Part shown: in pieces, positions 1 to 51,694 of the stretch
Layout of the letters: each line of letters starts with the position of its first letter
Position numbering within the stretch: the stretch's first letter is position 1
Source: Fibrobacteria bacterium AD312
GTDB lineage: Bacteria > Fibrobacterota > Fibrobacteria > Fibrobacterales > Fibrobacteraceae
Direction: 5' to 3'
DNA: 51,694 nucleotides
NCBI GenBank assembly: GCA_001462345.1
Contig: LIUM01000043.1
Location: 1 to 51,694, forward strand
The notes under the pieces: model-generated
What the model was told of the DNA's origin: nothing
Database searches by the model: none
The model's input: the letters and a program-made list of their open reading frames with translations, nothing else
Position numbers and translations under genes: made by a program

Positions 1-61
1 TATAGCTAAATTATGAACAGAAACTATCACTTCAAGTGTCCATCACTTGGGGGCATCTCAG
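1..61. repeat. Left terminal inverted repeat (61 bp)
   Basis: The first 61 bases are the exact reverse complement of 51633-51693. One frame reads LNYEQKLSLQVSITWGHL, the same as the start of the barrel-like gene at the right end, and then diverges into unrelated sequence with a stop. Two inverted copies of one genomic repeat at the contig ends most simply explain why assembly stopped here. Bases 62-214 are AT-rich with no recognisable gene. Confidence 0.9.
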
Positions 62-214
62 TATATGTAATGATTTATTATTTATTAAATCGTTTTTAAT
101 GAATCAAAATTTATTTTAATCGTATTATTTAAAGCAAATAAATTGAATAAATATTTTCAAAATAAAAACCAATAACGCCCCTACTTCTCTAAACAGGCGA
201 TATTTGGATCTTAT

Positions 215-244
215 AAAAAACGATATCGATTTTATTCGATATCG
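215..244 (-). terminator. Intrinsic terminator of the acyltransferase fusion gene
   Basis: On the minus strand a perfect 9-bp stem (CGATATCGA / TCGATATCG, 6-nt loop) is followed directly by six T residues, 37 bases beyond the stop codon of the gene ending at 282. Confidence 0.8.
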
Positions 245-281
245 CCAAAAAGAGCTTAAAAAACGTTTATTTCTATTCTTA

Positions 282-3200
282 TTAAGGAGTTTTTGAAATT
301 TCTAAAGCCATTTTTTTAATGCTAGTGAAATCCCATTTACCACTTCCTAATTTTGGAATAGCAGGTACTTGATACACTTTTCCAGGAATCATCAACGGCG
401 GAATTCCTGATTTACGAAGAGCCATAGAAACTGTATGAGCATCTTTTTCTCCAACATACAGTAAAACAATACGTTCCCCTTTCACTTCATCTGGTATTGA
501 AGTCGAAACAAATTCGCAACCATCCAGAATTTTAGTATCACTCACACGAAGATCGACTGCCCCAAGACTTACCATTTCTCCACCTAGTTTGGCAAAACGG
601 CTGTAGCGATCCACAATAGTTAAGAAGCCATCTTGATCCACAAAGGCTTTGTCTCCCGTGCGATACCAACGTTTCCCATCAAGTACAATTACAGCTTCGT
701 CTGTTTTTTCGGGCTCTTTATAATACCCTTTCATCACTTGAGGGCCACCAATCAAAGCCATGCCTTCTTCACCGACAGGAAGATCTTTATTCGTGATTGG
801 ATCGACAATTCGAAGTCTTGTACCAGGCATAGGCATACCGACACTACCCATCTCGTGACATTTTTCCATACTTAAGAAGTCATCTAACAAAATATTGGCG
901 GCATTCATTGTAGCCACTGGTGTGGTTTCAGTACAGCCATAAGCTTCATACACTTCTTTACCAAATTTTAGCCTAAATGCTTCTCTAAGTTCTGGACGCA
1001 TTTTTTCAGCACCAGCAAGCACAAGTCTCATGTAATCTAAACACATGGGATGGACCCAACGGTTCACCGTAAATGCCCTTAAAAAAGTTGGTGTACCCAT
1101 TAATATGGTTGCTTTAAATTCTGCGCAAACACGTGCCATCGTTTTAATATCGGTTGGATCTGGGCATGGAATTGAAGGAACACCATTCACTAAACTCAGT
1201 AAAATATTAGCGGTTAAACCAAAAGAATGAAATAAAGGTAATTCTGAAAGAACCACATCTGTGGGGCGTAATCTGACTACGGCATCCGTTTGTAAAATGT
1301 TACAGATGAAATTTTTATGCGTCAACATGATTCCCTTAGGAACACCTTCTGACCCAGAACTAAATAAAATCGACGCCGTATCGGATAATGATGTTTTCTT
1401 GAAAAAGATTTTTTCAATTAAAAATGATGGTAAGAGCGTCGCTATCAATTGATAATAGCCCCAAGTCAATAAAGATTTTGAAGTAAAAAAATCATCCACA
1501 AAAATCAACTTGCAATCTTTCTTTATATTATTGAAAAGAGGATTTTTCTGGTATAATTTTTCAAAGAAATGACGTGAAGTAAAGACCGTTTTTACTTCTG
1601 TCTTTTGAATACAACTCATGATAACATCAGGAGAAGCACTGTAATTTAAATTCACGCTTGTTTTAGCACGAGAAATAAGAGCGATAAAGGAAGCAAAACC
1701 CTCTGGACAAGGAGGGAACATTAGCCCAACATTTTTTTCTGAACGAGTGACTTTCTTAATTAGACGAGTTAAGACTAATATTTTTCGTACAAACTCATAT
1801 CCAGAAAGGTGTTCACCTGTGAAATTGTAAATAGCCACCTTAAATCGAACTCGTGATTTCATGGCTCGAACAACAAGTGGAGCAATTCTTTTATAATAAG
1901 TGGCACTTTGTTCCCAAACGTCTATAGATAAATCCCGTAAAGCTTCTCTAATGTCATCTTCTTTAGTATTAGAAGGTAAAGGCTTTGCAAACCCTACTGA
2001 GATAAACCGAGCCTCTTTATTTGGGAACATGACGCAATCAGAAACATGGCTATAAGGAGAGCCCCACACGCCATAAATATAAAAAGGCACAATTGGAACA
2101 TTCAAATCACGAAGAGCTTCTGTATAATCAATAGAAAAACGGCTTATAAAAGGGGTCTTGGAGACTTCGCCTTCTGGGAAAATGACAACGGCTTTACCAT
2201 CTAATAAAGCTTGTTTAATTTTTTCCATGGATGGTTTAGTGTCTCTTCGATCAATAAAAATCATCCCAAGTTGTTTTCTAATCAGACGTGAATACCATCG
2301 TTCATAACGGCTTCGATTACTTGCAATAACAACAGGTCTTGGAGAAGCCATTTGTAACACAGCCCAATCAATAAAACTATAATGCGAGCCTACGAGTAAC
2401 ACTGGCCCAGTTTCTGGAATATTTTCTATGCCAATGGATTTTAGACGATAGCGAAAAAAGAAGAATAAACGAAGAAACGCTCTCAAAAGGGTTTGAGGTG
2501 TTTTAATTAGTGACAATGTAAACCCAATAAAAGCAATAATGGCAAGTGGAATAAAAAAGACTTCCATCGAAACGGAAATATAAGCCATAGCCAATAACTG
2601 AAGAGTAAGGAATGTAAATAAGAAAAGCATCTGCATCATGTTGGCGACAGCAATAATACGACCTGCTGTATCGGGCCTTGTATTATGTTGTAATAGAGCT
2701 TTCATGAGAGTAAAAAAGATACCTGCACAAAAACCAACCGCTCCATAGACAAGAGCTTGAATCAATTCATTTGAGATAAAGGCAGATAAGAACATCATCA
2801 CGGCAGCACCTAATGCCGACGTAGGAATAAGACCTGTTTCAATAAAATTTCTAGACGCTCTAGCTGCTGCAAAAAAACCAAAAACTAAACCAACAGCGGA
2901 AAAGAACAAGGTATTGCGTAAAACGCTAACAATATGCATCCCTGAGATGTCTTGTGATAATAGAATAAAGATTTGAGCTATTCCCCAGAAAACAGCAAGC
3001 CCAATGATGCAAAGCCTGAGAAGCGGATTAGACCACGTTGATGAGATGGTCCTTCTTGTAGACCTAAGCTTCATGTACTTCGAAAGAGGTGTTACTTCTG
3101 GAATTTTAAAAGCCGCAAGTGTCGCAATCACTCCTATAATTACAAAAAGCCAAGGTAATAAATCGTATTTAAAAATGGATGTTTCTTCTGGAGAAAACCC

Positions 3201-3674
3201 AATGGTGACAAAAGAGACAACCACAACGCCTAAAATCGAAATAGAAGATTGATAGGCATTAGATAAAGTTAATCGCTTTACCCCAAATAATTCTTTTTGA
3301 ATGCCTAATTTTGCAGGGCTTTCTATAGCAAGAAATATCGAAAACAATAAAATAAGGCCGTAAGAAACCCAACCAAAACCTAAAGTAAAACAAGTCGCAA
3401 TCAAAACTAACGTAATAGTCATAAATAGCGCAGAAAACGCCATGACCTTGTTTTTGGGGTATCGATTTGTGAAATAGCTCGCTGGAGCAAGCATAAAAAT
3501 ATAAGGCAATAATAAAAGCATCTGTAATAAAGCGCTTCTCCATAAAAAAGGAACGCCTGAATACGAAAAAGAGAGCCATCTTTGAAAAAAGATAAATAAG
3601 CCCATTTGCACAAAGGAAATACAGAAAACCGAAATAAAATAAGGTACCGCGTTTTTAACTATCAAAGTCTTCAC
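282..3674 (-). CDS. Fused MFS lysophospholipid flippase / PlsC acyltransferase / acyl-ACP synthetase (LplT-Aas type)
   Basis: This inner-membrane protein of 1130 aa has three parts. Residues 1-400 are a 12-helix MFS transporter resembling LplT. Residues 415-610 are a PlsC-type acyltransferase with the HX4D motif HYSFID at 431-436 and FPEGE near 499. Residues 630-1120 are an AMP-forming synthetase with the P-loop SSGSEGVPKG near 772, YGCTETTP, and YRTGD. By homology it would flip lysophospholipids inward and re-acylate them with fatty acids activated on ACP. E. coli uses two proteins, LplT and Aas. The longest frame starts at a GTG fused to its own GAGG; the TTG at 3665 has a better-spaced GAGG and may be the real start. 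It stands alone, divergent from aspS. Confidence 0.88.
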   Translation of the reverse strand: MKTLIVKNAVPYFISVFCISFVQMGLFIFFQRWLSFSYSGVPFLWRSALLQMLLLLPYIFMLAPASYFTNRYPKNKVMAFSALFMTITLVLIATCFTLGFGWVSYGLILLFSIFLAIESPAKLGIQKELFGVKRLTLSNAYQSSISILGVVVVSFVTIGFSPEETSIFKYDLLPWLFVIIGVIATLAAFKIPEVTPLSKYMKLRSTRRTISSTWSNPLLRLCIIGLAVFWGIAQIFILLSQDISGMHIVSVLRNTLFFSAVGLVFGFFAAARASRNFIETGLIPTSALGAAVMMFLSAFISNELIQALVYGAVGFCAGIFFTLMKALLQHNTRPDTAGRIIAVANMMQMLFLFTFLTLQLLAMAYISVSMEVFFIPLAIIAFIGFTLSLIKTPQTLLRAFLRLFFFFRYRLKSIGIENIPETGPVLLVGSHYSFIDWAVLQMASPRPVVIASNRSRYERWYSRLIRKQLGMIFIDRRDTKPSMEKIKQALLDGKAVVIFPEGEVSKTPFISRFSIDYTEALRDLNVPIVPFYIYGVWGSPYSHVSDCVMFPNKEARFISVGFAKPLPSNTKEDDIREALRDLSIDVWEQSATYYKRIAPLVVRAMKSRVRFKVAIYNFTGEHLSGYEFVRKILVLTRLIKKVTRSEKNVGLMFPPCPEGFASFIALISRAKTSVNLNYSASPDVIMSCIQKTEVKTVFTSRHFFEKLYQKNPLFNNIKKDCKLIFVDDFFTSKSLLTWGYYQLIATLLPSFLIEKIFFKKTSLSDTASILFSSGSEGVPKGIMLTHKNFICNILQTDAVVRLRPTDVVLSELPLFHSFGLTANILLSLVNGVPSIPCPDPTDIKTMARVCAEFKATILMGTPTFLRAFTVNRWVHPMCLDYMRLVLAGAEKMRPELREAFRLKFGKEVYEAYGCTETTPVATMNAANILLDDFLSMEKCHEMGSVGMPMPGTRLRIVDPITNKDLPVGEEGMALIGGPQVMKGYYKEPEKTDEAVIVLDGKRWYRTGDKAFVDQDGFLTIVDRYSRFAKLGGEMVSLGAVDLRVSDTKILDGCEFVSTSIPDEVKGERIVLLYVGEKDAHTVSMALRKSGIPPLMIPGKVYQVPAIPKLGSGKWDFTSIKKMALEISKTP

Positions 3675-3881
3675 CTCGAACGATTACATTTGGATCTCGA
3701 AAATAGAAAACTAAATTCATAAAATAATGACAGAGCTCTCTTTTTTTGAATCTAGGTTCATTGAAGAAATATTCATCAAAACCATATCATTCTCAAGCCT
3801 TTTGGGGGAGTAGCCCCTAAAATTTATTTTCCTTTATTCTATATTTGTTAAAAATTTTCCTCTTTTAAGGACTTTTATTGT

Positions 3882-5663
3882 ATGAAACGGACACATAGTT
3901 GTGGTGCTTTACGCCTAGAAGATGTTGGCAAAACAGTTTCTCTCGCTGGTTGGGTAGATCGCCGTCGTGATTTAGGCGGGGTTATTTTTGTGGATTTACG
4001 TGATAAATATGGAAAAACACAAGTGGTTTTTGATCCTGAAAGGAATCAAGAAGTTCATCAGATAGCAGATCAATTAAGAAATGAATATGTCATTACTGTG
4101 ACTGGAGTTGTTCAAAAACGTCCCGAAGGCATGGAAAACGATAAGCTCAGCACTGGTAAAATTGACGTTAAAATTGATAAAATCGAAATTTTAAATACCG
4201 CTGAAACATCTCCCCTAGCCATTAACGATCCTAAAGAAGAATCTAGAGAAAATGACGATTTGCGTTTACGCTATCGCTACCTAGACTTAAGACGTCCATG
4301 GATTCAAAAGAATTTGATCTTAAAAAGTCGCTTCTTAAAAGAAGTTCATAATTTCTTCCATGAAAATGGCTTTGAAGATATTGAAACGCCAGTCCTTTGT
4401 AAAAGTACTCCAGAAGGTGCTCGTGATTATTTAGTGCCATCTCGAGTCAATCCAGGAAGGTTCTATGCTTTGCCACAGAGCCCACAGCAATACAAACAAT
4501 TACTAATGATTGCGGGCATGGATCGTTACTATCAAATCGCCAAATGCTTCCGTGATGAAGATCTTAGAGCTGACCGCCAACCTGAGTTTACTCAAATTGA
4601 TGTGGAAATGTCTTTTGTGGATCAAAATGATGTGATGGAGTTATTCGATCGATTTGTTACTGAAGTCATGGGAAAAGTATGGGATTTCACTCCCCCATCC
4701 CCTATTCGCCGTATGACTTACGCCGAAGCAATGCTTAAATATGGTTCTGATAAACCAGATCTACGTTTTGATTTAGAAATTAAAGACGTGACAGAACTAG
4801 CTGGTAATACTGGTTTTGGCGTGTTCAATTCCGTGATGAAAGCCGGTGGAAAGATCCGTGGGCTTGCCGCTAAGGGTTGTGTTGATTTTACTCGTAAACA
4901 AATTGATGATTTGACTGCCCACGTGGCTCGTTATGGCGCTAAAGGCCTTGTTTGGATGCGCGTTAAAGAAAACGATGAAGTGGAAACTCAAGTTGGAAAG
5001 TTCTTTACAGTGGATCAACTCAATGCTCTTCGCGATGCTGTTGGCGCTAGCGCTTCTGACATGATGTTCTTTATTGCTGGATCAGAAAAAGTCGCCGCTA
5101 CAGCGATGGGTCAATTACGTCTTGAAATTGCACGAATCAAGGGTTTAATGAACCCAAGCGTTCGTGAATTTGTATGGATTACTGAATTCCCTATGTTTGA
5201 ATATAGCGAAACAGAAGGGCGCTACATGAGTATGCATCATCCATTCACAAGCCCAATGCCAGAACATTTAGAAATGATGCTTTCTGGGAACTTAAAAGAT
5301 TGCAATGCTCAAGCCTATGACCTTGTTCTTAATGGCGTTGAAATTGGCGGTGGATCCGTTCGTATTCATAAGCCAGACGTTCAAGAAAAGGTATTCCGCC
5401 TTCTCGGCTTAAACGAAGAACAAGTGAAAGAAAAATTTGGCTTCTTTGTCGATGCCTTTAAGTTTGGAGCTCCTCCACATGGTGGCCTTGCCTTTGGTTT
5501 AGATCGTGTAGTAGCTACTATGGAAGGGTTTGAATCGATTCGTGATTTTATCGCATTCCCTAAAAACACGAGTGCTTCTAGCCCAATGGATCAAAGCCCA
5601 AGCGAAGTCGATTTAACTCAACTTCAAGATATTCATATTTCTTTGAATTTGCCTAAAAAATAA
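3882..5663 (+). CDS. aspS: Aspartyl-tRNA synthetase
   Basis: This cytoplasmic class II synthetase of 593 aa has the usual bacterial layout: an N-terminal OB-fold anticodon-binding domain (GWVDRRRDLGGVIFVDLRD), a catalytic core (FRDEDLRADRQPEFTQID as motif 2, GLAFGLDRVV as motif 3) and an inserted GAD domain near 290-420. AAGGA precedes the ATG. Residue 31 is Leu, as in enzymes specific for tRNA-Asp, while residue 83 is Gly, as in the relaxed enzyme of Pseudomonas aeruginosa (positions recalled from that literature). Whether it also charges tRNA-Asn, making the GatB encoded nearby necessary for Asn-tRNA, therefore cannot be read from the sequence. Confidence 0.97.
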   Translation: MKRTHSCGALRLEDVGKTVSLAGWVDRRRDLGGVIFVDLRDKYGKTQVVFDPERNQEVHQIADQLRNEYVITVTGVVQKRPEGMENDKLSTGKIDVKIDKIEILNTAETSPLAINDPKEESRENDDLRLRYRYLDLRRPWIQKNLILKSRFLKEVHNFFHENGFEDIETPVLCKSTPEGARDYLVPSRVNPGRFYALPQSPQQYKQLLMIAGMDRYYQIAKCFRDEDLRADRQPEFTQIDVEMSFVDQNDVMELFDRFVTEVMGKVWDFTPPSPIRRMTYAEAMLKYGSDKPDLRFDLEIKDVTELAGNTGFGVFNSVMKAGGKIRGLAAKGCVDFTRKQIDDLTAHVARYGAKGLVWMRVKENDEVETQVGKFFTVDQLNALRDAVGASASDMMFFIAGSEKVAATAMGQLRLEIARIKGLMNPSVREFVWITEFPMFEYSETEGRYMSMHHPFTSPMPEHLEMMLSGNLKDCNAQAYDLVLNGVEIGGGSVRIHKPDVQEKVFRLLGLNEEQVKEKFGFFVDAFKFGAPPHGGLAFGLDRVVATMEGFESIRDFIAFPKNTSASSPMDQSPSEVDLTQLQDIHISLNLPKK

Positions 5664-5674
5664 TACGCTTTAAT

Positions 5675-5738
5675 TAATCCTATTCAGCGATGAATAGGAT
5701 TATGTAAAAAAAGAGTCCTTCAAAAGGGCTCTTTTTTT
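5675..5738 (+). terminator. Double hairpin after aspS, the second an intrinsic terminator
   Basis: Two hairpins follow the aspS stop. The first (5675-5702) is a perfect 12-bp stem TAATCCTATTCA with a GCGA loop, a GNRA tetraloop, and lacks a U-tract. The second (5705-5738) pairs AAAAAGAGTCC with GGGCTCTTTTT and runs into a T-tract, so it is a standard terminator. Confidence 0.8.
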
Positions 5739-5874
5739 ATGTAGTGAATTCAATCTAGTATTAAAATAAAATCAGCTTCTTCTTCGGTTTGTATTACAAC
5801 TAGTGAATCATTATTTATATTAGAGAAAAGTAAAATTGTATTAGTGGCGTGATTTAAGGAGAGATAAATCAAAA

Positions 5875-7959
5875 ATGAAACAAATAAATTTTTTAAAAGT
5901 ACTAATGTTTATGGCCATTATTCTTTGGCCGACAACAACACAAGCACAAACCTATTCAGGTGGAGATGGTAGTGCCGATTCTCCTTATGAAATTAAAACA
6001 ACAGCAGATTTGCAGGCACTTGCAGACTCGGTAAAAACTACAACTGATTACTCAAAAGGGAAGTTTTTTAAACTCACTGCTGATATTGATCTTAAAAGTA
6101 TATGTTACAAAGTAAATGGAACTTCAGAGAACGATAAAAGTTGGACACCAATAGGAAATTCCCTAAAACCATTTCAAGGCTCTTTTGATGGAGATGGACA
6201 TACTATCAGCAATCTTTATATCAATCCTAACTTCTATCTATCATCATCTAATTATCAAGGTTTGTTTGGATGTATTGGTGAAAACGGAACCATAAAGAAT
6301 CTCAACTTAGTAAACAGCATCGTAAGTGGAAGAAGTTATGTAGGTAGCGTTGCAGGGAATAATTACGGCATCATTTCATATTGTACCAATAGTGGCAGCG
6401 TAAAAGGACATGGTCTTGTAGGAGGCGTGGCAGGAGATAATAGCGGCACCATTTTAAACTGCACAAACAGTGGCAGTGTAATTGCTAGTGGAGACGTAGG
6501 TGGTATTGCAGGAGGAAATAATGACACCATATCATACTGCACCAATAGTGGCGAAGTAAGAGGAGATTATCGTGTAGGTGGCGTTGCAGGTGAAAATTAC
6601 GGCATCATATCATACTGCATCAATAATAGCAACATAAGCGGAAAAAATTATTCAGCTAACGTTGCAGGTGGTATTGTAGGAGATAATGAAAAAGGTACTG
6701 TTTCATACAGCACCAACAATGGCAAAGTAAGCGGAGACGAAAAAATAGGTGGTGTGGTTGGAAATAATTATTATAATAGCACTATTTTGAATTGTACAAA
6801 CAATGGAAGTATAAAGGGATTTACAAGTGTAGGTGGCGTTGCTGGACAAAATGAAGAACTTACTACCATATCATACAGCACCAACAATGGCAACATAAGC
6901 GGAACTTATCATGTAGGTGGCGTGGCTGGCTTTAATACTAATAATTGCGACATTTCATACAGCATCAACAGTGGCAACGTAAGTGGATACGATAAAACAG
7001 GTGGTGTAGTTGGAGCAAATCATTATTTAAGCGCCATTTCCAACTGCATCAATACTGGTACCATAAGTGGAGGAAGTTATGTAGGTGGTGTTGCTGGATA
7101 TAATACTTCTAGCCCCTTTTCATACAATACCAATAGTGGCAGCGTAAACGGAACTGGATATCATATAGGTGGTGTAGTTGGATATAATGCTGAGACCATA
7201 TCATACTGCACTAACAGTGGCAGCGTAAGTGGAGACCAAGATGCAGGTAACGTTGCTGGAGATAATATTGGTACCATTTCATATAGCTACTATGACAAAC
7301 AGATGTGTACTTTGCAACAGGCTGTAGGTAATGATGATACTCTGTTGAATGATGCGGCTAAACTCACCTCTGAAATGACTGGCATTGAATTAAAAACTAG
7401 CGAGACTGGCGATGGCTTTACTAAAGAACACTGGGTATTTACCGAAGGGCTTTACCCAATCCCAAAAGGCTTAGAAAACTCCGATGCAGCCATTGTAGCT
7501 GCTACTCCTATTTTCTTGTCAAATGAAGAAAACTACAGTTCTGTAACAACCGATTTTAAGGTTTCAACAGATAATGATGTAGTTTGGACTGCAGAACCTC
7601 AAACAAGTGTTACAATAAAAAACGATGGCAGTTTTAAATTAATAAAGCAGGGTGAAGTAACTCTTTATGCTGAAAAAAATGGTGTTATTTATAAATCAGT
7701 AATACTAAATCCTATTAAAACTAACGGTTTCGAAATTGTAAAGCAAAACTTTGTTGTACCTTATCTAAGATCAACTACAGAAGGAATTCAAATTGATTTT
7801 GGAAGCAAACCTCAAACACTTATTATTTATTCTCAAGATGGAAAACAAAAATTCAAACAAACTAGTATAGGCAAAACCTATATAGATTTAAGCTCGTTTG
7901 GAACAGGTAATTACATTGTCAGAGTCAATAATCAAGTCTATAGAATGGTAAAAAAATAG
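5875..7959 (+). CDS. Secreted GLUG-repeat protein with T9SS-like C-terminal domain
   Basis: This 694-aa exported protein starts with a signal peptide ending at TQAQT. Residues 140-480 are about fourteen GLUG-type repeats of the form GGVAGxNxGTISYCTNSGSVxG, which usually build a beta-solenoid stalk or adhesin. A bacterial Ig-like stretch follows (VSTDNDVVWTAEPQTSVTI). The last 65 residues (IIYSQDGKQKFKQ...GNYIVRVNNQVYRMVKK) resemble a type IX secretion sorting domain, predicting surface attachment. AAGGAG lies 13 nt before the ATG, a long spacing. The ligand is unknown. The repeats are near-identical at DNA level, so repeat number may vary between strains. The AT-rich, Bacteroidales-like style hints at transfer, unproven. 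Confidence 0.8.
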   Translation: MKQINFLKVLMFMAIILWPTTTQAQTYSGGDGSADSPYEIKTTADLQALADSVKTTTDYSKGKFFKLTADIDLKSICYKVNGTSENDKSWTPIGNSLKPFQGSFDGDGHTISNLYINPNFYLSSSNYQGLFGCIGENGTIKNLNLVNSIVSGRSYVGSVAGNNYGIISYCTNSGSVKGHGLVGGVAGDNSGTILNCTNSGSVIASGDVGGIAGGNNDTISYCTNSGEVRGDYRVGGVAGENYGIISYCINNSNISGKNYSANVAGGIVGDNEKGTVSYSTNNGKVSGDEKIGGVVGNNYYNSTILNCTNNGSIKGFTSVGGVAGQNEELTTISYSTNNGNISGTYHVGGVAGFNTNNCDISYSINSGNVSGYDKTGGVVGANHYLSAISNCINTGTISGGSYVGGVAGYNTSSPFSYNTNSGSVNGTGYHIGGVVGYNAETISYCTNSGSVSGDQDAGNVAGDNIGTISYSYYDKQMCTLQQAVGNDDTLLNDAAKLTSEMTGIELKTSETGDGFTKEHWVFTEGLYPIPKGLENSDAAIVAATPIFLSNEENYSSVTTDFKVSTDNDVVWTAEPQTSVTIKNDGSFKLIKQGEVTLYAEKNGVIYKSVILNPIKTNGFEIVKQNFVVPYLRSTTEGIQIDFGSKPQTLIIYSQDGKQKFKQTSIGKTYIDLSSFGTGNYIVRVNNQVYRMVKK

Positions 7960-7985
7960 AGAAACGTTTTTAAGTTTTGAATAAG

Positions 7986-8025
7986 AAGAGGTGTTATCAA
8001 AAAAGAATGATAACGCCTCTTTTTT
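7986..8025 (+). terminator. Intrinsic terminator of the GLUG-repeat gene
   Basis: The stem AAGAGGTGTTATC pairs with GATAACGCCTCTT (one G-T pair) around a 10-nt loop and continues into a T-run. Confidence 0.85.
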
Positions 8026-8195
8026 CGTTAATTCAAACCACTAATGCGATTCTAGTAGGAAAAAAAATTCGAATCCATCCATCTCAAACCCGTTTTTTCA
8101 TGCAAAGTCAATCGTTTATTTGATAAAAAACAAATACCACCGATTTAAATGAAAAAAACAATTCAATAAACATAACGAATAATATTAAAATAGAA

Positions 8196-8276
8196 GACGG
8201 AAAGTGCTTGTATTTTCGAACGTCTCTTGTGTGGCACACAACGGAGTGAGAAAACAAAACACTTTACGTCAACCAC
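8196..8276 (+). repeat. Dispersed repeat with palindromic core, copy 1
   Basis: This about 80-bp element has the core TTGTGTGGCACACAA (8227-8241), two 7-bp inverted arms around one base. The whole element, from GACGGAAA to CGTCAACCAC, matches the reverse complement of 23485-23567 with scattered substitutions. It lies in the 395-bp gene-free gap 7960-8354, which otherwise holds one terminator and AT-rich sequence. Confidence 0.75.
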
Positions 8277-8354
8277 ATCGTTAATAAGATTAATCGTGAA
8301 AAACTATTTCAATCAAAAATGTTTATTTAGATTTAATCGTAATGAAAAAACAAA

Positions 8355-8675
8355 TCACCGTCTTGGGTTGTAATTATTCATAAAAACCATGGCCAGTGCT
8401 ACGCACAACATAATCACACTTCCGACAATCACCTGCTGTTTATGGTCATACTCTCTTTTGATATAGCTTGGGTTTTCATCATTCATTTGCTGTAATGTGA
8501 GTGAATCCTTTTTTAAGGAATCTTTGCCATAGACTGCTTCAATCTCTTCTTGTGTCATGTTTAGAGTACTGATGTAACTAGAATCATAAGCATCTAAAAC
8601 TTGAGCCCTTGATTCTACAGGGGTAGAAATCAAGAAAAAAAGTGTAAGAAAAAGAGTGAAGACTAGATTTTTCAC
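8355..8675 (-). CDS. Small membrane-anchored hypothetical protein downstream of gatB
   Basis: The family is not recognised. The 106-aa product has an N-terminal signal or anchor segment (MKNLVFTLFLTLFFLISTPV), a polar periplasmic middle with TLNMTQEEIEAVYGKDSL, and a C-terminal membrane helix (VIVGSVIMLCVALAMVFM) ending NNYNPRR. It begins 10 bases after the gatB stop on the same strand, so the two are probably cotranscribed. The protein is predicted to sit in the inner membrane with most of the chain outside. Confidence 0.7.
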   Translation of the reverse strand: MKNLVFTLFLTLFFLISTPVESRAQVLDAYDSSYISTLNMTQEEIEAVYGKDSLKKDSLTLQQMNDENPSYIKREYDHKQQVIVGSVIMLCVALAMVFMNNYNPRR

Positions 8676-8685
8676 AAAATCCTAC

Positions 8686-10140
8686 TTACTGAGCAGCCAT
8701 TTTATCTAGGATTTGGTTGACTAAGCCTGGATTTGCTTTTCCGCCTGATTTTTTCATGACTTGGCCGACAAAGAAACCCTTTAAGGCCACCTTCCCTGCT
8801 TTGAATTCATCAAACTGGCCTTGATTTGCTTGAACGACTTCTGAAACAATGGATTCAATGGCACTAATATCGGTAATTTGCACTAGGCCCTTTTCTTTAA
8901 CAATCACATCTGGTGCTTTACCTGTAGCAAACATGTCAGCAAATACTTGTTTTGCAATTTTTCCGCTAATGGTATTATCTTCAATGAGATTGACAAGAGC
9001 AGCCAAGTGCTCTGGCATAATTTTTACATCGCTAAGACCATTTTCAAGATCTTTTACTTCACGCAACAATTCTGAGATCACCCAGTTGGCTAGAATTTTT
9101 GGATTCTTACATTGTTTTGCAGCGGTATCAAACCAAACACTAACATCTCGTTCCATAGTGAGCACTTGAGCATCATAAGCGGTAATTTGATAATCATTGA
9201 CAAAGCGTTCCCGACGTGCATCTGGCAATTCTGGTAATGAATTTTTGATGGATTCTACAAACTTTGGATCTGTGACTAAACGAACCATGTCTGGTTCTGG
9301 GAAGTATTTATAGTCGTGCGCATCTTCTTTGGAACGAATCACAATCGTCTTATTGTTATTTACATCAAAACGTTTGGTGCATTGTTCTACTTCTTTGTTA
9401 GCATCAAGAGTGAGCGTTTGTAGTAAAATTTCTGCTTCTAATGCTTTTTCTAAGTTGGTAAAGCTATTTAAGTTTTTAATCTCTGCTCGAGTTCCAAAAG
9501 GAGCGTCTTCACTTTCACGAAGAGAAATATTACCATCGCAGCGCATATTTCCGTTTTCCATATTGGCATTAGAAACTTCGGTATATTCTAAAATTTGCTT
9601 GATTTTTTGTAAAACGAGCACCGCTTCTTGAGGGCTACGGATATCAGGCTCTGTCACGATTTCACAGAGAGGGGTTCCACAGCGGTTGGCATCAAAATGG
9701 CTACCTTCTGGTGATAAGTCATGCACTAATTTACCAGCATCTTCTTCCATGTGAATACGAGTGATACCCACGCGCTTGACTGAACCATCATCCAAAGTCA
9801 CTTCCAACCAACCGTTTTTACAGATCGGATGATCATAAACAGGTAAACCACCCGTTTGAGTGATTTGATAGCCCTTAGGTAAATCAGGATAAAAATAATT
9901 TTTACGAGTCCACATCGCATTTAAGTCAATTTCACAATTTAAGGCAAGACCTAATCGAATCGCATATTCCACCGCTTTTTTATTTGGAACAGGCATAGCA
10001 CCTGGCATTCCTAAACAAACAGGGCAAACATGTTTATTGGGAGTGGTGTTTACTTCGACTTCACAGGAACAGAACATTTTGGTTCTTGTTGCTAATTGAC
10101 AATGAATTTCTAAACCAATCACTGGATAATACTTAGACAT
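8686..10140 (-). CDS. gatB: Asp-tRNA(Asn)/Glu-tRNA(Gln) amidotransferase subunit B
   Basis: GatB is the tRNA-binding and kinase subunit of GatCAB, which turns misacylated Glu-tRNA-Gln or Asp-tRNA-Asn into Gln- or Asn-tRNA using ammonia from GatA. The 484-aa length is normal. The start YPVIGLEIHCQLATRTKMFC, the Zn-site cysteines (CSCEVEV, CPVCLG), PDLPKGYQITQ and the C-terminal GatB/YqeY domain (FVGQVMKKSGGKANPGLVNQIL) are all present. GGAG precedes the ATG. gatA and gatC are not in the window, so the subunits are scattered. Confidence 0.97.
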   Translation of the reverse strand: MSKYYPVIGLEIHCQLATRTKMFCSCEVEVNTTPNKHVCPVCLGMPGAMPVPNKKAVEYAIRLGLALNCEIDLNAMWTRKNYFYPDLPKGYQITQTGGLPVYDHPICKNGWLEVTLDDGSVKRVGITRIHMEEDAGKLVHDLSPEGSHFDANRCGTPLCEIVTEPDIRSPQEAVLVLQKIKQILEYTEVSNANMENGNMRCDGNISLRESEDAPFGTRAEIKNLNSFTNLEKALEAEILLQTLTLDANKEVEQCTKRFDVNNNKTIVIRSKEDAHDYKYFPEPDMVRLVTDPKFVESIKNSLPELPDARRERFVNDYQITAYDAQVLTMERDVSVWFDTAAKQCKNPKILANWVISELLREVKDLENGLSDVKIMPEHLAALVNLIEDNTISGKIAKQVFADMFATGKAPDVIVKEKGLVQITDISAIESIVSEVVQANQGQFDEFKAGKVALKGFFVGQVMKKSGGKANPGLVNQILDKMAAQ

Positions 10141-10226
10141 GCATAACTCCGTAAATTACTTGCAAAATATATTAAAAAAGAATCTAGTTTTAGAGCAACT
10201 ATTCATTCAAAAGCTATTTTTCTACA

Positions 10227-13115
10227 ATGCAATACATTATTTATCTCTTATTTGCTTTATCAGGAGTGGCTGGCCTTATCTATGAAGGCTCATGGGCTCG
10301 TTACCTAAAATTATTTCTTGGTCACGCAAGCTATGGACAAGTCTTAACTCTCTGCATTTATATGGGAGGGCTTGCCATTGGAAGCTTTGTCGCTGGAAAA
10401 TTTGTTTCTAACATCAAACGCCCTCTACGCGCGTATGCGATTACAGAGCTATTTATTGGTTTAGGTGGCATCTTCTACCACCCTGTTTATCTTCTTTTAA
10501 CGAATTTCTTTTACGACTCCACTTGGTCGATGTCTCTTTCTGTTTCAGGGGCCGAAACCGTCAAAGTAATCCTAGCAATTATAAGCACATTGCCTGTAGC
10601 CATTGGTCTTGGCATGACTTTCCCTTTTATTGCCGCTGGTTTAATCCGTCGAGATAAAGATTCTGGAGAATTATCCCTACCAAAACTTTATTTTACGAAT
10701 AGTCTTGGTGCCGCTATAGGCATTTTAGTCGCTAGCTATATATTAATTCCCTCCTTTGGAAATCAGTCTACCTTAAATATTGCCGCCACGATTAATTTCT
10801 TTTTAGCTATGGCGTTCTGGATGATTGATGCAGATGTCTTTGGTTTAGACAATAAGCAGAAAAAGAAGCGTGCTATTAAAACAGAAAACATTTCTTTTGA
10901 AACACCTCATTTACCGATGCCGCCAAAGAATATATGGTTTTGGATTGCAGCTATTACAGGGCTAACGTCTTTTGTCTATGAAGTGATTTGGATTCGTCTA
11001 TTAAGCCTATTAATGGGTTCTTCGAGCCATAGTTTTGACCAGATGCTCTCTGCTTTTATTTTTGGACTTGCGATAGGTAGTGCTGTCAGTGGTAAGCTTA
11101 TTAAAAGAGATAGCCTTGTAGTACTTTCCCTCGCTCAAATTTTTATGGGCTTTTTCGCCTTATGCACACTCTATTTTCACGAGCCCTTCTGGATGCTCAT
11201 GAATGAATCAAATCAGATTTTCAATCAAACGAGTGCTGGTTATACTTTTTGGAGCATATTCAAATATTTAATTTCTGTGTTCTGGATGGTTCCAACCAGT
11301 TTCTTTGCAGGGATGACTCTTCCACTTATTACGGTTATTTTAAACCGCATATTCAAATCAGAAAGCCCCATAGGCAAAGTTTATGGATTTAATACAATTG
11401 GTTCTATTTTTGGTTCTGTATTAGCAGGGCTTGTACTGATTCCAATATTACAACTTAAATGGACTTTAGCCTCTGCCGCCTTAATCGACATGGTCATTGG
11501 CGTTATTCTACTTGTTCTTTACAGAAAAAAATACAGATACCAGCCTCTATTTTATGTTGTCCTTATTTTGATGGTATTCCCATTACTCTTTATGAATTTT
11601 AAGCCACATGTAATCACTTCTGGGATTTTTAGAGTCTATAAAAGCCTTGAAGCTGATGATTCTGTGATTGTTAGAAATGGAAAAACGGCGACTATTAGTT
11701 TCCATGAATCCGAAGTTCATTGGTACATTAAAACAAATGGAAAAGCCGATGCCAGCATGAGCAAAGACCGTGAATCACCAATTAATAGTGATGAACTCAC
11801 TCAAGCGGCAACAGCCTTTATTCCAATGGCCATGAGAAATGAACCTTACGATGCGGCGATGGTTGGTTTTGGAAGTGGCATGGGCGCTCATTATTTGTTA
11901 TCAGACCCTTTGCTAAAAAAACTCGATTGCGTTGAAATTGAAGAAGAAATGATGAACCTCGCCAAAGGCTTTATGCCCTATAACGAAAGGGGTTATAATG
12001 ACCCTCGAATCAATATTTTCATTGATGATGCAAGAACTTTCTTCCATACCCATAAACAAAAATATGATGTAATCATCAGTGTGCCTTCTAACCCTTGGGT
12101 CAGTGGCGTCTCTAGTTTATTTAGCCATGAATTTTATACTCAGATGAAGCGCTACTTAAAACCTGGTGCTCAATGGGTGCAATGGATTCAAACTTATGAG
12201 TTTAATGATATGCTCTTTTTGAATATCTTAAAAGCGTTAGACCAATCATTTAAATACGTTAGTTTGTATCAAACCCCAGAAGAACCTGATGTTATTATTA
12301 TTGCTAGCGACTCCCCTGTACAGCAACAGTACATTAAGCGTTTTGAATCTGACTCTATTTTGTTAAAAGAATTTGAGCGAATCAAGCGCCCATGGTATTT
12401 CTTTGGAGAACAAAACTTCTTATTTACCACAAAGATGATTTCCCCTTTATTAAAAGGCATTGCCCCTAATAGTGAGTTTATTCCTATTGTGGATAATAAA
12501 GCGGAAGAAGCTCGCTTTACCCATTCAGAAGCAAAAATCACTAAAGCCTTTGACTCTTGCGAAGTATGTTGGCCAGATGTTTTAGATTCAAATGACTTCG
12601 CTGCACGTAGAGCATTTAAGAACTTTACTATATCCAAAGAGCCTAAGAATAATTATTTGAAAACAAGTCTTATGGCTCACTTAAATGACACCGCTTTTGT
12701 GGAATACGCAAAAAAAGAACCTTATAATAAAGAATGGTTAACGTTCTATGATGAGTACAACGAATACATTTTTTCTGTTCCTCTCGAAGAACGTGACTCA
12801 TGTGAATTATATCAGAAAGTAAGGGACTTGATTTATACTGATTCTATGCCAGAGGCACAAACCCTTCAATTTAAGATGATGGAAAGTTTAAGGCTCAAGA
12901 AATATACGGAAGCGGCAGAGAACTTAAACGCTTTTGTTGAAAAATATGAAATCAAAGATATGAATGAATTCTTCTTAAGAAATAGCGCCCTAATTAGCAT
13001 TCTCGCCAAAGAATACAAACTCCTTGATTATATCTATAAAGAAGCTATTCGTTATCACGATAATTTCTCTGTTCCTGAAAAAGTATTAATCGAACTAAAA
13101 ACCAAACAGAAATAA
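10227..13115 (+). CDS. Membrane-fused spermidine synthase-like protein
   Basis: This 962-aa protein joins two blocks of transmembrane helices (1-200 and 235-470, both opening with a G-x-x-x-x-x-YE-x-x-W pattern, as in GLIYEGSWARYL and TSFVYEVIWIRLL) to a SpeE-like Rossmann domain. The latter has VGFGSGMGAHYL near 550, VEIEEEMM, and INIFIDDARTFF with YDVIISVPSNPW. About 250 further residues look helical and TPR-like. Polytopic spermidine-synthase homologues are widespread but their substrate is generally unknown; polyamine synthesis should not be assumed. No good ribosome-binding site precedes the ATG. It is divergent from gatB across only 86 bases. Confidence 0.8.
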   Translation: MQYIIYLLFALSGVAGLIYEGSWARYLKLFLGHASYGQVLTLCIYMGGLAIGSFVAGKFVSNIKRPLRAYAITELFIGLGGIFYHPVYLLLTNFFYDSTWSMSLSVSGAETVKVILAIISTLPVAIGLGMTFPFIAAGLIRRDKDSGELSLPKLYFTNSLGAAIGILVASYILIPSFGNQSTLNIAATINFFLAMAFWMIDADVFGLDNKQKKKRAIKTENISFETPHLPMPPKNIWFWIAAITGLTSFVYEVIWIRLLSLLMGSSSHSFDQMLSAFIFGLAIGSAVSGKLIKRDSLVVLSLAQIFMGFFALCTLYFHEPFWMLMNESNQIFNQTSAGYTFWSIFKYLISVFWMVPTSFFAGMTLPLITVILNRIFKSESPIGKVYGFNTIGSIFGSVLAGLVLIPILQLKWTLASAALIDMVIGVILLVLYRKKYRYQPLFYVVLILMVFPLLFMNFKPHVITSGIFRVYKSLEADDSVIVRNGKTATISFHESEVHWYIKTNGKADASMSKDRESPINSDELTQAATAFIPMAMRNEPYDAAMVGFGSGMGAHYLLSDPLLKKLDCVEIEEEMMNLAKGFMPYNERGYNDPRINIFIDDARTFFHTHKQKYDVIISVPSNPWVSGVSSLFSHEFYTQMKRYLKPGAQWVQWIQTYEFNDMLFLNILKALDQSFKYVSLYQTPEEPDVIIIASDSPVQQQYIKRFESDSILLKEFERIKRPWYFFGEQNFLFTTKMISPLLKGIAPNSEFIPIVDNKAEEARFTHSEAKITKAFDSCEVCWPDVLDSNDFAARRAFKNFTISKEPKNNYLKTSLMAHLNDTAFVEYAKKEPYNKEWLTFYDEYNEYIFSVPLEERDSCELYQKVRDLIYTDSMPEAQTLQFKMMESLRLKKYTEAAENLNAFVEKYEIKDMNEFFLRNSALISILAKEYKLLDYIYKEAIRYHDNFSVPEKVLIELKTKQK

Positions 13116-13138
13116 AAATTCATTTTAAAAACACAAAG

Positions 13139-13169
13139 CCATTCCTTTATTGAGGGATGGTTTTTTTTT
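13139..13169 (+). terminator. Intrinsic terminator of the spermidine synthase-like gene
   Basis: CCATTCC pairs with GGGATGG (one G-T pair) over an 8-nt loop, followed by nine T. A weaker hairpin (CCCGAAA...TTTCGGG, about 13196-13221) lies between this and the convergent nuclease gene. Confidence 0.85.
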
Positions 13170-13251
13170 AAGGAAAATATTTTCTTAAAGTGAACCCCGA
13201 AAGATAGCCACCTATTTCGGGATTATATTTTTAGAAAATGACGGAAAGATT

Positions 13252-13452
13252 CTATAAAGACTTGATTTCTTCTTTGGAAAGACCTGATGCTTTTTCAATC
13301 GCACCTATCTGGAAACCTTGTTCTTTAAGTGATTTTGCCATCTCACGTTTAGCATTTAAGGCACCTTGCTCGATACCTTGCTCGATACTCTTTTCAATAC
13401 CTTCTTTGTAGCTATCATCAAGCCGACATTCGATTTCTGCTTCTGTAATCAT
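13252..13452 (-). CDS. Possible intragenic small protein of the Rpn gene (RpnS-like)
   Basis: An in-frame ATG at 13452 inside the nuclease gene is preceded by AAAGGTGG with an 8-nt gap, a strong ribosome-binding site for a position inside a gene. It would give a 66-aa product (MITEAEIECRLDDSYKEG... to EEIKSL) equal to the nuclease's C-terminal domain with its IEQG repeats. In E. coli, rpn genes are known to encode such C-terminal small proteins from internal starts, and these block the toxic nuclease. Translation here is inferred, not shown. Confidence 0.45.
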   Translation of the reverse strand: MITEAEIECRLDDSYKEGIEKSIEQGIEQGALNAKREMAKSLKEQGFQIGAIEKASGLSKEEIKSL

Positions 13453-14360
13453 GTCGGTGACCACCTTTGTTATCAAGTTTGATGATTCCGCACGAATGCG
13501 GAGCTTTTCGTAAGCCTCTTCAAAAATGGTATCTTTGAACTCTGGCTTTATTTGCTCTTCTGGCATGTTTTTCAATAAATATAGCCAACATTCTTCTGCT
13601 GTTTTGAGTTCTTTAAACGTTTTCTCAAATTTGGGAAGCTCTATGAAAATATAATTTATTTTATCATTCACAGGCAATGCGGAACTATTTCCAATATCAC
13701 TCTTACGATACAACCCCCATTCTTCTCGGTAATTCACGCTTTCAGGTCGTTCGAATTTACAAATCCAAATAGAGATGACTTTTGGGATTTCATAACACCC
13801 GATCGCTCGATTTCTGGAAATATTAAGAATATTTTGATCCAGATCCATTTTCGTGCTAACGGTGAGCATCGCCGAATATAAAACGGCTCGATCTTCGAAA
13901 TCGCTATGCCGTGAACGTTGCATTTCAATATCAAAAGTCTTCTCATCTTTTGTAAATGCTCGAACATCAAAACGCACCATTTTAGAATACAGAAGCCCAA
14001 AACCATAAGCCGGATCACGATATTCAATGTCAGTAATCGCTGTTTCGCCTTCAAGATGAAGAATCCCATTTAAGAAATGAATCAGAATCTTTTTATCAGA
14101 AAACAGTTCCTTAAAAGAAGAATCATAAGTAGGTTCTAAGAATGTTTTCCCGCGTAGAATCTCCGGAACTTGAAACGATTCTTGATTTTGAGAAACGTTA
14201 ATATTTTGGTAAACATTTTCATTTTGTAAAGCATTATGATTTTGACTTGTGCTTGTTTTTTCGTGGCCATTTTCGCTTTGAATTGCATTTGTATTTTGAT
14301 AAGAGCAACCATTTTCAAGTTCATTTATATTTTGGATTTTTCTTTTGAATTCATTGTCAT
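13252..14360 (-). CDS. Rpn-family PD-(D/E)XK nuclease, 5' frameshifted
   Basis: The clean reading frame begins at 13980, but translation upstream in the same frame gives the expected Rpn N-terminus (FLEPTYDSSFKELFSDKK, then GILHLEGETAITDIEYRD), open to a TGA at 14371 and with no ATG, GTG or TTG. The only good start is ATG at 14360 after AAAGGA, one frame away; one extra A in the A5 run at 14337-14341 would join them. Between lies a Q-N-rich repeat stretch. The nuclease core holds RFDVRAF and FDIEMQ (the family's D...ExQ). The C-terminus repeats IEQG. Rpn proteins are DNA nucleases tied to recombination and phage defence. This may be a phase-variable gene, a recoded gene, a fresh pseudogene or a base error. 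Confidence 0.72.
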
Positions 14361-14373
14361 AGTATTCCTTTCA

Positions 14374-14751
14374 TTACGTTTATTGCCAATATTCTCGGCG
14401 AGAAGAACAAAACCAGTTTTTATTTTTCTGTTTAAACGTTTGAGAAAAAGATTAATACAGGTAAATTCATTTTTTTACAAAGTATACAAAAAAATGATCG
14501 CATTTTTGATGAATCATGATTACAAGCAAAGCAAAGTAATCCACAAAAATAACGCTTCATAGGGATGCTGTACACTGTCCGTTATTTTTGACTCTTCAAT
14601 TATTAAAAAGTCGCTTTTTCAAACAATAAAGACATTCAAAACAATGCCTTTGTCAAGTAATTTTTCAAAAAGCACAACGGACGGGGCACACCGTTTAAGC
14701 AATAGAGTTTTTTTGATATTTTTTTCCAAACGCAGTTTGATTCCTGCAAAC
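14374..14751. other. Gene-free AT-rich gap
   Basis: No convincing gene is seen. The stretch includes a widely spaced inverted pair, GTCCGTT near 14578 and AACGGAC near 14681, with long A/T runs between. It should contain the promoter of the frameshifted nuclease gene, but no clear -35/-10 pair could be assigned. Confidence 0.5.
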
Positions 14752-14785
14752 AAAAAAAGCCCTTTGAAAAATAAGGACTTTGTTA
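14752..14785 (-). terminator. Intrinsic terminator of the GH45 gene
   Basis: On the minus strand AAAGTCC pairs with GGGCTTT (one G-T pair) over a 12-nt loop, then a T-run, about 60 bases past the GH45 stop codon. Confidence 0.75.
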
Positions 14786-14844
14786 TTTGTTAAAAATTAA
14801 ACTTATTTTAGAGTAATACTAATGTACTACACAAAGGAAATGAA

Positions 14845-16197
14845 TTAATTCGTTCCGTCACCGTCGTATTTTCCTGCCTTTTCAAGTTCACCACCCGTGA
14901 AATCGGCCCATGAATCATGAGGTTTATAGTCATTTCTTCTTGTTGTATTATAAGTGGTTTTATACTTATCGACTAGATATTGTGGGCATTCCACTTCTTC
15001 CCAATAATAACTAGGATTATCAGCAGCCATATACCAATCGGCATACCAAGTACATCCTCGAAGAAGATCTTCATGACCAGTAAACACTTGATTACAATAT
15101 TTCAAAACACAATGTTGAAGATCAGCAAGAGAAGAACTATAATCCTTAGGTAATTCTTGTTGACATGTGGAAAGGAAGCCACCATATCGAACAAATTGAG
15201 TCATTGAAACACCTACTTGTGTAGAAAGTGCATCAAACATACCAACGCCACCGCCCGGCACCATCATATCAAATTGTCCTTTTTCGACATCTGTACCAAT
15301 ATTGGATGACATCACAATCATATGTTTCCCTTTCAAGGCCTGATGTGTTTCTTTTACCCTATCCCCTTCATGATGAAAAACCCCACCTCTTTCTCCTACT
15401 CCCCCATTAAACTGCAAGTGGAAACATTGACCACAAGCTGTTACACCAGGAGCAGATGCCACAAAGCCATAAGACAAAGTATCATTAACTTGAATAGGAG
15501 CCATATCCATGCAAGTAAAAGCACCATCAGCTGTACTTGCAATACCTTCACCTCCATCACTTGCGTTACAACTATTACCTACCACCTTCCATCCTATCCA
15601 ATAATCATTTGTGAGGGAAGCAGGGTCAATCGTAAATACAGGGATTTCAACTCCTTTGATGTTACAAGTACGAGCCACTCTACCAGCAGCTTCATAAGCG
15701 GCTTGCGATGTAGTGTCTGTTGCGCTGATCTGAGAACAATGGGCACGACAAGCATCCCAATAACGAGAACTCCAGCCTTCTCCAGACCCCTGAGTAGAAA
15801 GTAATGGATTTAATGAAGGCACAGGATAAGCCTCAATTGGATCACCTGGTGTTGGATTACTGCTTGAGCTAGAAACAATAGGATCTGTTGAAGAAGACGA
15901 TTGTAAAGGATCAACTATTCCTGAAGATAAACCAGGGTCAACAATTCCTGAAGATAATCCTGGATCGACAATTGCAGAAGAAAGCCCTGGGTCAATAATT
16001 CCAGAAGAAAGCCCTGGATCAACGATTCCAGAAGAAAGCCCAGGATCAACGATTCCAGAAGATAAAAATGGATTATCTATATAAGAACTTGAAAGATTAG
16101 GGGTTTCAGTACCTACCCCTTTGTCATCACCGCCGCAACCCCATAATAGAAGTAAGGAGCTACATAATAATAGAGTTCTCGAAATGGATAAATTCAT
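14845..16197 (-). CDS. GH45 endoglucanase lipoprotein with repeat linker
   Basis: A lipobox (LLLLWGC, Cys near 21) predicts a lipid-anchored cell-envelope protein of 450 aa. Residues 35-95 are a low-complexity linker with seven copies of the unit SSGIVDPGL or variants, then Ser/Pro-rich sequence. The catalytic domain begins WSSRYWDACRAHC, matching the GH45 signature around the nucleophile Asp, and has QFDMMVPGGGVGMFDAL, which carries the second catalytic Asp. Many cysteines suggest disulfides. GH45 enzymes cut beta-1,4-glucan with inversion. Ser-rich linkers and GH45 are typical of Fibrobacter. It lies 61 bases downstream of the glycyl-tRNA synthetase gene on the same strand, but probably has its own promoter. 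Confidence 0.88.
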   Translation of the reverse strand: MNLSISRTLLLCSSLLLLWGCGGDDKGVGTETPNLSSSYIDNPFLSSGIVDPGLSSGIVDPGLSSGIIDPGLSSAIVDPGLSSGIVDPGLSSGIVDPLQSSSSTDPIVSSSSSNPTPGDPIEAYPVPSLNPLLSTQGSGEGWSSRYWDACRAHCSQISATDTTSQAAYEAAGRVARTCNIKGVEIPVFTIDPASLTNDYWIGWKVVGNSCNASDGGEGIASTADGAFTCMDMAPIQVNDTLSYGFVASAPGVTACGQCFHLQFNGGVGERGGVFHHEGDRVKETHQALKGKHMIVMSSNIGTDVEKGQFDMMVPGGGVGMFDALSTQVGVSMTQFVRYGGFLSTCQQELPKDYSSSLADLQHCVLKYCNQVFTGHEDLLRGCTWYADWYMAADNPSYYWEEVECPQYLVDKYKTTYNTTRRNDYKPHDSWADFTGGELEKAGKYDGDGTN

Positions 16198-16258
16198 GTA
16201 AACCTCATTTTATTTCTAAAAAAAGCCTCTAAAAATCGAAAATTGGTTAAATCTGGTG

Positions 16259-17674
16259 TTATCTAACACGCTTAGCAAGCCAATCTTCCAAATCTTCAAT
16301 TGCCACTAGTTCTTGTTGCATGGTATCGCGATCGCGAATAGTGACTTTTCCTTTTTTAGACAAATCAACATCATCACCTTCTCCAATAGTATCAAAATCA
16401 ACAGTGATACAGTATGGAGTACCTAATTCATCTTGTCTGCGGTAACGCTTTCCAATGGACTGGGTTTCGTCATATTCCACATTAAAGCGGCTGATTAAGT
16501 TCTGGAAAATAGATTCAGCGACTTCTTTGACCTTCCCTTTTTTGACTAAAGGAAGTACAGCGGCTTTTACAGGAGCCACGGATGGATGAAAATGGAGAAC
16601 GACGCGTTCTTCGCCATCACTCAATTTTTCTACATCATAAGCATCGCAGAGTAATACGAGTAATAAACGATCAACACCCAAAGAAGGTTCTACCACATAA
16701 GGAATGTAACGTTTATTAGCGATAGGATCAAAATATTCTTGTTTAACTTTCGATTCTTTTTGATGTTGAGTTAAATCAAAATCCGTGCGACTCGCAATGC
16801 CCCAAAGTTCACCCCAACCAAATGGAAATTCATACTCTACATCAGAGGTTCCATTGGAATAATGAGATAATTCTTCTGGTGCATGTTCACGCATACGAAG
16901 CTTTTTAGAAGTAATCCCTAAATCTTGCAAAAGCCAGTTCATGCAGAATTTTTTCCAATACCCATACCACTCGACTTCTGTGCCTGGTTCGCAGAAGAAT
17001 TCAAGCTCCATTTGTTCAAATTCGCGCGTACGGAAGATAAAGTTACCCGGTGTAATTTCATTACGGAATGATTTACCAATTTGACCTACGCCAAATGGCA
17101 TTTTAGGGCGTACATTATCAATAATGTTTCTAAAATTGATGAAAATACCTTGTGCCGTTTCTGGACGCAAATAAACCTTGTTTCCAGCACCTTCCACAAC
17201 ACCAATTTCTGTTTGGAACATTAAATTGAAAGCTCTAGGTTCAGTAAAATCTTTTTTTCCGCAACTTGGGCATTCGATTTGATTTTCAACAATCATAGCC
17301 GCAATATCTTGAAAATTCTTACCTACAGTGCAACCTTCACCGAGTTTTTCTTCAAGTAAATGGTCGGCACGGAATCTTTCATGACAAGCCTTACAGTCAA
17401 TTAAAGGATCGGAAAAATTGCCAACGTGGCCAGAAGCTTGCCAAACTTTTGGATTTAACAAGATGGAACTATCTAGACCAAGAACGTCTGGACGACTCGC
17501 TACAAACTTTCTCCACCAAAGATCTTTGATGTTTCTTTTTAATTCTGAGCCGTATGGACCATAATCCCATGTATTGGCAAGGCCATCATAAATTTCTGAC
17601 CCTGGGAAAATAAATCCTCGACGTTTACACAAAGAAACTAAATCTTTTAGGGCATCTTGTACTTTTTTGGCCAT
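16259..17674 (-). CDS. glyQS: Glycyl-tRNA synthetase, single-chain dimeric type
   Basis: This class II enzyme attaches glycine to tRNA-Gly. It is the alpha2 type (471 aa), not the alpha2beta2 GlyQ/GlyS type. Recognisable parts are RRGFIFPGSEIYDGLANTWDYGP at the N-terminus, the Zn-knuckle-like cysteines CKACHERFRAD and CPSCGKKDF, motif 2 (GKSFRNEITPGNFIFRTREFEQME), and motif 3 (VVEPSLGVDRLLLVLL). The C-terminal anticodon-binding domain has VLPLVKKGKVKEVAESIF. AAAGGA precedes the ATG. Confidence 0.96.
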   Translation of the reverse strand: MAKKVQDALKDLVSLCKRRGFIFPGSEIYDGLANTWDYGPYGSELKRNIKDLWWRKFVASRPDVLGLDSSILLNPKVWQASGHVGNFSDPLIDCKACHERFRADHLLEEKLGEGCTVGKNFQDIAAMIVENQIECPSCGKKDFTEPRAFNLMFQTEIGVVEGAGNKVYLRPETAQGIFINFRNIIDNVRPKMPFGVGQIGKSFRNEITPGNFIFRTREFEQMELEFFCEPGTEVEWYGYWKKFCMNWLLQDLGITSKKLRMREHAPEELSHYSNGTSDVEYEFPFGWGELWGIASRTDFDLTQHQKESKVKQEYFDPIANKRYIPYVVEPSLGVDRLLLVLLCDAYDVEKLSDGEERVVLHFHPSVAPVKAAVLPLVKKGKVKEVAESIFQNLISRFNVEYDETQSIGKRYRRQDELGTPYCITVDFDTIGEGDDVDLSKKGKVTIRDRDTMQQELVAIEDLEDWLAKRVR

Positions 17675-17976
17675 TTTGAATCCTTTTAATAAAAATCAGC
17701 AAAAATTATAGTTCAAATATAGCAAATAACCTATAAAGGTTTAGTCCTTTTTCATTTTTTGATTATCTTTAAGAAACCCTGAAAATGGATTGACGAAATC
17801 AAGCAAATCAAATGCAGAAACATAAAATAAGCTTACAACAAAACACTGCATTTAACGCCAAAAATACAAGTGATTCGAATCAATTCATTGAAAATAAATT
17901 TTAACGGAACAGATAACTCGTTTAGATTTATTTTGATTAGAACTTTTTTATTAAACCTTTTTTATTAAACCTGTTT
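17675..17976. other. Divergent promoter gap
   Basis: This 302-base AT-rich spacer separates the divergent glycyl-tRNA synthetase and CapA-like genes. A direct repeat of TTTTATTAAACCT lies just before the CapA-like start (about 17945-17972). No further gene or RNA is seen. Confidence 0.5.
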
Positions 17977-19185
17977 ATGTATAAAACGATTCTTATATTT
18001 ATTACGCTTCTTTTTTCTTCTTTATTTGCTAATTCTACTCCAAATCCAGTAGATTCTGTTTTAACAAAAAAGTCTGTATCAACGAACGATTCCGTTTCTA
18101 TTCAAAATTCTATTTCGACAAAAAAGTCTGTTTTGACAAAAGATTCTGCATCTACAAAAGATTCTGTGTCTTCCACTCTCTCGACTTCTAACGACTCCAC
18201 GCTCACTTTTGTTGGTGTTGGCGATATTATGATGGGCTTAAACTACCCTGACGAAAGCCCTGTTTTACCTCCCGAAGATGGAGCCCTGATTTTTGCCGAC
18301 GTGAAATCCATTTTACAAGATGCCACTCTAACTATTGGAAACTTAGAAGGAGTACTTCTCGATCTTGGTGGTACTCCCAAACGTTGCAGCAACCCAAAAC
18401 TCTGTTACGCTTTTCGGATGCCAGAACGTTATGTGAATCATTTAGTCGATGCTGGTTTTGATCTTTTAAGTGTCGCCAATAATCATTCAGGCGACTTTGG
18501 CCCCACTGGACGGGAAACAAGCCAAGAAGTTCTGAAAAAAGCAGGGCTTGGATTTGCTGGTTTTGAAGGAATGTCCGAAAAATATTATTTGGAAAAAGAT
18601 GGTATTCGTTACGGTTTTACGGCTTTTTCTGTAAATAAAGGCACTTTACGCGTTACAGACGCAGCCAAAGCGAAACAGGTTATTTCTGATCTTAGAGATA
18701 GTAGTGACATTGTAATTGTAAGTATGCATATTGGAGCGGAAGGCAAAAAATTCAATCGGATCACACGGAAAACGGAACATTTTGTTGGTGAAAACCGAGG
18801 TAATCCTTACGCTTTTGCTCGCCTAGCAATTGATGCTGGAGCCGATATTGTCTTTGGTCACGGCCCTCATGTCGCCCGCGCCATTGACTTATATAAAGGG
18901 AAATTTATTGCCTATAGTCTTGGAAATTTCGCGACTTCTACAAGTGTCAATATTACTGGAGTGAGTGGCTATGCTCCTATTATTAAGATTAAAACAAACA
19001 AAAATGGGGACTTTTTAGAAGGGCAAATTTATTCTGCTATTCAACAAGGCCCTGATGGAGCAAGACGCCCACTTTTAGATACGACTGGAGCTTGTATTTC
19101 AGAAATCAAAAAATTAACAGAAAAAGACATTCCTGAGGCAAAAATTGTCATTGAAAAGGATGGAAAGATTGTATTAAAACAATAA
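17977..19185 (+). CDS. CapA/PgsA-family metallophosphatase-like exported protein
   Basis: A signal peptide (MYKTILIFITLLFSSLFANS) is followed by a repetitive Ser/Thr/Lys linker (TKKSVSTNDSVS, TKDSASTKDSVS) up to about residue 75. The CapA fold follows, with GVGDIMMGLNYP, TIGNLEGVLLD, LLSVANNHSGDFG, VSMHIGAE, FGHGPHVARAI and YSLGNFATS. CapA/PgsA proteins resemble calcineurin-like phosphoesterases and are linked to poly-gamma-glutamate capsules; the pgsB and pgsC partners are absent here, so the substrate is open. The next gene, an M23 peptidase, starts 14 bases later, so a shared role in cell-wall handling is plausible. Confidence 0.8.
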   Translation: MYKTILIFITLLFSSLFANSTPNPVDSVLTKKSVSTNDSVSIQNSISTKKSVLTKDSASTKDSVSSTLSTSNDSTLTFVGVGDIMMGLNYPDESPVLPPEDGALIFADVKSILQDATLTIGNLEGVLLDLGGTPKRCSNPKLCYAFRMPERYVNHLVDAGFDLLSVANNHSGDFGPTGRETSQEVLKKAGLGFAGFEGMSEKYYLEKDGIRYGFTAFSVNKGTLRVTDAAKAKQVISDLRDSSDIVIVSMHIGAEGKKFNRITRKTEHFVGENRGNPYAFARLAIDAGADIVFGHGPHVARAIDLYKGKFIAYSLGNFATSTSVNITGVSGYAPIIKIKTNKNGDFLEGQIYSAIQQGPDGARRPLLDTTGACISEIKKLTEKDIPEAKIVIEKDGKIVLKQ

Positions 19186-19199
19186 GGTTTTTATAAACG

Positions 19200-20243
19200 A
19201 TGATTTTTAGAACAATAAACAACTTTAATGATACCACCAATAATGATACAACTAAAAAAGGTTGTATATCTCCTTTAAACCGTTTATGGCCATTTCTATT
19301 AGTGATTTTTGGTCTTTTCTCTTCTGCTTTTGCAGAAACCGAGTTAAAGAAAGAAGTTTTGCATAGGCAAGAATCCCCTAAAGCCAAAAACTCTCTCGAT
19401 CAAAACTCCAACAATCTTAAAGAACAATTAACAGAAGGCTTAAGCCCATCCTCTAAATCAAAACTCTCCATTTCCGAAGAAACAGAAGAAGAAAGTGCTG
19501 AAGATGAAAACGAAGATAGCGAAGAAACTGCTGAAGAAGTAAGTGATAGTGAACCAGAAAGTTCTTTAGAAGATGAAGTCGCTGTTCTTCCTGATTCCGC
19601 TGCATTACCAGACACCATGTTGTTTTACATGAACCAAGCGAGTCTCCCCTGCGAAGGAAACCGAGTCACTTCTCCTTATGGAATTCGTCGTTACAGAATG
19701 CACAAAGGCATTGATATCAAAGTGCAAAAAGGAGACACTATTCGGGCGGCATTCACTGGCCAAGTTTCTCGTGTAAGCTATGAACGCCGTGGCTATGGTC
19801 ATTATGTTTTTATAGAGCATCCAGAATTAGGGATTTCTAAAACCGTTTACGCTCATCTTTCTAAAAAGCTCGTGAAAGTGGGCCAAGTCGTACAAGCTGG
19901 AGAGCCTATTGGGCTTGGCGGAAATTCAGGCCGCTCCACTGGTTCTCATTTGCATTTTGAAATTCGTGTGCAAAATATGGCTCTAAATCCAGCTATTTTC
20001 TTTAATTTTGAAAATCATGCAGCGACTCAAGATACGTTAACTCTCTCTATGGTCGAGATTAAAACAGAACTAGATGCCATAGAAAAAGAACTCGCCAAAC
20101 ACCGCTATCATAAAATTCGTCCAGGCGATAATTTAGGGAAAATTGCCCGCAAGTACGGCACGTCTATCAATAAAATCTGTCAATTAAACGGCATAAAAAG
20201 AACGACCGTTCTAAGAATCGGTCGTGTTTTAAGATGCTCCTAA
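19200..20243 (+). CDS. M23 peptidase with LysM domain
   Basis: This 347-aa protein has a long basic N-region and a signal helix (WPFLLVIFGLFSSAFA), then a very acidic linker (about 90-145, runs of EEE and DE). The M23 domain carries the zinc-ligand motifs HKGIDIK and HLHFEIR, as in lysostaphin or EnvC-like endopeptidases that cut peptidoglycan cross-links. The last 45 residues are a LysM peptidoglycan-binding domain (HKIRPGDNLGKIARKYGTSI). It is likely cotranscribed with the CapA-like gene. Its final codons lie inside a terminator hairpin. Confidence 0.87.
   Translation: MIFRTINNFNDTTNNDTTKKGCISPLNRLWPFLLVIFGLFSSAFAETELKKEVLHRQESPKAKNSLDQNSNNLKEQLTEGLSPSSKSKLSISEETEEESAEDENEDSEETAEEVSDSEPESSLEDEVAVLPDSAALPDTMLFYMNQASLPCEGNRVTSPYGIRRYRMHKGIDIKVQKGDTIRAAFTGQVSRVSYERRGYGHYVFIEHPELGISKTVYAHLSKKLVKVGQVVQAGEPIGLGGNSGRSTGSHLHFEIRVQNMALNPAIFFNFENHAATQDTLTLSMVEIKTELDAIEKELAKHRYHKIRPGDNLGKIARKYGTSINKICQLNGIKRTTVLRIGRVLRCS
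20201..20231. terminator. Bidirectional terminator inside the M23 gene end
   Basis: ACGACCG (20202-20208) pairs with CGGTCGT (20219-20225). T-rich tracts flank both sides: GTTTT on the plus strand and TCTTTTT on the minus strand. It can therefore stop the M23 transcript and the convergent thiG-thiH transcript. It overlaps the last LysM codons. Confidence 0.7.
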
Positions 20244-20254
20244 AAGAGGCGGTT

Positions 20255-21379
20255 CTAAAAATTACCGTCTAATACTGGATCCCAATCTTTCCAGACTGGC
20301 TCATACCCTTCTTTCATTAACATGGCTGCGACCTCTTCTGGAGATCGATCATCATTCACGATAAATTGAGGCAACTCTTCTTTAGAAAGGCTATAGCCTC
20401 CAGGGTCTGTTCTTGAACCTGCCGAAAGACTGGTGACTGCAATTTTACTTGCATTGTCTCTAAAAATAGCACTTTCTCTTGTGCTTAAAGAAATCTCTAC
20501 ATCTGGATCAAATAAACGATACGCACAAATCAATTGCAACAATTCGCGATCGGTTTGGATGTTTTTTTGATCTTGAAGGCCTGCATGAGGGCGAAGCCTT
20601 GGTAAAGAAATGGAATAACGGGTTCTCCAATATTTCTTTTCTAAATAGCGTAAATGCATTGCCGTAAAAAAGCAATCGGTACGCCAGTCTTCTAAACCCA
20701 TTAAGCAGCCGAGACCCACTTTACGAATGCCAGCCTCACAAATACGATCAGGCGTTTCTATTCTATAACTGAAAATGCTTTTTTTGCCCGATGGGTGGTA
20801 TTTTTTGTAATTCTCACGGTGGTACGTTTCTTGATACACCATCACCGCAGAGACACCTTCTTGCCCAAGAACACGGTATTCTTCGGTATCCATCGGCTGG
20901 ACTTCTATAGAAATATGCTTGAAATAACGCTTACAAATTTGAATCGCATGGCGTAAATATTCAAAGCCAGAATTTTTTGCGTCTTCTCCAGTTAAAAGCA
21001 GAATATGTTCATAAGGCCATTTTTTAATGACATTAATTTCTGAAATGATTTGTTCGTCTGTGAGAGTTAATCGTTTGAGGTCTTTATTTAGATGACTAAA
21101 GCCACAATAAGTACAACAATTGGAACATTCATTTGAAAGATACAGAGGCAAATACATCTGCATCGTTCGCCCAAAACGTTTTAAAGTAAGGGCTCTACTA
21201 CGTTGCGCCATAACCTCTAATCTTTCGGCAGCCGCTTTTGAAATTAACGCCGCAAAATCATCTATATTAAGCGGCCCTTTTTTTTGGAGAGTGCGATCGA
21301 CATCGTTTATGGTTTTTGATTCGATTTGTTCTTGGATTTGATTCCAATCGTATTGTGCATGATATTCGTTAAAAGTCAT
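20255..21379 (-). CDS. thiH: 2-iminoacetate synthase ThiH
   Basis: ThiH is a radical-SAM tyrosine lyase that makes dehydroglycine for the thiazole ring of thiamine. The 374-aa chain has the cluster motif CX3CX2C at Cys85, Cys89 and Cys92 (ECSNCCTYCGF), the radical-SAM core, and the C-terminal region with VEISLSTRESAIFRDN and AGSRTDPGGY, typical of the family. It starts 4 bases after the thiG stop and so is in the same transcript, under the TPP riboswitch upstream of thiG. It needs an anaerobic or reduced cytoplasm, in keeping with nifJ in the window. Confidence 0.96.
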   Translation of the reverse strand: MTFNEYHAQYDWNQIQEQIESKTINDVDRTLQKKGPLNIDDFAALISKAAAERLEVMAQRSRALTLKRFGRTMQMYLPLYLSNECSNCCTYCGFSHLNKDLKRLTLTDEQIISEINVIKKWPYEHILLLTGEDAKNSGFEYLRHAIQICKRYFKHISIEVQPMDTEEYRVLGQEGVSAVMVYQETYHRENYKKYHPSGKKSIFSYRIETPDRICEAGIRKVGLGCLMGLEDWRTDCFFTAMHLRYLEKKYWRTRYSISLPRLRPHAGLQDQKNIQTDRELLQLICAYRLFDPDVEISLSTRESAIFRDNASKIAVTSLSAGSRTDPGGYSLSKEELPQFIVNDDRSPEEVAAMLMKEGYEPVWKDWDPVLDGNF

Positions 21380-21383
21380 GTTT

Positions 21384-22154
21384 TTAATCCAAAAACGATG
21401 TTAATGGACTTGAAGCAATCGCCTGTTGATAATCAGCAGCTGGTAGCCCTGATTCATAAGCCGCTCGGCCTGCTTCTATTGCCATTTTAAAACAGTTACC
21501 CATGATTGCTGGGTTGCCCGCGACAGCTAATGCGGTATTTACAAGGCAAGCATCTGCCCCCATTTCCATGGCTTCACAAGCATGAGATGGAGCTCCAAGA
21601 CCAGCATCAATAACGACAGGAACTTGAGATTGTTCAATAATAATTTCAAGCATGGCTTTTGTTTTTAAACCTTGATTACTCCCAATAGGAGCCCCGAGAG
21701 GCATGACGGCGGCACAGCCTACTTCTTCGAGCCTTTTGCAAATGACAGGATCTGCTTGGATATAAGGCAAAACGATAAAGCCTTCTTTTACTAAAATTTC
21801 AGCCGCTTTTAAGGTTTCAATGGAATCTGGTAAAAGCCAACGAGGGTCTGGGTGGATTTCTAATTTGAGCCAAGGAGTCCCAAGAGCTTCTCTTGCCATT
21901 TTGGCTGCAAAAACGGCTTCTTTTGCATCTCTCGCTCCAGAAGTGTTGGGTAATAATTGCCCTTGAAATGACTTTAAAGAGTGTAGGATAGGGTCTTTTC
22001 CAGCCGAGAGATCGACTCTTTTTAAGGCCACAGTGACCATTTCTGTTTGAGAAGATTGGATGGCCGCTTCCATCGCTTGAGCGGAACTGAACTTCCCTGT
22101 CCCTAAAAAAAGACGGGAATGAAACGTTTTACCAGCTATAATTAAATCAGACAT
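21384..22154 (-). CDS. thiG: Thiazole synthase ThiG
   Basis: ThiG condenses deoxyxylulose phosphate, dehydroglycine from ThiH, and ThiS-thiocarboxylate sulfur into thiazole phosphate. It is a 256-aa TIM barrel with [10 protein letters not shown] at the start, the Schiff-base Lys97 in [23 protein letters not shown] and [21 protein letters not shown]. It is the first gene after the TPP riboswitch and is followed at once by thiH. thiS and thiF are not in the window. Confidence 0.97.
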
Positions 22155-22237
22155 AAGTTCCCTTTTGTAAAAAAACGAAAGACGCTTTATTACGATAAGC
22201 AGGAAACGTACAGAGAACCAAAATGGCCCTATCTATG

Positions 22238-22321
22238 CGCTTTTCCTACGGTTCAATTACGAACACAGGTTCAAGGGGTTTAATCTCAGCTCTTGCCGTT
22301 CAGCAGGGGCACCCCCAAGCG
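22238..22321 (-). promoter_or_regulatory. TPP riboswitch (THI element) upstream of thiG
   Basis: The minus-strand RNA shows the THI-box signatures in order: a P1 stem CGCTT/AAGCG, GGGGGTGCCCC, GAGCTGAGAT, ACCCCTTGAACCTG, then TTCGTAATTGAA and CCGTAGGAAAAG. It lies about 84 bases before thiG and should turn off thiG-thiH when thiamine pyrophosphate binds. No strong terminator was found between it and the ATG, so control may act on translation. Confidence 0.93.
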
Positions 22322-22383
22322 AAGCTTTTTGAAGAGGCTTCTTTTAAAAATAATAGTAAATAATAAAAAATCGGGTAGCTTAA

Positions 22384-22700
22384 AAACGTGAAAAGCACGT
22401 CGGATATTATAAAGCGCGAAATGCGTGCCGAATATTATAAAGCGCGAAATGCGTGCCTGATTATATATGGCTGAATAAAAGCGCGAAATGCGTGCCTAAA
22501 AAAAGAGACGTTTGAAGTAAAACCGCGAAATGCGTGCCGAAAACTTAAAGACGTGCGAAATACATGTCGGATATTATATGGCTAATCAAAAGTACGAAAT
22601 GTCTGTCTGAATATTAAAGTGACGAATAAAAACCGCGAAATGCGTGCCGAAAATTTAAAGACGTGCGAAACACATGTCGGATATTATATGGCTAAATAAA
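22384..22700. repeat. Degenerate repeat array between thiE and the TPP riboswitch
   Basis: The core CGCGAAATGCGTGCC occurs five times (about 22414, 22443, 22481, 22524 and 22634) with irregular spacing, interleaved with variants such as ACGTGCGAAATACATGTC and linkers of the type GATATTATATGGCTAA. A 72-bp unit at 22519-22590 recurs at 22629-22700 with few changes. The last copy runs into the final codons and stop of thiE, so earlier copies carry sequence matching the thiE 3' end. No open frame is seen. The spacing is too irregular for CRISPR. Confidence 0.8.
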
Positions 22701-23349
22701 ACTGTTTCACTGCATCTGAAATGGAAGGAGCTGAAACAATCGCACTACAAATTGCGACTCCATTGGCGCCTGCATCTTTAATTAATGGCAAATCTAAAGG
22801 AGTAATTCCGCCAATAACGACAAAAGGGCATGTATAAAGGACTTTTTCGTTGCGAGATTGCACAAGAGAAGCAATTGCTTTTATGCCATCAATCCCTAAA
22901 ACGGGACTCAAGTTTTTTTTTGTATCGGTAGAACGAAATGGCCCTAAACCGACATAATCGGCATGATCTTCCATTCTTTGTACCACTTGTTCGGGAGTAT
23001 TGGCCGTTCCTCCAATAATCGCCTCTGGGCCTAAAATTCGACGTGCTTCTGTAATTGGCAAATCCGAAAGCCCTAAATGCACCCCATGAGCACCCGATTC
23101 TAGACACAAAAAAGGGTCATCGTTGATGATTAAAGTAGCCTGTTTTTGATTACAAAGAGCCACCGCTTCTTTAGCTACCTTCAGTTTTTCTTCAAAAGAA
23201 CCCGACTTTTGACGAAGTTGAATCCATTCGGCCTTAGCCTCTAAAAGTGCTTTCACTTGACTTAGGTGTGATGTTGGGGCATCATCCCAAGTTAAGATTT
23301 GCAGTGGGTGTATTTTTTTCATGTTCAAGCAATTTAATATTTTTTTCAT
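22684..23349 (-). CDS. thiE: Thiamine-phosphate synthase ThiE
   Basis: ThiE joins the pyrimidine (HMP-PP) and thiazole phosphate to give thiamine phosphate. The 221-aa TIM barrel shows WIQLRQKSGSFEEKL, LIINDDPFLCLESGAHGVHLG, ADYVGLGPFRSTDTKKN and VVIGGITPLD, the phosphate and pyrophosphate sites of the family. A second Met at residue 10 (MKKIHPLQ) fits the usual family start as well as the first. It lies upstream of thiG on the same strand, but a 530-base repeat and riboswitch spacer separates them. Its own upstream region lacks a THI box. Confidence 0.94.
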   Translation of the reverse strand: MKKILNCLNMKKIHPLQILTWDDAPTSHLSQVKALLEAKAEWIQLRQKSGSFEEKLKVAKEAVALCNQKQATLIINDDPFLCLESGAHGVHLGLSDLPITEARRILGPEAIIGGTANTPEQVVQRMEDHADYVGLGPFRSTDTKKNLSPVLGIDGIKAIASLVQSRNEKVLYTCPFVVIGGITPLDLPLIKDAGANGVAICSAIVSAPSISDAVKQFYLAI

Positions 23350-23484
23350 CTAAAAACAGTTATTGTTGACGGTAATGGTTTTTTCATTGCGTCTTTATTT
23401 AATATCAAAACCACTGTTATTGATTGAAATGGCTGTTATCTCTTCGCTTGGTTGACTTTATTTCGTTTTTTTTATGAACATCAC

Positions 23485-23567
23485 TGTGGTTGACGGAAAT
23501 GATTTTACTTTTTCACTCAGTTGTGTGCCACACAAAATTCGTTCAAAAGTAAAAAGTCATTTTCGTC
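23485..23567 (-). repeat. Dispersed repeat with palindromic core, copy 2
   Basis: This is an inverted copy of the element at 8196-8276. Its palindromic core is at 23521-23535 (TTGTGTGCCACACAA), and the flanks match over about 80 bp. It lies in the gene-free gap 23350-23919. Shorter related phrases of the type ACTGT-GTTGA-GGAAATG recur nearby (about 23355, 23411 and 23484). Confidence 0.75.
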
Positions 23568-23655
23568 TGCTAAATTAATACTGTTATTTAATTAATTGGT
23601 GTTGTTTTTTTATTTAAGTCTTCGCTAGTTGATTAACTAATCAATATTAACGCTT

Positions 23656-23800
23656 GACTTTTCATAAAAAAACAGGGCTATTTTAGATGAGATTCTCTTT
23701 GTCTCTACATGAAAAAACTCAGCTAGTTTAGATGAGCGTCTTATTGTCTCTTCATAAAAAACTCGGTTTGTTTAGATAAGATTTTCATTATCTCGGGATG
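23656..23800. repeat. Three tandem degenerate repeats of about 46 bp
   Basis: Three consecutive units share the frame CTTCATAAAAAACTCGG, then TTTAGATGAG, then TTATTGTCT. They begin near 23656, 23704 and 23750. The remainder of the 570-base gap 23350-23919 is AT-rich. No open frame is seen. Confidence 0.65.
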
Positions 23801-23919
23801 GAAAATCGTTGTCATTACAAATTCATAACATCCTATATTATATGGAGTTATGGTTTTCTGTGTAGAAAAGGAATTATTTAAAAAGGTTGGGGTTTCTTGA
23901 GCGTTTTTTTGAAATGGAT

Positions 23920-25515
23920 TTAAATCGAAGCGTATTTAGAAACTAAGCAAACTAGCACAAAAGTCAGCGGTGCGTTCCAGTTAATCGCGGTTTCATTGCT
24001 CGCAAAAGAGACTTGGCAATCGCAATAAGAGAAGCCTGGTAAGTCACTTGGATAGGCCACATTTCGATGTAAATCTTGTCGGTCGGAGTTGAGGCCTCCA
24101 ACGAGTAACCCAGGGATTGGTTCTTCAATTTCATCAGAGCCACTAATCCTGTGATGAGGAAACTTTGGTGAACTTGGTGCTGAGCCCGTCACAAAACTGA
24201 CATTGACTGGGTTTCGTCCATAGACGTAATCGACGAGTTCAGAGATGTAACCGTCGTATTCTGCGTTATTTTGCCAAAAATTAACGACAGCGAGTGTGAG
24301 AGCGTGATTCGAAATCACCCCATTAGAACCCCATTGAAATTCGTTTAATGAAATGCGGTAGGGGCAATTTTCGATTCTTTTAATGATTTCAAGCGCACTC
24401 CCCTCCAATTTTTGGCGAGCCTTCGACTGCATGGAGAGGTTTTGGTTTTGAAGCGCAAGAGCAATCCAGCCTAAGTTTTGCGTATCTCGCCAATTGATAT
24501 CTAGTAATACCCTTTGAGTTTCGACATCTTGTTCTAACTCTTTTATGAAATCCTCATCTGAAAAATCGGAGCCAAACGTTTCTCTAAAGAGCATGCTTCT
24601 TGCCCAGAAAAATTCGTCCGAAAAGTTTTCATCGCCGTAAGGACCACTCCCTTCTGTGTTATTGGGGAAAGGTACATTTGGATTGTTTTTGGCCCAAAAA
24701 TAGGCTTTTTTAGCTTTTTCGAGGCAATGTGCTGCAAACACAGGATCTTGATTTGCATAAATGCGATGCGCATGAGCCATGACCCCAGCGAAGTTTAAGG
24801 TCGAAGTCGTGGACTTTCCTAAAACGCGTCTTTCGTAAATGGTCTTCGAAGGTGGAAGGAAAGAATCCCAACGGTCGGGAGTGATTTTAAAGAAAACGCC
24901 ACCATCGTGATCTTGCATTCTTAAAAAGAAGTCTAATTCAAATCGAATTTCTTCATAAATTTTCGTTTTTTCGGTTATTTTGGGGTATAATTCGCAGGCC
25001 AGTAAAAGAGAGGCGACACTAACACCCCCATTCACAATGTATTTTCCATAATCGCCTGCATCATACCACCCGCCATGCGCATTCCAGATTCCAGGACGCT
25101 CCATGCTCGGGTGAAAAGTAATTGCATCGTCTAAGTGAGCTGCAGGACGAGCCCATTTGCCCGCTTCTTTTGGAGGTAATTCGACCCCACTTCTTTGGTA
25201 ATAAAAAGACTTGATATTCGCGTTTAATTGATTCCACAACCACTCGTCTTCGATGAGAAACCAATCGCTTTGTAAATCATCAGATACGACAATGCGGTAC
25301 TTCCCTTTTTTTTGAAAAGCCGAAAAATCGCCTAAAAAGCAGGATTCTTCTGTAAAAGACCAAACGCCTTTAGGCTCCATTTTTCCTTGAAAAACAACTT
25401 CTTCGTATTCATTTTTGATTTCAAAAGAAGTCAATGAGGTTTCAACGACCAGAAATTTTTTTGGTGCAAAAGGAGCGTAGCCGAGATGATTATAACGCAG
25501 AGCCTGTTTTGTCAT
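23920..25515 (-). CDS. GH9 family glycoside hydrolase, no signal peptide
   Basis: This 531-aa inverting glycosidase of the cellulase family GH9 has an N-terminal Ig-like CelD_N domain (1-85, LRYNHLGYAPFAPKKF) and an (alpha/alpha)6 barrel. The catalytic-base signature GGWYDAGDYGKY places Asp152 and Asp155, and the acid is Glu508 in SNETAIN; FPHHRISGSD matches the conserved His motif. The start MTKQALRYN shows no signal peptide or lipobox, so it may act in the cytoplasm on imported cello-oligosaccharides, or the true N-terminus may be missing. No CBM or sorting tail is present. The gene stands alone between two repeat-filled gaps. Confidence 0.88.
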   Translation of the reverse strand: MTKQALRYNHLGYAPFAPKKFLVVETSLTSFEIKNEYEEVVFQGKMEPKGVWSFTEESCFLGDFSAFQKKGKYRIVVSDDLQSDWFLIEDEWLWNQLNANIKSFYYQRSGVELPPKEAGKWARPAAHLDDAITFHPSMERPGIWNAHGGWYDAGDYGKYIVNGGVSVASLLLACELYPKITEKTKIYEEIRFELDFFLRMQDHDGGVFFKITPDRWDSFLPPSKTIYERRVLGKSTTSTLNFAGVMAHAHRIYANQDPVFAAHCLEKAKKAYFWAKNNPNVPFPNNTEGSGPYGDENFSDEFFWARSMLFRETFGSDFSDEDFIKELEQDVETQRVLLDINWRDTQNLGWIALALQNQNLSMQSKARQKLEGSALEIIKRIENCPYRISLNEFQWGSNGVISNHALTLAVVNFWQNNAEYDGYISELVDYVYGRNPVNVSFVTGSAPSSPKFPHHRISGSDEIEEPIPGLLVGGLNSDRQDLHRNVAYPSDLPGFSYCDCQVSFASNETAINWNAPLTFVLVCLVSKYASI

Positions 25516-25650
25516 AAATCAAGAATAGAATTTTTTTGACCCAAAAATGGAGCTGTATTAGAGAAATCTTTATACAATTGAAACCAAGCTATTTTATATG
25601 GGTTTTATAAAAGCTTCCCCAATTTACTGGGCACCTTTTTTTTAGAGAAG

Positions 25651-26930
25651 TCATTGGCATTGCTTTCGCAGATTGGGGAAACAAAAACGTTTGTTATTAA
25701 AAAAATGATGGCATCGGTTTCGCGGATTTGGTAAAAAAAATTGGATCAATGAAAGGGTTGGATTAAAATATTGGATTTATTTGATTTGGTGTTTTATGGG
25801 ATACTGCGGTTTATTTCGAAGAGTCCTTATTATTTGCATGGTGAACAAACTTGACGAGATATTCGATGGCATTGGTTTCACAGATCAGGGCAACAAAATT
25901 GGATTAATGAAAGGATTGGATTGATTGTGGCTTTTGGGAATGTAATTTTCTATAACCTCTTGAAATATAAGCACATTACGACCTTTTGGCGAGAAACAAT
26001 TATTACCGTTTCGGATTAAATTTTACTTTGTTTTTTTTAAACTGGGTGGAATATGTTTTGCCGATTTGAGCAAAATATTGATCTTTTTACGTCATTTTAT
26101 TCAATAAGTCAATGGAAATGGTTTCGCGGAACTGGGCAAAGAAAACGATTGTTATTGAAAAAAAATGATACCATTGATTTCGCAGATCAGCAACGAAATT
26201 GGATCGACCAAAGGATTGGATTAAAATATTGAATTGATTTGAATTAGTGTTTTTTGAGGCACTGCGGTTTATTTCGAAGAGTCATTATTATTTGCTTCAT
26301 GAACAAATTTGACGAGATATTCGATGGCATTGGTTTCACGGAACTGGGCAACAAAATTGGATCGATGAAAGGATTGGATTGATTGGGGTTTTTGGGAATA
26401 TGATTTTTTATAACCTATTGAAATATAAGAATATTACGACCGTTCGGTGAGAAATAATTATTACCGTATTGGATTAAGTTTTACTTTATTTTTTGGTTAA
26501 ACTGGGAGATTTTGGTTTCGTGAATTTGGACAATACATTGTATTTTTTTGCATCACATTATTGATTAAGTCAATGGCATGGGTTTCGCGGAATTGGGCAA
26601 AGAAAACGCTTGTTATTGAAAAAAAATGATATCATTGATTTCTTGAATTTGGGGAATAAAATTGGATTTATTTGATATAGTGTTTTTTGATGTGGCGTTA
26701 TTGAAAAAATGGTTGGTATTGGTTTCGCAGATTTAATAAAAAACGTTTATTATTGAAAAAAGGGTTGCTATCGGTTTTCCCGATTTAATAAAAAAGGATG
26801 ATATCGAAAAAAAATGTTTGGTATCGGTTTTGCCGTTTCAAAAAAGAGTGGTTAAAAAAAATGTTAAAAAAACGTTGGCATTGATTTCGCGTCAACAAAA
26901 GCACGAAACATTAACAACAGGATGAAACAT
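25651..26930. repeat. Tandem array of about 460-bp units with a 25-nt sub-motif
   Basis: The gap 25516-27298 carries two and a part copies of a 456-463-bp unit, starting near 25651, 26107 and 26570 with GTCAATGGCATGGTTTCG-like sequence. Within and beyond them a roughly 25-nt motif, near GGCATTGGTTTCGCGGATTTG, recurs about fourteen times down to 26890. All six frames are broken by stops, so it does not look coding. From 26930 to the nifJ start it is AT-rich spacer that should hold the nifJ promoter. Confidence 0.82.
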
Positions 26931-27310
26931 CAACAAAAGCACAAAACGCTACACCAGCATGAATTTTTGCATCAGCTCGAATTATTCATCGGCTCTACTT
27001 ATTGAATCTTTATTTATTAAAGCATTCATTAAAATGCTATCACGCACTTATACATTAAAACTATCATTAATTACTACCATACACTCATGTATTAAAGCAA
27101 GCACTCAAACATACTCAACGCATTTCTTGCTCTTAATAAGAAGCAATAAAAAAAACAAAAGGCAAAGAAAATATTCTCCCTCAACCCCCTAATCCTTTTT
27201 CTTTAAAAAAAAGCTCGAAACTAGGGTGTTTTTAGTTTTTTTATAACCAATTCAAGTTAGATTATCTACCTTTAGTGTAAGTTTATTGAACCACATTAAT
27301 GGAGATGTCC

Positions 27311-30300
27311 ATGGCAAAGAAAATGATTGCGGTAGACGGCAATGAAGCTACCGCGAATATTGCTCACAAATTGAGTGAAGTGATTGCTATTTATCCTATT
27401 ACCCCATCTAGCCCAATGGCCGAACATTCCGATGCATGGAGTGCCGTTGGTAAAAAGAATCTCTGGGGTCAAGTACCATCTGTTTTTGAAATGCAGTCCG
27501 AAGGTGGCGCTGCAGGTACCGTTCACGGTGCATTACAAGCTGGAGCATTAACTACTACTTTTACAGCTTCTCAAGGTCTTCTATTGATGATCCCCAATAT
27601 GTACAAGATTGCGGGTGAATTAACTCCTACTGTTTTCCATGTTACTGCTCGTTCTCTTGCAGCTCAAGGCTTATCCATTTTCGGTGACCAATCCGACGTG
27701 ATGGCTTGTCGCCAAACTGGCTTTGCAATGCTTGCCTCTGCTTCTGTTCAAGAATGTCAAGATATAGCTTTAATTGCTCACGCAGCAACTTTAAAAAGCC
27801 GCGTTCCAATGATGCACTTCTTTGACGGTTTCCGTACTTCGCATGAAGTGATGAAAATCGAAGCAATGGAAGATTCCGTTATTCGTGCTATGATTGACGA
27901 AAAGCTCGTAAAAGCTTGTCGTGATCGCAGCTTAACTCCAGATCGTCCAACGATTCGTGGTACCGCTCAAAACCCAGACGTTTATTTCCAAGGTCGTGAA
28001 ACGGTCAATCCTTTCTACAATGCGCTTCCTGAAATTGTCCAAAAATACATGGATCAATTTGCCTCTCTTACTGGTCGTCAGTATAATTTGGTCGAATACG
28101 TAGGTGCTAAAGATGCGGAACGAGTGATTGTGATTATGGGTTCTGGTGCTGATACTGTTGAAGACACAGTGAATCATTTAGTCGCTCAAGGTGAAAAAAT
28201 TGGTGTTATCAATATTCATCTTTATAGACCATTCCCAATGGATGCCTTTATGGCTGCTCTTCCAAAAACAGTAAAAACCATTGCTGTTCTTGATCGTTGC
28301 AAAGAACCAGGCTCTGCTGGCGAACCTCTATTCCAAGACGTTTTGACTGCTGTAACCGAATCTGTGATGGCTGGTAAATCCACTCTTCCTAAGATTATCG
28401 GTGGCCGTTATGGTTTATCTTCTAAAGAATTTACACCAGCCATGGTCAAAGCTGTATTTGATGAATGCGCTAAAAAGGATCCAAAAGCTCGTTTTACTGT
28501 TGGTATTAACGATGACGTTACTCATACCAGTTTAACTGTAGACCCTTCATTTAAGCTTCAAAAGAAGTTTATTCAAGCCATGTTCTTCGGTCTTGGTGCT
28601 GATGGTACTGTTGGAGCAAACAAAAACTCCATTAAGATTATCGCTAACTATACCGATAACTTTGCTCAAGGATATTTCGTTTACGACTCTAAGAAATCTG
28701 GTTCCATGACAACGTCTCATTTGCGTTTTGGGCCAGAAGTCATTAATGCCCCTTATTTAATAGGTGAAAACGAAGCTGATTTTATTGCTTGTCACCATAC
28801 CCCACATTTAGGCTTGATTAACATGCTTAAATTTGCAAAAACGGGTGCTGTGTTCCTTTTAAATACCACTCATGGTCCAGACACTGCTTGGGATACTTTC
28901 CCTCGCTTAGTCCAACAACAAATTATCGATAAAAAGATTCGCGTCTTTGTAATTGATGGTTATGATGTCGCAGAAAAAACAGGAATGGGCCGTCGCATTA
29001 ACACCATTATGCAAACCTGTTTCTTTGCCAAAGCCGGCATTTTAGCTGAAGACAAAGCGATTCAATTGATCAAAGACTATGCCAAGAAGACTTATGCTAA
29101 GAAAGGTGATACCGTGGTTCAACAGAACTGGGATGCCATTGATGCTTCATTAGCACACTTATCTGAGATCAAGATTCCAGCTCAAGTCACGAGCACAAAA
29201 GAATTGCGCGCTCCAATTCATGGAAAGGCTTCTGAATTCGTGAATACCGTCACTGCAGAAATCATTCGTGGAAACGGCGATCTTCTTCCTGTTTCTAAAA
29301 TGCCTGTTGATGGTGTATTCCCTTCTGCTACCACCAAGTACGAAAAACGCGACTTATCCCTTAAAATTCCTATTTGGGATTTCAATACTTGCGTACAGTG
29401 CGGTAAGTGCGCTATGGTCTGCCCTCATGCAGCCATTCGTATCAAGGTTTATGACAAGTCCGAACTAGCAAACGCACCAGCAGGCTTCAAGTCTGTTGCA
29501 GCCAAGGGGTATAAAGTAGACGGCGAACCAATGTTCTCCGTAAGCGTTTCTCCTTATGACTGTACTGGTTGCGGCGTTTGTACTCAAGCTTGTATCGGTA
29601 AAAACAAGGAAAATCCTGAACTCAAGGCCATCAACATGGGTGCTCAGGAACCAATTGCAGAAGAACAAGGCAAGTGCTTTGACTTCTTTGTCAACATTCC
29701 AGAATTTGACCGCACTAAAGTCAACAAGAATCTTGTTAAACAAGCCATGTTACTCGAACCATTATTTGAATTCTCTGGTTCTTGTGCAGGTTGTGGTGAA
29801 ACAGCATACATACGTGCAGTAAGCCAATTATTTGGTGATCGCATGGTTGTCGCCAACGCTACTGGTTGCTCCTCCATTTATGGTGGTAACCTCCCTACAA
29901 CACCTTGGGCAAAGAATAAAGAAGGCCGTGGTCCAGCTTGGGCAAACAGCTTATTCGAAGACAATGCTGAATTTGGTTTAGGGATGCGCCTTGCCATTAA
30001 CAAGCATGCCGAACAAGCTCTTCTATTATTAGATGCTGCTGCACCTAAATTAGACGCCGCGCTTGTCGAAGCGATTCGCACTCAACAACAAAATGATGAA
30101 GCAGGCATTGCAGCACAACGTCAAAATGTAGACGCTCTTAAAAAGGCTCTCCAAAGTGATTCTTCAGAAGAAGCTCAAAATCTTTTGGAAATGGCCGACT
30201 ACCTAATCAAAAAATCCGTTTGGATTATGGGTGGTGATGGCTGGGCTTATGATATTGGTTATGGTGGTCTTGATCACGTCATGGCTACTGGTGCTAACGT

Positions 30301-30862
30301 TAACATTCTCGTTTTAGATACAGAAGTCTACTCAAATACTGGTGGACAAGCTTCTAAATCCACAAACCGTGGCGCAGTGGCTTTATTTGCTGCTGGTGGT
30401 AAACGAGCTGGTAAAAAAGATCTTGGCTTAATTGCCATGAGCTATAAAAACGTGTACGTCGCTCGCATTGCCATGGGTGCTAATGATGCACAAACCCTAA
30501 AAGTATTACAAGAAGCAGAAGCATTTAATGGACCATCTCTCATTATTGCATACAGCCCTTGTATTGCTCATGGATTTGACCTTTACCATCAACTCAACCA
30601 CCAAAAAATGGCTGTAGATTCTGGTTATTGGCCATTAATGCGTTACAACCCAGATCTAGTTCTCGAAGGTAAAAATCCTTTGGTATTAGATAGCAAGGCT
30701 CCTTCTATTCCTGTAGCAGATTACATCTATACAGAAAATCGCTACAAGATGCTTGTGAAGAACAACCCAGAAGTAGCTAAACAGCTTGCAGACGAACTTC
30801 AAAAAGAAATCGATGCTCGCTATGCTTTCTATACCGATATGGCAGCGAAAGCAAACGCTTAA
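27311..30862 (+). CDS. nifJ: Pyruvate:ferredoxin (flavodoxin) oxidoreductase
   Basis: This cytoplasmic enzyme oxidises pyruvate and CoA to acetyl-CoA, CO2 and reduced ferredoxin, central to anaerobic fermentation. All domains lie in one chain of 1183 aa: the pyrimidine-binding PFOR domain (GNEATANIAHKLSEVIAIYPITPSSPMAEH), the gamma domain, an 8Fe ferredoxin insert (CVQCGKCAMVCPHAA and CTGCGVCTQACIG), the CAGCGE cluster motif, and the TPP site (GDGWAYDIGYGGLDHV with DTEVYSNTGGQ). The longer frame opens at 27299, but the ATG at 27311 has GGAG six bases before it and gives the family-standard start MAKKMIAVDGNEA. Confidence 0.97.
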   Translation: MAKKMIAVDGNEATANIAHKLSEVIAIYPITPSSPMAEHSDAWSAVGKKNLWGQVPSVFEMQSEGGAAGTVHGALQAGALTTTFTASQGLLLMIPNMYKIAGELTPTVFHVTARSLAAQGLSIFGDQSDVMACRQTGFAMLASASVQECQDIALIAHAATLKSRVPMMHFFDGFRTSHEVMKIEAMEDSVIRAMIDEKLVKACRDRSLTPDRPTIRGTAQNPDVYFQGRETVNPFYNALPEIVQKYMDQFASLTGRQYNLVEYVGAKDAERVIVIMGSGADTVEDTVNHLVAQGEKIGVINIHLYRPFPMDAFMAALPKTVKTIAVLDRCKEPGSAGEPLFQDVLTAVTESVMAGKSTLPKIIGGRYGLSSKEFTPAMVKAVFDECAKKDPKARFTVGINDDVTHTSLTVDPSFKLQKKFIQAMFFGLGADGTVGANKNSIKIIANYTDNFAQGYFVYDSKKSGSMTTSHLRFGPEVINAPYLIGENEADFIACHHTPHLGLINMLKFAKTGAVFLLNTTHGPDTAWDTFPRLVQQQIIDKKIRVFVIDGYDVAEKTGMGRRINTIMQTCFFAKAGILAEDKAIQLIKDYAKKTYAKKGDTVVQQNWDAIDASLAHLSEIKIPAQVTSTKELRAPIHGKASEFVNTVTAEIIRGNGDLLPVSKMPVDGVFPSATTKYEKRDLSLKIPIWDFNTCVQCGKCAMVCPHAAIRIKVYDKSELANAPAGFKSVAAKGYKVDGEPMFSVSVSPYDCTGCGVCTQACIGKNKENPELKAINMGAQEPIAEEQGKCFDFFVNIPEFDRTKVNKNLVKQAMLLEPLFEFSGSCAGCGETAYIRAVSQLFGDRMVVANATGCSSIYGGNLPTTPWAKNKEGRGPAWANSLFEDNAEFGLGMRLAINKHAEQALLLLDAAAPKLDAALVEAIRTQQQNDEAGIAAQRQNVDALKKALQSDSSEEAQNLLEMADYLIKKSVWIMGGDGWAYDIGYGGLDHVMATGANVNILVLDTEVYSNTGGQASKSTNRGAVALFAAGGKRAGKKDLGLIAMSYKNVYVARIAMGANDAQTLKVLQEAEAFNGPSLIIAYSPCIAHGFDLYHQLNHQKMAVDSGYWPLMRYNPDLVLEGKNPLVLDSKAPSIPVADYIYTENRYKMLVKNNPEVAKQLADELQKEIDARYAFYTDMAAKANA

Positions 30863-30884
30863 TCTAAGGTAGCTTAAAGTCTCA

Positions 30885-30917
30885 AATCCCCCGAAACGAT
30901 TATCGGGGGATTTTTTT
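30885..30917 (+). terminator. Intrinsic terminator of nifJ
   Basis: The perfect stem AATCCCCCGA / TCGGGGGATT with an 8-nt loop is followed by a run of T. Confidence 0.93.
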
Positions 30918-30994
30918 ATGGAATAAAGCCCAGCATCACCAAACAAACCAAATATCGAACTTTCCATGGTTTTCATTTTGAATAAATTATTAAT

Positions 30995-31288
30995 ATGATT
31001 AGGCCTAGAAAATATTTGTTTGAAGGGCAATCAGGGGGTCTATATTCAGATAGAAGTATTCAAAATATATTGAAAAATGCTTGCCATAAAGCAGGTATAA
31101 CAAAACACACAACGGTTCATACATTACGACATAGTTTTGCCACTCACCTATTGGAAAAAGGGACAGATTTAAGGTATATTCAAGAGATATTGGGGCATAG
31201 TAGCTCCAAAACGACTGAGATTTATACTCATGTTTCCAAGAAAATGATTGGCACAATAAGGAGCCCTTTTGATGATTTGGACATTTAG
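30995..31288 (+). pseudogene. Tyrosine recombinase remnant (integron integrase C-terminus)
   Basis: Only 97 codons remain, about the last third of an XerC/IntI-type enzyme. They carry [15 protein letters not shown] (the HxxR box), [15 protein letters not shown] (His and the Tyr nucleophile) and a [12 protein letters not shown] tail, but the N-terminal DNA-binding domain and the first catalytic Arg are missing. Upstream DNA to the nifJ terminator is not homologous in any frame, so the gene was cut by a deletion or rearrangement near 30990. It points the same way as the cassettes, unlike most integrons but as described for Treponema denticola. The IntI-specific insert would lie in the lost part, so IntI rather than XerC is inferred from context. 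Confidence 0.8.
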
Positions 31289-31426
31289 AGAAAACATTCG
31301 TAATACTACCTTATTTGGCAGGATATGCGCAACTGAGTTTCGTAATATATGCTATTTTTGGGTGGATATGCGCAATCGGGGTAAGATGGAAATATACGCC
31401 ATATGGCGTATATTTGGGAGTTGTGC
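31289..31426 (+). other. Probable attI recombination site
   Basis: Between the integrase stop and the first cassette lie two direct repeats, GGATATGCGCAAC (31321) and GGATATGCGCAAT (31364), in a shared 20-bp context. The core GTTGTGC is at 31420-31426, where cassette 1 begins. A core plus two upstream direct repeats is the pattern of attI sites. Assignment rests on position and pattern. Confidence 0.6.
31390..31415. repeat. Perfect 26-bp palindrome in the attI region
   Basis: Bases 31390-31402 (AAATATACGCCAT) and 31403-31415 are perfect reverse complements with no loop, five bases left of the first cassette junction. It could be a regulator or integrase-accessory site, or a recombination scar. 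Confidence 0.85.
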
Positions 31427-31502
31427 GAAATGCTTGGGAGGCTACCGGCAACCATGAGAAGGTACATGTGCGAAGAAAAAGAAGAAAAAACTTGCCCGTC
31501 TT
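31420..31502 (+). repeat. Cassette 1 left inverted repeat
   Basis: Three blocks match the reverse complement of 33422-33510: 31420-31442 (23 bp, two mismatches), 31464-31472 (ACATGTGCG) and 31485-31502 (18 bp, AAAAAACTTGCCCGTCTT). Unmatched segments of similar length separate them. Together they bracket the restriction-modification genes. Confidence 0.85.
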
Positions 31503-31552
31503 GGATGCTCGCCGTCCATGGCTCGCAAAGATAGAAAGAAAAGGAGTTTTAC

Positions 31553-32185
31553 TTGAGTAAGAAAACCATTAAACAAAAAATTTTTGAGCTAGCTCAAAAA
31601 TATTCTGACACTCTAAAAACTAAAATTGATGAAAGAGTAATAGAAATGAAAAGTGACGACAACTCTCATTATCTTATTTATAGAGTTTTAGGTATTTCAA
31701 AAAAAGAAGGGGAAGATATTGATATTTATCAAAACAAAGGTCGTTTCTTATACAAATATGCTGGGAGTTTTTTAGAAGAAGCTGCAACACTTTGTTTTAA
31801 AGAAAAGTTTCCGAATGGTTCTAAAACACGAGTCGATAACAATCAAGGGCAAAGACCAAAAACCTATGAAATTGATTTTTTGAATAATAATGATGCTATT
31901 GAAATAAAATGGAGAGATGCAACTACAGATGGTGATCATATCACAAAAGAACATACCAGAGTTAAAGCTATCAAGTCTTATAACTATAAACCAATTAGAA
32001 TAATGTTTTATTATCCAAATAGAACACAAGCAATAAGTATACAAGAGACTCTGAAAACCTTATATACAGGTGTTTCTGGAGAGTACTACTCTGGTGATGA
32101 AGCTTGGGATTATCTAAAATCGTATACAGGAATAGATTTAAGAAAAATACTAGAAGAAATTGCTGATAAAAGAGGGGTCAAATAA
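31553..32185 (+). CDS. Type II restriction endonuclease, ApaLI-like
   Basis: This 210-aa protein is encoded just before and touching a DNA methyltransferase gene, the standard restriction-modification arrangement. A PD-(D/E)XK-like core is visible: YEIDFLNNNDAIEIKWRD, with Asp, Glu and Lys in the expected order. The sequence from KWRDATTDGDHITKEHTR through PIRIMFYYPNR recalls the ApaLI endonuclease family (GTGCAC), but this is from memory and the site is not proven. Translation starts at a TTG six bases after AAGGAG. It is the first cargo gene of cassette 1, next to the attI. Confidence 0.72.
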   Translation: MSKKTIKQKIFELAQKYSDTLKTKIDERVIEMKSDDNSHYLIYRVLGISKKEGEDIDIYQNKGRFLYKYAGSFLEEAATLCFKEKFPNGSKTRVDNNQGQRPKTYEIDFLNNNDAIEIKWRDATTDGDHITKEHTRVKAIKSYNYKPIRIMFYYPNRTQAISIQETLKTLYTGVSGEYYSGDEAWDYLKSYTGIDLRKILEEIADKRGVK

Positions 32186-33421
32186 ATGATTCAAGAAAAT
32201 TCAGTAAATTTTGGAAATAATATTGATCTATTGAAGAATGTTAAAGATTGTACTATACAATGCATTTATATAGATCCACCATTCTTTACACAAAAAGACC
32301 ATAGCTTATATTCAGAAAAACATAAGAAAGAAATGAAATTTTCAGATAAATGGATAAATCTTTCTGACTACCTAAAGTACATCAAAAACCTTCTTTCTGA
32401 ATGTAAGAAAAAATTAAAAGATGATGGAACCATATTTTTACATTGTGATAAAACAGCATCTCACCACATTAGAGTATTGCTTGATGAAGTGTTTGGAGCT
32501 GATAAGTTTATAAATGAAATTATTTGGACATATAGACGATGGTCAAATTCTAGGGATGGTTTACTAAACTCGCATCAAAATATTTATTTTTATGCTAAGT
32601 CTAAATCTTTTAAATTCAACAAATTATTTACTGATTACTCACCTACAACAAATATTGACCAAATACTTCAATCAAGGGAACGAAATGAAAATGGAAAATC
32701 CATTTATCAAACAGATACAAATGGTAATGTAATTCTAGGAAAAGAAAAGAAAGGCGTTCCACTTTCAGATGTTTGGGAAATACCATATCTTAACCCAAAA
32801 GCAAAAGAACGTGTTGGGTATCCAACTCAGAAACCATATCTTTTACTTAAGCAGATTATAGAGATTTCAACAAGCGAAGGTGATATTGTACTAGATCCTT
32901 GCTGTGGAAGTGGTACAACATGTGTGACCGCAAAATTACTTAATCGGAAGTATATTGGAATTGATATTTCTAATGAAGCTATAGATATATCTAAAAGCCG
33001 TTTAGATAATCCAGTTGTTACAAGTTCTGCTTTACTTAAAAACGGAAAAGAGGATTATTACAATCAAGACATTTATAAAGTGCCCTACTTAGAAATTTTA
33101 AATGCTATTCCTGTCCAGAGGAATAAAGGAATTGATGGATTTCTTAAGGAATATTTTAATAACAAACCCGTTGCAGTGAAAATACAAGGACATAATCAAA
33201 CATTACAAAGTGCTGTTTCTGAGTTACTAAATAGCACACAATCTAAAAAATGTGAAAAACTTATTCTGATTAAAACTAACGACAGCACAGAATTGTCACT
33301 TTTTAACAACGAGATAAAGGATGATAGGCTTACAATTGTTGACAGTTTTTCTTTAATAGCAAGCAAATTATTAGAAAATGATAAAAGCAATAGCCTCCGC
33401 ACATCCGTGTGCTCTGGCTAA
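32186..33421 (+). CDS. DNA N6-adenine/N4-cytosine methyltransferase of the restriction system
   Basis: This 411-aa beta-class methyltransferase (N4/N6 family) has the catalytic motif IYIDPPFF near residue 30 before the SAM-binding motif LDPCCGSGTTCVTA near 235, the circular order that defines the class. It protects host DNA from the adjacent nuclease. Its ATG follows the nuclease stop with no gap, so translation is coupled. About 120 C-terminal residues beyond the catalytic core may be the target-recognition part or a cassette-specific tail. The stop lies about 80 bases before attC1. Confidence 0.88.
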   Translation: MIQENSVNFGNNIDLLKNVKDCTIQCIYIDPPFFTQKDHSLYSEKHKKEMKFSDKWINLSDYLKYIKNLLSECKKKLKDDGTIFLHCDKTASHHIRVLLDEVFGADKFINEIIWTYRRWSNSRDGLLNSHQNIYFYAKSKSFKFNKLFTDYSPTTNIDQILQSRERNENGKSIYQTDTNGNVILGKEKKGVPLSDVWEIPYLNPKAKERVGYPTQKPYLLLKQIIEISTSEGDIVLDPCCGSGTTCVTAKLLNRKYIGIDISNEAIDISKSRLDNPVVTSSALLKNGKEDYYNQDIYKVPYLEILNAIPVQRNKGIDGFLKEYFNNKPVAVKIQGHNQTLQSAVSELLNSTQSKKCEKLILIKTNDSTELSLFNNEIKDDRLTIVDSFSLIASKLLENDKSNSLRTSVCSG

Positions 33422-33510
33422 AAGACGGGCAAGTTTTTTAAGCAGAAAGAACGCACATGTATAAAGAAGCATTAACGTATGAAGACCGCCTCCCAAGCAC
33501 ATCGCACAAC
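33422..33510 (-). repeat. Cassette 1 right inverted repeat
   Basis: This is the reverse-complement partner of 31420-31502. It begins right after the methyltransferase stop (AAGACGGGCAAGTT) and ends with the attC1 R'' GCACAAC. Confidence 0.85.
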
Positions 33511-33597
33511 AGCGGCTATATGGTTCCGTTTCGCTCCACCCAAATTTTTGCTCCACTGCGTTCCGCAAAAACTTCATATAGCCGCGGGACGTTAGTG
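33504..33597 (+). other. attC site of cassette 1
   Basis: R'' is GCACAAC (33504-33510) and R' is GTTAGTG (33591-33597). The inner arm AGCGGCTATATG pairs with CATATAGCCGC. R'' is complementary to the start of cassette 1 (GTTGTGC at 31420). The spacer resembles that of attC5. Confidence 0.9.
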
Positions 33598-33646
33598 GCA
33601 AGGCTAAGAACGACACCCAACGAAGTGAAAAGACGAAATAATAAAT

Positions 33647-34102
33647 ATGGCAACTCAACACTATACACATACTGACTATTACACAGCATCGTTGACAAGA
33701 TATGCTGACTTGACACACTTAAAAACAAACAGAAATTCAGCAATATTCTCTGTTTATACAGCAGGTGTTACCATAGAATGTATGTTTAGAGCATATATCA
33801 CAAAATACACGAAAGAATTTGACTCCAAACACGACTTAGAAAAATTATACACTAAATCTTTGCTTGGGTCTCAATTTGACACAGATGAAAAAGAACGATT
33901 GACAATTGCCGTGAAAAAAGCTAACAACATTTGGTCAAACGATTTGAGATATGCTTCTGAAAAAAGAATGAAACGAATAATAGCACACAAAAACATAAGA
34001 GCAAATCTTAATGATGTAAACGCATTTATTAACAGAGAGTATAATGCTATTTTTGATGCAACCGAATTAATAATTGAAAAAGGCAAAGAAAAATGGACTT
34101 AA
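33647..34102 (+). CDS. HEPN-like protein, cassette 2 gene 1
   Basis: This 151-aa all-alpha protein has two HEPN-like stretches. The first is AGVTIECMFRAYITKY with SKHDLEKLYTKS, where HEPN domains carry their AxxxE and HDL motifs. The second is RMKRIIAH, which fits the RX4-6H ribonuclease motif. HEPN proteins are often RNA-cutting toxins in abortive-infection and toxin-antitoxin systems. It overlaps the next gene by 10 bases, so the two are translated together. The assignment is by eye. It could also be a non-catalytic HEPN partner. Confidence 0.5.
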   Translation: MATQHYTHTDYYTASLTRYADLTHLKTNRNSAIFSVYTAGVTIECMFRAYITKYTKEFDSKHDLEKLYTKSLLGSQFDTDEKERLTIAVKKANNIWSNDLRYASEKRMKRIIAHKNIRANLNDVNAFINREYNAIFDATELIIEKGKEKWT

Positions 34103-34866
34103 TAGACAAAATAACAAAAATAATAAATGAGACTGAGGGCTTACAGCACCCCATTGTTGAATTGCGTTTTGACAATCAAAAAAATGTCGTTGGACATATT
34201 ACTGATGATAAATTTAAAAGCCTTTCTAACGAAGACAGTCAAAAATTAATTTGGACTTCCTTAAAGAAAAATTTGGAAGCAGACGAATTAATCAAAGTAA
34301 TTGCCATTTTCCACGAAACACCATTAGAAAGAGTTGAGAGACTAAACGGATACAAACCGAAAGATGCTCAAACATCAAATTTTTGGTTTCATCAAACACC
34401 AGAACTTGCCAAATATTGGCTTTTCATTGATGTAGCAAAATTTGGAAATGACTTCAAATCGTTCTTCCTTATCATAAGTGAGAAAAACAAAGTAAACAAA
34501 GGCTTGACTTTTGTATATAACAAAGAGGTTTTGGACTTTATGGAACTTGAACAAAACGAAATTTATGATGAACTTTATTCTAATACTTTTGGTAATGCAG
34601 AAGCGGAAGTCAAGTTAGATTTAATGAATAAGTATGAAAGTTTTCAATCTCAACAGTTGTACGGTAAAGCAAATATGTATTGGTACGTTTACGAAGATTT
34701 TAAATTGACACCAATAACTAAAAACCAACTTCTTTTTACTGAAAAAGAAATTTCAATGATTGAGAATGGATTTAAAAACATTGACAATTTCAGTATAAAA
34801 AATGACATTGAATTAGCAATGAAAAAATCTAAAATAATTAACCAAAATAAGGCGGAAATAAAATAA
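34093..34866 (+). CDS. Unknown protein, cassette 2 gene 2
   Basis: No family was recognised for this 257-aa protein. The first 80 residues (DKITKIINETEGLQHPIVELRF to VIAIFHETPLERVERL) have a loose BolA-like pattern, but that is weak. The middle holds many aromatics (NFWFHQTPELAKYWLFIDVAKFGNDF, YGKANMYWYVYEDF) and looks like a soluble alpha/beta domain. There is no signal peptide or membrane helix. It overlaps the HEPN-like gene and ends just before attC2, so the two make up the whole cassette and probably one system, such as effector plus sensor or antidote. Confidence 0.6.
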   Translation: MDLIDKITKIINETEGLQHPIVELRFDNQKNVVGHITDDKFKSLSNEDSQKLIWTSLKKNLEADELIKVIAIFHETPLERVERLNGYKPKDAQTSNFWFHQTPELAKYWLFIDVAKFGNDFKSFFLIISEKNKVNKGLTFVYNKEVLDFMELEQNEIYDELYSNTFGNAEAEVKLDLMNKYESFQSQQLYGKANMYWYVYEDFKLTPITKNQLLFTEKEISMIENGFKNIDNFSIKNDIELAMKKSKIINQNKAEIK

Positions 34867-34871
34867 GCCCA

Positions 34872-35007
34872 GCCACTAACAGCACCTACACGCAAGCAGG
34901 GGGTTCGTGCTTCGTAGGACAGGAAAGTGCTATATTTGAAGTTCAGTTCTTCGTAGGAAGTTCAGTGGTTATAATCCCTGCCTGCGTGTAGCTGCAAACC
35001 GTTAGCC
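34872..35007 (+). other. attC site of cassette 2
   Basis: R'' is GCCACTAAC and R' is GTTAGCC. The long arm AGCACCTACACGCAAGCAGG pairs with CCTGCCTGCGTGTAGCTGC (with small bulges). The apical part carries two CTTCGTAGGA direct repeats. Confidence 0.92.
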
Positions 35008-35039
35008 CCAATTTAGAAGAACTGAGAAACAATAGAATT

Positions 35040-35933
35040 ATGCCAATATACGTAGAGAAAAACGGAAGCTTAAAGAAACTGAAATCATATGCAATTGATA
35101 AGGAAAAGAAATTGCAGGAATTAGTAGAGCAAAACTTAATGGAAGTTTTGGATATGCATTTTCTTGCAACAGAATATACAACGACTTTCGGTGGCAGAAT
35201 TGATACATTAGCAGTTGATAGAAATGGAGCACCTGTAATTATTGAATATAAAAGAGGAAAGAATGATAATGTAATTAATCAAGCATTATCATATTTGAAA
35301 TGGTTACAAGCTCAAAAAGTGGAATTTTTTGAAATGTTAATAATCAAAACATTAGGAAATGAAATATCCAAAGAACTTAAAATTGACTGGCAAAACCCAA
35401 GAGTGATTTGCATTGCTGAATCATATAGTAAATTCGACATTGATACGGTAGAAGTTATTCCAATGCGTATAGAACTTTTAAAATACAGATATTACGAGAA
35501 TGGAATTTTCAGCCTGGAACCTCTAAATGCATCCGAACAAAAAACATCAAATAAGGAAACTGTTGATAATCCATCAAAATCACCGATTGACTATTCAGTA
35601 GAACAACACTTACAAAAACCATCAGAAAAAATAAAGAATATTTTTCAGGATTTACGCAGTCGGATTTTTGAAATTGACGAGAATATTAAGGAGAAAGCAA
35701 CTTCTATGTATATTGGTTACCGAGTGACGAAATCATTTGCAGAAATTCATATCGGTAAGAATCAGATTAAAATGTATCTAAGACCAATTGAATACAATGA
35801 CCCTAAAAAAATGGTAGAAAAGATTCCAGATGGTTATAATTGGACTCTAAATCATAGAGTTTACATAAAGGAAAAAGATGAGTTGGATTATATTTTTGGA
35901 TTAATTGAACAATCATATCAAGACGTTTTATAA
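35040..35933 (+). CDS. DUF5655 protein with PD-(D/E)XK nuclease-like core
   Basis: This 297-aa protein opens MPIYVEKNGSLKKLKSY and has GGRIDTLAVDRNGAPVIIEYKRG near 52-74, matching the D...ExK core of NucS/DUF91-like nucleases. NPRVICIAESYSKFD follows, then a C-terminal domain from about 200 (IKNIFQDLRSRIFEIDENIKEK) like DUF5655. The family is common in bacteria but has no settled function; a role in DNA cleavage is inferred from the core. It is the first gene of cassette 3. Confidence 0.78.
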   Translation: MPIYVEKNGSLKKLKSYAIDKEKKLQELVEQNLMEVLDMHFLATEYTTTFGGRIDTLAVDRNGAPVIIEYKRGKNDNVINQALSYLKWLQAQKVEFFEMLIIKTLGNEISKELKIDWQNPRVICIAESYSKFDIDTVEVIPMRIELLKYRYYENGIFSLEPLNASEQKTSNKETVDNPSKSPIDYSVEQHLQKPSEKIKNIFQDLRSRIFEIDENIKEKATSMYIGYRVTKSFAEIHIGKNQIKMYLRPIEYNDPKKMVEKIPDGYNWTLNHRVYIKEKDELDYIFGLIEQSYQDVL

Positions 35934-36218
35934 ATGGCACTTACAGAAATACAGAAACAGAAATTCTTGGAAATTTCAGGAATGAAATATGAAGGAAATG
36001 AAATGAAAGGTCAATTTTCAACGCAGAGAGCCTACAATGATGATAAATGGAAGGAGCATTCGCCTTGGATTTTTACATATGTTATAGAACCAGACTCAGG
36101 AAACTTAATCTGTGAGTTAGAGCATAGAATGACTAACAATCGGATTTTTGGGTGGGATAAAGATGGAAATGACCTATCAACAGAGATAACTGAAAAATAT
36201 TTTAAACCACATTGGTAA
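35934..36218 (+). CDS. Small hypothetical protein, cassette 3 gene 2
   Basis: The family is not recognised. The 94-aa protein is Trp- and Tyr-rich (DDKWKEHSPWIFTYVIEPDSGNL, MTNNRIFGWDKDG) and looks like a small beta-sheet domain. Its ATG abuts the TAA of the DUF5655 nuclease gene, so translation is coupled and a partner or immunity role is possible. It ends 9 bases before attC3. Confidence 0.6.
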   Translation: MALTEIQKQKFLEISGMKYEGNEMKGQFSTQRAYNDDKWKEHSPWIFTYVIEPDSGNLICELEHRMTNNRIFGWDKDGNDLSTEITEKYFKPHW

Positions 36219-36227
36219 TCAAAAACT

Positions 36228-36359
36228 GGGGCTAACAATGTATAAAAATAATAGCCGAAATAGTAGTAGATTCAAGGGATGTAGCCCGCATCAACTTTCT
36301 TGTAACTTGACATGAAAGTGGCACGCAGTCGGCTACTATTCTTATACTAAACGTTAACG
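36228..36359 (+). other. attC site of cassette 3
   Basis: R'' is GGGGCTAAC and R' is GTTAACG. The inner arm AATAATAGCCGA pairs with TCGGCTACTATT. The spacer phrase GTAGCCCGCA is shared with attC4. Confidence 0.9.
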
Positions 36360-36403
36360 CCAATATTAAGAATCAGCAACACATCTAATAACAGAAGAAT
36401 AAT

Positions 36404-38140
36404 ATGACTTTACCAGAACCTCAATCGACAACATTTTCGAATCTATTGAACGAAATTGAAAAAGGACAGATTAAAATACCACAGTTTCAACGAGATTTTG
36501 TGTGGGATATAAAGAAGTCTGCAAATCTTATGGATAGTATTATAAAAGGTTATCCAATAGGTACATTTATATTTTGGAAAACAAACGAAAGGCTACGTTC
36601 AGTAAGGAACATGGGAGATTTTAATTTGCCAGAGCCTGAGGATGGCGATTTTGTCAATTATGTTCTTGATGGACAACAGAGGCTTACTAGTTTGTTTGCA
36701 AGTTTAAAAGGACTTAAAATAAAAAGAGATGAGAATAAAACAGATGATTATGCAGAGTTATATGTTGATTTGGAAGCGAAAGAGGACGAGCAAATAGTTA
36801 TACTTGAACAAATAGACAAGAGTAAGCAAAGTTTAATACGGATTACAGATTTATTGTATGCAGAATTAACACAATTAGTTAGCTATCCTAGTCAATATCA
36901 TAAAACAATATCTGAGTACAAAAAAAGGATAGAATCATACAACTACTCAATTATCTTAATTAAAGAGGCTCCAATTGATATAGCGACTGAGATTTTTACT
37001 AGGATCAATGTTGGAGGTAAACCTTTGTCATTATTTGAGATAATGGTTGCAAAAACCTATGAGTACAAAAAAGTAACTGACTTAAACACAAATGAAGAAA
37101 AGATATATATATTCGATTTATCTGATAAATTCAAGATACTTATTTCTGATTTGACACCGGTAAATTATGAAACGATTTCTGACGCTACAGTTCTTCAAAC
37201 CGTAGCGATGATTTTATCAAAAGACTGCTCAAAAAAAGCTATTTTAAAGCTTGATAAATCAGAGTTTATAAATACTTGGCCTGCGGCCGTGGATGCGATT
37301 AAATCTTCGATCGAATACTTTCGAGGTTTCTATAGAATTCCTGTTTCACAATTACTTCCATATAATGCTTTAATTGTTCCATTTTCTTATTTTTTCTATC
37401 ATCACAAGGATAAGCCTACGGGTGATAAACAAAAATATCTTCAAGATTTCTTTTGGCGTTGTTCCATCAGTGGTCGCTATTCATCAAGCGTTGAAAGTAA
37501 ACTTGCACAGGATATTAAAAAAATTGACAATATTTTAGCAAATCAACTTCCGAATTATGAATGGTCTGTTGATACTTCAAAAGACTTCATTATAAAATAT
37601 GGTTGGTTCAATGCGGGTAAGGCTTTTATTAAATCTATTTTGAGTTTATATGCCTATCATCAGCCAAAATCATTCAATGACGAATCAATTGTAAATATTA
37701 GTAATTATTGGCTGAAGCAAGCAAATAGTAAGAATTATCATCATTTCTTTCCTCGTGCCTTTTTAAGAAAGCGGCAAGAAGAAGAGTTTTTCATTAATCA
37801 CATTGCAAACATTACGATTGTTGATGACTTTTTAAACAAAAGGGAAATAAGGGCTCAAGCTCCCTCAAAATATATGAAAAGATTCTTAAAACATAATTCA
37901 AATCTAAGTCAAACCATGTCAACACATTTAATTACTGATTTGGATGAATTCGGCATTTGGGAAGATGACTATAATAAGTTTTTTGACTGTAGGGTTAATG
38001 CAATATCTAAAGAATTAGACAAACGAATAATCAAACAAGATATTGATAAACAAAACATAACTGTGGTTTTGGAAGACGACGCAGAAGAACCAGTTGAACT
38101 TGAGTTAATTAACGAAGAAAATGGAGACTCAAATGAATAA
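36404..38140 (+). CDS. DUF262/DUF1524-type protein, GmrSD-like
   Basis: This 578-aa protein has an N-terminal DUF262 ParB-like domain (IKIPQFQRDFVWD, YPIGTFIFW, and the nucleotide-site motif VLDGQQRLTSL near 88) and a C-terminal HNH-like region (NYHHFFPRAFLRKR then HIANITIVDDFLNKREI). That layout is the single-chain form of GmrSD type IV restriction enzymes, also related to SspE and BrxU, which attack modified phage DNA. It fills cassette 4 alone. A phage-defence role is inferred from the family and the neighbours. Confidence 0.82.
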   Translation: MTLPEPQSTTFSNLLNEIEKGQIKIPQFQRDFVWDIKKSANLMDSIIKGYPIGTFIFWKTNERLRSVRNMGDFNLPEPEDGDFVNYVLDGQQRLTSLFASLKGLKIKRDENKTDDYAELYVDLEAKEDEQIVILEQIDKSKQSLIRITDLLYAELTQLVSYPSQYHKTISEYKKRIESYNYSIILIKEAPIDIATEIFTRINVGGKPLSLFEIMVAKTYEYKKVTDLNTNEEKIYIFDLSDKFKILISDLTPVNYETISDATVLQTVAMILSKDCSKKAILKLDKSEFINTWPAAVDAIKSSIEYFRGFYRIPVSQLLPYNALIVPFSYFFYHHKDKPTGDKQKYLQDFFWRCSISGRYSSSVESKLAQDIKKIDNILANQLPNYEWSVDTSKDFIIKYGWFNAGKAFIKSILSLYAYHQPKSFNDESIVNISNYWLKQANSKNYHHFFPRAFLRKRQEEEFFINHIANITIVDDFLNKREIRAQAPSKYMKRFLKHNSNLSQTMSTHLITDLDEFGIWEDDYNKFFDCRVNAISKELDKRIIKQDIDKQNITVVLEDDAEEPVELELINEENGDSNE

Positions 38141-38146
38141 GAAATA

Positions 38147-38282
38147 CTGGCGTTAACAAAAACTATATGTCAATTGCCGTTTCCGTGCTGACAACAAGCC
38201 GTGTAGCCCGCAACAACGGCGGTGCGGCTCGACAGGAAAGCAATCCGCAGTCGGCAACTGCATATAGTTCCGTCCGTTATAT
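38147..38282 (+). other. attC site of cassette 4
   Basis: R'' is TGGCGTTAAC and R' is GTTATAT. The arm AACTATATGTCAATTGCCG pairs with CGGCAACTGCATATAGTT (small bulges). Confidence 0.9.
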
Positions 38283-38311
38283 GCCATTGCCAGCTCAAAG
38301 GAGAACATTTT

Positions 38312-38761
38312 GTGAATTGTGAAATTTTAGTAATTGGAAAGAAACAAATCAATAGTATAAAAACATTATGGGAAAAATTAAATGAAATTCATTTAAAAGA
38401 CTCCACGCACTTTAAAGATCACTACAAGTATTTTACATTTGAAGAAAGATGTGAAAAGTTCGACGAAATTAAAAACAGTAACATCAGAATTGAAGTGATT
38501 ATTGATAATAATAAAACAGTTGGTTATTGCATATCAACAATAGAAAAAAATACAGGTGAAATTGATTCACTATTTATTGAGCAAGAATATAGAAAATTCG
38601 GGTTCGGGCGACAATTAGTTGAGAATAGCATAAAATGGCTAAAGGCAAATGAATGTAAAAAAATTATGGTTTCTGTTGCAGAAGGGCATGAATCTGTTTT
38701 TGATTTTTATAGAAAGTTTGAGTTTTACCAAAGAATGACTTATTTACAACTGAAAGCATAA
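38312..38761 (+). CDS. GNAT-family N-acetyltransferase, cassette 5
   Basis: GNAT enzymes move an acetyl group from acetyl-CoA to an amine. The CoA-binding motif A is clear: IDSLFIEQEYRKFGFGRQLVENSIKWL. A longer frame opens at 38222, but that lies inside attC4. The GTG at 38312 follows AAAGGAG with 8 bases between and lies just inside the cassette, giving about 149 aa (NCEILVIGKKQIN...). The substrate is unknown. The last codons lie just before attC5. Confidence 0.8.
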   Translation: MNCEILVIGKKQINSIKTLWEKLNEIHLKDSTHFKDHYKYFTFEERCEKFDEIKNSNIRIEVIIDNNKTVGYCISTIEKNTGEIDSLFIEQEYRKFGFGRQLVENSIKWLKANECKKIMVSVAEGHESVFDFYRKFEFYQRMTYLQLKA

Positions 38762-38778
38762 ACAGAACCGCTGGCAAC

Positions 38779-38873
38779 GGCATATAACAGCGAATATGAG
38801 ATTCCGCCTTCGGCTCCATCCAAATTGCCTACGCTTCGCTCCGGCAACTTCTCATATTCGCGAAACGTTGTGC
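38779..38873 (+). other. attC site of cassette 5
   Basis: R'' is GGCATATAAC and R' is GTTGTGC. The perfect arm GCGAATATGAGA pairs with TCTCATATTCGC. The central sequence (TTCCG, TTCGGCTCCA, CCAAATT) matches attC1. Confidence 0.92.
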
Positions 38874-38898
38874 GCAACCATGAAAGACAGCGACATCA

Positions 38899-39846
38899 AT
38901 GAAAATTAGAGACTTTAAACTTGAAGATTTGAATATTATGAGAATGTGGTTAGGACAAGACTACATTCAAAAATTTTTTGGCGACCCGCATGATTGGATT
39001 AAAGAAATATCTGAAAATATAAGTGCTGATTGGGTTAAATATTTCATTGTAGAATGTGGTACGCCAGTAGGTTTTCTTCAGTATTATGAAACAGATAAGG
39101 CACCACAAGGAGAATGGTCGAACGAACCAATCGGAACTGTCGGTATTGATTATCTCATAGGAGATATTGAATATTTAGGGAAAGGATATGGTTCAAAAAC
39201 CGTTCGTTTATTGGTTGACTTTATCAAATCAAAAAACGAGTATGATTACATTGTAGCTGACCCAATTGTAGAGAATGTATCATCCATAAAAGTGCTTGAA
39301 AATAATGGTTTTAAACAAAATGCTAATGGACTTTTTTGTTTGGATTTGACCAACACAGGAATAAAGATTTATAGAGCTACCAAACAAGATGTCGGTATGA
39401 TAACTCAGCTGTTTCGAGATACTATCCAAAATGTGAACTCAAAAGATTACCCAGCAGACGAAATAGATGACTGGTCATCATGGTGGACTGACCATGATAA
39501 ATGGCAGGAAAAAATTGAAAAACAGTATTTTATTAAAGCAATGATTGAAGACAAAACAGTTGGATTTAGTTCATTATCAACTGATGGATATCTCGATTTT
39601 ATGTTTACTCATAAAGATTACCAAAGACATGGAGTTGCAAGTAATTTGATAAGTAAGATTGAAAAAAAAGCAAAAGAACAAGGTAATGATTTGATATATT
39701 CGGATGTAAGCATTACTGCAAAAGGATTTTTTGAAAGACATGGATATTTTGTTGAAAAACAGCAATTCAAAAAGTCAAGAAACAAAGAATTGATTAATTT
39801 TAGAATGACAAAAAGAATAAATGGCAGCGCCCAACAACGGGTATAA
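38899..39846 (+). CDS. Double GNAT protein, N-terminal half AAC(6')-like
   Basis: Residues 1-150 follow the AAC(6')-I aminoglycoside acetyltransferase pattern: MWLGQDYIQKFFGDPHDW, PVGFLQYYETD, GIDYLIGDIEYLGKGYGSKTVRLLVDFI, VADPIVENVSSIKVLENNGF. Residues 155-300 are a second GNAT domain (MFTHKDYQRHGVASNLISKIEKKAKEQG, FFERHGYFVEKQQF). The 315-aa fusion is cassette 6. Acetylation of an aminoglycoside is a reasonable inference for the first half only; the second half could act on something else. The stop codon lies within attC6, so the site encodes the last residues (SAQQRV). Confidence 0.78.
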   Translation: MKIRDFKLEDLNIMRMWLGQDYIQKFFGDPHDWIKEISENISADWVKYFIVECGTPVGFLQYYETDKAPQGEWSNEPIGTVGIDYLIGDIEYLGKGYGSKTVRLLVDFIKSKNEYDYIVADPIVENVSSIKVLENNGFKQNANGLFCLDLTNTGIKIYRATKQDVGMITQLFRDTIQNVNSKDYPADEIDDWSSWWTDHDKWQEKIEKQYFIKAMIEDKTVGFSSLSTDGYLDFMFTHKDYQRHGVASNLISKIEKKAKEQGNDLIYSDVSITAKGFFERHGYFVEKQQFKKSRNKELINFRMTKRINGSAQQRV

Positions 39847-39958
39847 AACATTGGGGGTTAGTCTGTTATCATGCATTTGCACCCGTATCATGTTTCTTCT
39901 CGTGGGATACGGACGCGCCTCGCAATCCCCAACGTTTCATACACGCAAACCGTTATAA
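39827..39958 (+). other. attC site of cassette 6 (last recognisable)
   Basis: R'' is GCGCCCAAC, with one mismatch to the complement of the cassette start GTTGTGCGC. R' is GTTATAA. Arms AACATTGGGG and CCCCAACGTT pair. It overlaps the 3' end of the double-GNAT gene. Confidence 0.82.
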
Positions 39959-40035
39959 GCATTACCCCGCCAAGACAGAAAGAAGAAGAAGATAGAATGG
40001 AAATGTGGAAGACCTTAAAATCCCCGCGCCCCAAG

Positions 40036-40059
40036 AAGCCCGCCGTCCATGGCGGGCTT
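40036..40059. repeat. GC-rich hairpin at the array end
   Basis: AAGCCCGCC pairs with GGCGGGCTT around a GTCCAT loop. The phrase CGCCGTCCATGGC also occurs at about 31511, in the leader of cassette 1, so similar hairpin DNA marks both array ends. It may also act as a terminator before the tetR-like gene. Confidence 0.7.
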
Positions 40060-40167
40060 AAAGATAAGTAATAGAAAATTCATAATTCTATGCAAACACG
40101 CAGAATGCCCCATTAAGCTGGATTTCACCGCTTTCTAAGCTCATATCGCAAAATTACGGAAAAAGTA

Positions 40168-40213
40168 TTGACAATCTCTGAAAAAAAGGGTATGTTAGTT
40201 AACGATAACTAAC
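40168..40213 (+). promoter_or_regulatory. Promoter and palindromic operator of the export operon
   Basis: The -35 TTGACA (40168) and -10 TATGTT (40191) are 17 bases apart. The operator GTTAGTTAACGATAACTAAC (40194-40213), with 8-bp arms, overlaps the -10, well placed for autorepression by the TetR-family protein encoded next. Confidence 0.85.
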
Positions 40214-40226
40214 CCGAGGAGCGATT

Positions 40227-40814
40227 ATGGCTTTCACCGTAAGGCAAAACGAAATTCTTGATGTATCCCTCATGATAATATCCGAAGAGGGTGTACAGAA
40301 TTTCACGATGAGACAGATAGCAGGTGTCATAGGCATTAGTGAACCGGCAATTTACAGGCATTTTCCCAATAAAATTGCCATACTTGAAGCACTTCTGGAA
40401 AGATTCGGGCAAGTTCACCGCGATTTAGCATCTCACCATTTAAAAGGTAAGAGACTGAGTGAAATTAAGGATTTTTTATCTGCAATTCTTGATAATTTGG
40501 CCCAGCATCCTGCACTCAGTGCAATCATCTTTTCGGAAGAAATATTCCAGAATGAACCAAGCCTTCGAGCAAAGGTGAGCGATATGATGGAAAAAACTCA
40601 GAACGACATTAATAGTCAACTTGAAGCATTGAAAATTAACGCCTTCCTTCCTACTGAACATATTACATGGATGTTATTGGGTTCAGTTCGGTTTCTTGTG
40701 GCTAAGTGGAGATTGTCAAACTTTGATTTTGACCTTTCTCACGAAGGTAAATCCTTTGCCTGTAATTTGTTAAAAATTGTCCCCTGTAAAACAGAAGAAG
40801 GAGATGAGAAATGA
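40227..40814 (+). CDS. TetR-family transcriptional regulator
   Basis: This 195-aa repressor-type protein has an N-terminal helix-turn-helix (EEGVQNFTMRQIAGVIGISEPAIYRHFPNKIAILEALL), the canonical TetR pattern, and a ligand-binding C-terminal domain. GAGGAG precedes the ATG. It overlaps the exporter gene by 4 bases and so is part of the operon it probably controls through the palindrome upstream. The inducer is unknown. Confidence 0.93.
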   Translation: MAFTVRQNEILDVSLMIISEEGVQNFTMRQIAGVIGISEPAIYRHFPNKIAILEALLERFGQVHRDLASHHLKGKRLSEIKDFLSAILDNLAQHPALSAIIFSEEIFQNEPSLRAKVSDMMEKTQNDINSQLEALKINAFLPTEHITWMLLGSVRFLVAKWRLSNFDFDLSHEGKSFACNLLKIVPCKTEEGDEK

Positions 40815-43102
40815 TATCAGATAAAGGTTTTGCAAAAATCCGCGTGATTCTTCCCTTGGTGCTAGTACTATCGATTCTATCGATTCAACTGGTCAAGAAG
40901 AATTCTCGTATGGAAACGGATCTGGATAAATACATGCCCCAGAATCATCCAGCATTTCAGTTCAGCGATTCTGCAGAAGCCCGATTCAACATTCGCGATG
41001 GTGTTTTACTTGCTATAGAATCTGACAGCTCTATTTATTCTACTGCAACGATTCAGAAAATCAAAGATCTTTCCAAGCGCCTTGCACAAATGGACGAGAT
41101 TGACCCCAGTGGCATAAGTTCATTGGCGGATGCAGACAATATTGTGGGAAGCGATGGGACTCTTGATGTAAAACCATTTTTTCGCAGAGTACCCACATCA
41201 CAAGAAGAAATTGCAGCACTCCGTGAGGCGGTGCGATCAAATGATATGGTTGCAGGCCGCCTTGTATCAGAAGACGAAACTACCGCACTTATAGTGGCGG
41301 AAATCGATGATGATCTGTTTTCCCAGGAATTTTATCAAGAACTTCTGGCTCTTGCAAATGAATTTTCGGGACCGGAAAAAATTCATGTTGCCGGTCGTCC
41401 CATTGTGGAAGGTTCTATGGCATATCTTGCCCCCAAAGATATGAAAAAGATGGTGCCCATTGTTATTTTAGTCATCGTATTGGTTCTCTGGTTTTTCCTG
41501 CGTAGCATTCGAGCCACTGTCGCAACCATGCTGGTTGTTTTAGTGAGTACTGTATGGACTTTTGGTCTAATGGCAATAGTGGGGATACCCATTTATGCCG
41601 TCTCCACCATGATCCCCGTAATGTTAATTGCAATCGGTGTAGCCGATGGCATCCATATTTTTCATCACCTGAAACAGGTTCAAAAAAGTAACCCCCAGAC
41701 TGAAAAAACTTCTGTGATCAGGACAACCATAAAGGATATGTGGCGCCCAGTTGTTGTAACCTCCGTAACAACAGCGGTGGGTTTTATCTCTCTGGTAACA
41801 TCAGAAGTCTATCCCATTAAGTATTTCGGACTCTTTACGGCATTTGGTGTGATGGTGGCAATGACACTTTCGCTTCTGTTGATTCCTGCATTTTCTATGG
41901 TCTTCGGCATTTCTCCGATAAGACAAAAGAAAAGTGGAAGAAATCAACCAGCAATGTCCTGGCTTGTTTCTTTTTCAGAAGGGGCGAACCGGCGCCCGGT
42001 TCTTTCACTTGGCCTTACCACAGTATTCATTCTGTTTTCCCTATGGGGAATCAGCAAGGTATGGATCAATTCAAGCTTTCTTGACAACTTTGAAAAAAGC
42101 AGTGCCATTGTTCAGACGGACTCTTTTGTAAACAGTAAGTTTGGGGGCACCAGTACGATCAATGTAATTCTTGATGCGAAGTCACCGGACACATTTAAGA
42201 AGCCTGAAGTCCTAACACTCATGTCAGAGCTGCAGAATACCACAGTGTCTCAATCACCGTGGGTTGGCAACAGTTTCAGCCTTGCTGATTATATCCGTCG
42301 TATGAACCGTGTAATGCATTCAGATAGTGCAAAGTACGATATAATACCCAATGATCAGAACCTCATTGCCCAATATTTGCTACTCTATGAAATGTCCGGA
42401 GATCCTGAAAATTTGTGGAAAGTTGTGGATGGCTCATTCAGCACCGCCAATGTCACGTTGCAGTTGAAAAGCGATAATTCCAAAGCAAGTAATGAAGCTC
42501 TCGCAATTATCGAAAAGTACCGCAACAAATTCAACGAACATGGTATACACATTGCCTACGCTGGTTCCGGTTACAAGGCGCTCATTTTTACGGAGCTGAT
42601 TCTTGAAGGTCAAATTAAATCGCTTCTTCTCTCGTTTATTATTGTTGCCCTCTTGCTTGGGTTGATGTTTAAGAATGTTCAAGCTGGGCTCATTGGAACT
42701 ATCCCTATAGTATTCACTGCCATTGTCTCCTTTGGACTAATGGGTTGGTTTAATATTGCACTTAGTACCACGACAGCACTTATTTCGAGTATCGCTATGG
42801 GAATCGGTGTTGATTATGCCGTACATTTTCTTGAACGCTATCGCAGTGAAATCAGAGAGGGGCGTAGTCCCGAAAAGGCTGGTATTCTCACAATACAGCA
42901 TTCTGGAAAAGCCATTTTTGGTAATGCTCTTGTCGTTATTCTGGGTTTCCTGGTTTTACTGTTCTCGGTTTTTCCTCCGAATAGAACCCTCGGAATTTTA
43001 GTCTCGCTGAATATGTTCCTCAGTTTTCTTGGAACAGTCTCAGTTATGTACCTGCTTATTCGAAAAACAAAGTTGTTTACTTCAAAAGGAGGCCGTCTAT
43101 GA
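40811..43102 (+). CDS. RND/MMPL-family exporter
   Basis: This 763-aa inner-membrane protein repeats a layout twice: one helix, a large periplasmic domain, then a five-helix bundle. Examples are VPIVILVIVLVLWFFLRSI with GVADGIHIFHHLK in the first half, and GLIGTIPIVFTAIVSFGLMGW with AMGIGVDYAVHFLERYRSE in the second. The Asp residues in GVADGIH and GVDYAVH suit proton-driven transport. The size and HIFHH/YAVHF motifs match MMPL/HpnN-like lipid exporters rather than the 1000-aa drug pumps. The genes on both sides overlap it by 4 bases. Confidence 0.9.
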   Translation: MISDKGFAKIRVILPLVLVLSILSIQLVKKNSRMETDLDKYMPQNHPAFQFSDSAEARFNIRDGVLLAIESDSSIYSTATIQKIKDLSKRLAQMDEIDPSGISSLADADNIVGSDGTLDVKPFFRRVPTSQEEIAALREAVRSNDMVAGRLVSEDETTALIVAEIDDDLFSQEFYQELLALANEFSGPEKIHVAGRPIVEGSMAYLAPKDMKKMVPIVILVIVLVLWFFLRSIRATVATMLVVLVSTVWTFGLMAIVGIPIYAVSTMIPVMLIAIGVADGIHIFHHLKQVQKSNPQTEKTSVIRTTIKDMWRPVVVTSVTTAVGFISLVTSEVYPIKYFGLFTAFGVMVAMTLSLLLIPAFSMVFGISPIRQKKSGRNQPAMSWLVSFSEGANRRPVLSLGLTTVFILFSLWGISKVWINSSFLDNFEKSSAIVQTDSFVNSKFGGTSTINVILDAKSPDTFKKPEVLTLMSELQNTTVSQSPWVGNSFSLADYIRRMNRVMHSDSAKYDIIPNDQNLIAQYLLLYEMSGDPENLWKVVDGSFSTANVTLQLKSDNSKASNEALAIIEKYRNKFNEHGIHIAYAGSGYKALIFTELILEGQIKSLLLSFIIVALLLGLMFKNVQAGLIGTIPIVFTAIVSFGLMGWFNIALSTTTALISSIAMGIGVDYAVHFLERYRSEIREGRSPEKAGILTIQHSGKAIFGNALVVILGFLVLLFSVFPPNRTLGILVSLNMFLSFLGTVSVMYLLIRKTKLFTSKGGRL

Positions 43103-43884
43103 AACGGATACAGAAAATCATGACCACTGTTGCTACTGCTTGCTTGATGGTGGGAAATGTATTGGCACAAGAGCCCATTAATGGATTGACAATTATCGAA
43201 AATGTGTATAATCGTGCACAACCTCAAGATCAACAAGGTGTGTTGACCATGTCGCTTATAAACTCGCGTAACGAAGAACGGGTGCGCGAAATCAGGCAGT
43301 TTATCAAAGATGATCAAACGGTTAAAAAAAAGATCATGTTCTTTCTTTCTCCCGCGGATGTGCGTAACACATCGTTTATGAACTGGAGCTACTCGGAAGA
43401 TGGAAGAGAAGATGATCAGTGGATATATCTTCCCGCACTTAAACGCACAAAACGAATTTCAAGCGAAGGGAAAAGTGACTATTTCATGGGATCTGATTTT
43501 ACCTATGACGATCTTGGTGATCGTCGTCCCGCAGAGGATGTTCACAAACTTGTTCGTGAAGAATCAATTAATGGTATTGCCTGCTATGTCGTGGAAAGCA
43601 CCCCCCGTGATGACGAGTATATGTACAGTAAAACAATAACTTGGATAGATAAAGAAAAATGGATTGGAGTGAAGAAAGAGTTCTATGACGAAGATGGGCA
43701 CCATCTCAAAACACTTACCGTTACAGAGAGTAAGAAAATTGGTAACTACTGGATGATTACACATTCAGAAATGCACAATCTTCAGAAAAGCCACCGCACA
43801 AGGATGCTTCTTAAAGACATCACTGTAGACCAGGGTATCAGCGACTCCCAATTTTCTGAACGGATGATGATGAGGGGGCTGTAA
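43099..43884 (+). CDS. LolA-like outer-membrane lipoprotein-sorting family protein
   Basis: This 261-aa secreted protein has a signal peptide (ACLMVGNVLAQ) and the LolA-like beta fold of this family: MSLINSRNEERVREIRQF, KKKIMFFLSPADVRNTSFMNWSY, DDQWIYLPALKRTKRISS, and KSDYFMGSDFTYDDLGDR. Such proteins carry lipids or lipoproteins across the periplasm and are often encoded beside RND exporters. It is translationally coupled to both neighbours. Confidence 0.87.
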   Translation: MKRIQKIMTTVATACLMVGNVLAQEPINGLTIIENVYNRAQPQDQQGVLTMSLINSRNEERVREIRQFIKDDQTVKKKIMFFLSPADVRNTSFMNWSYSEDGREDDQWIYLPALKRTKRISSEGKSDYFMGSDFTYDDLGDRRPAEDVHKLVREESINGIACYVVESTPRDDEYMYSKTITWIDKEKWIGVKKEFYDEDGHHLKTLTVTESKKIGNYWMITHSEMHNLQKSHRTRMLLKDITVDQGISDSQFSERMMMRGL

Positions 43885-45116
43885 TGAAATACATTGTGAT
43901 ATTTCTACTCTGTGCCTTTGTTTATACACAGGCACAGCCGAACATAAGCGGTATGGTGAGAAACTATACCGCACTCCGGCTTCAGGACGACCCAGAATTT
44001 GCGATGTTACAAAATACCTTTCGCTTGGACTTTGAAAAAAAGAGCGGAAAAGGTGCATTTGTCACGAACCTATATGCCTACCAATATGGCACCGATGTTG
44101 TTCCTGAAATACGGATTAAACAGCTCTTTGCTGATGTTTATTTCAACAGTCTCGATTTTCGGCTGGGGCGTCAGCAGATAATCTGGGGAAAGGCAGACGG
44201 CGTCTTTATCACCGATGTGGTATCTCCAAAAGATCTTAGAGAGTTTCTTTTGCCTGATTTTACCGAGATACGTGAAGGTATTGATGCCTTGAATACCAGC
44301 GTATATGCGGGAAATCATACTTTTTCACTTGTTCTTTCCCCTGCTTTCCGTCCAACGACACAACCGGAAGATGGCTCCATCTGGAAACCTGAGATGGACC
44401 TTCCGGTGAATACCGTTAGGATTGACACAACACGACAAGATGTACCACTTAAACTTTCAAACAGCGAAGCATTCTTTCGCTGGTCAGCAATGCTGAGTGC
44501 TGTAGATTTTGAAATTGTCGGAGCCTGGATGTGGGATGATGAACCAGCACTTCATCTGAATAAATTAGGACACCCAACTTCAAGTGGGTTTGTTCTCGAT
44601 TCTCTGGTCATTTCTCCGGAATATCATAGGCTTGCCATGGGCGGCGGAGCATTCAGTACAACCCTGAAAGGCTTGGTATTGAAAGGTGAAGCGGGTTACT
44701 ACTATGGAAAAATGTTCAGAACCAGTGATCCGAATTATTCTGACGGTATAGTTGAAGGAAACTACTTTCATTATATGGCTGGAGTATCCTACACACTTGC
44801 GGGAATTGACCTACACGGACAGTTTATCCAGAAGATCATTTTAGATCACGATGATTTTTTTCTGGATGAACAGTACCAGAATATGATTACAGTGCTTATA
44901 CATAAATCAGTGTTGAGGGAAACATTGCACTTGGATCTTTTTTCATACATTGGCTTAAATGATGCTGACGCTTTGATTCGTCCTACTGTGGCTTATGATA
45001 TTTCAGACGGACTCAAAGCAACTCTTGGCGCAAATATCTTTCTCGGTGATAGTGGCTATTTCGGTCAGTTCGATGACAATGATATGGTATATGTAAAATT
45101 GAGCTACTCTTTCTGA
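43884..45116 (+). CDS. Outer-membrane beta-barrel, DUF1302-like
   Basis: This 410-aa protein has a signal peptide (MKYIVIFLLCAFVYTQAQ) and alternating polar/non-polar strands ending in an aromatic residue (YVKLSYSF), as in outer-membrane barrels. FRLGRQQIIWGKADGVFITDVVSPKDLREF resembles the DUF1302 signature. The start codon shares a base with the previous stop (TAATG). With the RND pump and LolA-like protein it could complete an envelope-spanning lipid or hydrophobe export route. Confidence 0.8.
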   Translation: MKYIVIFLLCAFVYTQAQPNISGMVRNYTALRLQDDPEFAMLQNTFRLDFEKKSGKGAFVTNLYAYQYGTDVVPEIRIKQLFADVYFNSLDFRLGRQQIIWGKADGVFITDVVSPKDLREFLLPDFTEIREGIDALNTSVYAGNHTFSLVLSPAFRPTTQPEDGSIWKPEMDLPVNTVRIDTTRQDVPLKLSNSEAFFRWSAMLSAVDFEIVGAWMWDDEPALHLNKLGHPTSSGFVLDSLVISPEYHRLAMGGGAFSTTLKGLVLKGEAGYYYGKMFRTSDPNYSDGIVEGNYFHYMAGVSYTLAGIDLHGQFIQKIILDHDDFFLDEQYQNMITVLIHKSVLRETLHLDLFSYIGLNDADALIRPTVAYDISDGLKATLGANIFLGDSGYFGQFDDNDMVYVKLSYSF

Positions 45117-45129
45117 GGAGATTTTTATA

Positions 45130-45372
45130 ATGAAATCGATACTGTTTATTGTCACAACACTTTTATTGAGTAACTGTATTTTGGCCAGTAATTTAGAGGG
45201 CACGCGCTGGCTGGTTCACAACGGTGATGTCACTGTGGAGTTTCGGAAAAGTGAGGAGAAATATCAAGCAGTTGCTATTGAAGTCTCTCCTGATTTCGAG
45301 AAAGCATCACCCGGAGATACCATCGTAAGGAATATTCAGTTTCATCAGGAATCACCCAAAGAAATTATTTAG
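45130..45372 (+). CDS. Small secreted protein at the end of the export operon, perhaps truncated
   Basis: This 80-aa protein has a signal peptide (MKSILFIVTTLLLSNCILAS). The mature part (LEGTRWLVHNGDVTVEFRKSEEKYQAVAIEVSPD) loosely resembles the start of DUF2147 lipocalin-like proteins, which are longer, so the gene may be cut short at the right boundary of this region. GAGGAG precedes the ATG. There is no terminator after it. Confidence 0.55.
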   Translation: MKSILFIVTTLLLSNCILASNLEGTRWLVHNGDVTVEFRKSEEKYQAVAIEVSPDFEKASPGDTIVRNIQFHQESPKEII

Positions 45373-45402
45373 TTTTATTATTGGTAAACAAAAATATGAT
45401 TT

Positions 45403-45525
45403 ATGAAAAAATATTTTGCACCATTTAAAATTAAAGATTTTATTACGCTTTTAATTACAATTGTGATTGGATTTGCTTTGATTATGATTTCTCTGAGGAG
45501 CTCCCAAAAAAGTATATATCATTGA
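45403..45525 (+). CDS. Possible 40-aa membrane peptide or gene fragment
   Basis: An open frame gives MKKYFAPFKIKDFITLLITI and then IGFALIMISL, a single membrane helix with a basic N-terminus, ending QKSIYH. No good ribosome-binding site precedes it. It could be the 5' stump of a membrane sensor left by rearrangement. From 45526 to the GH43 start nothing else is clear apart from short unmarked frames. Confidence 0.3.
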   Translation: MKKYFAPFKIKDFITLLITIVIGFALIMISLRSSQKSIYH

Positions 45526-45661
45526 GTGATAGAATATATTAAATTGGGGCATTTCAGGAGATTATGGACAAACAGTCCATGATGTTATTTGTACAAGATA
45601 GTTTTTTAGCCTTTATGGAGAATATCTTTCAACTAGATTTAAAATCTAATTGGAGGATAAG

Positions 45662-47776
45662 ATGTTTTCTAAAATCTTGTCTATTTCTTCTCTGTTAGCT
45701 CTTGCTTGTGCGGCCTTTGCCGAACATCCCATAATCACAACGAACTATACGGCGGACCCAGCCCCCTATGTACACGGCGACACGGTCTATCTTTATACGA
45801 CCCACGACGAAGATGACGCCGAAGGGTTCGCCATGTACGACTGGCTGTTACACACGTCTACAGACATGGTCAACTGGACTAGCCACGGGGCTGTGGCCTC
45901 CCTGAACGATATCCAGTGGAGTACTAAGACCAATGGCGCTTGGGCCGAGCAGGTTGTGTTTCGCAATGGCAAATGGTACATGTACGTCCCCATTCATGGT
46001 AACGGAATTTCTGTCCTGGTGGCAGATAATCCCTACGGCCCCTTCAAGGAACCTCTGAACAAGGCCTTGGTTTGGCAACGGGAACATTGGAACGACATCG
46101 ACCCCACCGTATGGATTGACGACGACGGCCAGGCTTACATGTACTGGGGCAATCCCGACCTCTATATGATAAAGCTCAAGGAAGATATGATTAGTACGGA
46201 AGGATCCGTCGTGACCTACCCCAAGATCAAAGATTATCAAGAAGGTCCTTGGGTTTACAAGCGTGGCGATTATTATTATATGGCTTTTGCATCCACTTGC
46301 TGCCCCGAAGGGATTGGCTATGCCATGAGTGATAAAATCACGGGCCCCTGGACCTACAAGGGCGATATCATGCCTCATTCCTCCCGCAGTAATGGAAACC
46401 ACCCGGGAATCATTGACTATAAGGGTAAATCCTATGTTTTTGGCCATCATTACAAGCTTTGGCACCAGAAATCCGATAAAATGGGCCTTAAGTTCCAGCA
46501 CAAGGAACGCCGTTCTGTTGGCGTTGCCGAGATGAAGTATAATGCCGACGGAACCATCCAGAAGATTGACTGGTGGCCGGATAATGGTGTGGCCCAGCTG
46601 GAAGATTTTGACCCGTACAAGCGTGTAGAAGCAGAAACCATGTCCTGGGGCGAAGACGTGAGGGTCCGTAAGAGCGGTGCTGCCGGCAATACGGTCATCA
46701 CCAATCTTTCCGAAGGAAAATACACCAAAATTAGCGGCGTGGAATTCGGCGATGCCGGTGCGCAGTCCTTCTCGGCTTCCGTGCTAAACGTCAAGAAAGC
46801 TTCTTCCATCACCGTTCTATTGGATAAGGTCAATGGAGAAGTTATCGGCAAGGCGGAATTTTCTGCAGATGGACTCGTGACAGTGCCTATGACTGGCGCG
46901 GTAGGCAAGCACGACGTATTTTTTGTGTTCGCTGGCGACTTTGAAGCGGACTACTGGGAATTCGAGGACAGCAAGACGGCCGTTCCTCAAAGCCCCTTCT
47001 GCAAGGCAAAACTTACGAATCCTGAAGTCAACTGCGAATTACCTGTTGTAGGTGCTACTATTGAGGGACTAAAAAACTTTATCGATTTTGAAAATTATGA
47101 CCTTGGTGGGCAAGGCAAGGCCTACTATGATATGGATACCGAAAACCAAGGCAAGGAATACCGCGAAGACCGCGTCGATATCGTTGCTGTGAAAGACGCC
47201 AATGGCGATGGCTATGCCGTGGGTTACACTCAGAAGGGCGAATGGCTGGAATACACTATCACAGTCGAGGCTAGCGGAGTGCTCCCCTTTGAACTTTCGT
47301 ATGCGACAGGAATGGAAAGTGCTGGCGCTCAGCTTTTTATAGACAACGAGGCCATTACTGATACGCTTACTCTGACAGGCACAGAAGATTTTGATACCTA
47401 CTCTATCTTTAAAGGCAAAACCACAAAAGAATTGACCAAGGGCGAGCATGTGCTCAAGGTCTTGATTACCACCGACTACTTGAACCTGGACTGGATTGTT
47501 TTTGGAACAAGCGAAAAAGGGGCCGCAGAAATACGAAACGGAACAACTGGCATTAAGCCAAAATTGGTAACGTCTCCTGTAGTGGACTTTGTAAAAACAG
47601 CTGGCGATTATAAGGTCTTCGACCTAATGGGAACCCTGCTCGGCAAAGTACGCTTGAATGGCGGTGCATCGGTAAGTAATCTCGAAGACGAGCTAAAAAA
47701 AGCCGGTTTCCATAACGGAACCTACATAGTCCTAAATAACGCTGGACAAAACATTAGGATTTATTTCAAAAGATAA
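45662..47776 (+). CDS. Secreted GH43 glycosidase with two CBM6-like domains and sorting tail
   Basis: A TTG at 45650 opens the frame, but ATG 45662 after GGAGG gives a proper signal peptide (MFSKILSISSLLALACAAFA). Residues 20-320 are the five-bladed GH43 domain with its three acids in ADPAPYV, NDIDPTVWIDDD and YQEGPWVYKR. Two CBM6-like modules follow (VEAETMSWGEDVRV near 325, and DFENYDLGGQGKAYYD to LNLDWIVF near 470-615). The last 55 residues (VFDLMGTLLGKVRL...NGTYIVLNN) look like a T9SS-type sorting domain. GH43 enzymes remove arabinose or xylose from xylan. The gene looks more GC-rich than those at 31-39 kb. Confidence 0.88.
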   Translation: MFSKILSISSLLALACAAFAEHPIITTNYTADPAPYVHGDTVYLYTTHDEDDAEGFAMYDWLLHTSTDMVNWTSHGAVASLNDIQWSTKTNGAWAEQVVFRNGKWYMYVPIHGNGISVLVADNPYGPFKEPLNKALVWQREHWNDIDPTVWIDDDGQAYMYWGNPDLYMIKLKEDMISTEGSVVTYPKIKDYQEGPWVYKRGDYYYMAFASTCCPEGIGYAMSDKITGPWTYKGDIMPHSSRSNGNHPGIIDYKGKSYVFGHHYKLWHQKSDKMGLKFQHKERRSVGVAEMKYNADGTIQKIDWWPDNGVAQLEDFDPYKRVEAETMSWGEDVRVRKSGAAGNTVITNLSEGKYTKISGVEFGDAGAQSFSASVLNVKKASSITVLLDKVNGEVIGKAEFSADGLVTVPMTGAVGKHDVFFVFAGDFEADYWEFEDSKTAVPQSPFCKAKLTNPEVNCELPVVGATIEGLKNFIDFENYDLGGQGKAYYDMDTENQGKEYREDRVDIVAVKDANGDGYAVGYTQKGEWLEYTITVEASGVLPFELSYATGMESAGAQLFIDNEAITDTLTLTGTEDFDTYSIFKGKTTKELTKGEHVLKVLITTDYLNLDWIVFGTSEKGAAEIRNGTTGIKPKLVTSPVVDFVKTAGDYKVFDLMGTLLGKVRLNGGASVSNLEDELKKAGFHNGTYIVLNNAGQNIRIYFKR

Positions 47777-47802
47777 TAGACCACTGAAAATTGACATAAA
47801 TT

Positions 47803-47848
47803 GGACCGTTTTCTTGTTTCAAACCGAAACGAAGCGGTCTTTTTTTTT
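47803..47848 (+). terminator. Intrinsic terminator of the GH43 gene
   Basis: GACCG (47804) pairs with CGGTC (47835), with an inner GTTTC/GAAAC hairpin, followed by nine T. Confidence 0.8.
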
Positions 47849-48142
47849 GCTGAAATGCCCCCAAAAAGAGCACAACACCAAGTGATAAAACATATAAAGC
47901 TGAAAATAGGCAAACGCTATAAATAAATTGTGGGCATCTCACTGCTTTGATACAATTAAAAAAACTGCATCTCTATCCGTGATTTTCTGAGGAATCAAGT
48001 AAGTAAAATTTTGGTTATTGTTAATTTATCAATACTAAATATTCCGAATCCTGGTATATGAATCCTTTTTTATTTTAGTTTAATTCTGAGGCATTTATGT
48101 CTCCGGGCGAAAGGGATTATCGTTCGAAAAAAAAGGATTGGT
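47849..48142. other. Gap upstream of the GH127 gene
   Basis: This is AT-rich spacer with no convincing gene. It ends with AAAAGGATT just before the GH127 ATG. GTGGGCATCTCACTGC (near 47929) faintly echoes the contig-end repeat. A promoter is expected here, but no clear box was assigned. Confidence 0.4.
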
Positions 48143-50839
48143 ATGCATTCTATTTCATTACGGACACAAGTTCGTCGTTTTTTTCTGTTGCTTGGCGTTG
48201 CTGCGAGCATCGGATTTTCGCAGGATATTCTTTATCCTGATATGTTTCCTCTTTCAGATGTGCAACTTTTGGATGGTCCGCTTAAAGAACGTCAGAACCT
48301 GAATGTGGAAACGCTTTTGTCGTACGACGTGGATCGTCTGCTAGCACCATTTTATGAAGAAGCAAGACTCCAACCGAAAGCGTCTAAGTTTCCAAATTGG
48401 GCGGGGCTTGACGGACACGTGCTCGGGCATTACCTAAGTGCGCTCGCCATGCATTATGCCGATAACAACGATGCCGAAGTCGAGGCACGTATCAAGTATA
48501 TCTTGACAGAACTTTCGATGATACAGAGCGTAAATTCCAAGGACGCTAATTTTGTGGGTTACATTAGTGGTGTGCCGAATGGCAAGGCCATGTGGCTCAA
48601 AATGAAAAACGGCGATGCTGGGGCACAGAATGGTTACTGGGTTCCTTGGTACAATATCCATAAGCTTTATGCGGGCCTGCGCGATGCTTATGTGTATGCA
48701 GGCTTTTCCGAAGCAAAAACGATGTTTTTAAAGCTTTGCGACTGGGGTATTACCATTACGAACGGGCTAAACGATTCAAAAATGGAGTCGATGCTCGGTA
48801 CTGAACATGGGGGCATGCCAGAAGTCTATGCGGACGCTTATGCTTTGACAAAAGATACCAAGTACTTGACTGCGGCTAAAAAGTGGTCGCACAAGTGGTT
48901 GTTAAACGCGATGTCGGCCGGAAATGACAATCTGACAAATGTGCATGCGAATACGCAGGTGCCAAAGGTTGTGGGATTTGTACGTGTAGCAGAACTGGCG
49001 AACGATCAAACGTATACCAAAGGCTCGGATTTTTTCTGGAAAACCGTTGTAAATAAACGTAGCATTGCGATTGGCGGTAACAGCATATCGGAACATTTCC
49101 CTGCAACAAATGCCCACGCTAAATATACCGAAGAGCGCGAGGGGCCAGAATCTTGCAATACCTACAATATGCTAAAGCTGACGGAACGCTTATTCAATAT
49201 TAAGCACGAGGCCGCCTATGCGGACTTTTACGAACGTGCTCTGTTTAACCACATATTGTCTACAATCCACCCGAATCACGGCGGTTACGTTTACTTTACG
49301 CCAGCGCGTCCGAGGCATTATCGCGTGTACTCCAAGGTCAATGCGGCCATGTGGTGTTGCGTTGGTTCGGGCATGGAAAACCCAGCAAAATACAACCAGT
49401 TTATTTACACAAAAGACGGCGATCAGTTGTATTTGAATTTATTTGCCGCCTCGGTGCTGAACTGGAAGGCAAAAGGCATTATTCTCAAGCAAGAAACCGC
49501 ATTCCCCAAGGGCGAAAGCTCTATGATTACCGTTTCCGGGAGTGGAAGTTTTGACCTGCAGGTGCGTCACCCGTATTGGGTTGCTGAAAACGAGTTCAAA
49601 GTGATTGTGAACGGCGATACCGTTGTTGCGACGTCGAATCCATCGAGTTACGTTTCGGCGGGAACAGTCAAGTCGGGCGACAAGATTGAAATATTGTACC
49701 CGATGCACACCCATGTGGAAGACTTGCCGGGTGTTTCGGATTACGTGGCGTTATTGCATGGACCGATTGTACTTTCGGCAAAGACTGGAACTGATAACCT
49801 GAGCGGCCTTGTGGCCGATGACGGTCGTTGGAGCCATATTGCAGGCGGCGGCTTGCAATCTTTGGATGGTGCCCCTATGCTAGCTAGCAAAAAGGCGGAT
49901 ATTCCCTCGAAAGTGGAACCAGTGATCGGTGAACCGATGCACTTTAAGGCACCCTACCTATTTGCAAACAGTAAGGATGCAAATCTGTTGCTGGAGCCTT
50001 TCTACGAAGTGCACGATGCACGCTACATGATGTACTGGATGGTGCTTACGGACCCCTCAATTCTGGATCGTCTGAAAAAGGAACAGGAGGAGGCTCTTGC
50101 TCTTGATAACAAGACAATAGATAAAGTGGCTCCTGGGGAACAACAACCTGAAGTAGATCACAAAATGGAAATTGTTAATTCAACGACGGGAACACACCAA
50201 GGGGAATTCTACCGCGATGCGGGTCAGTGTTCTGGCGGCGAAGGCGGCTCTATTAGCTACGAGTTTGAAACAAATAGCGAAGATTCGCTAAGTCTGATGG
50301 TGCGTTACTGGGGTAACGAAGGTTGCACGCGTGCTTTCGATATTATGATCGACAATGAAAAGCTTGCGAGCGAAAATATTTCGGGTAAATGGAATAAGGA
50401 CGAATTCGTGAACGTAACATATCCGATTCCAGACAAGATGGTCAAGGAAAAGAGTATTATTCGCGTGAAATTCCAAGCGAGTGCTGGAATGGTCGGCGGT
50501 ATCTATGGCGTGCGTTTGCTGCGTAACAAGCCAAAACCAGAAACAACTAAGATTATTGTTGGCCGCGATGCCGCTGTTGTAAATTCGGTGCCGCAGTTCC
50601 GTGCCCGTGCCTCTCAAGAATCGCTGGAGCTTGAAACCGGCGCTCCCCTGCAAGGGAACGTCACGCTAAAAATTTACAGCATGGACGGACGCCTTGTGAA
50701 AGCAGAAATGTTGCCTGCTGGAAACTCTACCTTCAGCGTGGGAATAGCAAGCATGAAGAACGGCGTGTACATTATGCGGTTAATGCGTGAGGGCGCTCTC
50801 GTCGGTAGCTCGATATTCTCGAAGCGTGGAAAAATATAA
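48143..50839 (+). CDS. Secreted GH127-type beta-L-arabinofuranosidase (DUF1680) with sorting tail
   Basis: This 898-aa protein has a signal peptide (RRFFLLLGVAASIGFSQ). DUF1680/GH127 covers about 30-640: SDVQLLDGPLKERQNLNVETLLSYDVDRLLAPF, WAGLDGHVLGHYLSALA, and WCCVGSGMENPAKYNQF with the zinc-binding cysteines of the family. Residues 670-800 form a beta domain (RYWGNEGCTRAFDIMIDNEKL) common after such enzymes, and the end (LKIYSMDGRLVKAEML...NGVYIMRL) is a T9SS-like tail. GH127 enzymes release beta-linked arabinofuranose from plant glycans. With the GH43 gene it forms a hemicellulose locus. Confidence 0.9.
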   Translation: MHSISLRTQVRRFFLLLGVAASIGFSQDILYPDMFPLSDVQLLDGPLKERQNLNVETLLSYDVDRLLAPFYEEARLQPKASKFPNWAGLDGHVLGHYLSALAMHYADNNDAEVEARIKYILTELSMIQSVNSKDANFVGYISGVPNGKAMWLKMKNGDAGAQNGYWVPWYNIHKLYAGLRDAYVYAGFSEAKTMFLKLCDWGITITNGLNDSKMESMLGTEHGGMPEVYADAYALTKDTKYLTAAKKWSHKWLLNAMSAGNDNLTNVHANTQVPKVVGFVRVAELANDQTYTKGSDFFWKTVVNKRSIAIGGNSISEHFPATNAHAKYTEEREGPESCNTYNMLKLTERLFNIKHEAAYADFYERALFNHILSTIHPNHGGYVYFTPARPRHYRVYSKVNAAMWCCVGSGMENPAKYNQFIYTKDGDQLYLNLFAASVLNWKAKGIILKQETAFPKGESSMITVSGSGSFDLQVRHPYWVAENEFKVIVNGDTVVATSNPSSYVSAGTVKSGDKIEILYPMHTHVEDLPGVSDYVALLHGPIVLSAKTGTDNLSGLVADDGRWSHIAGGGLQSLDGAPMLASKKADIPSKVEPVIGEPMHFKAPYLFANSKDANLLLEPFYEVHDARYMMYWMVLTDPSILDRLKKEQEEALALDNKTIDKVAPGEQQPEVDHKMEIVNSTTGTHQGEFYRDAGQCSGGEGGSISYEFETNSEDSLSLMVRYWGNEGCTRAFDIMIDNEKLASENISGKWNKDEFVNVTYPIPDKMVKEKSIIRVKFQASAGMVGGIYGVRLLRNKPKPETTKIIVGRDAAVVNSVPQFRARASQESLELETGAPLQGNVTLKIYSMDGRLVKAEMLPAGNSTFSVGIASMKNGVYIMRLMREGALVGSSIFSKRGKI

Positions 50840-50880
50840 CCGCACGTAGAAAAAATTAAATTAGAACTTTTTTGAAACGT

Positions 50881-50925
50881 GGACTCCAAATGGAATAAAA
50901 ATCCTAATTTGGGGTCCTTTTTTTT
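50881..50925. terminator. Terminator between convergent genes
   Basis: GGACTCCAAAT pairs with ATTTGGGGTCC (one G-T pair), followed by eight T on the plus strand. It ends GH127 transcription. On the minus strand the following sequence is less T-rich. Confidence 0.85.
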
Positions 50926-51658
50926 ACCAGATACCTACACCTATACCAAGACTGAGGTAATGATTTATATATCCCGTTTCTAAACCAGTTTCTACATTAT
51001 TTATTTTATATTCAGCATCGTCTATACTAGCAAATTGTACCATATACTTGAAACGAAGCAATAAGGCAAAAGAAGCTCCATTAATTGTTTTTGGCTTTGT
51101 AGCATAAAGACGCAAATCTATATTAGAGCCTAAAGCCCAATGAATTTGGTCTTCTGTCATTGTAGCATTGGAGATAAATGATGGCCCAATAAAAGGTTCT
51201 ATTCTCAAAAAGCGAGAGTCAAAAGCGTTAAAACCGAGAGTAAGTTGAATGGATCCGATTGAGGATTCATAATCAAAATAATCATTATAATTTCGGCTTA
51301 AATAAAATGAAGAAGCATACGATACACCAAATAAAAATCTGTTCTTTCGCCAAACTCCTTCTATCATATAACTATCTTCACTTTTTTTATGAGAATAATA
51401 TTTTGAGGCCTCTCCTGTAAAAAAGACTTTTGATTTAGAATAAAATACTTCTAAACCACCTGAATAATACTTACGTGTAAAAGGATCTTTCGCAAAATCA
51501 CGTGTATCTTTCATAAAGGTTTCGACAAATGGAATGAGAACATCTTTTATATAATAATTTTGATCTTCATATAAATTATAGGTTGAATATTTTTTTGCAT
51601 ACTTCAAAAAATTTTCGGCATAAGTCGTATCTCTGAGATGCCCCCAAGTGATGGACAC
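50924..51658 (-). CDS. Barrel-like outer-membrane protein, 5' end missing
   Basis: The family is not named. The about 244-aa frame has alternating strands typical of an outer-membrane barrel (SGGLEVFYSKSKVFFTGEASKYYS, FLFGVSYASSFYLSRNY, HYLSLGIGVGIW) and ends on an aromatic residue. There is no signal peptide: the frame continues upstream as LNYEQKLSLQ to a TAG near the contig end, with GTG 51658 the only usable start. The N-terminal part is therefore probably lost or displaced by the terminal repeat. Confidence 0.6.
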   Translation of the reverse strand: MSITWGHLRDTTYAENFLKYAKKYSTYNLYEDQNYYIKDVLIPFVETFMKDTRDFAKDPFTRKYYSGGLEVFYSKSKVFFTGEASKYYSHKKSEDSYMIEGVWRKNRFLFGVSYASSFYLSRNYNDYFDYESSIGSIQLTLGFNAFDSRFLRIEPFIGPSFISNATMTEDQIHWALGSNIDLRLYATKPKTINGASFALLLRFKYMVQFASIDDAEYKINNVETGLETGYINHYLSLGIGVGIW

Positions 51659-51693
51659 TTGAAGTGATAGTTTCTGTTCATAATTTAGCTATA
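51633..51693. repeat. Right terminal inverted repeat (61 bp)
   Basis: This is the exact reverse complement of bases 1-61 and lies over the first codons of the barrel-like gene. See the left copy. Confidence 0.9.
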
Positions 51694-51694
51694 T

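Follow-up and report, generated by a model that had tools for sequence, protein, structure and literature searches.

Why are the two genes of a restriction-modification (RM) system in the Fibrobacteria bacterium AD312 enclosed by a long, interrupted inverted repeat, and what might such a repeat do? In the window (the whole 51,694-nt stretch of AD312 DNA that was analysed), the left arm occupies 31420-31502 and the right arm 33422-33510, both on the + strand. The repeat, originally noticed at these same positions, is real: alignment of the two ends scores 77 against 41.1 ± 5.6 in dinucleotide shuffles (z 6.4; highest score among 1000 shuffles, 65). The match falls into three blocks, numbered 1 to 3 in the left arm and 3' to 1' in the right. 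According to the repeat search, the outer block (31420-31442 with 33488-33510) has 23 nt and is 91% complementary and the inner block (31485-31502 with 33422-33439) has 18 nt and is 100% complementary, in agreement with the lengths first proposed, whereas the middle block, taken initially as 9 bp, has 10 nt (TACATGTGCG at 31463-31472 and CGCACATGTA at 33452-33461). The spacers between the blocks are non-matching, as first noted, and their lengths, first given as similar, are 20 against 26 nt and 12 against 12 nt in the two arms. Arm-to-arm pairing that leaves the genes as a loop, the form in which the repeat was first imagined, is possible in the linear single strand of the cassette, where folding predicts 51 pairs across the genes, but an outer extension of an attC hairpin is the better reading of the arms.

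Both arms terminate exactly at the recombination cores of an integron. The left arm starts at GTTGTGC (31420-31426), the R' core that ends an attI-like site (31357-31426, + strand, with an internal hairpin at 31390-31415), and the right arm ends at GCACAAC, the R'' core with which an attC begins. Upstream lies the remnant of an integron integrase gene (30995-31288, + strand) encoding the last 97 aa, or last quarter, of the protein (TIGR02249 profile positions 239-315 of 315; PF00589). The attC (33504-33597, + strand) was located by a hairpin scan; its R'' core GCACAAC and R' core GTTAGTG each lie close to the consensus (RYYYAAC and GTTRRRY), and an L stem (L''/L') is present. Cassettes are cut between the G and the TT of R', here between G 33591 and T 33592, and the cassette therefore spans 31421-33591. 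The same G|TT start is common to copies at different places, the left edge being identical after a different flank in a Spirochaetaceae metagenome-assembled genome (MAG; locus L143). The suggestion that the restriction genes form a cassette at an attC, with the repeat tied to how the cassette was made up, is thus borne out.

Within the cassette, the left arm (the leader) is closed by a small palindrome, GCTCGCCGTCCATGGCTCGC (31507-31526), with related palindromes closing other leaders. It is followed by the gene for an ApaLI-like type II restriction endonuclease of 210 aa (31553-32185, + strand; PF09499, E 1.1e-94; PADLOC REase_II) and the gene for an N6/N4 DNA methyltransferase of 411 aa (32186-33421, + strand; PF01555, E 1.9e-55), the combination of a PF09499 endonuclease with an adjacent methyltransferase being that of ApaLI-type RM systems. 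The right arm (the trailer) begins immediately after the methyltransferase stop codon. The trailer opens with a small predicted hairpin, AGCCTCCGCACATCCGTGTGCTCTGGCT (33392-33419; related hairpins occur in the trailers of G066, G060 and C21), in which the final ~10 codons of the methyltransferase fall, and the match to the PADLOC methyltransferase model, 399 positions long, stops at residue 398 of the 411.

Five more cassettes (B-F) follow in one array (33591-39952, + strand), with attC sites at 34874, 36230, 38151, 38782 and 39829. The cassettes at 35040-35933 and 36404-38140 add genes for NucS_C/DUF5655 and GmrSD-type proteins, and putative defence genes are thus frequent in the array. Two related copies of the attI-like region occur in the AD312 genome (C45:32895 and C8:115579), each immediately before another cassette; all three attI-like sites are without an intact integrase. 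No intact integron integrase was found in the AD312 genome, where the remnant in the window is accompanied by a copy damaged by a deletion and interrupted by a stop (C11:94456-95028), and the integron system of AD312 looks decayed. The genome also contains 24 matches to the Fibrobacter paralogous domain TIGR02145, a domain recognised in just one of 14 control genomes, in keeping with membership of Fibrobacterota.

When the cassette is excised as a circle, the arms adjoin the attC on both sides, the right arm before it and the left arm after it. As single-stranded DNA, this circle junction is predicted to form one hairpin of ~250 nt (-62.8 kcal/mol, z -9.0, with no shuffle as good), compared with -20.0 kcal/mol and z +1.0 for the integrated attC followed by the next cassette. 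The folding that had been proposed as a check does predict arm-to-arm pairing in the linear strand, but the circular junction is the more telling fold. The geometry is not peculiar to the first cassette, and in each of the six cassettes of the window array the start resembles its own end (as reverse complement) more closely than any other end compared. An anchored comparison and shuffled partners were used because pair counts in folds with arbitrary partners were too noisy at 100-nt arms. With one cassette per sequence family (n = 11), matches between own partners cover 43 of 44 sites over positions 12-15 (shuffled-partner mean 19.0, P ≤ 5e-5) and 51 of 88 over positions 16-23 (mean 23.4, P ≤ 5e-5). 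Cassettes of class 1 and chromosomal integrons are alike in having G|TT bounds, an attC hairpin at the 3' end and R''/R' self-pairing that extends slightly past 7 nt (PMC2727003). However, the arms found here extend over 14-49 nt as a single block and over 81-89 nt once inner blocks are counted, whereas class 1 cassettes match their own ends mostly over 12-13 nt, with 8 nt in two cases and no consistent inner blocks, in a control set of 12 entries of which some repeat one gene. In a high-GC relative (L042), the own-end matches of the cassettes are limited to 8 nt.

A search for the leader and the trailer across 168 genomes of the phylum, the search originally called for, showed that the repeat flanks further cassettes with other genes. 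Leader, trailer and attC make up what is here called a frame. The frame of the window (type 1) was found with both halves around different cargo in G066 and G045, from other families of the phylum. In G066 it encloses a six-gene defence cassette with a single attC (L150 5477-12394, on C2), encoding a C5 methyltransferase, an SNF2 helicase, an EcoRII-N/B3-type protein, an MzaB-like GHKL ATPase, an HNH nuclease and Vsr; at 6.8 kb, this is very large by cassette standards. In G045 it encloses a metallophosphatase-STAND gene. Additional leaders or trailers came from G044, G055 and G056, the leader being present in G056 and the trailer in all three; G044 has two trailers, for which no matching leader was found. 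The attC is conserved along with the trailer, with sites 91-97% identical to that of the cassette in G066, G055, G056 and at C21 of the AD312 genome. Block 2 is gone on one or both sides in two related frames (G045 and G056), and one G056 cassette lacks it on both sides but retains altered versions of blocks 1 and 3. The last gene of the cassette continues into the trailer, in the same reading frame, in the window as well as in G066. Its final residues are therefore encoded by the frame, and from these sequences it looks as though the cargo was joined to a pre-existing trailer.

The same plan also recurs in frame types of unrelated sequence, namely one in G066 and G060, one at C21 and C45, and one around the ere(B)-like cassette in C45. 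In Falkowbacteria (CPR), an ApaLI-like RM cassette has a sequence-unrelated frame that combines an outer block of 49 nt with an inner block and hairpins. It is part of an integron-like unit in which a tyrosine recombinase gene lies directly beside the single attC cassette (L097, about 2879-3676 and 3804-6961), the TIGR02249 match of the recombinase skipping profile positions 182-236. A leader of a frame type other than type 1, 90-97% identical to the one in G066, was seen at 39952-40061 of the window and at C8:116774-116842; both copies sit at the far end of an array with no attC found behind them, leaving each as an orphan half-frame.

One position within the arms follows a regular pattern. 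Counted from the crossover G, position 11 reads A in the leader but G in the trailer (as reverse complement) for 16 of 17 cassettes, drawn from AD312, other genomes of the phylum, a Riemerella plasmid and the Falkowbacteria genome. In three of the 17, a one-base gap had to be set by hand, and excluding these leaves A/G in 13 of 14. The sites on either side pair almost always. None of the 12 class 1 control entries shows the A/G combination. The near-invariant A/G, the hairpin-closed leader and trailer and the reuse with other cargo all distinguish the present cassettes from those of class 1. The pair is A.C on the top strand and a G.T wobble on the bottom strand, and integron integrases use the bottom strand as substrate (PMC2727003). 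The bottom strand is predicted to be more stable than the top in all 12 junctions folded, to which inner attC features may contribute.

Taken together, the arms probably represent a long extension on the outside of the attC hairpin, split into two halves and belonging to one cassette (31421-33591), with a frame that is reused and would aid recombination. Alternatively, the outer 9-23 nt could represent ordinary attC self-pairing, with the inner blocks as functionless relics of cassette making, for example by fold-back hairpin copying. Such relics are unlikely but would accord with the 8-13 nt over which class 1 cassettes match their own ends and with the published 9-11 nt of attC self-pairing (PMC2727003), with the partial loss of inner blocks in G045 and G056, and with the continuation of the last gene into the trailer in both the window and G066, which pieces joined together would be expected to show. 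However, the blocks have been kept while the loops diverged, even between the window and L143, with endonucleases 96% identical, and unrelated frames repeat the same plan. The complete cassettes sharing one frame type are few, and covariation within a type is accordingly thin; the genomes are drafts.

It is considerably less probable that leader and trailer act at the RNA level, as untranslated regions that pair in the transcript to stabilise it or to control translation of the restriction genes. The arms do border the coding genes immediately on both sides, small hairpins are present in them, and restriction genes often need controlled expression. This reading was dropped, however, as there is no Rfam match and no excess of promoters or terminators, the recombination core is precisely where the match begins, the crossover is the point from which the A/G rule is counted, and one frame surrounds unrelated genes. 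Least credible of all is the proposal of an old transposon or miniature inverted-repeat element (MITE) that brought the restriction genes into an attC, which would suit a two-gene unit bounded by terminal inverted repeats but was rejected, there being no transposase gene between the arms and no target duplication visible by eye at 31420/33510, with outermost nucleotides that belong to the R boxes of the attI and attC sites and coincide exactly with the integron crossover points, other array cassettes showing the same geometry with sequences of their own, and cargo that changes while the attC remains joined to the trailer.

With the arms read as an extension of the attC hairpin, a mechanism can be proposed. 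In the free circle, the arms would flank the attC and pair in three blocks with unpaired loops between them, and in the single-stranded DNA of a circular or incoming cassette the long stem would nucleate and hold the folded attC. The conserved pair at position 11, A.C on the top strand and G.T on the bottom, would favour folding of the bottom strand. Integration, by cutting between the G and the TT of R', would then place the leader before the genes and the trailer before the attC. Once the cassette is integrated, the partner arm would be kilobases away, and excision would therefore have to rely on the short attC alone, favouring capture over later excision. A broader proposal is more tentative, and we would put it somewhat below an even chance: that reusable frames of Fibrobacterota-like bacteria and a Falkowbacteria genome, with leader and trailer pairing across the attC in the free circle only, the almost invariant position-11 A/G steering folding to the bottom strand and new cargo being taken up in between, may constitute a unit of cassette genesis and one-way capture. 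No precedent for the long multi-block frame, its reuse or the position-11 rule was found in the literature searched, which lay mostly outside subscription papers.

ApaLI relatives were found at 64 genome loci, most of them outside cassettes, and among the ApaLI-type relatives examined cassette ends occur only in L143 and L097, the others being without flanking repeats at an attC. At L143, the Spirochaetaceae MAG has the beginning of a nearly identical cassette, in which the leader is present and the endonuclease is 96% identical over 85 aa; the left boundary is the same as in the window and the loop between blocks 1 and 2 is different. In a Paceibacterota MAG (L098), an ApaLI-type RM region lies within a perfect 49-nt inverted repeat (3600-3650 and 7755-7805), at which no att sites are visible. 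Among viral contigs, the leader block gave 10 exact 16-mer matches, by our own estimate about the number expected by chance for a collection of this size, and the longer trailer gave none; the leader region was also unmatched in phage records.

Other cassettes of the genome have close relatives on plasmids. Across almost its whole length, the ere(B) cassette of Klebsiella plasmid NZ_CP044036.1 shares 87% identity with the erythromycin-esterase cassette of AD312 (C45:32997-34435; L005 2998-4436), and that of Aliarcobacter plasmid NZ_CP099557.1 is 99.5% identical to the AD312 cassette; both plasmid cassettes have similarly framed ends. In the Klebsiella plasmid, the ~620 bp before the ere(B) cassette are 95% identical to a cassette end in C21, attC included. 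From such sequence matches, Fibrobacterota looks like a source of the ere(B) cassette. Similarly, the attC of cassette B (34860-35007) is 87-92% identical to sites beside the macrolide-resistance genes ere(D) and estT on plasmids of Riemerella, Sphingobacterium, Bacteroides and Salmonella. Among the estT and ere(D) cassettes of Bacteroidota plasmids, four from Riemerella share the position-11 A/G, but the Riemerella ends match over shorter stretches, and no type-1 three-block frame was seen there.

How genes turn into integron cassettes is described as 'largely unknown' (PMC5371416), and a frame that recurs around different phage-defence genes in distantly related bacteria offers a handle on the question of how cassettes are built. 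Constant halves and an attC combined with changing genes suggest a concrete route of cassette genesis, in which cargo located between leader and trailer would be inserted or exchanged. Because the full hairpin forms in the circle alone, easy capture and rare excision of the cassette are suggested, and the position-11 rule provides a simple candidate for strand selection. This pool of cassettes is already present on clinical plasmids, on which the erythromycin-esterase cassette ere(B) has a frame of this kind.

Follow-up and report, generated by a model that had tools for sequence, protein, structure and literature searches.

The sixth and last cassette of an integron array in Fibrobacteria bacterium AD312 is a genuine, mobile and unusual gene cassette that carries two GNAT acetyltransferase domains in one gene. 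We put at roughly one in two the probability that it is a mobile cassette for a tandem acetyltransferase that detoxifies amine-bearing compounds, with both domains active. The window, by which we mean the whole stretch of contig LIUM01000043.1 that was analysed (51,694 nucleotides), contains the array together with the remnant of an integrase gene. All coordinates refer to this window.

Table 1. Features of the array and of cassette 6.
Feature	Position	Strand	Basis or description
Integron-type tyrosine integrase remnant	30995..31288	+	C-terminal 97 aa only; PF00589 E 1.2e-23; TIGR02249 positions 239-315, 102 bits
Cassettes 1-5, same array	31420..38866	+	Profile matches: R-M, no family, PDC-S18, GmrSD-N, GNAT
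attC5, upstream site	38782..38873	+	Its R' box GTTGTGC opens cassette 6; attC scan score 26
Cassette 6	38867..39951	+	G^TT boundary to next G^TT boundary; attC scan
Tandem GNAT ORF, 315 aa	38899..39846	+	ATG start, open frame; AF2 pLDDT 89.3, pTM 0.81
N-terminal GNAT domain (Acetyltransf_8)	38899..39357	+	Placed as sister lineage of AAC(6')-Ib/Ie
C-terminal GNAT domain, YafP-like (PRK09831)	39358..39843	+	NF007338, phmmer, Foldseek
attC6, cassette 6's own recombination site, last in array	39829..39958	+	attC scan score 24

The six-cassette attC array, which runs from 31420 to 39951, is real. In all six cassettes the ten-base head finds its best complement in the R'' box of the cassette itself (9, 9, 10, 10, 10 and 8 of 10 positions), while non-matching pairs of head and R'' reach 8 at most. 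In a gapped scan of the 51.7-kb window, the six top-ranked attC-like structures are exactly these six sites. Two earlier scans had missed some of them because the arms of the attC sites contain bulges; the gapped scan, run at a lower threshold, recovered 6/6. The bottom strands of all six sites fold into imperfect hairpins, attC6 included, with z-scores from -1.7 to -3.7 (attC5: -2.4), and Rfam gave no match to an attC-type family. Cassette 6 itself consists of a single gene between attC sites, with only 32 bases between the cassette edge and the ATG. Its head GTTGTGCGCA is complementary to its own R'' AGCGCCCAAC (39826-39835) at 8/10 positions, a match that ties with two other sites, and both its head match and its fold z-score rank last among the six. 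The original prediction had given the cassette as 38868-39952, which is the span found here (38867-39951) counted after the G^TT cut, and its reading of an integron cassette is borne out by the matched attC halves and the six-site array.

The array is rich in defence-type cargo. The first cassette holds a complete pair of an ApaLI-like restriction endonuclease and a DNA methyltransferase (31553-33421), making it a two-gene restriction-modification cassette. Cassette 2 has two ORFs that match no family; cassettes 3 and 4 encode a PDC-S18 candidate defence protein and a GmrSD-N (DUF262) protein, respectively, and cassette 5 encodes a second GNAT protein (38312-38761). The longest ORF of this cassette 5 gene has a GTG start at 38222 that falls within attC4; the GTG at 38312, just after a GGAG, is the likelier start and gives a product of 149 aa. 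Upstream of the array, and oriented like the cassettes, lies the integrase remnant, which is only 97 aa long, so that for the array to move at present an integrase would have to be supplied from another source. Another integron-type integrase gene, on contig C11 of the same genome (94342-95028), is interrupted, and both integron-type integrase genes found in the genome look broken.

A second GNAT domain in the same frame, and hence an unusual layout, had been predicted from the sequence; profile searches, the single 315-aa ORF and the AlphaFold2 model agree with this, and the N-terminal motifs quoted at the time are present in the ORF. The profile scores are 66 bits (Acetyltransf_8) for the N-domain and 70 bits (Acetyltransf_1) for the C-domain, and the model shows two confident folds. 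Both halves combine the GNAT fold with an intact acetyl-CoA pyrophosphate-binding motif (GKGYG in the N-domain, QRHGVA in the C-domain), which is kept in the complete orthologues. Values of dN/dS among complete fusions (0.06-0.35 for the N-domain, 0.06-0.10 for the C-domain) indicate purifying selection on both. In tandem GNATs one half is often inactive, and tandem GNATs of similar size are present in the PDB (5kf1, 7q3a and VipF), which would be in keeping with a protein in which one domain is catalytic and the other structural or substrate-gating. We consider this rather unlikely here, given that both motifs are intact, that selection acts on both domains and that each domain also occurs alone, the N-domain at loci L018 and L020 and the C-domain at L017.

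In the tree, the N-domain is placed in an uncharacterised clade beside AAC(6')-Ib/Ie; by sequence and predicted fold, its nearest characterised relatives are AAC(6') enzymes. These enzymes come first in NCBIfam (AAC_6p_set_A, NF012165, 50 bits; AAC_6p_Ib, NF033074, 48 bits), among PDB sequences (phmmer: AAC(6')-Ib at 5e-12, then AAC(6')-Im and -Ie, with the lysine acyltransferase MbtK behind) and among PDB folds (a Foldseek search with the AlphaFold2 model: AAC(6')-Ib structures at TMt 0.74-0.77, with only the C-domain's match ranking higher). In a plasmid collection biased towards resistance genes, the matches listed were aac(6') genes except for a GNAT of Enterococcus gallinarum (41%) and an unannotated Streptomyces stretch. 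All this speaks for a true aminoglycoside 6'-N-acetyltransferase, that is a reservoir resistance gene with the C-domain as passenger or stabiliser, as does the precedent of AAC(6')-Ie, a distant member and yet an AAC(6'). On the other side, the N-domain scores 6-8 times lower than the curated AAC(6') cut-offs (280 for set A, 400 for Ib) and reaches neither; the predicted AAC(6')-I pattern holds as a similarity (50 bits to set A) but falls far short of that model's threshold.

The phylogeny argues against this aminoglycoside reading as well. In a tree of 35 N-domains, five AAC(6') references among them, the N-domain falls into a separate clade with GNATs of Bacteroidota, Fibrobacterota and Enterococcus (98/95); a second clade (98/95) unites AAC(6')-Ib, -IIa, -IIc and -31, and a third is made up of ordinary Bacteroidota Acetyltransf_8 proteins. 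A tree in which the fusion lineage is made to join the AAC(6')-Ib group is 53 log units worse and is rejected (AU p=3.5e-6). For a wider group that adds AAC(6')-Ie and three Bacteroidota AAC-like proteins the cost is 8.8 and the rejection weaker (p=0.038), and the deeper relation is unsure because of long branches in the tree. The N-domain thus falls outside the AAC(6')-Ib clade, which in part is the outcome that the original prediction had named as speaking against it.

The substrate pocket gives a divided picture. Compared with the residue list for AAC(6')-Ib (PMC8471502), about half of the pocket is kept: D stands for E73 and F for W49, and V75, Q91, Y93, W103, D115 and D152 are present. 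Lost are Y65 (I), S98 (A), D100 (Q), W102 and D179 (loop absent), so that of the aminoglycoside-contact residues on which the prediction had been staked, some are in place and others missing. The GNAT tyrosine Y164 is replaced as well (L). What is kept includes Q91, W103, D115 and D152, which are not diagnostic of AAC(6') because most of 15 generic Acetyltransf_8 GNATs carry them too. What is lost includes Y65, Y164 and the acidic residue 179, all three found in 5/5 AAC(6') references and in none of the fusion clade. Given this partial likeness to AAC(6'), the N-domain may take an aminoglycoside as substrate, but a true 6'-N-acetyltransferase seems doubtful to us. An aminosugar, a polyamine or an unknown antimicrobial is at least as likely a substrate.

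The C-domain is a family-level relative of YafP only, since it scores 88 bits with NF007338 (PRK09831) against an equivalog cut-off of 146. Its phmmer match is 2fiw (E 2.6e-16), which is also the top Foldseek match (TMt 0.88), and its identity to E. coli YafP, a product of the dinB operon, is 32% (tblastn). YafP and 2fiw are stand-alone single domains, whereas the C-domain belongs to the same family in fused form. In the tree, the fused C-domains form one clade (98/93) whose sister is a solo Bacteroidales protein, on a branch separate from E. coli YafP and at long distances. E. coli YafP is described as an antimutator towards 4-nitroquinoline-1-oxide and as a member of the LexA regulon, and its gene adjoins the yafN-yafO toxin-antitoxin pair (PMC5120126). 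A second tandem GNAT was noticed in a Bacteroidia genome (L055, G335:C14, reverse strand, frame 988-1965 of the reverse complement), with an unrelated N-terminal GNAT, by eye of RimI type, and a YafP-like C-domain. Because this apparently independent fusion exists, fusion of a YafP-like domain to another GNAT has probably happened repeatedly.

The fusion checked for in other genomes does occur there and is not confined to integrons, and no copy was found on the plasmids searched. Among 84,980 species genomes scanned, the complete fusion is present in Mariniphaga sediminis (84% protein identity), Geofilum rubicundum (83%) and one Saprospiraceae MAG (74%); in a Smithella MAG the copy is cut off by the contig end (91% protein, 93% DNA identity). 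DNA identity of the fused gene in other phyla is 78-93%. A Lentimicrobium MAG has a TAA between the two domains, and another Mariniphaga MAG has lost the N-domain except for its first codons; AU tests on whether the Lentimicrobium tandem arose independently gave p values of 0.45 and 0.15 for one clade and favour neither origin. Among sampled genomes (101 of relatives, 395 of Bacteroidia and 395 of Bacteroidota), such fusions were seen in the starting genomes only, so the fusion is rare. The plasmids searched held no copy of it, viral contigs no relative, and phages C-domain matches only. Plasmid matches that seemed to cover about 89% of the query proved to be two separate class 1 integron genes, aac(6')-Ib3 and a YafP-like GNAT, and no fusion. 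On Klebsiella plasmid NZ_CP084785.1 (L060:1493-2005), the YafP-like GNAT WP_001102919.1 directly follows aac(6')-Ib3 and aac(3)-Ia in a class 1 integron, which places the same two enzyme types side by side, unfused.

Outside the integron, the homologues have ordinary chromosomal surroundings, and the gapped scan recognised no intact attC sites beside the Bacteroidota copies. DNA homology with Mariniphaga and Geofilum begins at the left edge of cassette 6, and in Mariniphaga it runs 20 bp into attC6 (0/500 shuffles scored as high). These comparisons suggest that the two copies, now chromosomal, derive from a cassette with an attC site that has since degenerated. The Smithella copy adjoins an IS91-type Y2 transposase and a tyrosine integrase (L014:877-2944), which suggests a second mobility route for the fused gene; the DNA identity stops a few hundred bases before the transposase gene, and mis-binning of the contig is possible.

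Sequence is a notoriously poor guide to the substrates of GNAT enzymes. We infer activity, substrate class and a role in detoxification because two intact motifs, selection on both domains and a defence-rich array fit an enzyme that acts on amine-bearing small molecules. Both domains, each with an acetyl-CoA site, are probably active. The likeliest target of the N-domain would be the primary amine of a small molecule, probably one resembling an aminosugar or a polyamine; that of the C-domain would be a further group or another toxic amine. Acting jointly, the two would render an environmental antimicrobial or xenobiotic harmless. We count against this reading that we found no context of aminoglycoside biosynthesis or exposure, and the ordinary chromosomal surroundings of the homologues would also fit a metabolic or protein-acetylating role. 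A more far-reaching version, in which a two-step enzyme doubly modifies one natural antimicrobial and represents an unrecognised resistance class that moves between anaerobes via integrons and IS91-type elements, strikes us as a long shot. Although GNAT toxins exist, toxin-antitoxin cassettes are frequent in integron arrays and E. coli yafP has the neighbours mentioned above, it is very improbable that the product is a GNAT toxin or protein acetyltransferase of a toxin-antitoxin or addiction cassette, as cassette 6 has no partner ORF, the nearest families are small-molecule enzymes and the PADLOC models gave no match.

The idea of a resistance cassette draws on the nearest characterised relatives and is opposed by clade, pocket and plasmid evidence; it stays hypothetical, next to the broader detoxifying reading that we prefer. 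In either case, the cassette links an uncharacterised lineage beside AAC(6') to a mobile element in a Fibrobacter-type bacterium. If the N-domain is active on aminoglycosides, it is a reservoir form outside current resistance models; if it is not, Acetyltransf_8 GNATs in integrons should not be named aac(6') on similarity alone.

Parts of this arrangement have precedents. AAC(6')-Ib (aacA4), -IIa, -IIc and -31 are likewise integron cassettes with an Acetyltransf_8-type GNAT fold, and the AAC(6')-Ib group shares 27% identity with the N-domain and has D115, D152, Q91, Y93 and W103 in common with it. In contrast to that group, the N-domain is in its own clade, is without Y65, D100, Y164 and the D179 loop, and is followed by a second GNAT. 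Fused integron cassettes have been described as well, namely ant(3'')-Ii/aac(6')-IId, aac(3)-Ib/aac(6')-Ib'' and aac(6')-30/aac(6')-Ib' (PMC8876359, PMC5889950). These three and AAC(6')-Ie/APH(2'')-Ia resemble cassette 6 in joining an AAC(6')-type domain and a second enzyme domain in one gene. Here, however, the partner is YafP-like, the activity is a predicted one, and the fusion is common to several phyla rather than a recent clinical one. The glucosamine N-acetyltransferase of C. acetobutylicum (5kf1), MAB_4324 (7q3a) and VipF are also chains of about 300 aa with two GNATs, but they differ in domain arrangement and domain families, with about 12-14% full-length identity and an rmsd of about 19 A over both domains. 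Both cassettes with fused aminoglycoside enzymes and tandem GNATs are thus known; cassette 6 stands apart in joining an AAC(6') sister domain to a YafP-like one, and in occurring across phyla outside clinical bacteria.

Three further observations concern the rest of the window and the genome. The TIGR02147 Fibrobacter family has 13 copies in the host genome and 0 in 14 control genomes, which makes the host most likely a member of the Fibrobacteraceae; a gut or rumen habitat is presumed. The intergenic region 25639-26891 consists of degenerate direct repeats, with 299-nt copies at 458-nt spacing and 52-nt units. A TPP riboswitch (RF00059, 55.3 bits) lies on the minus strand at 22226-22326, near genes of thiamine biosynthesis type.
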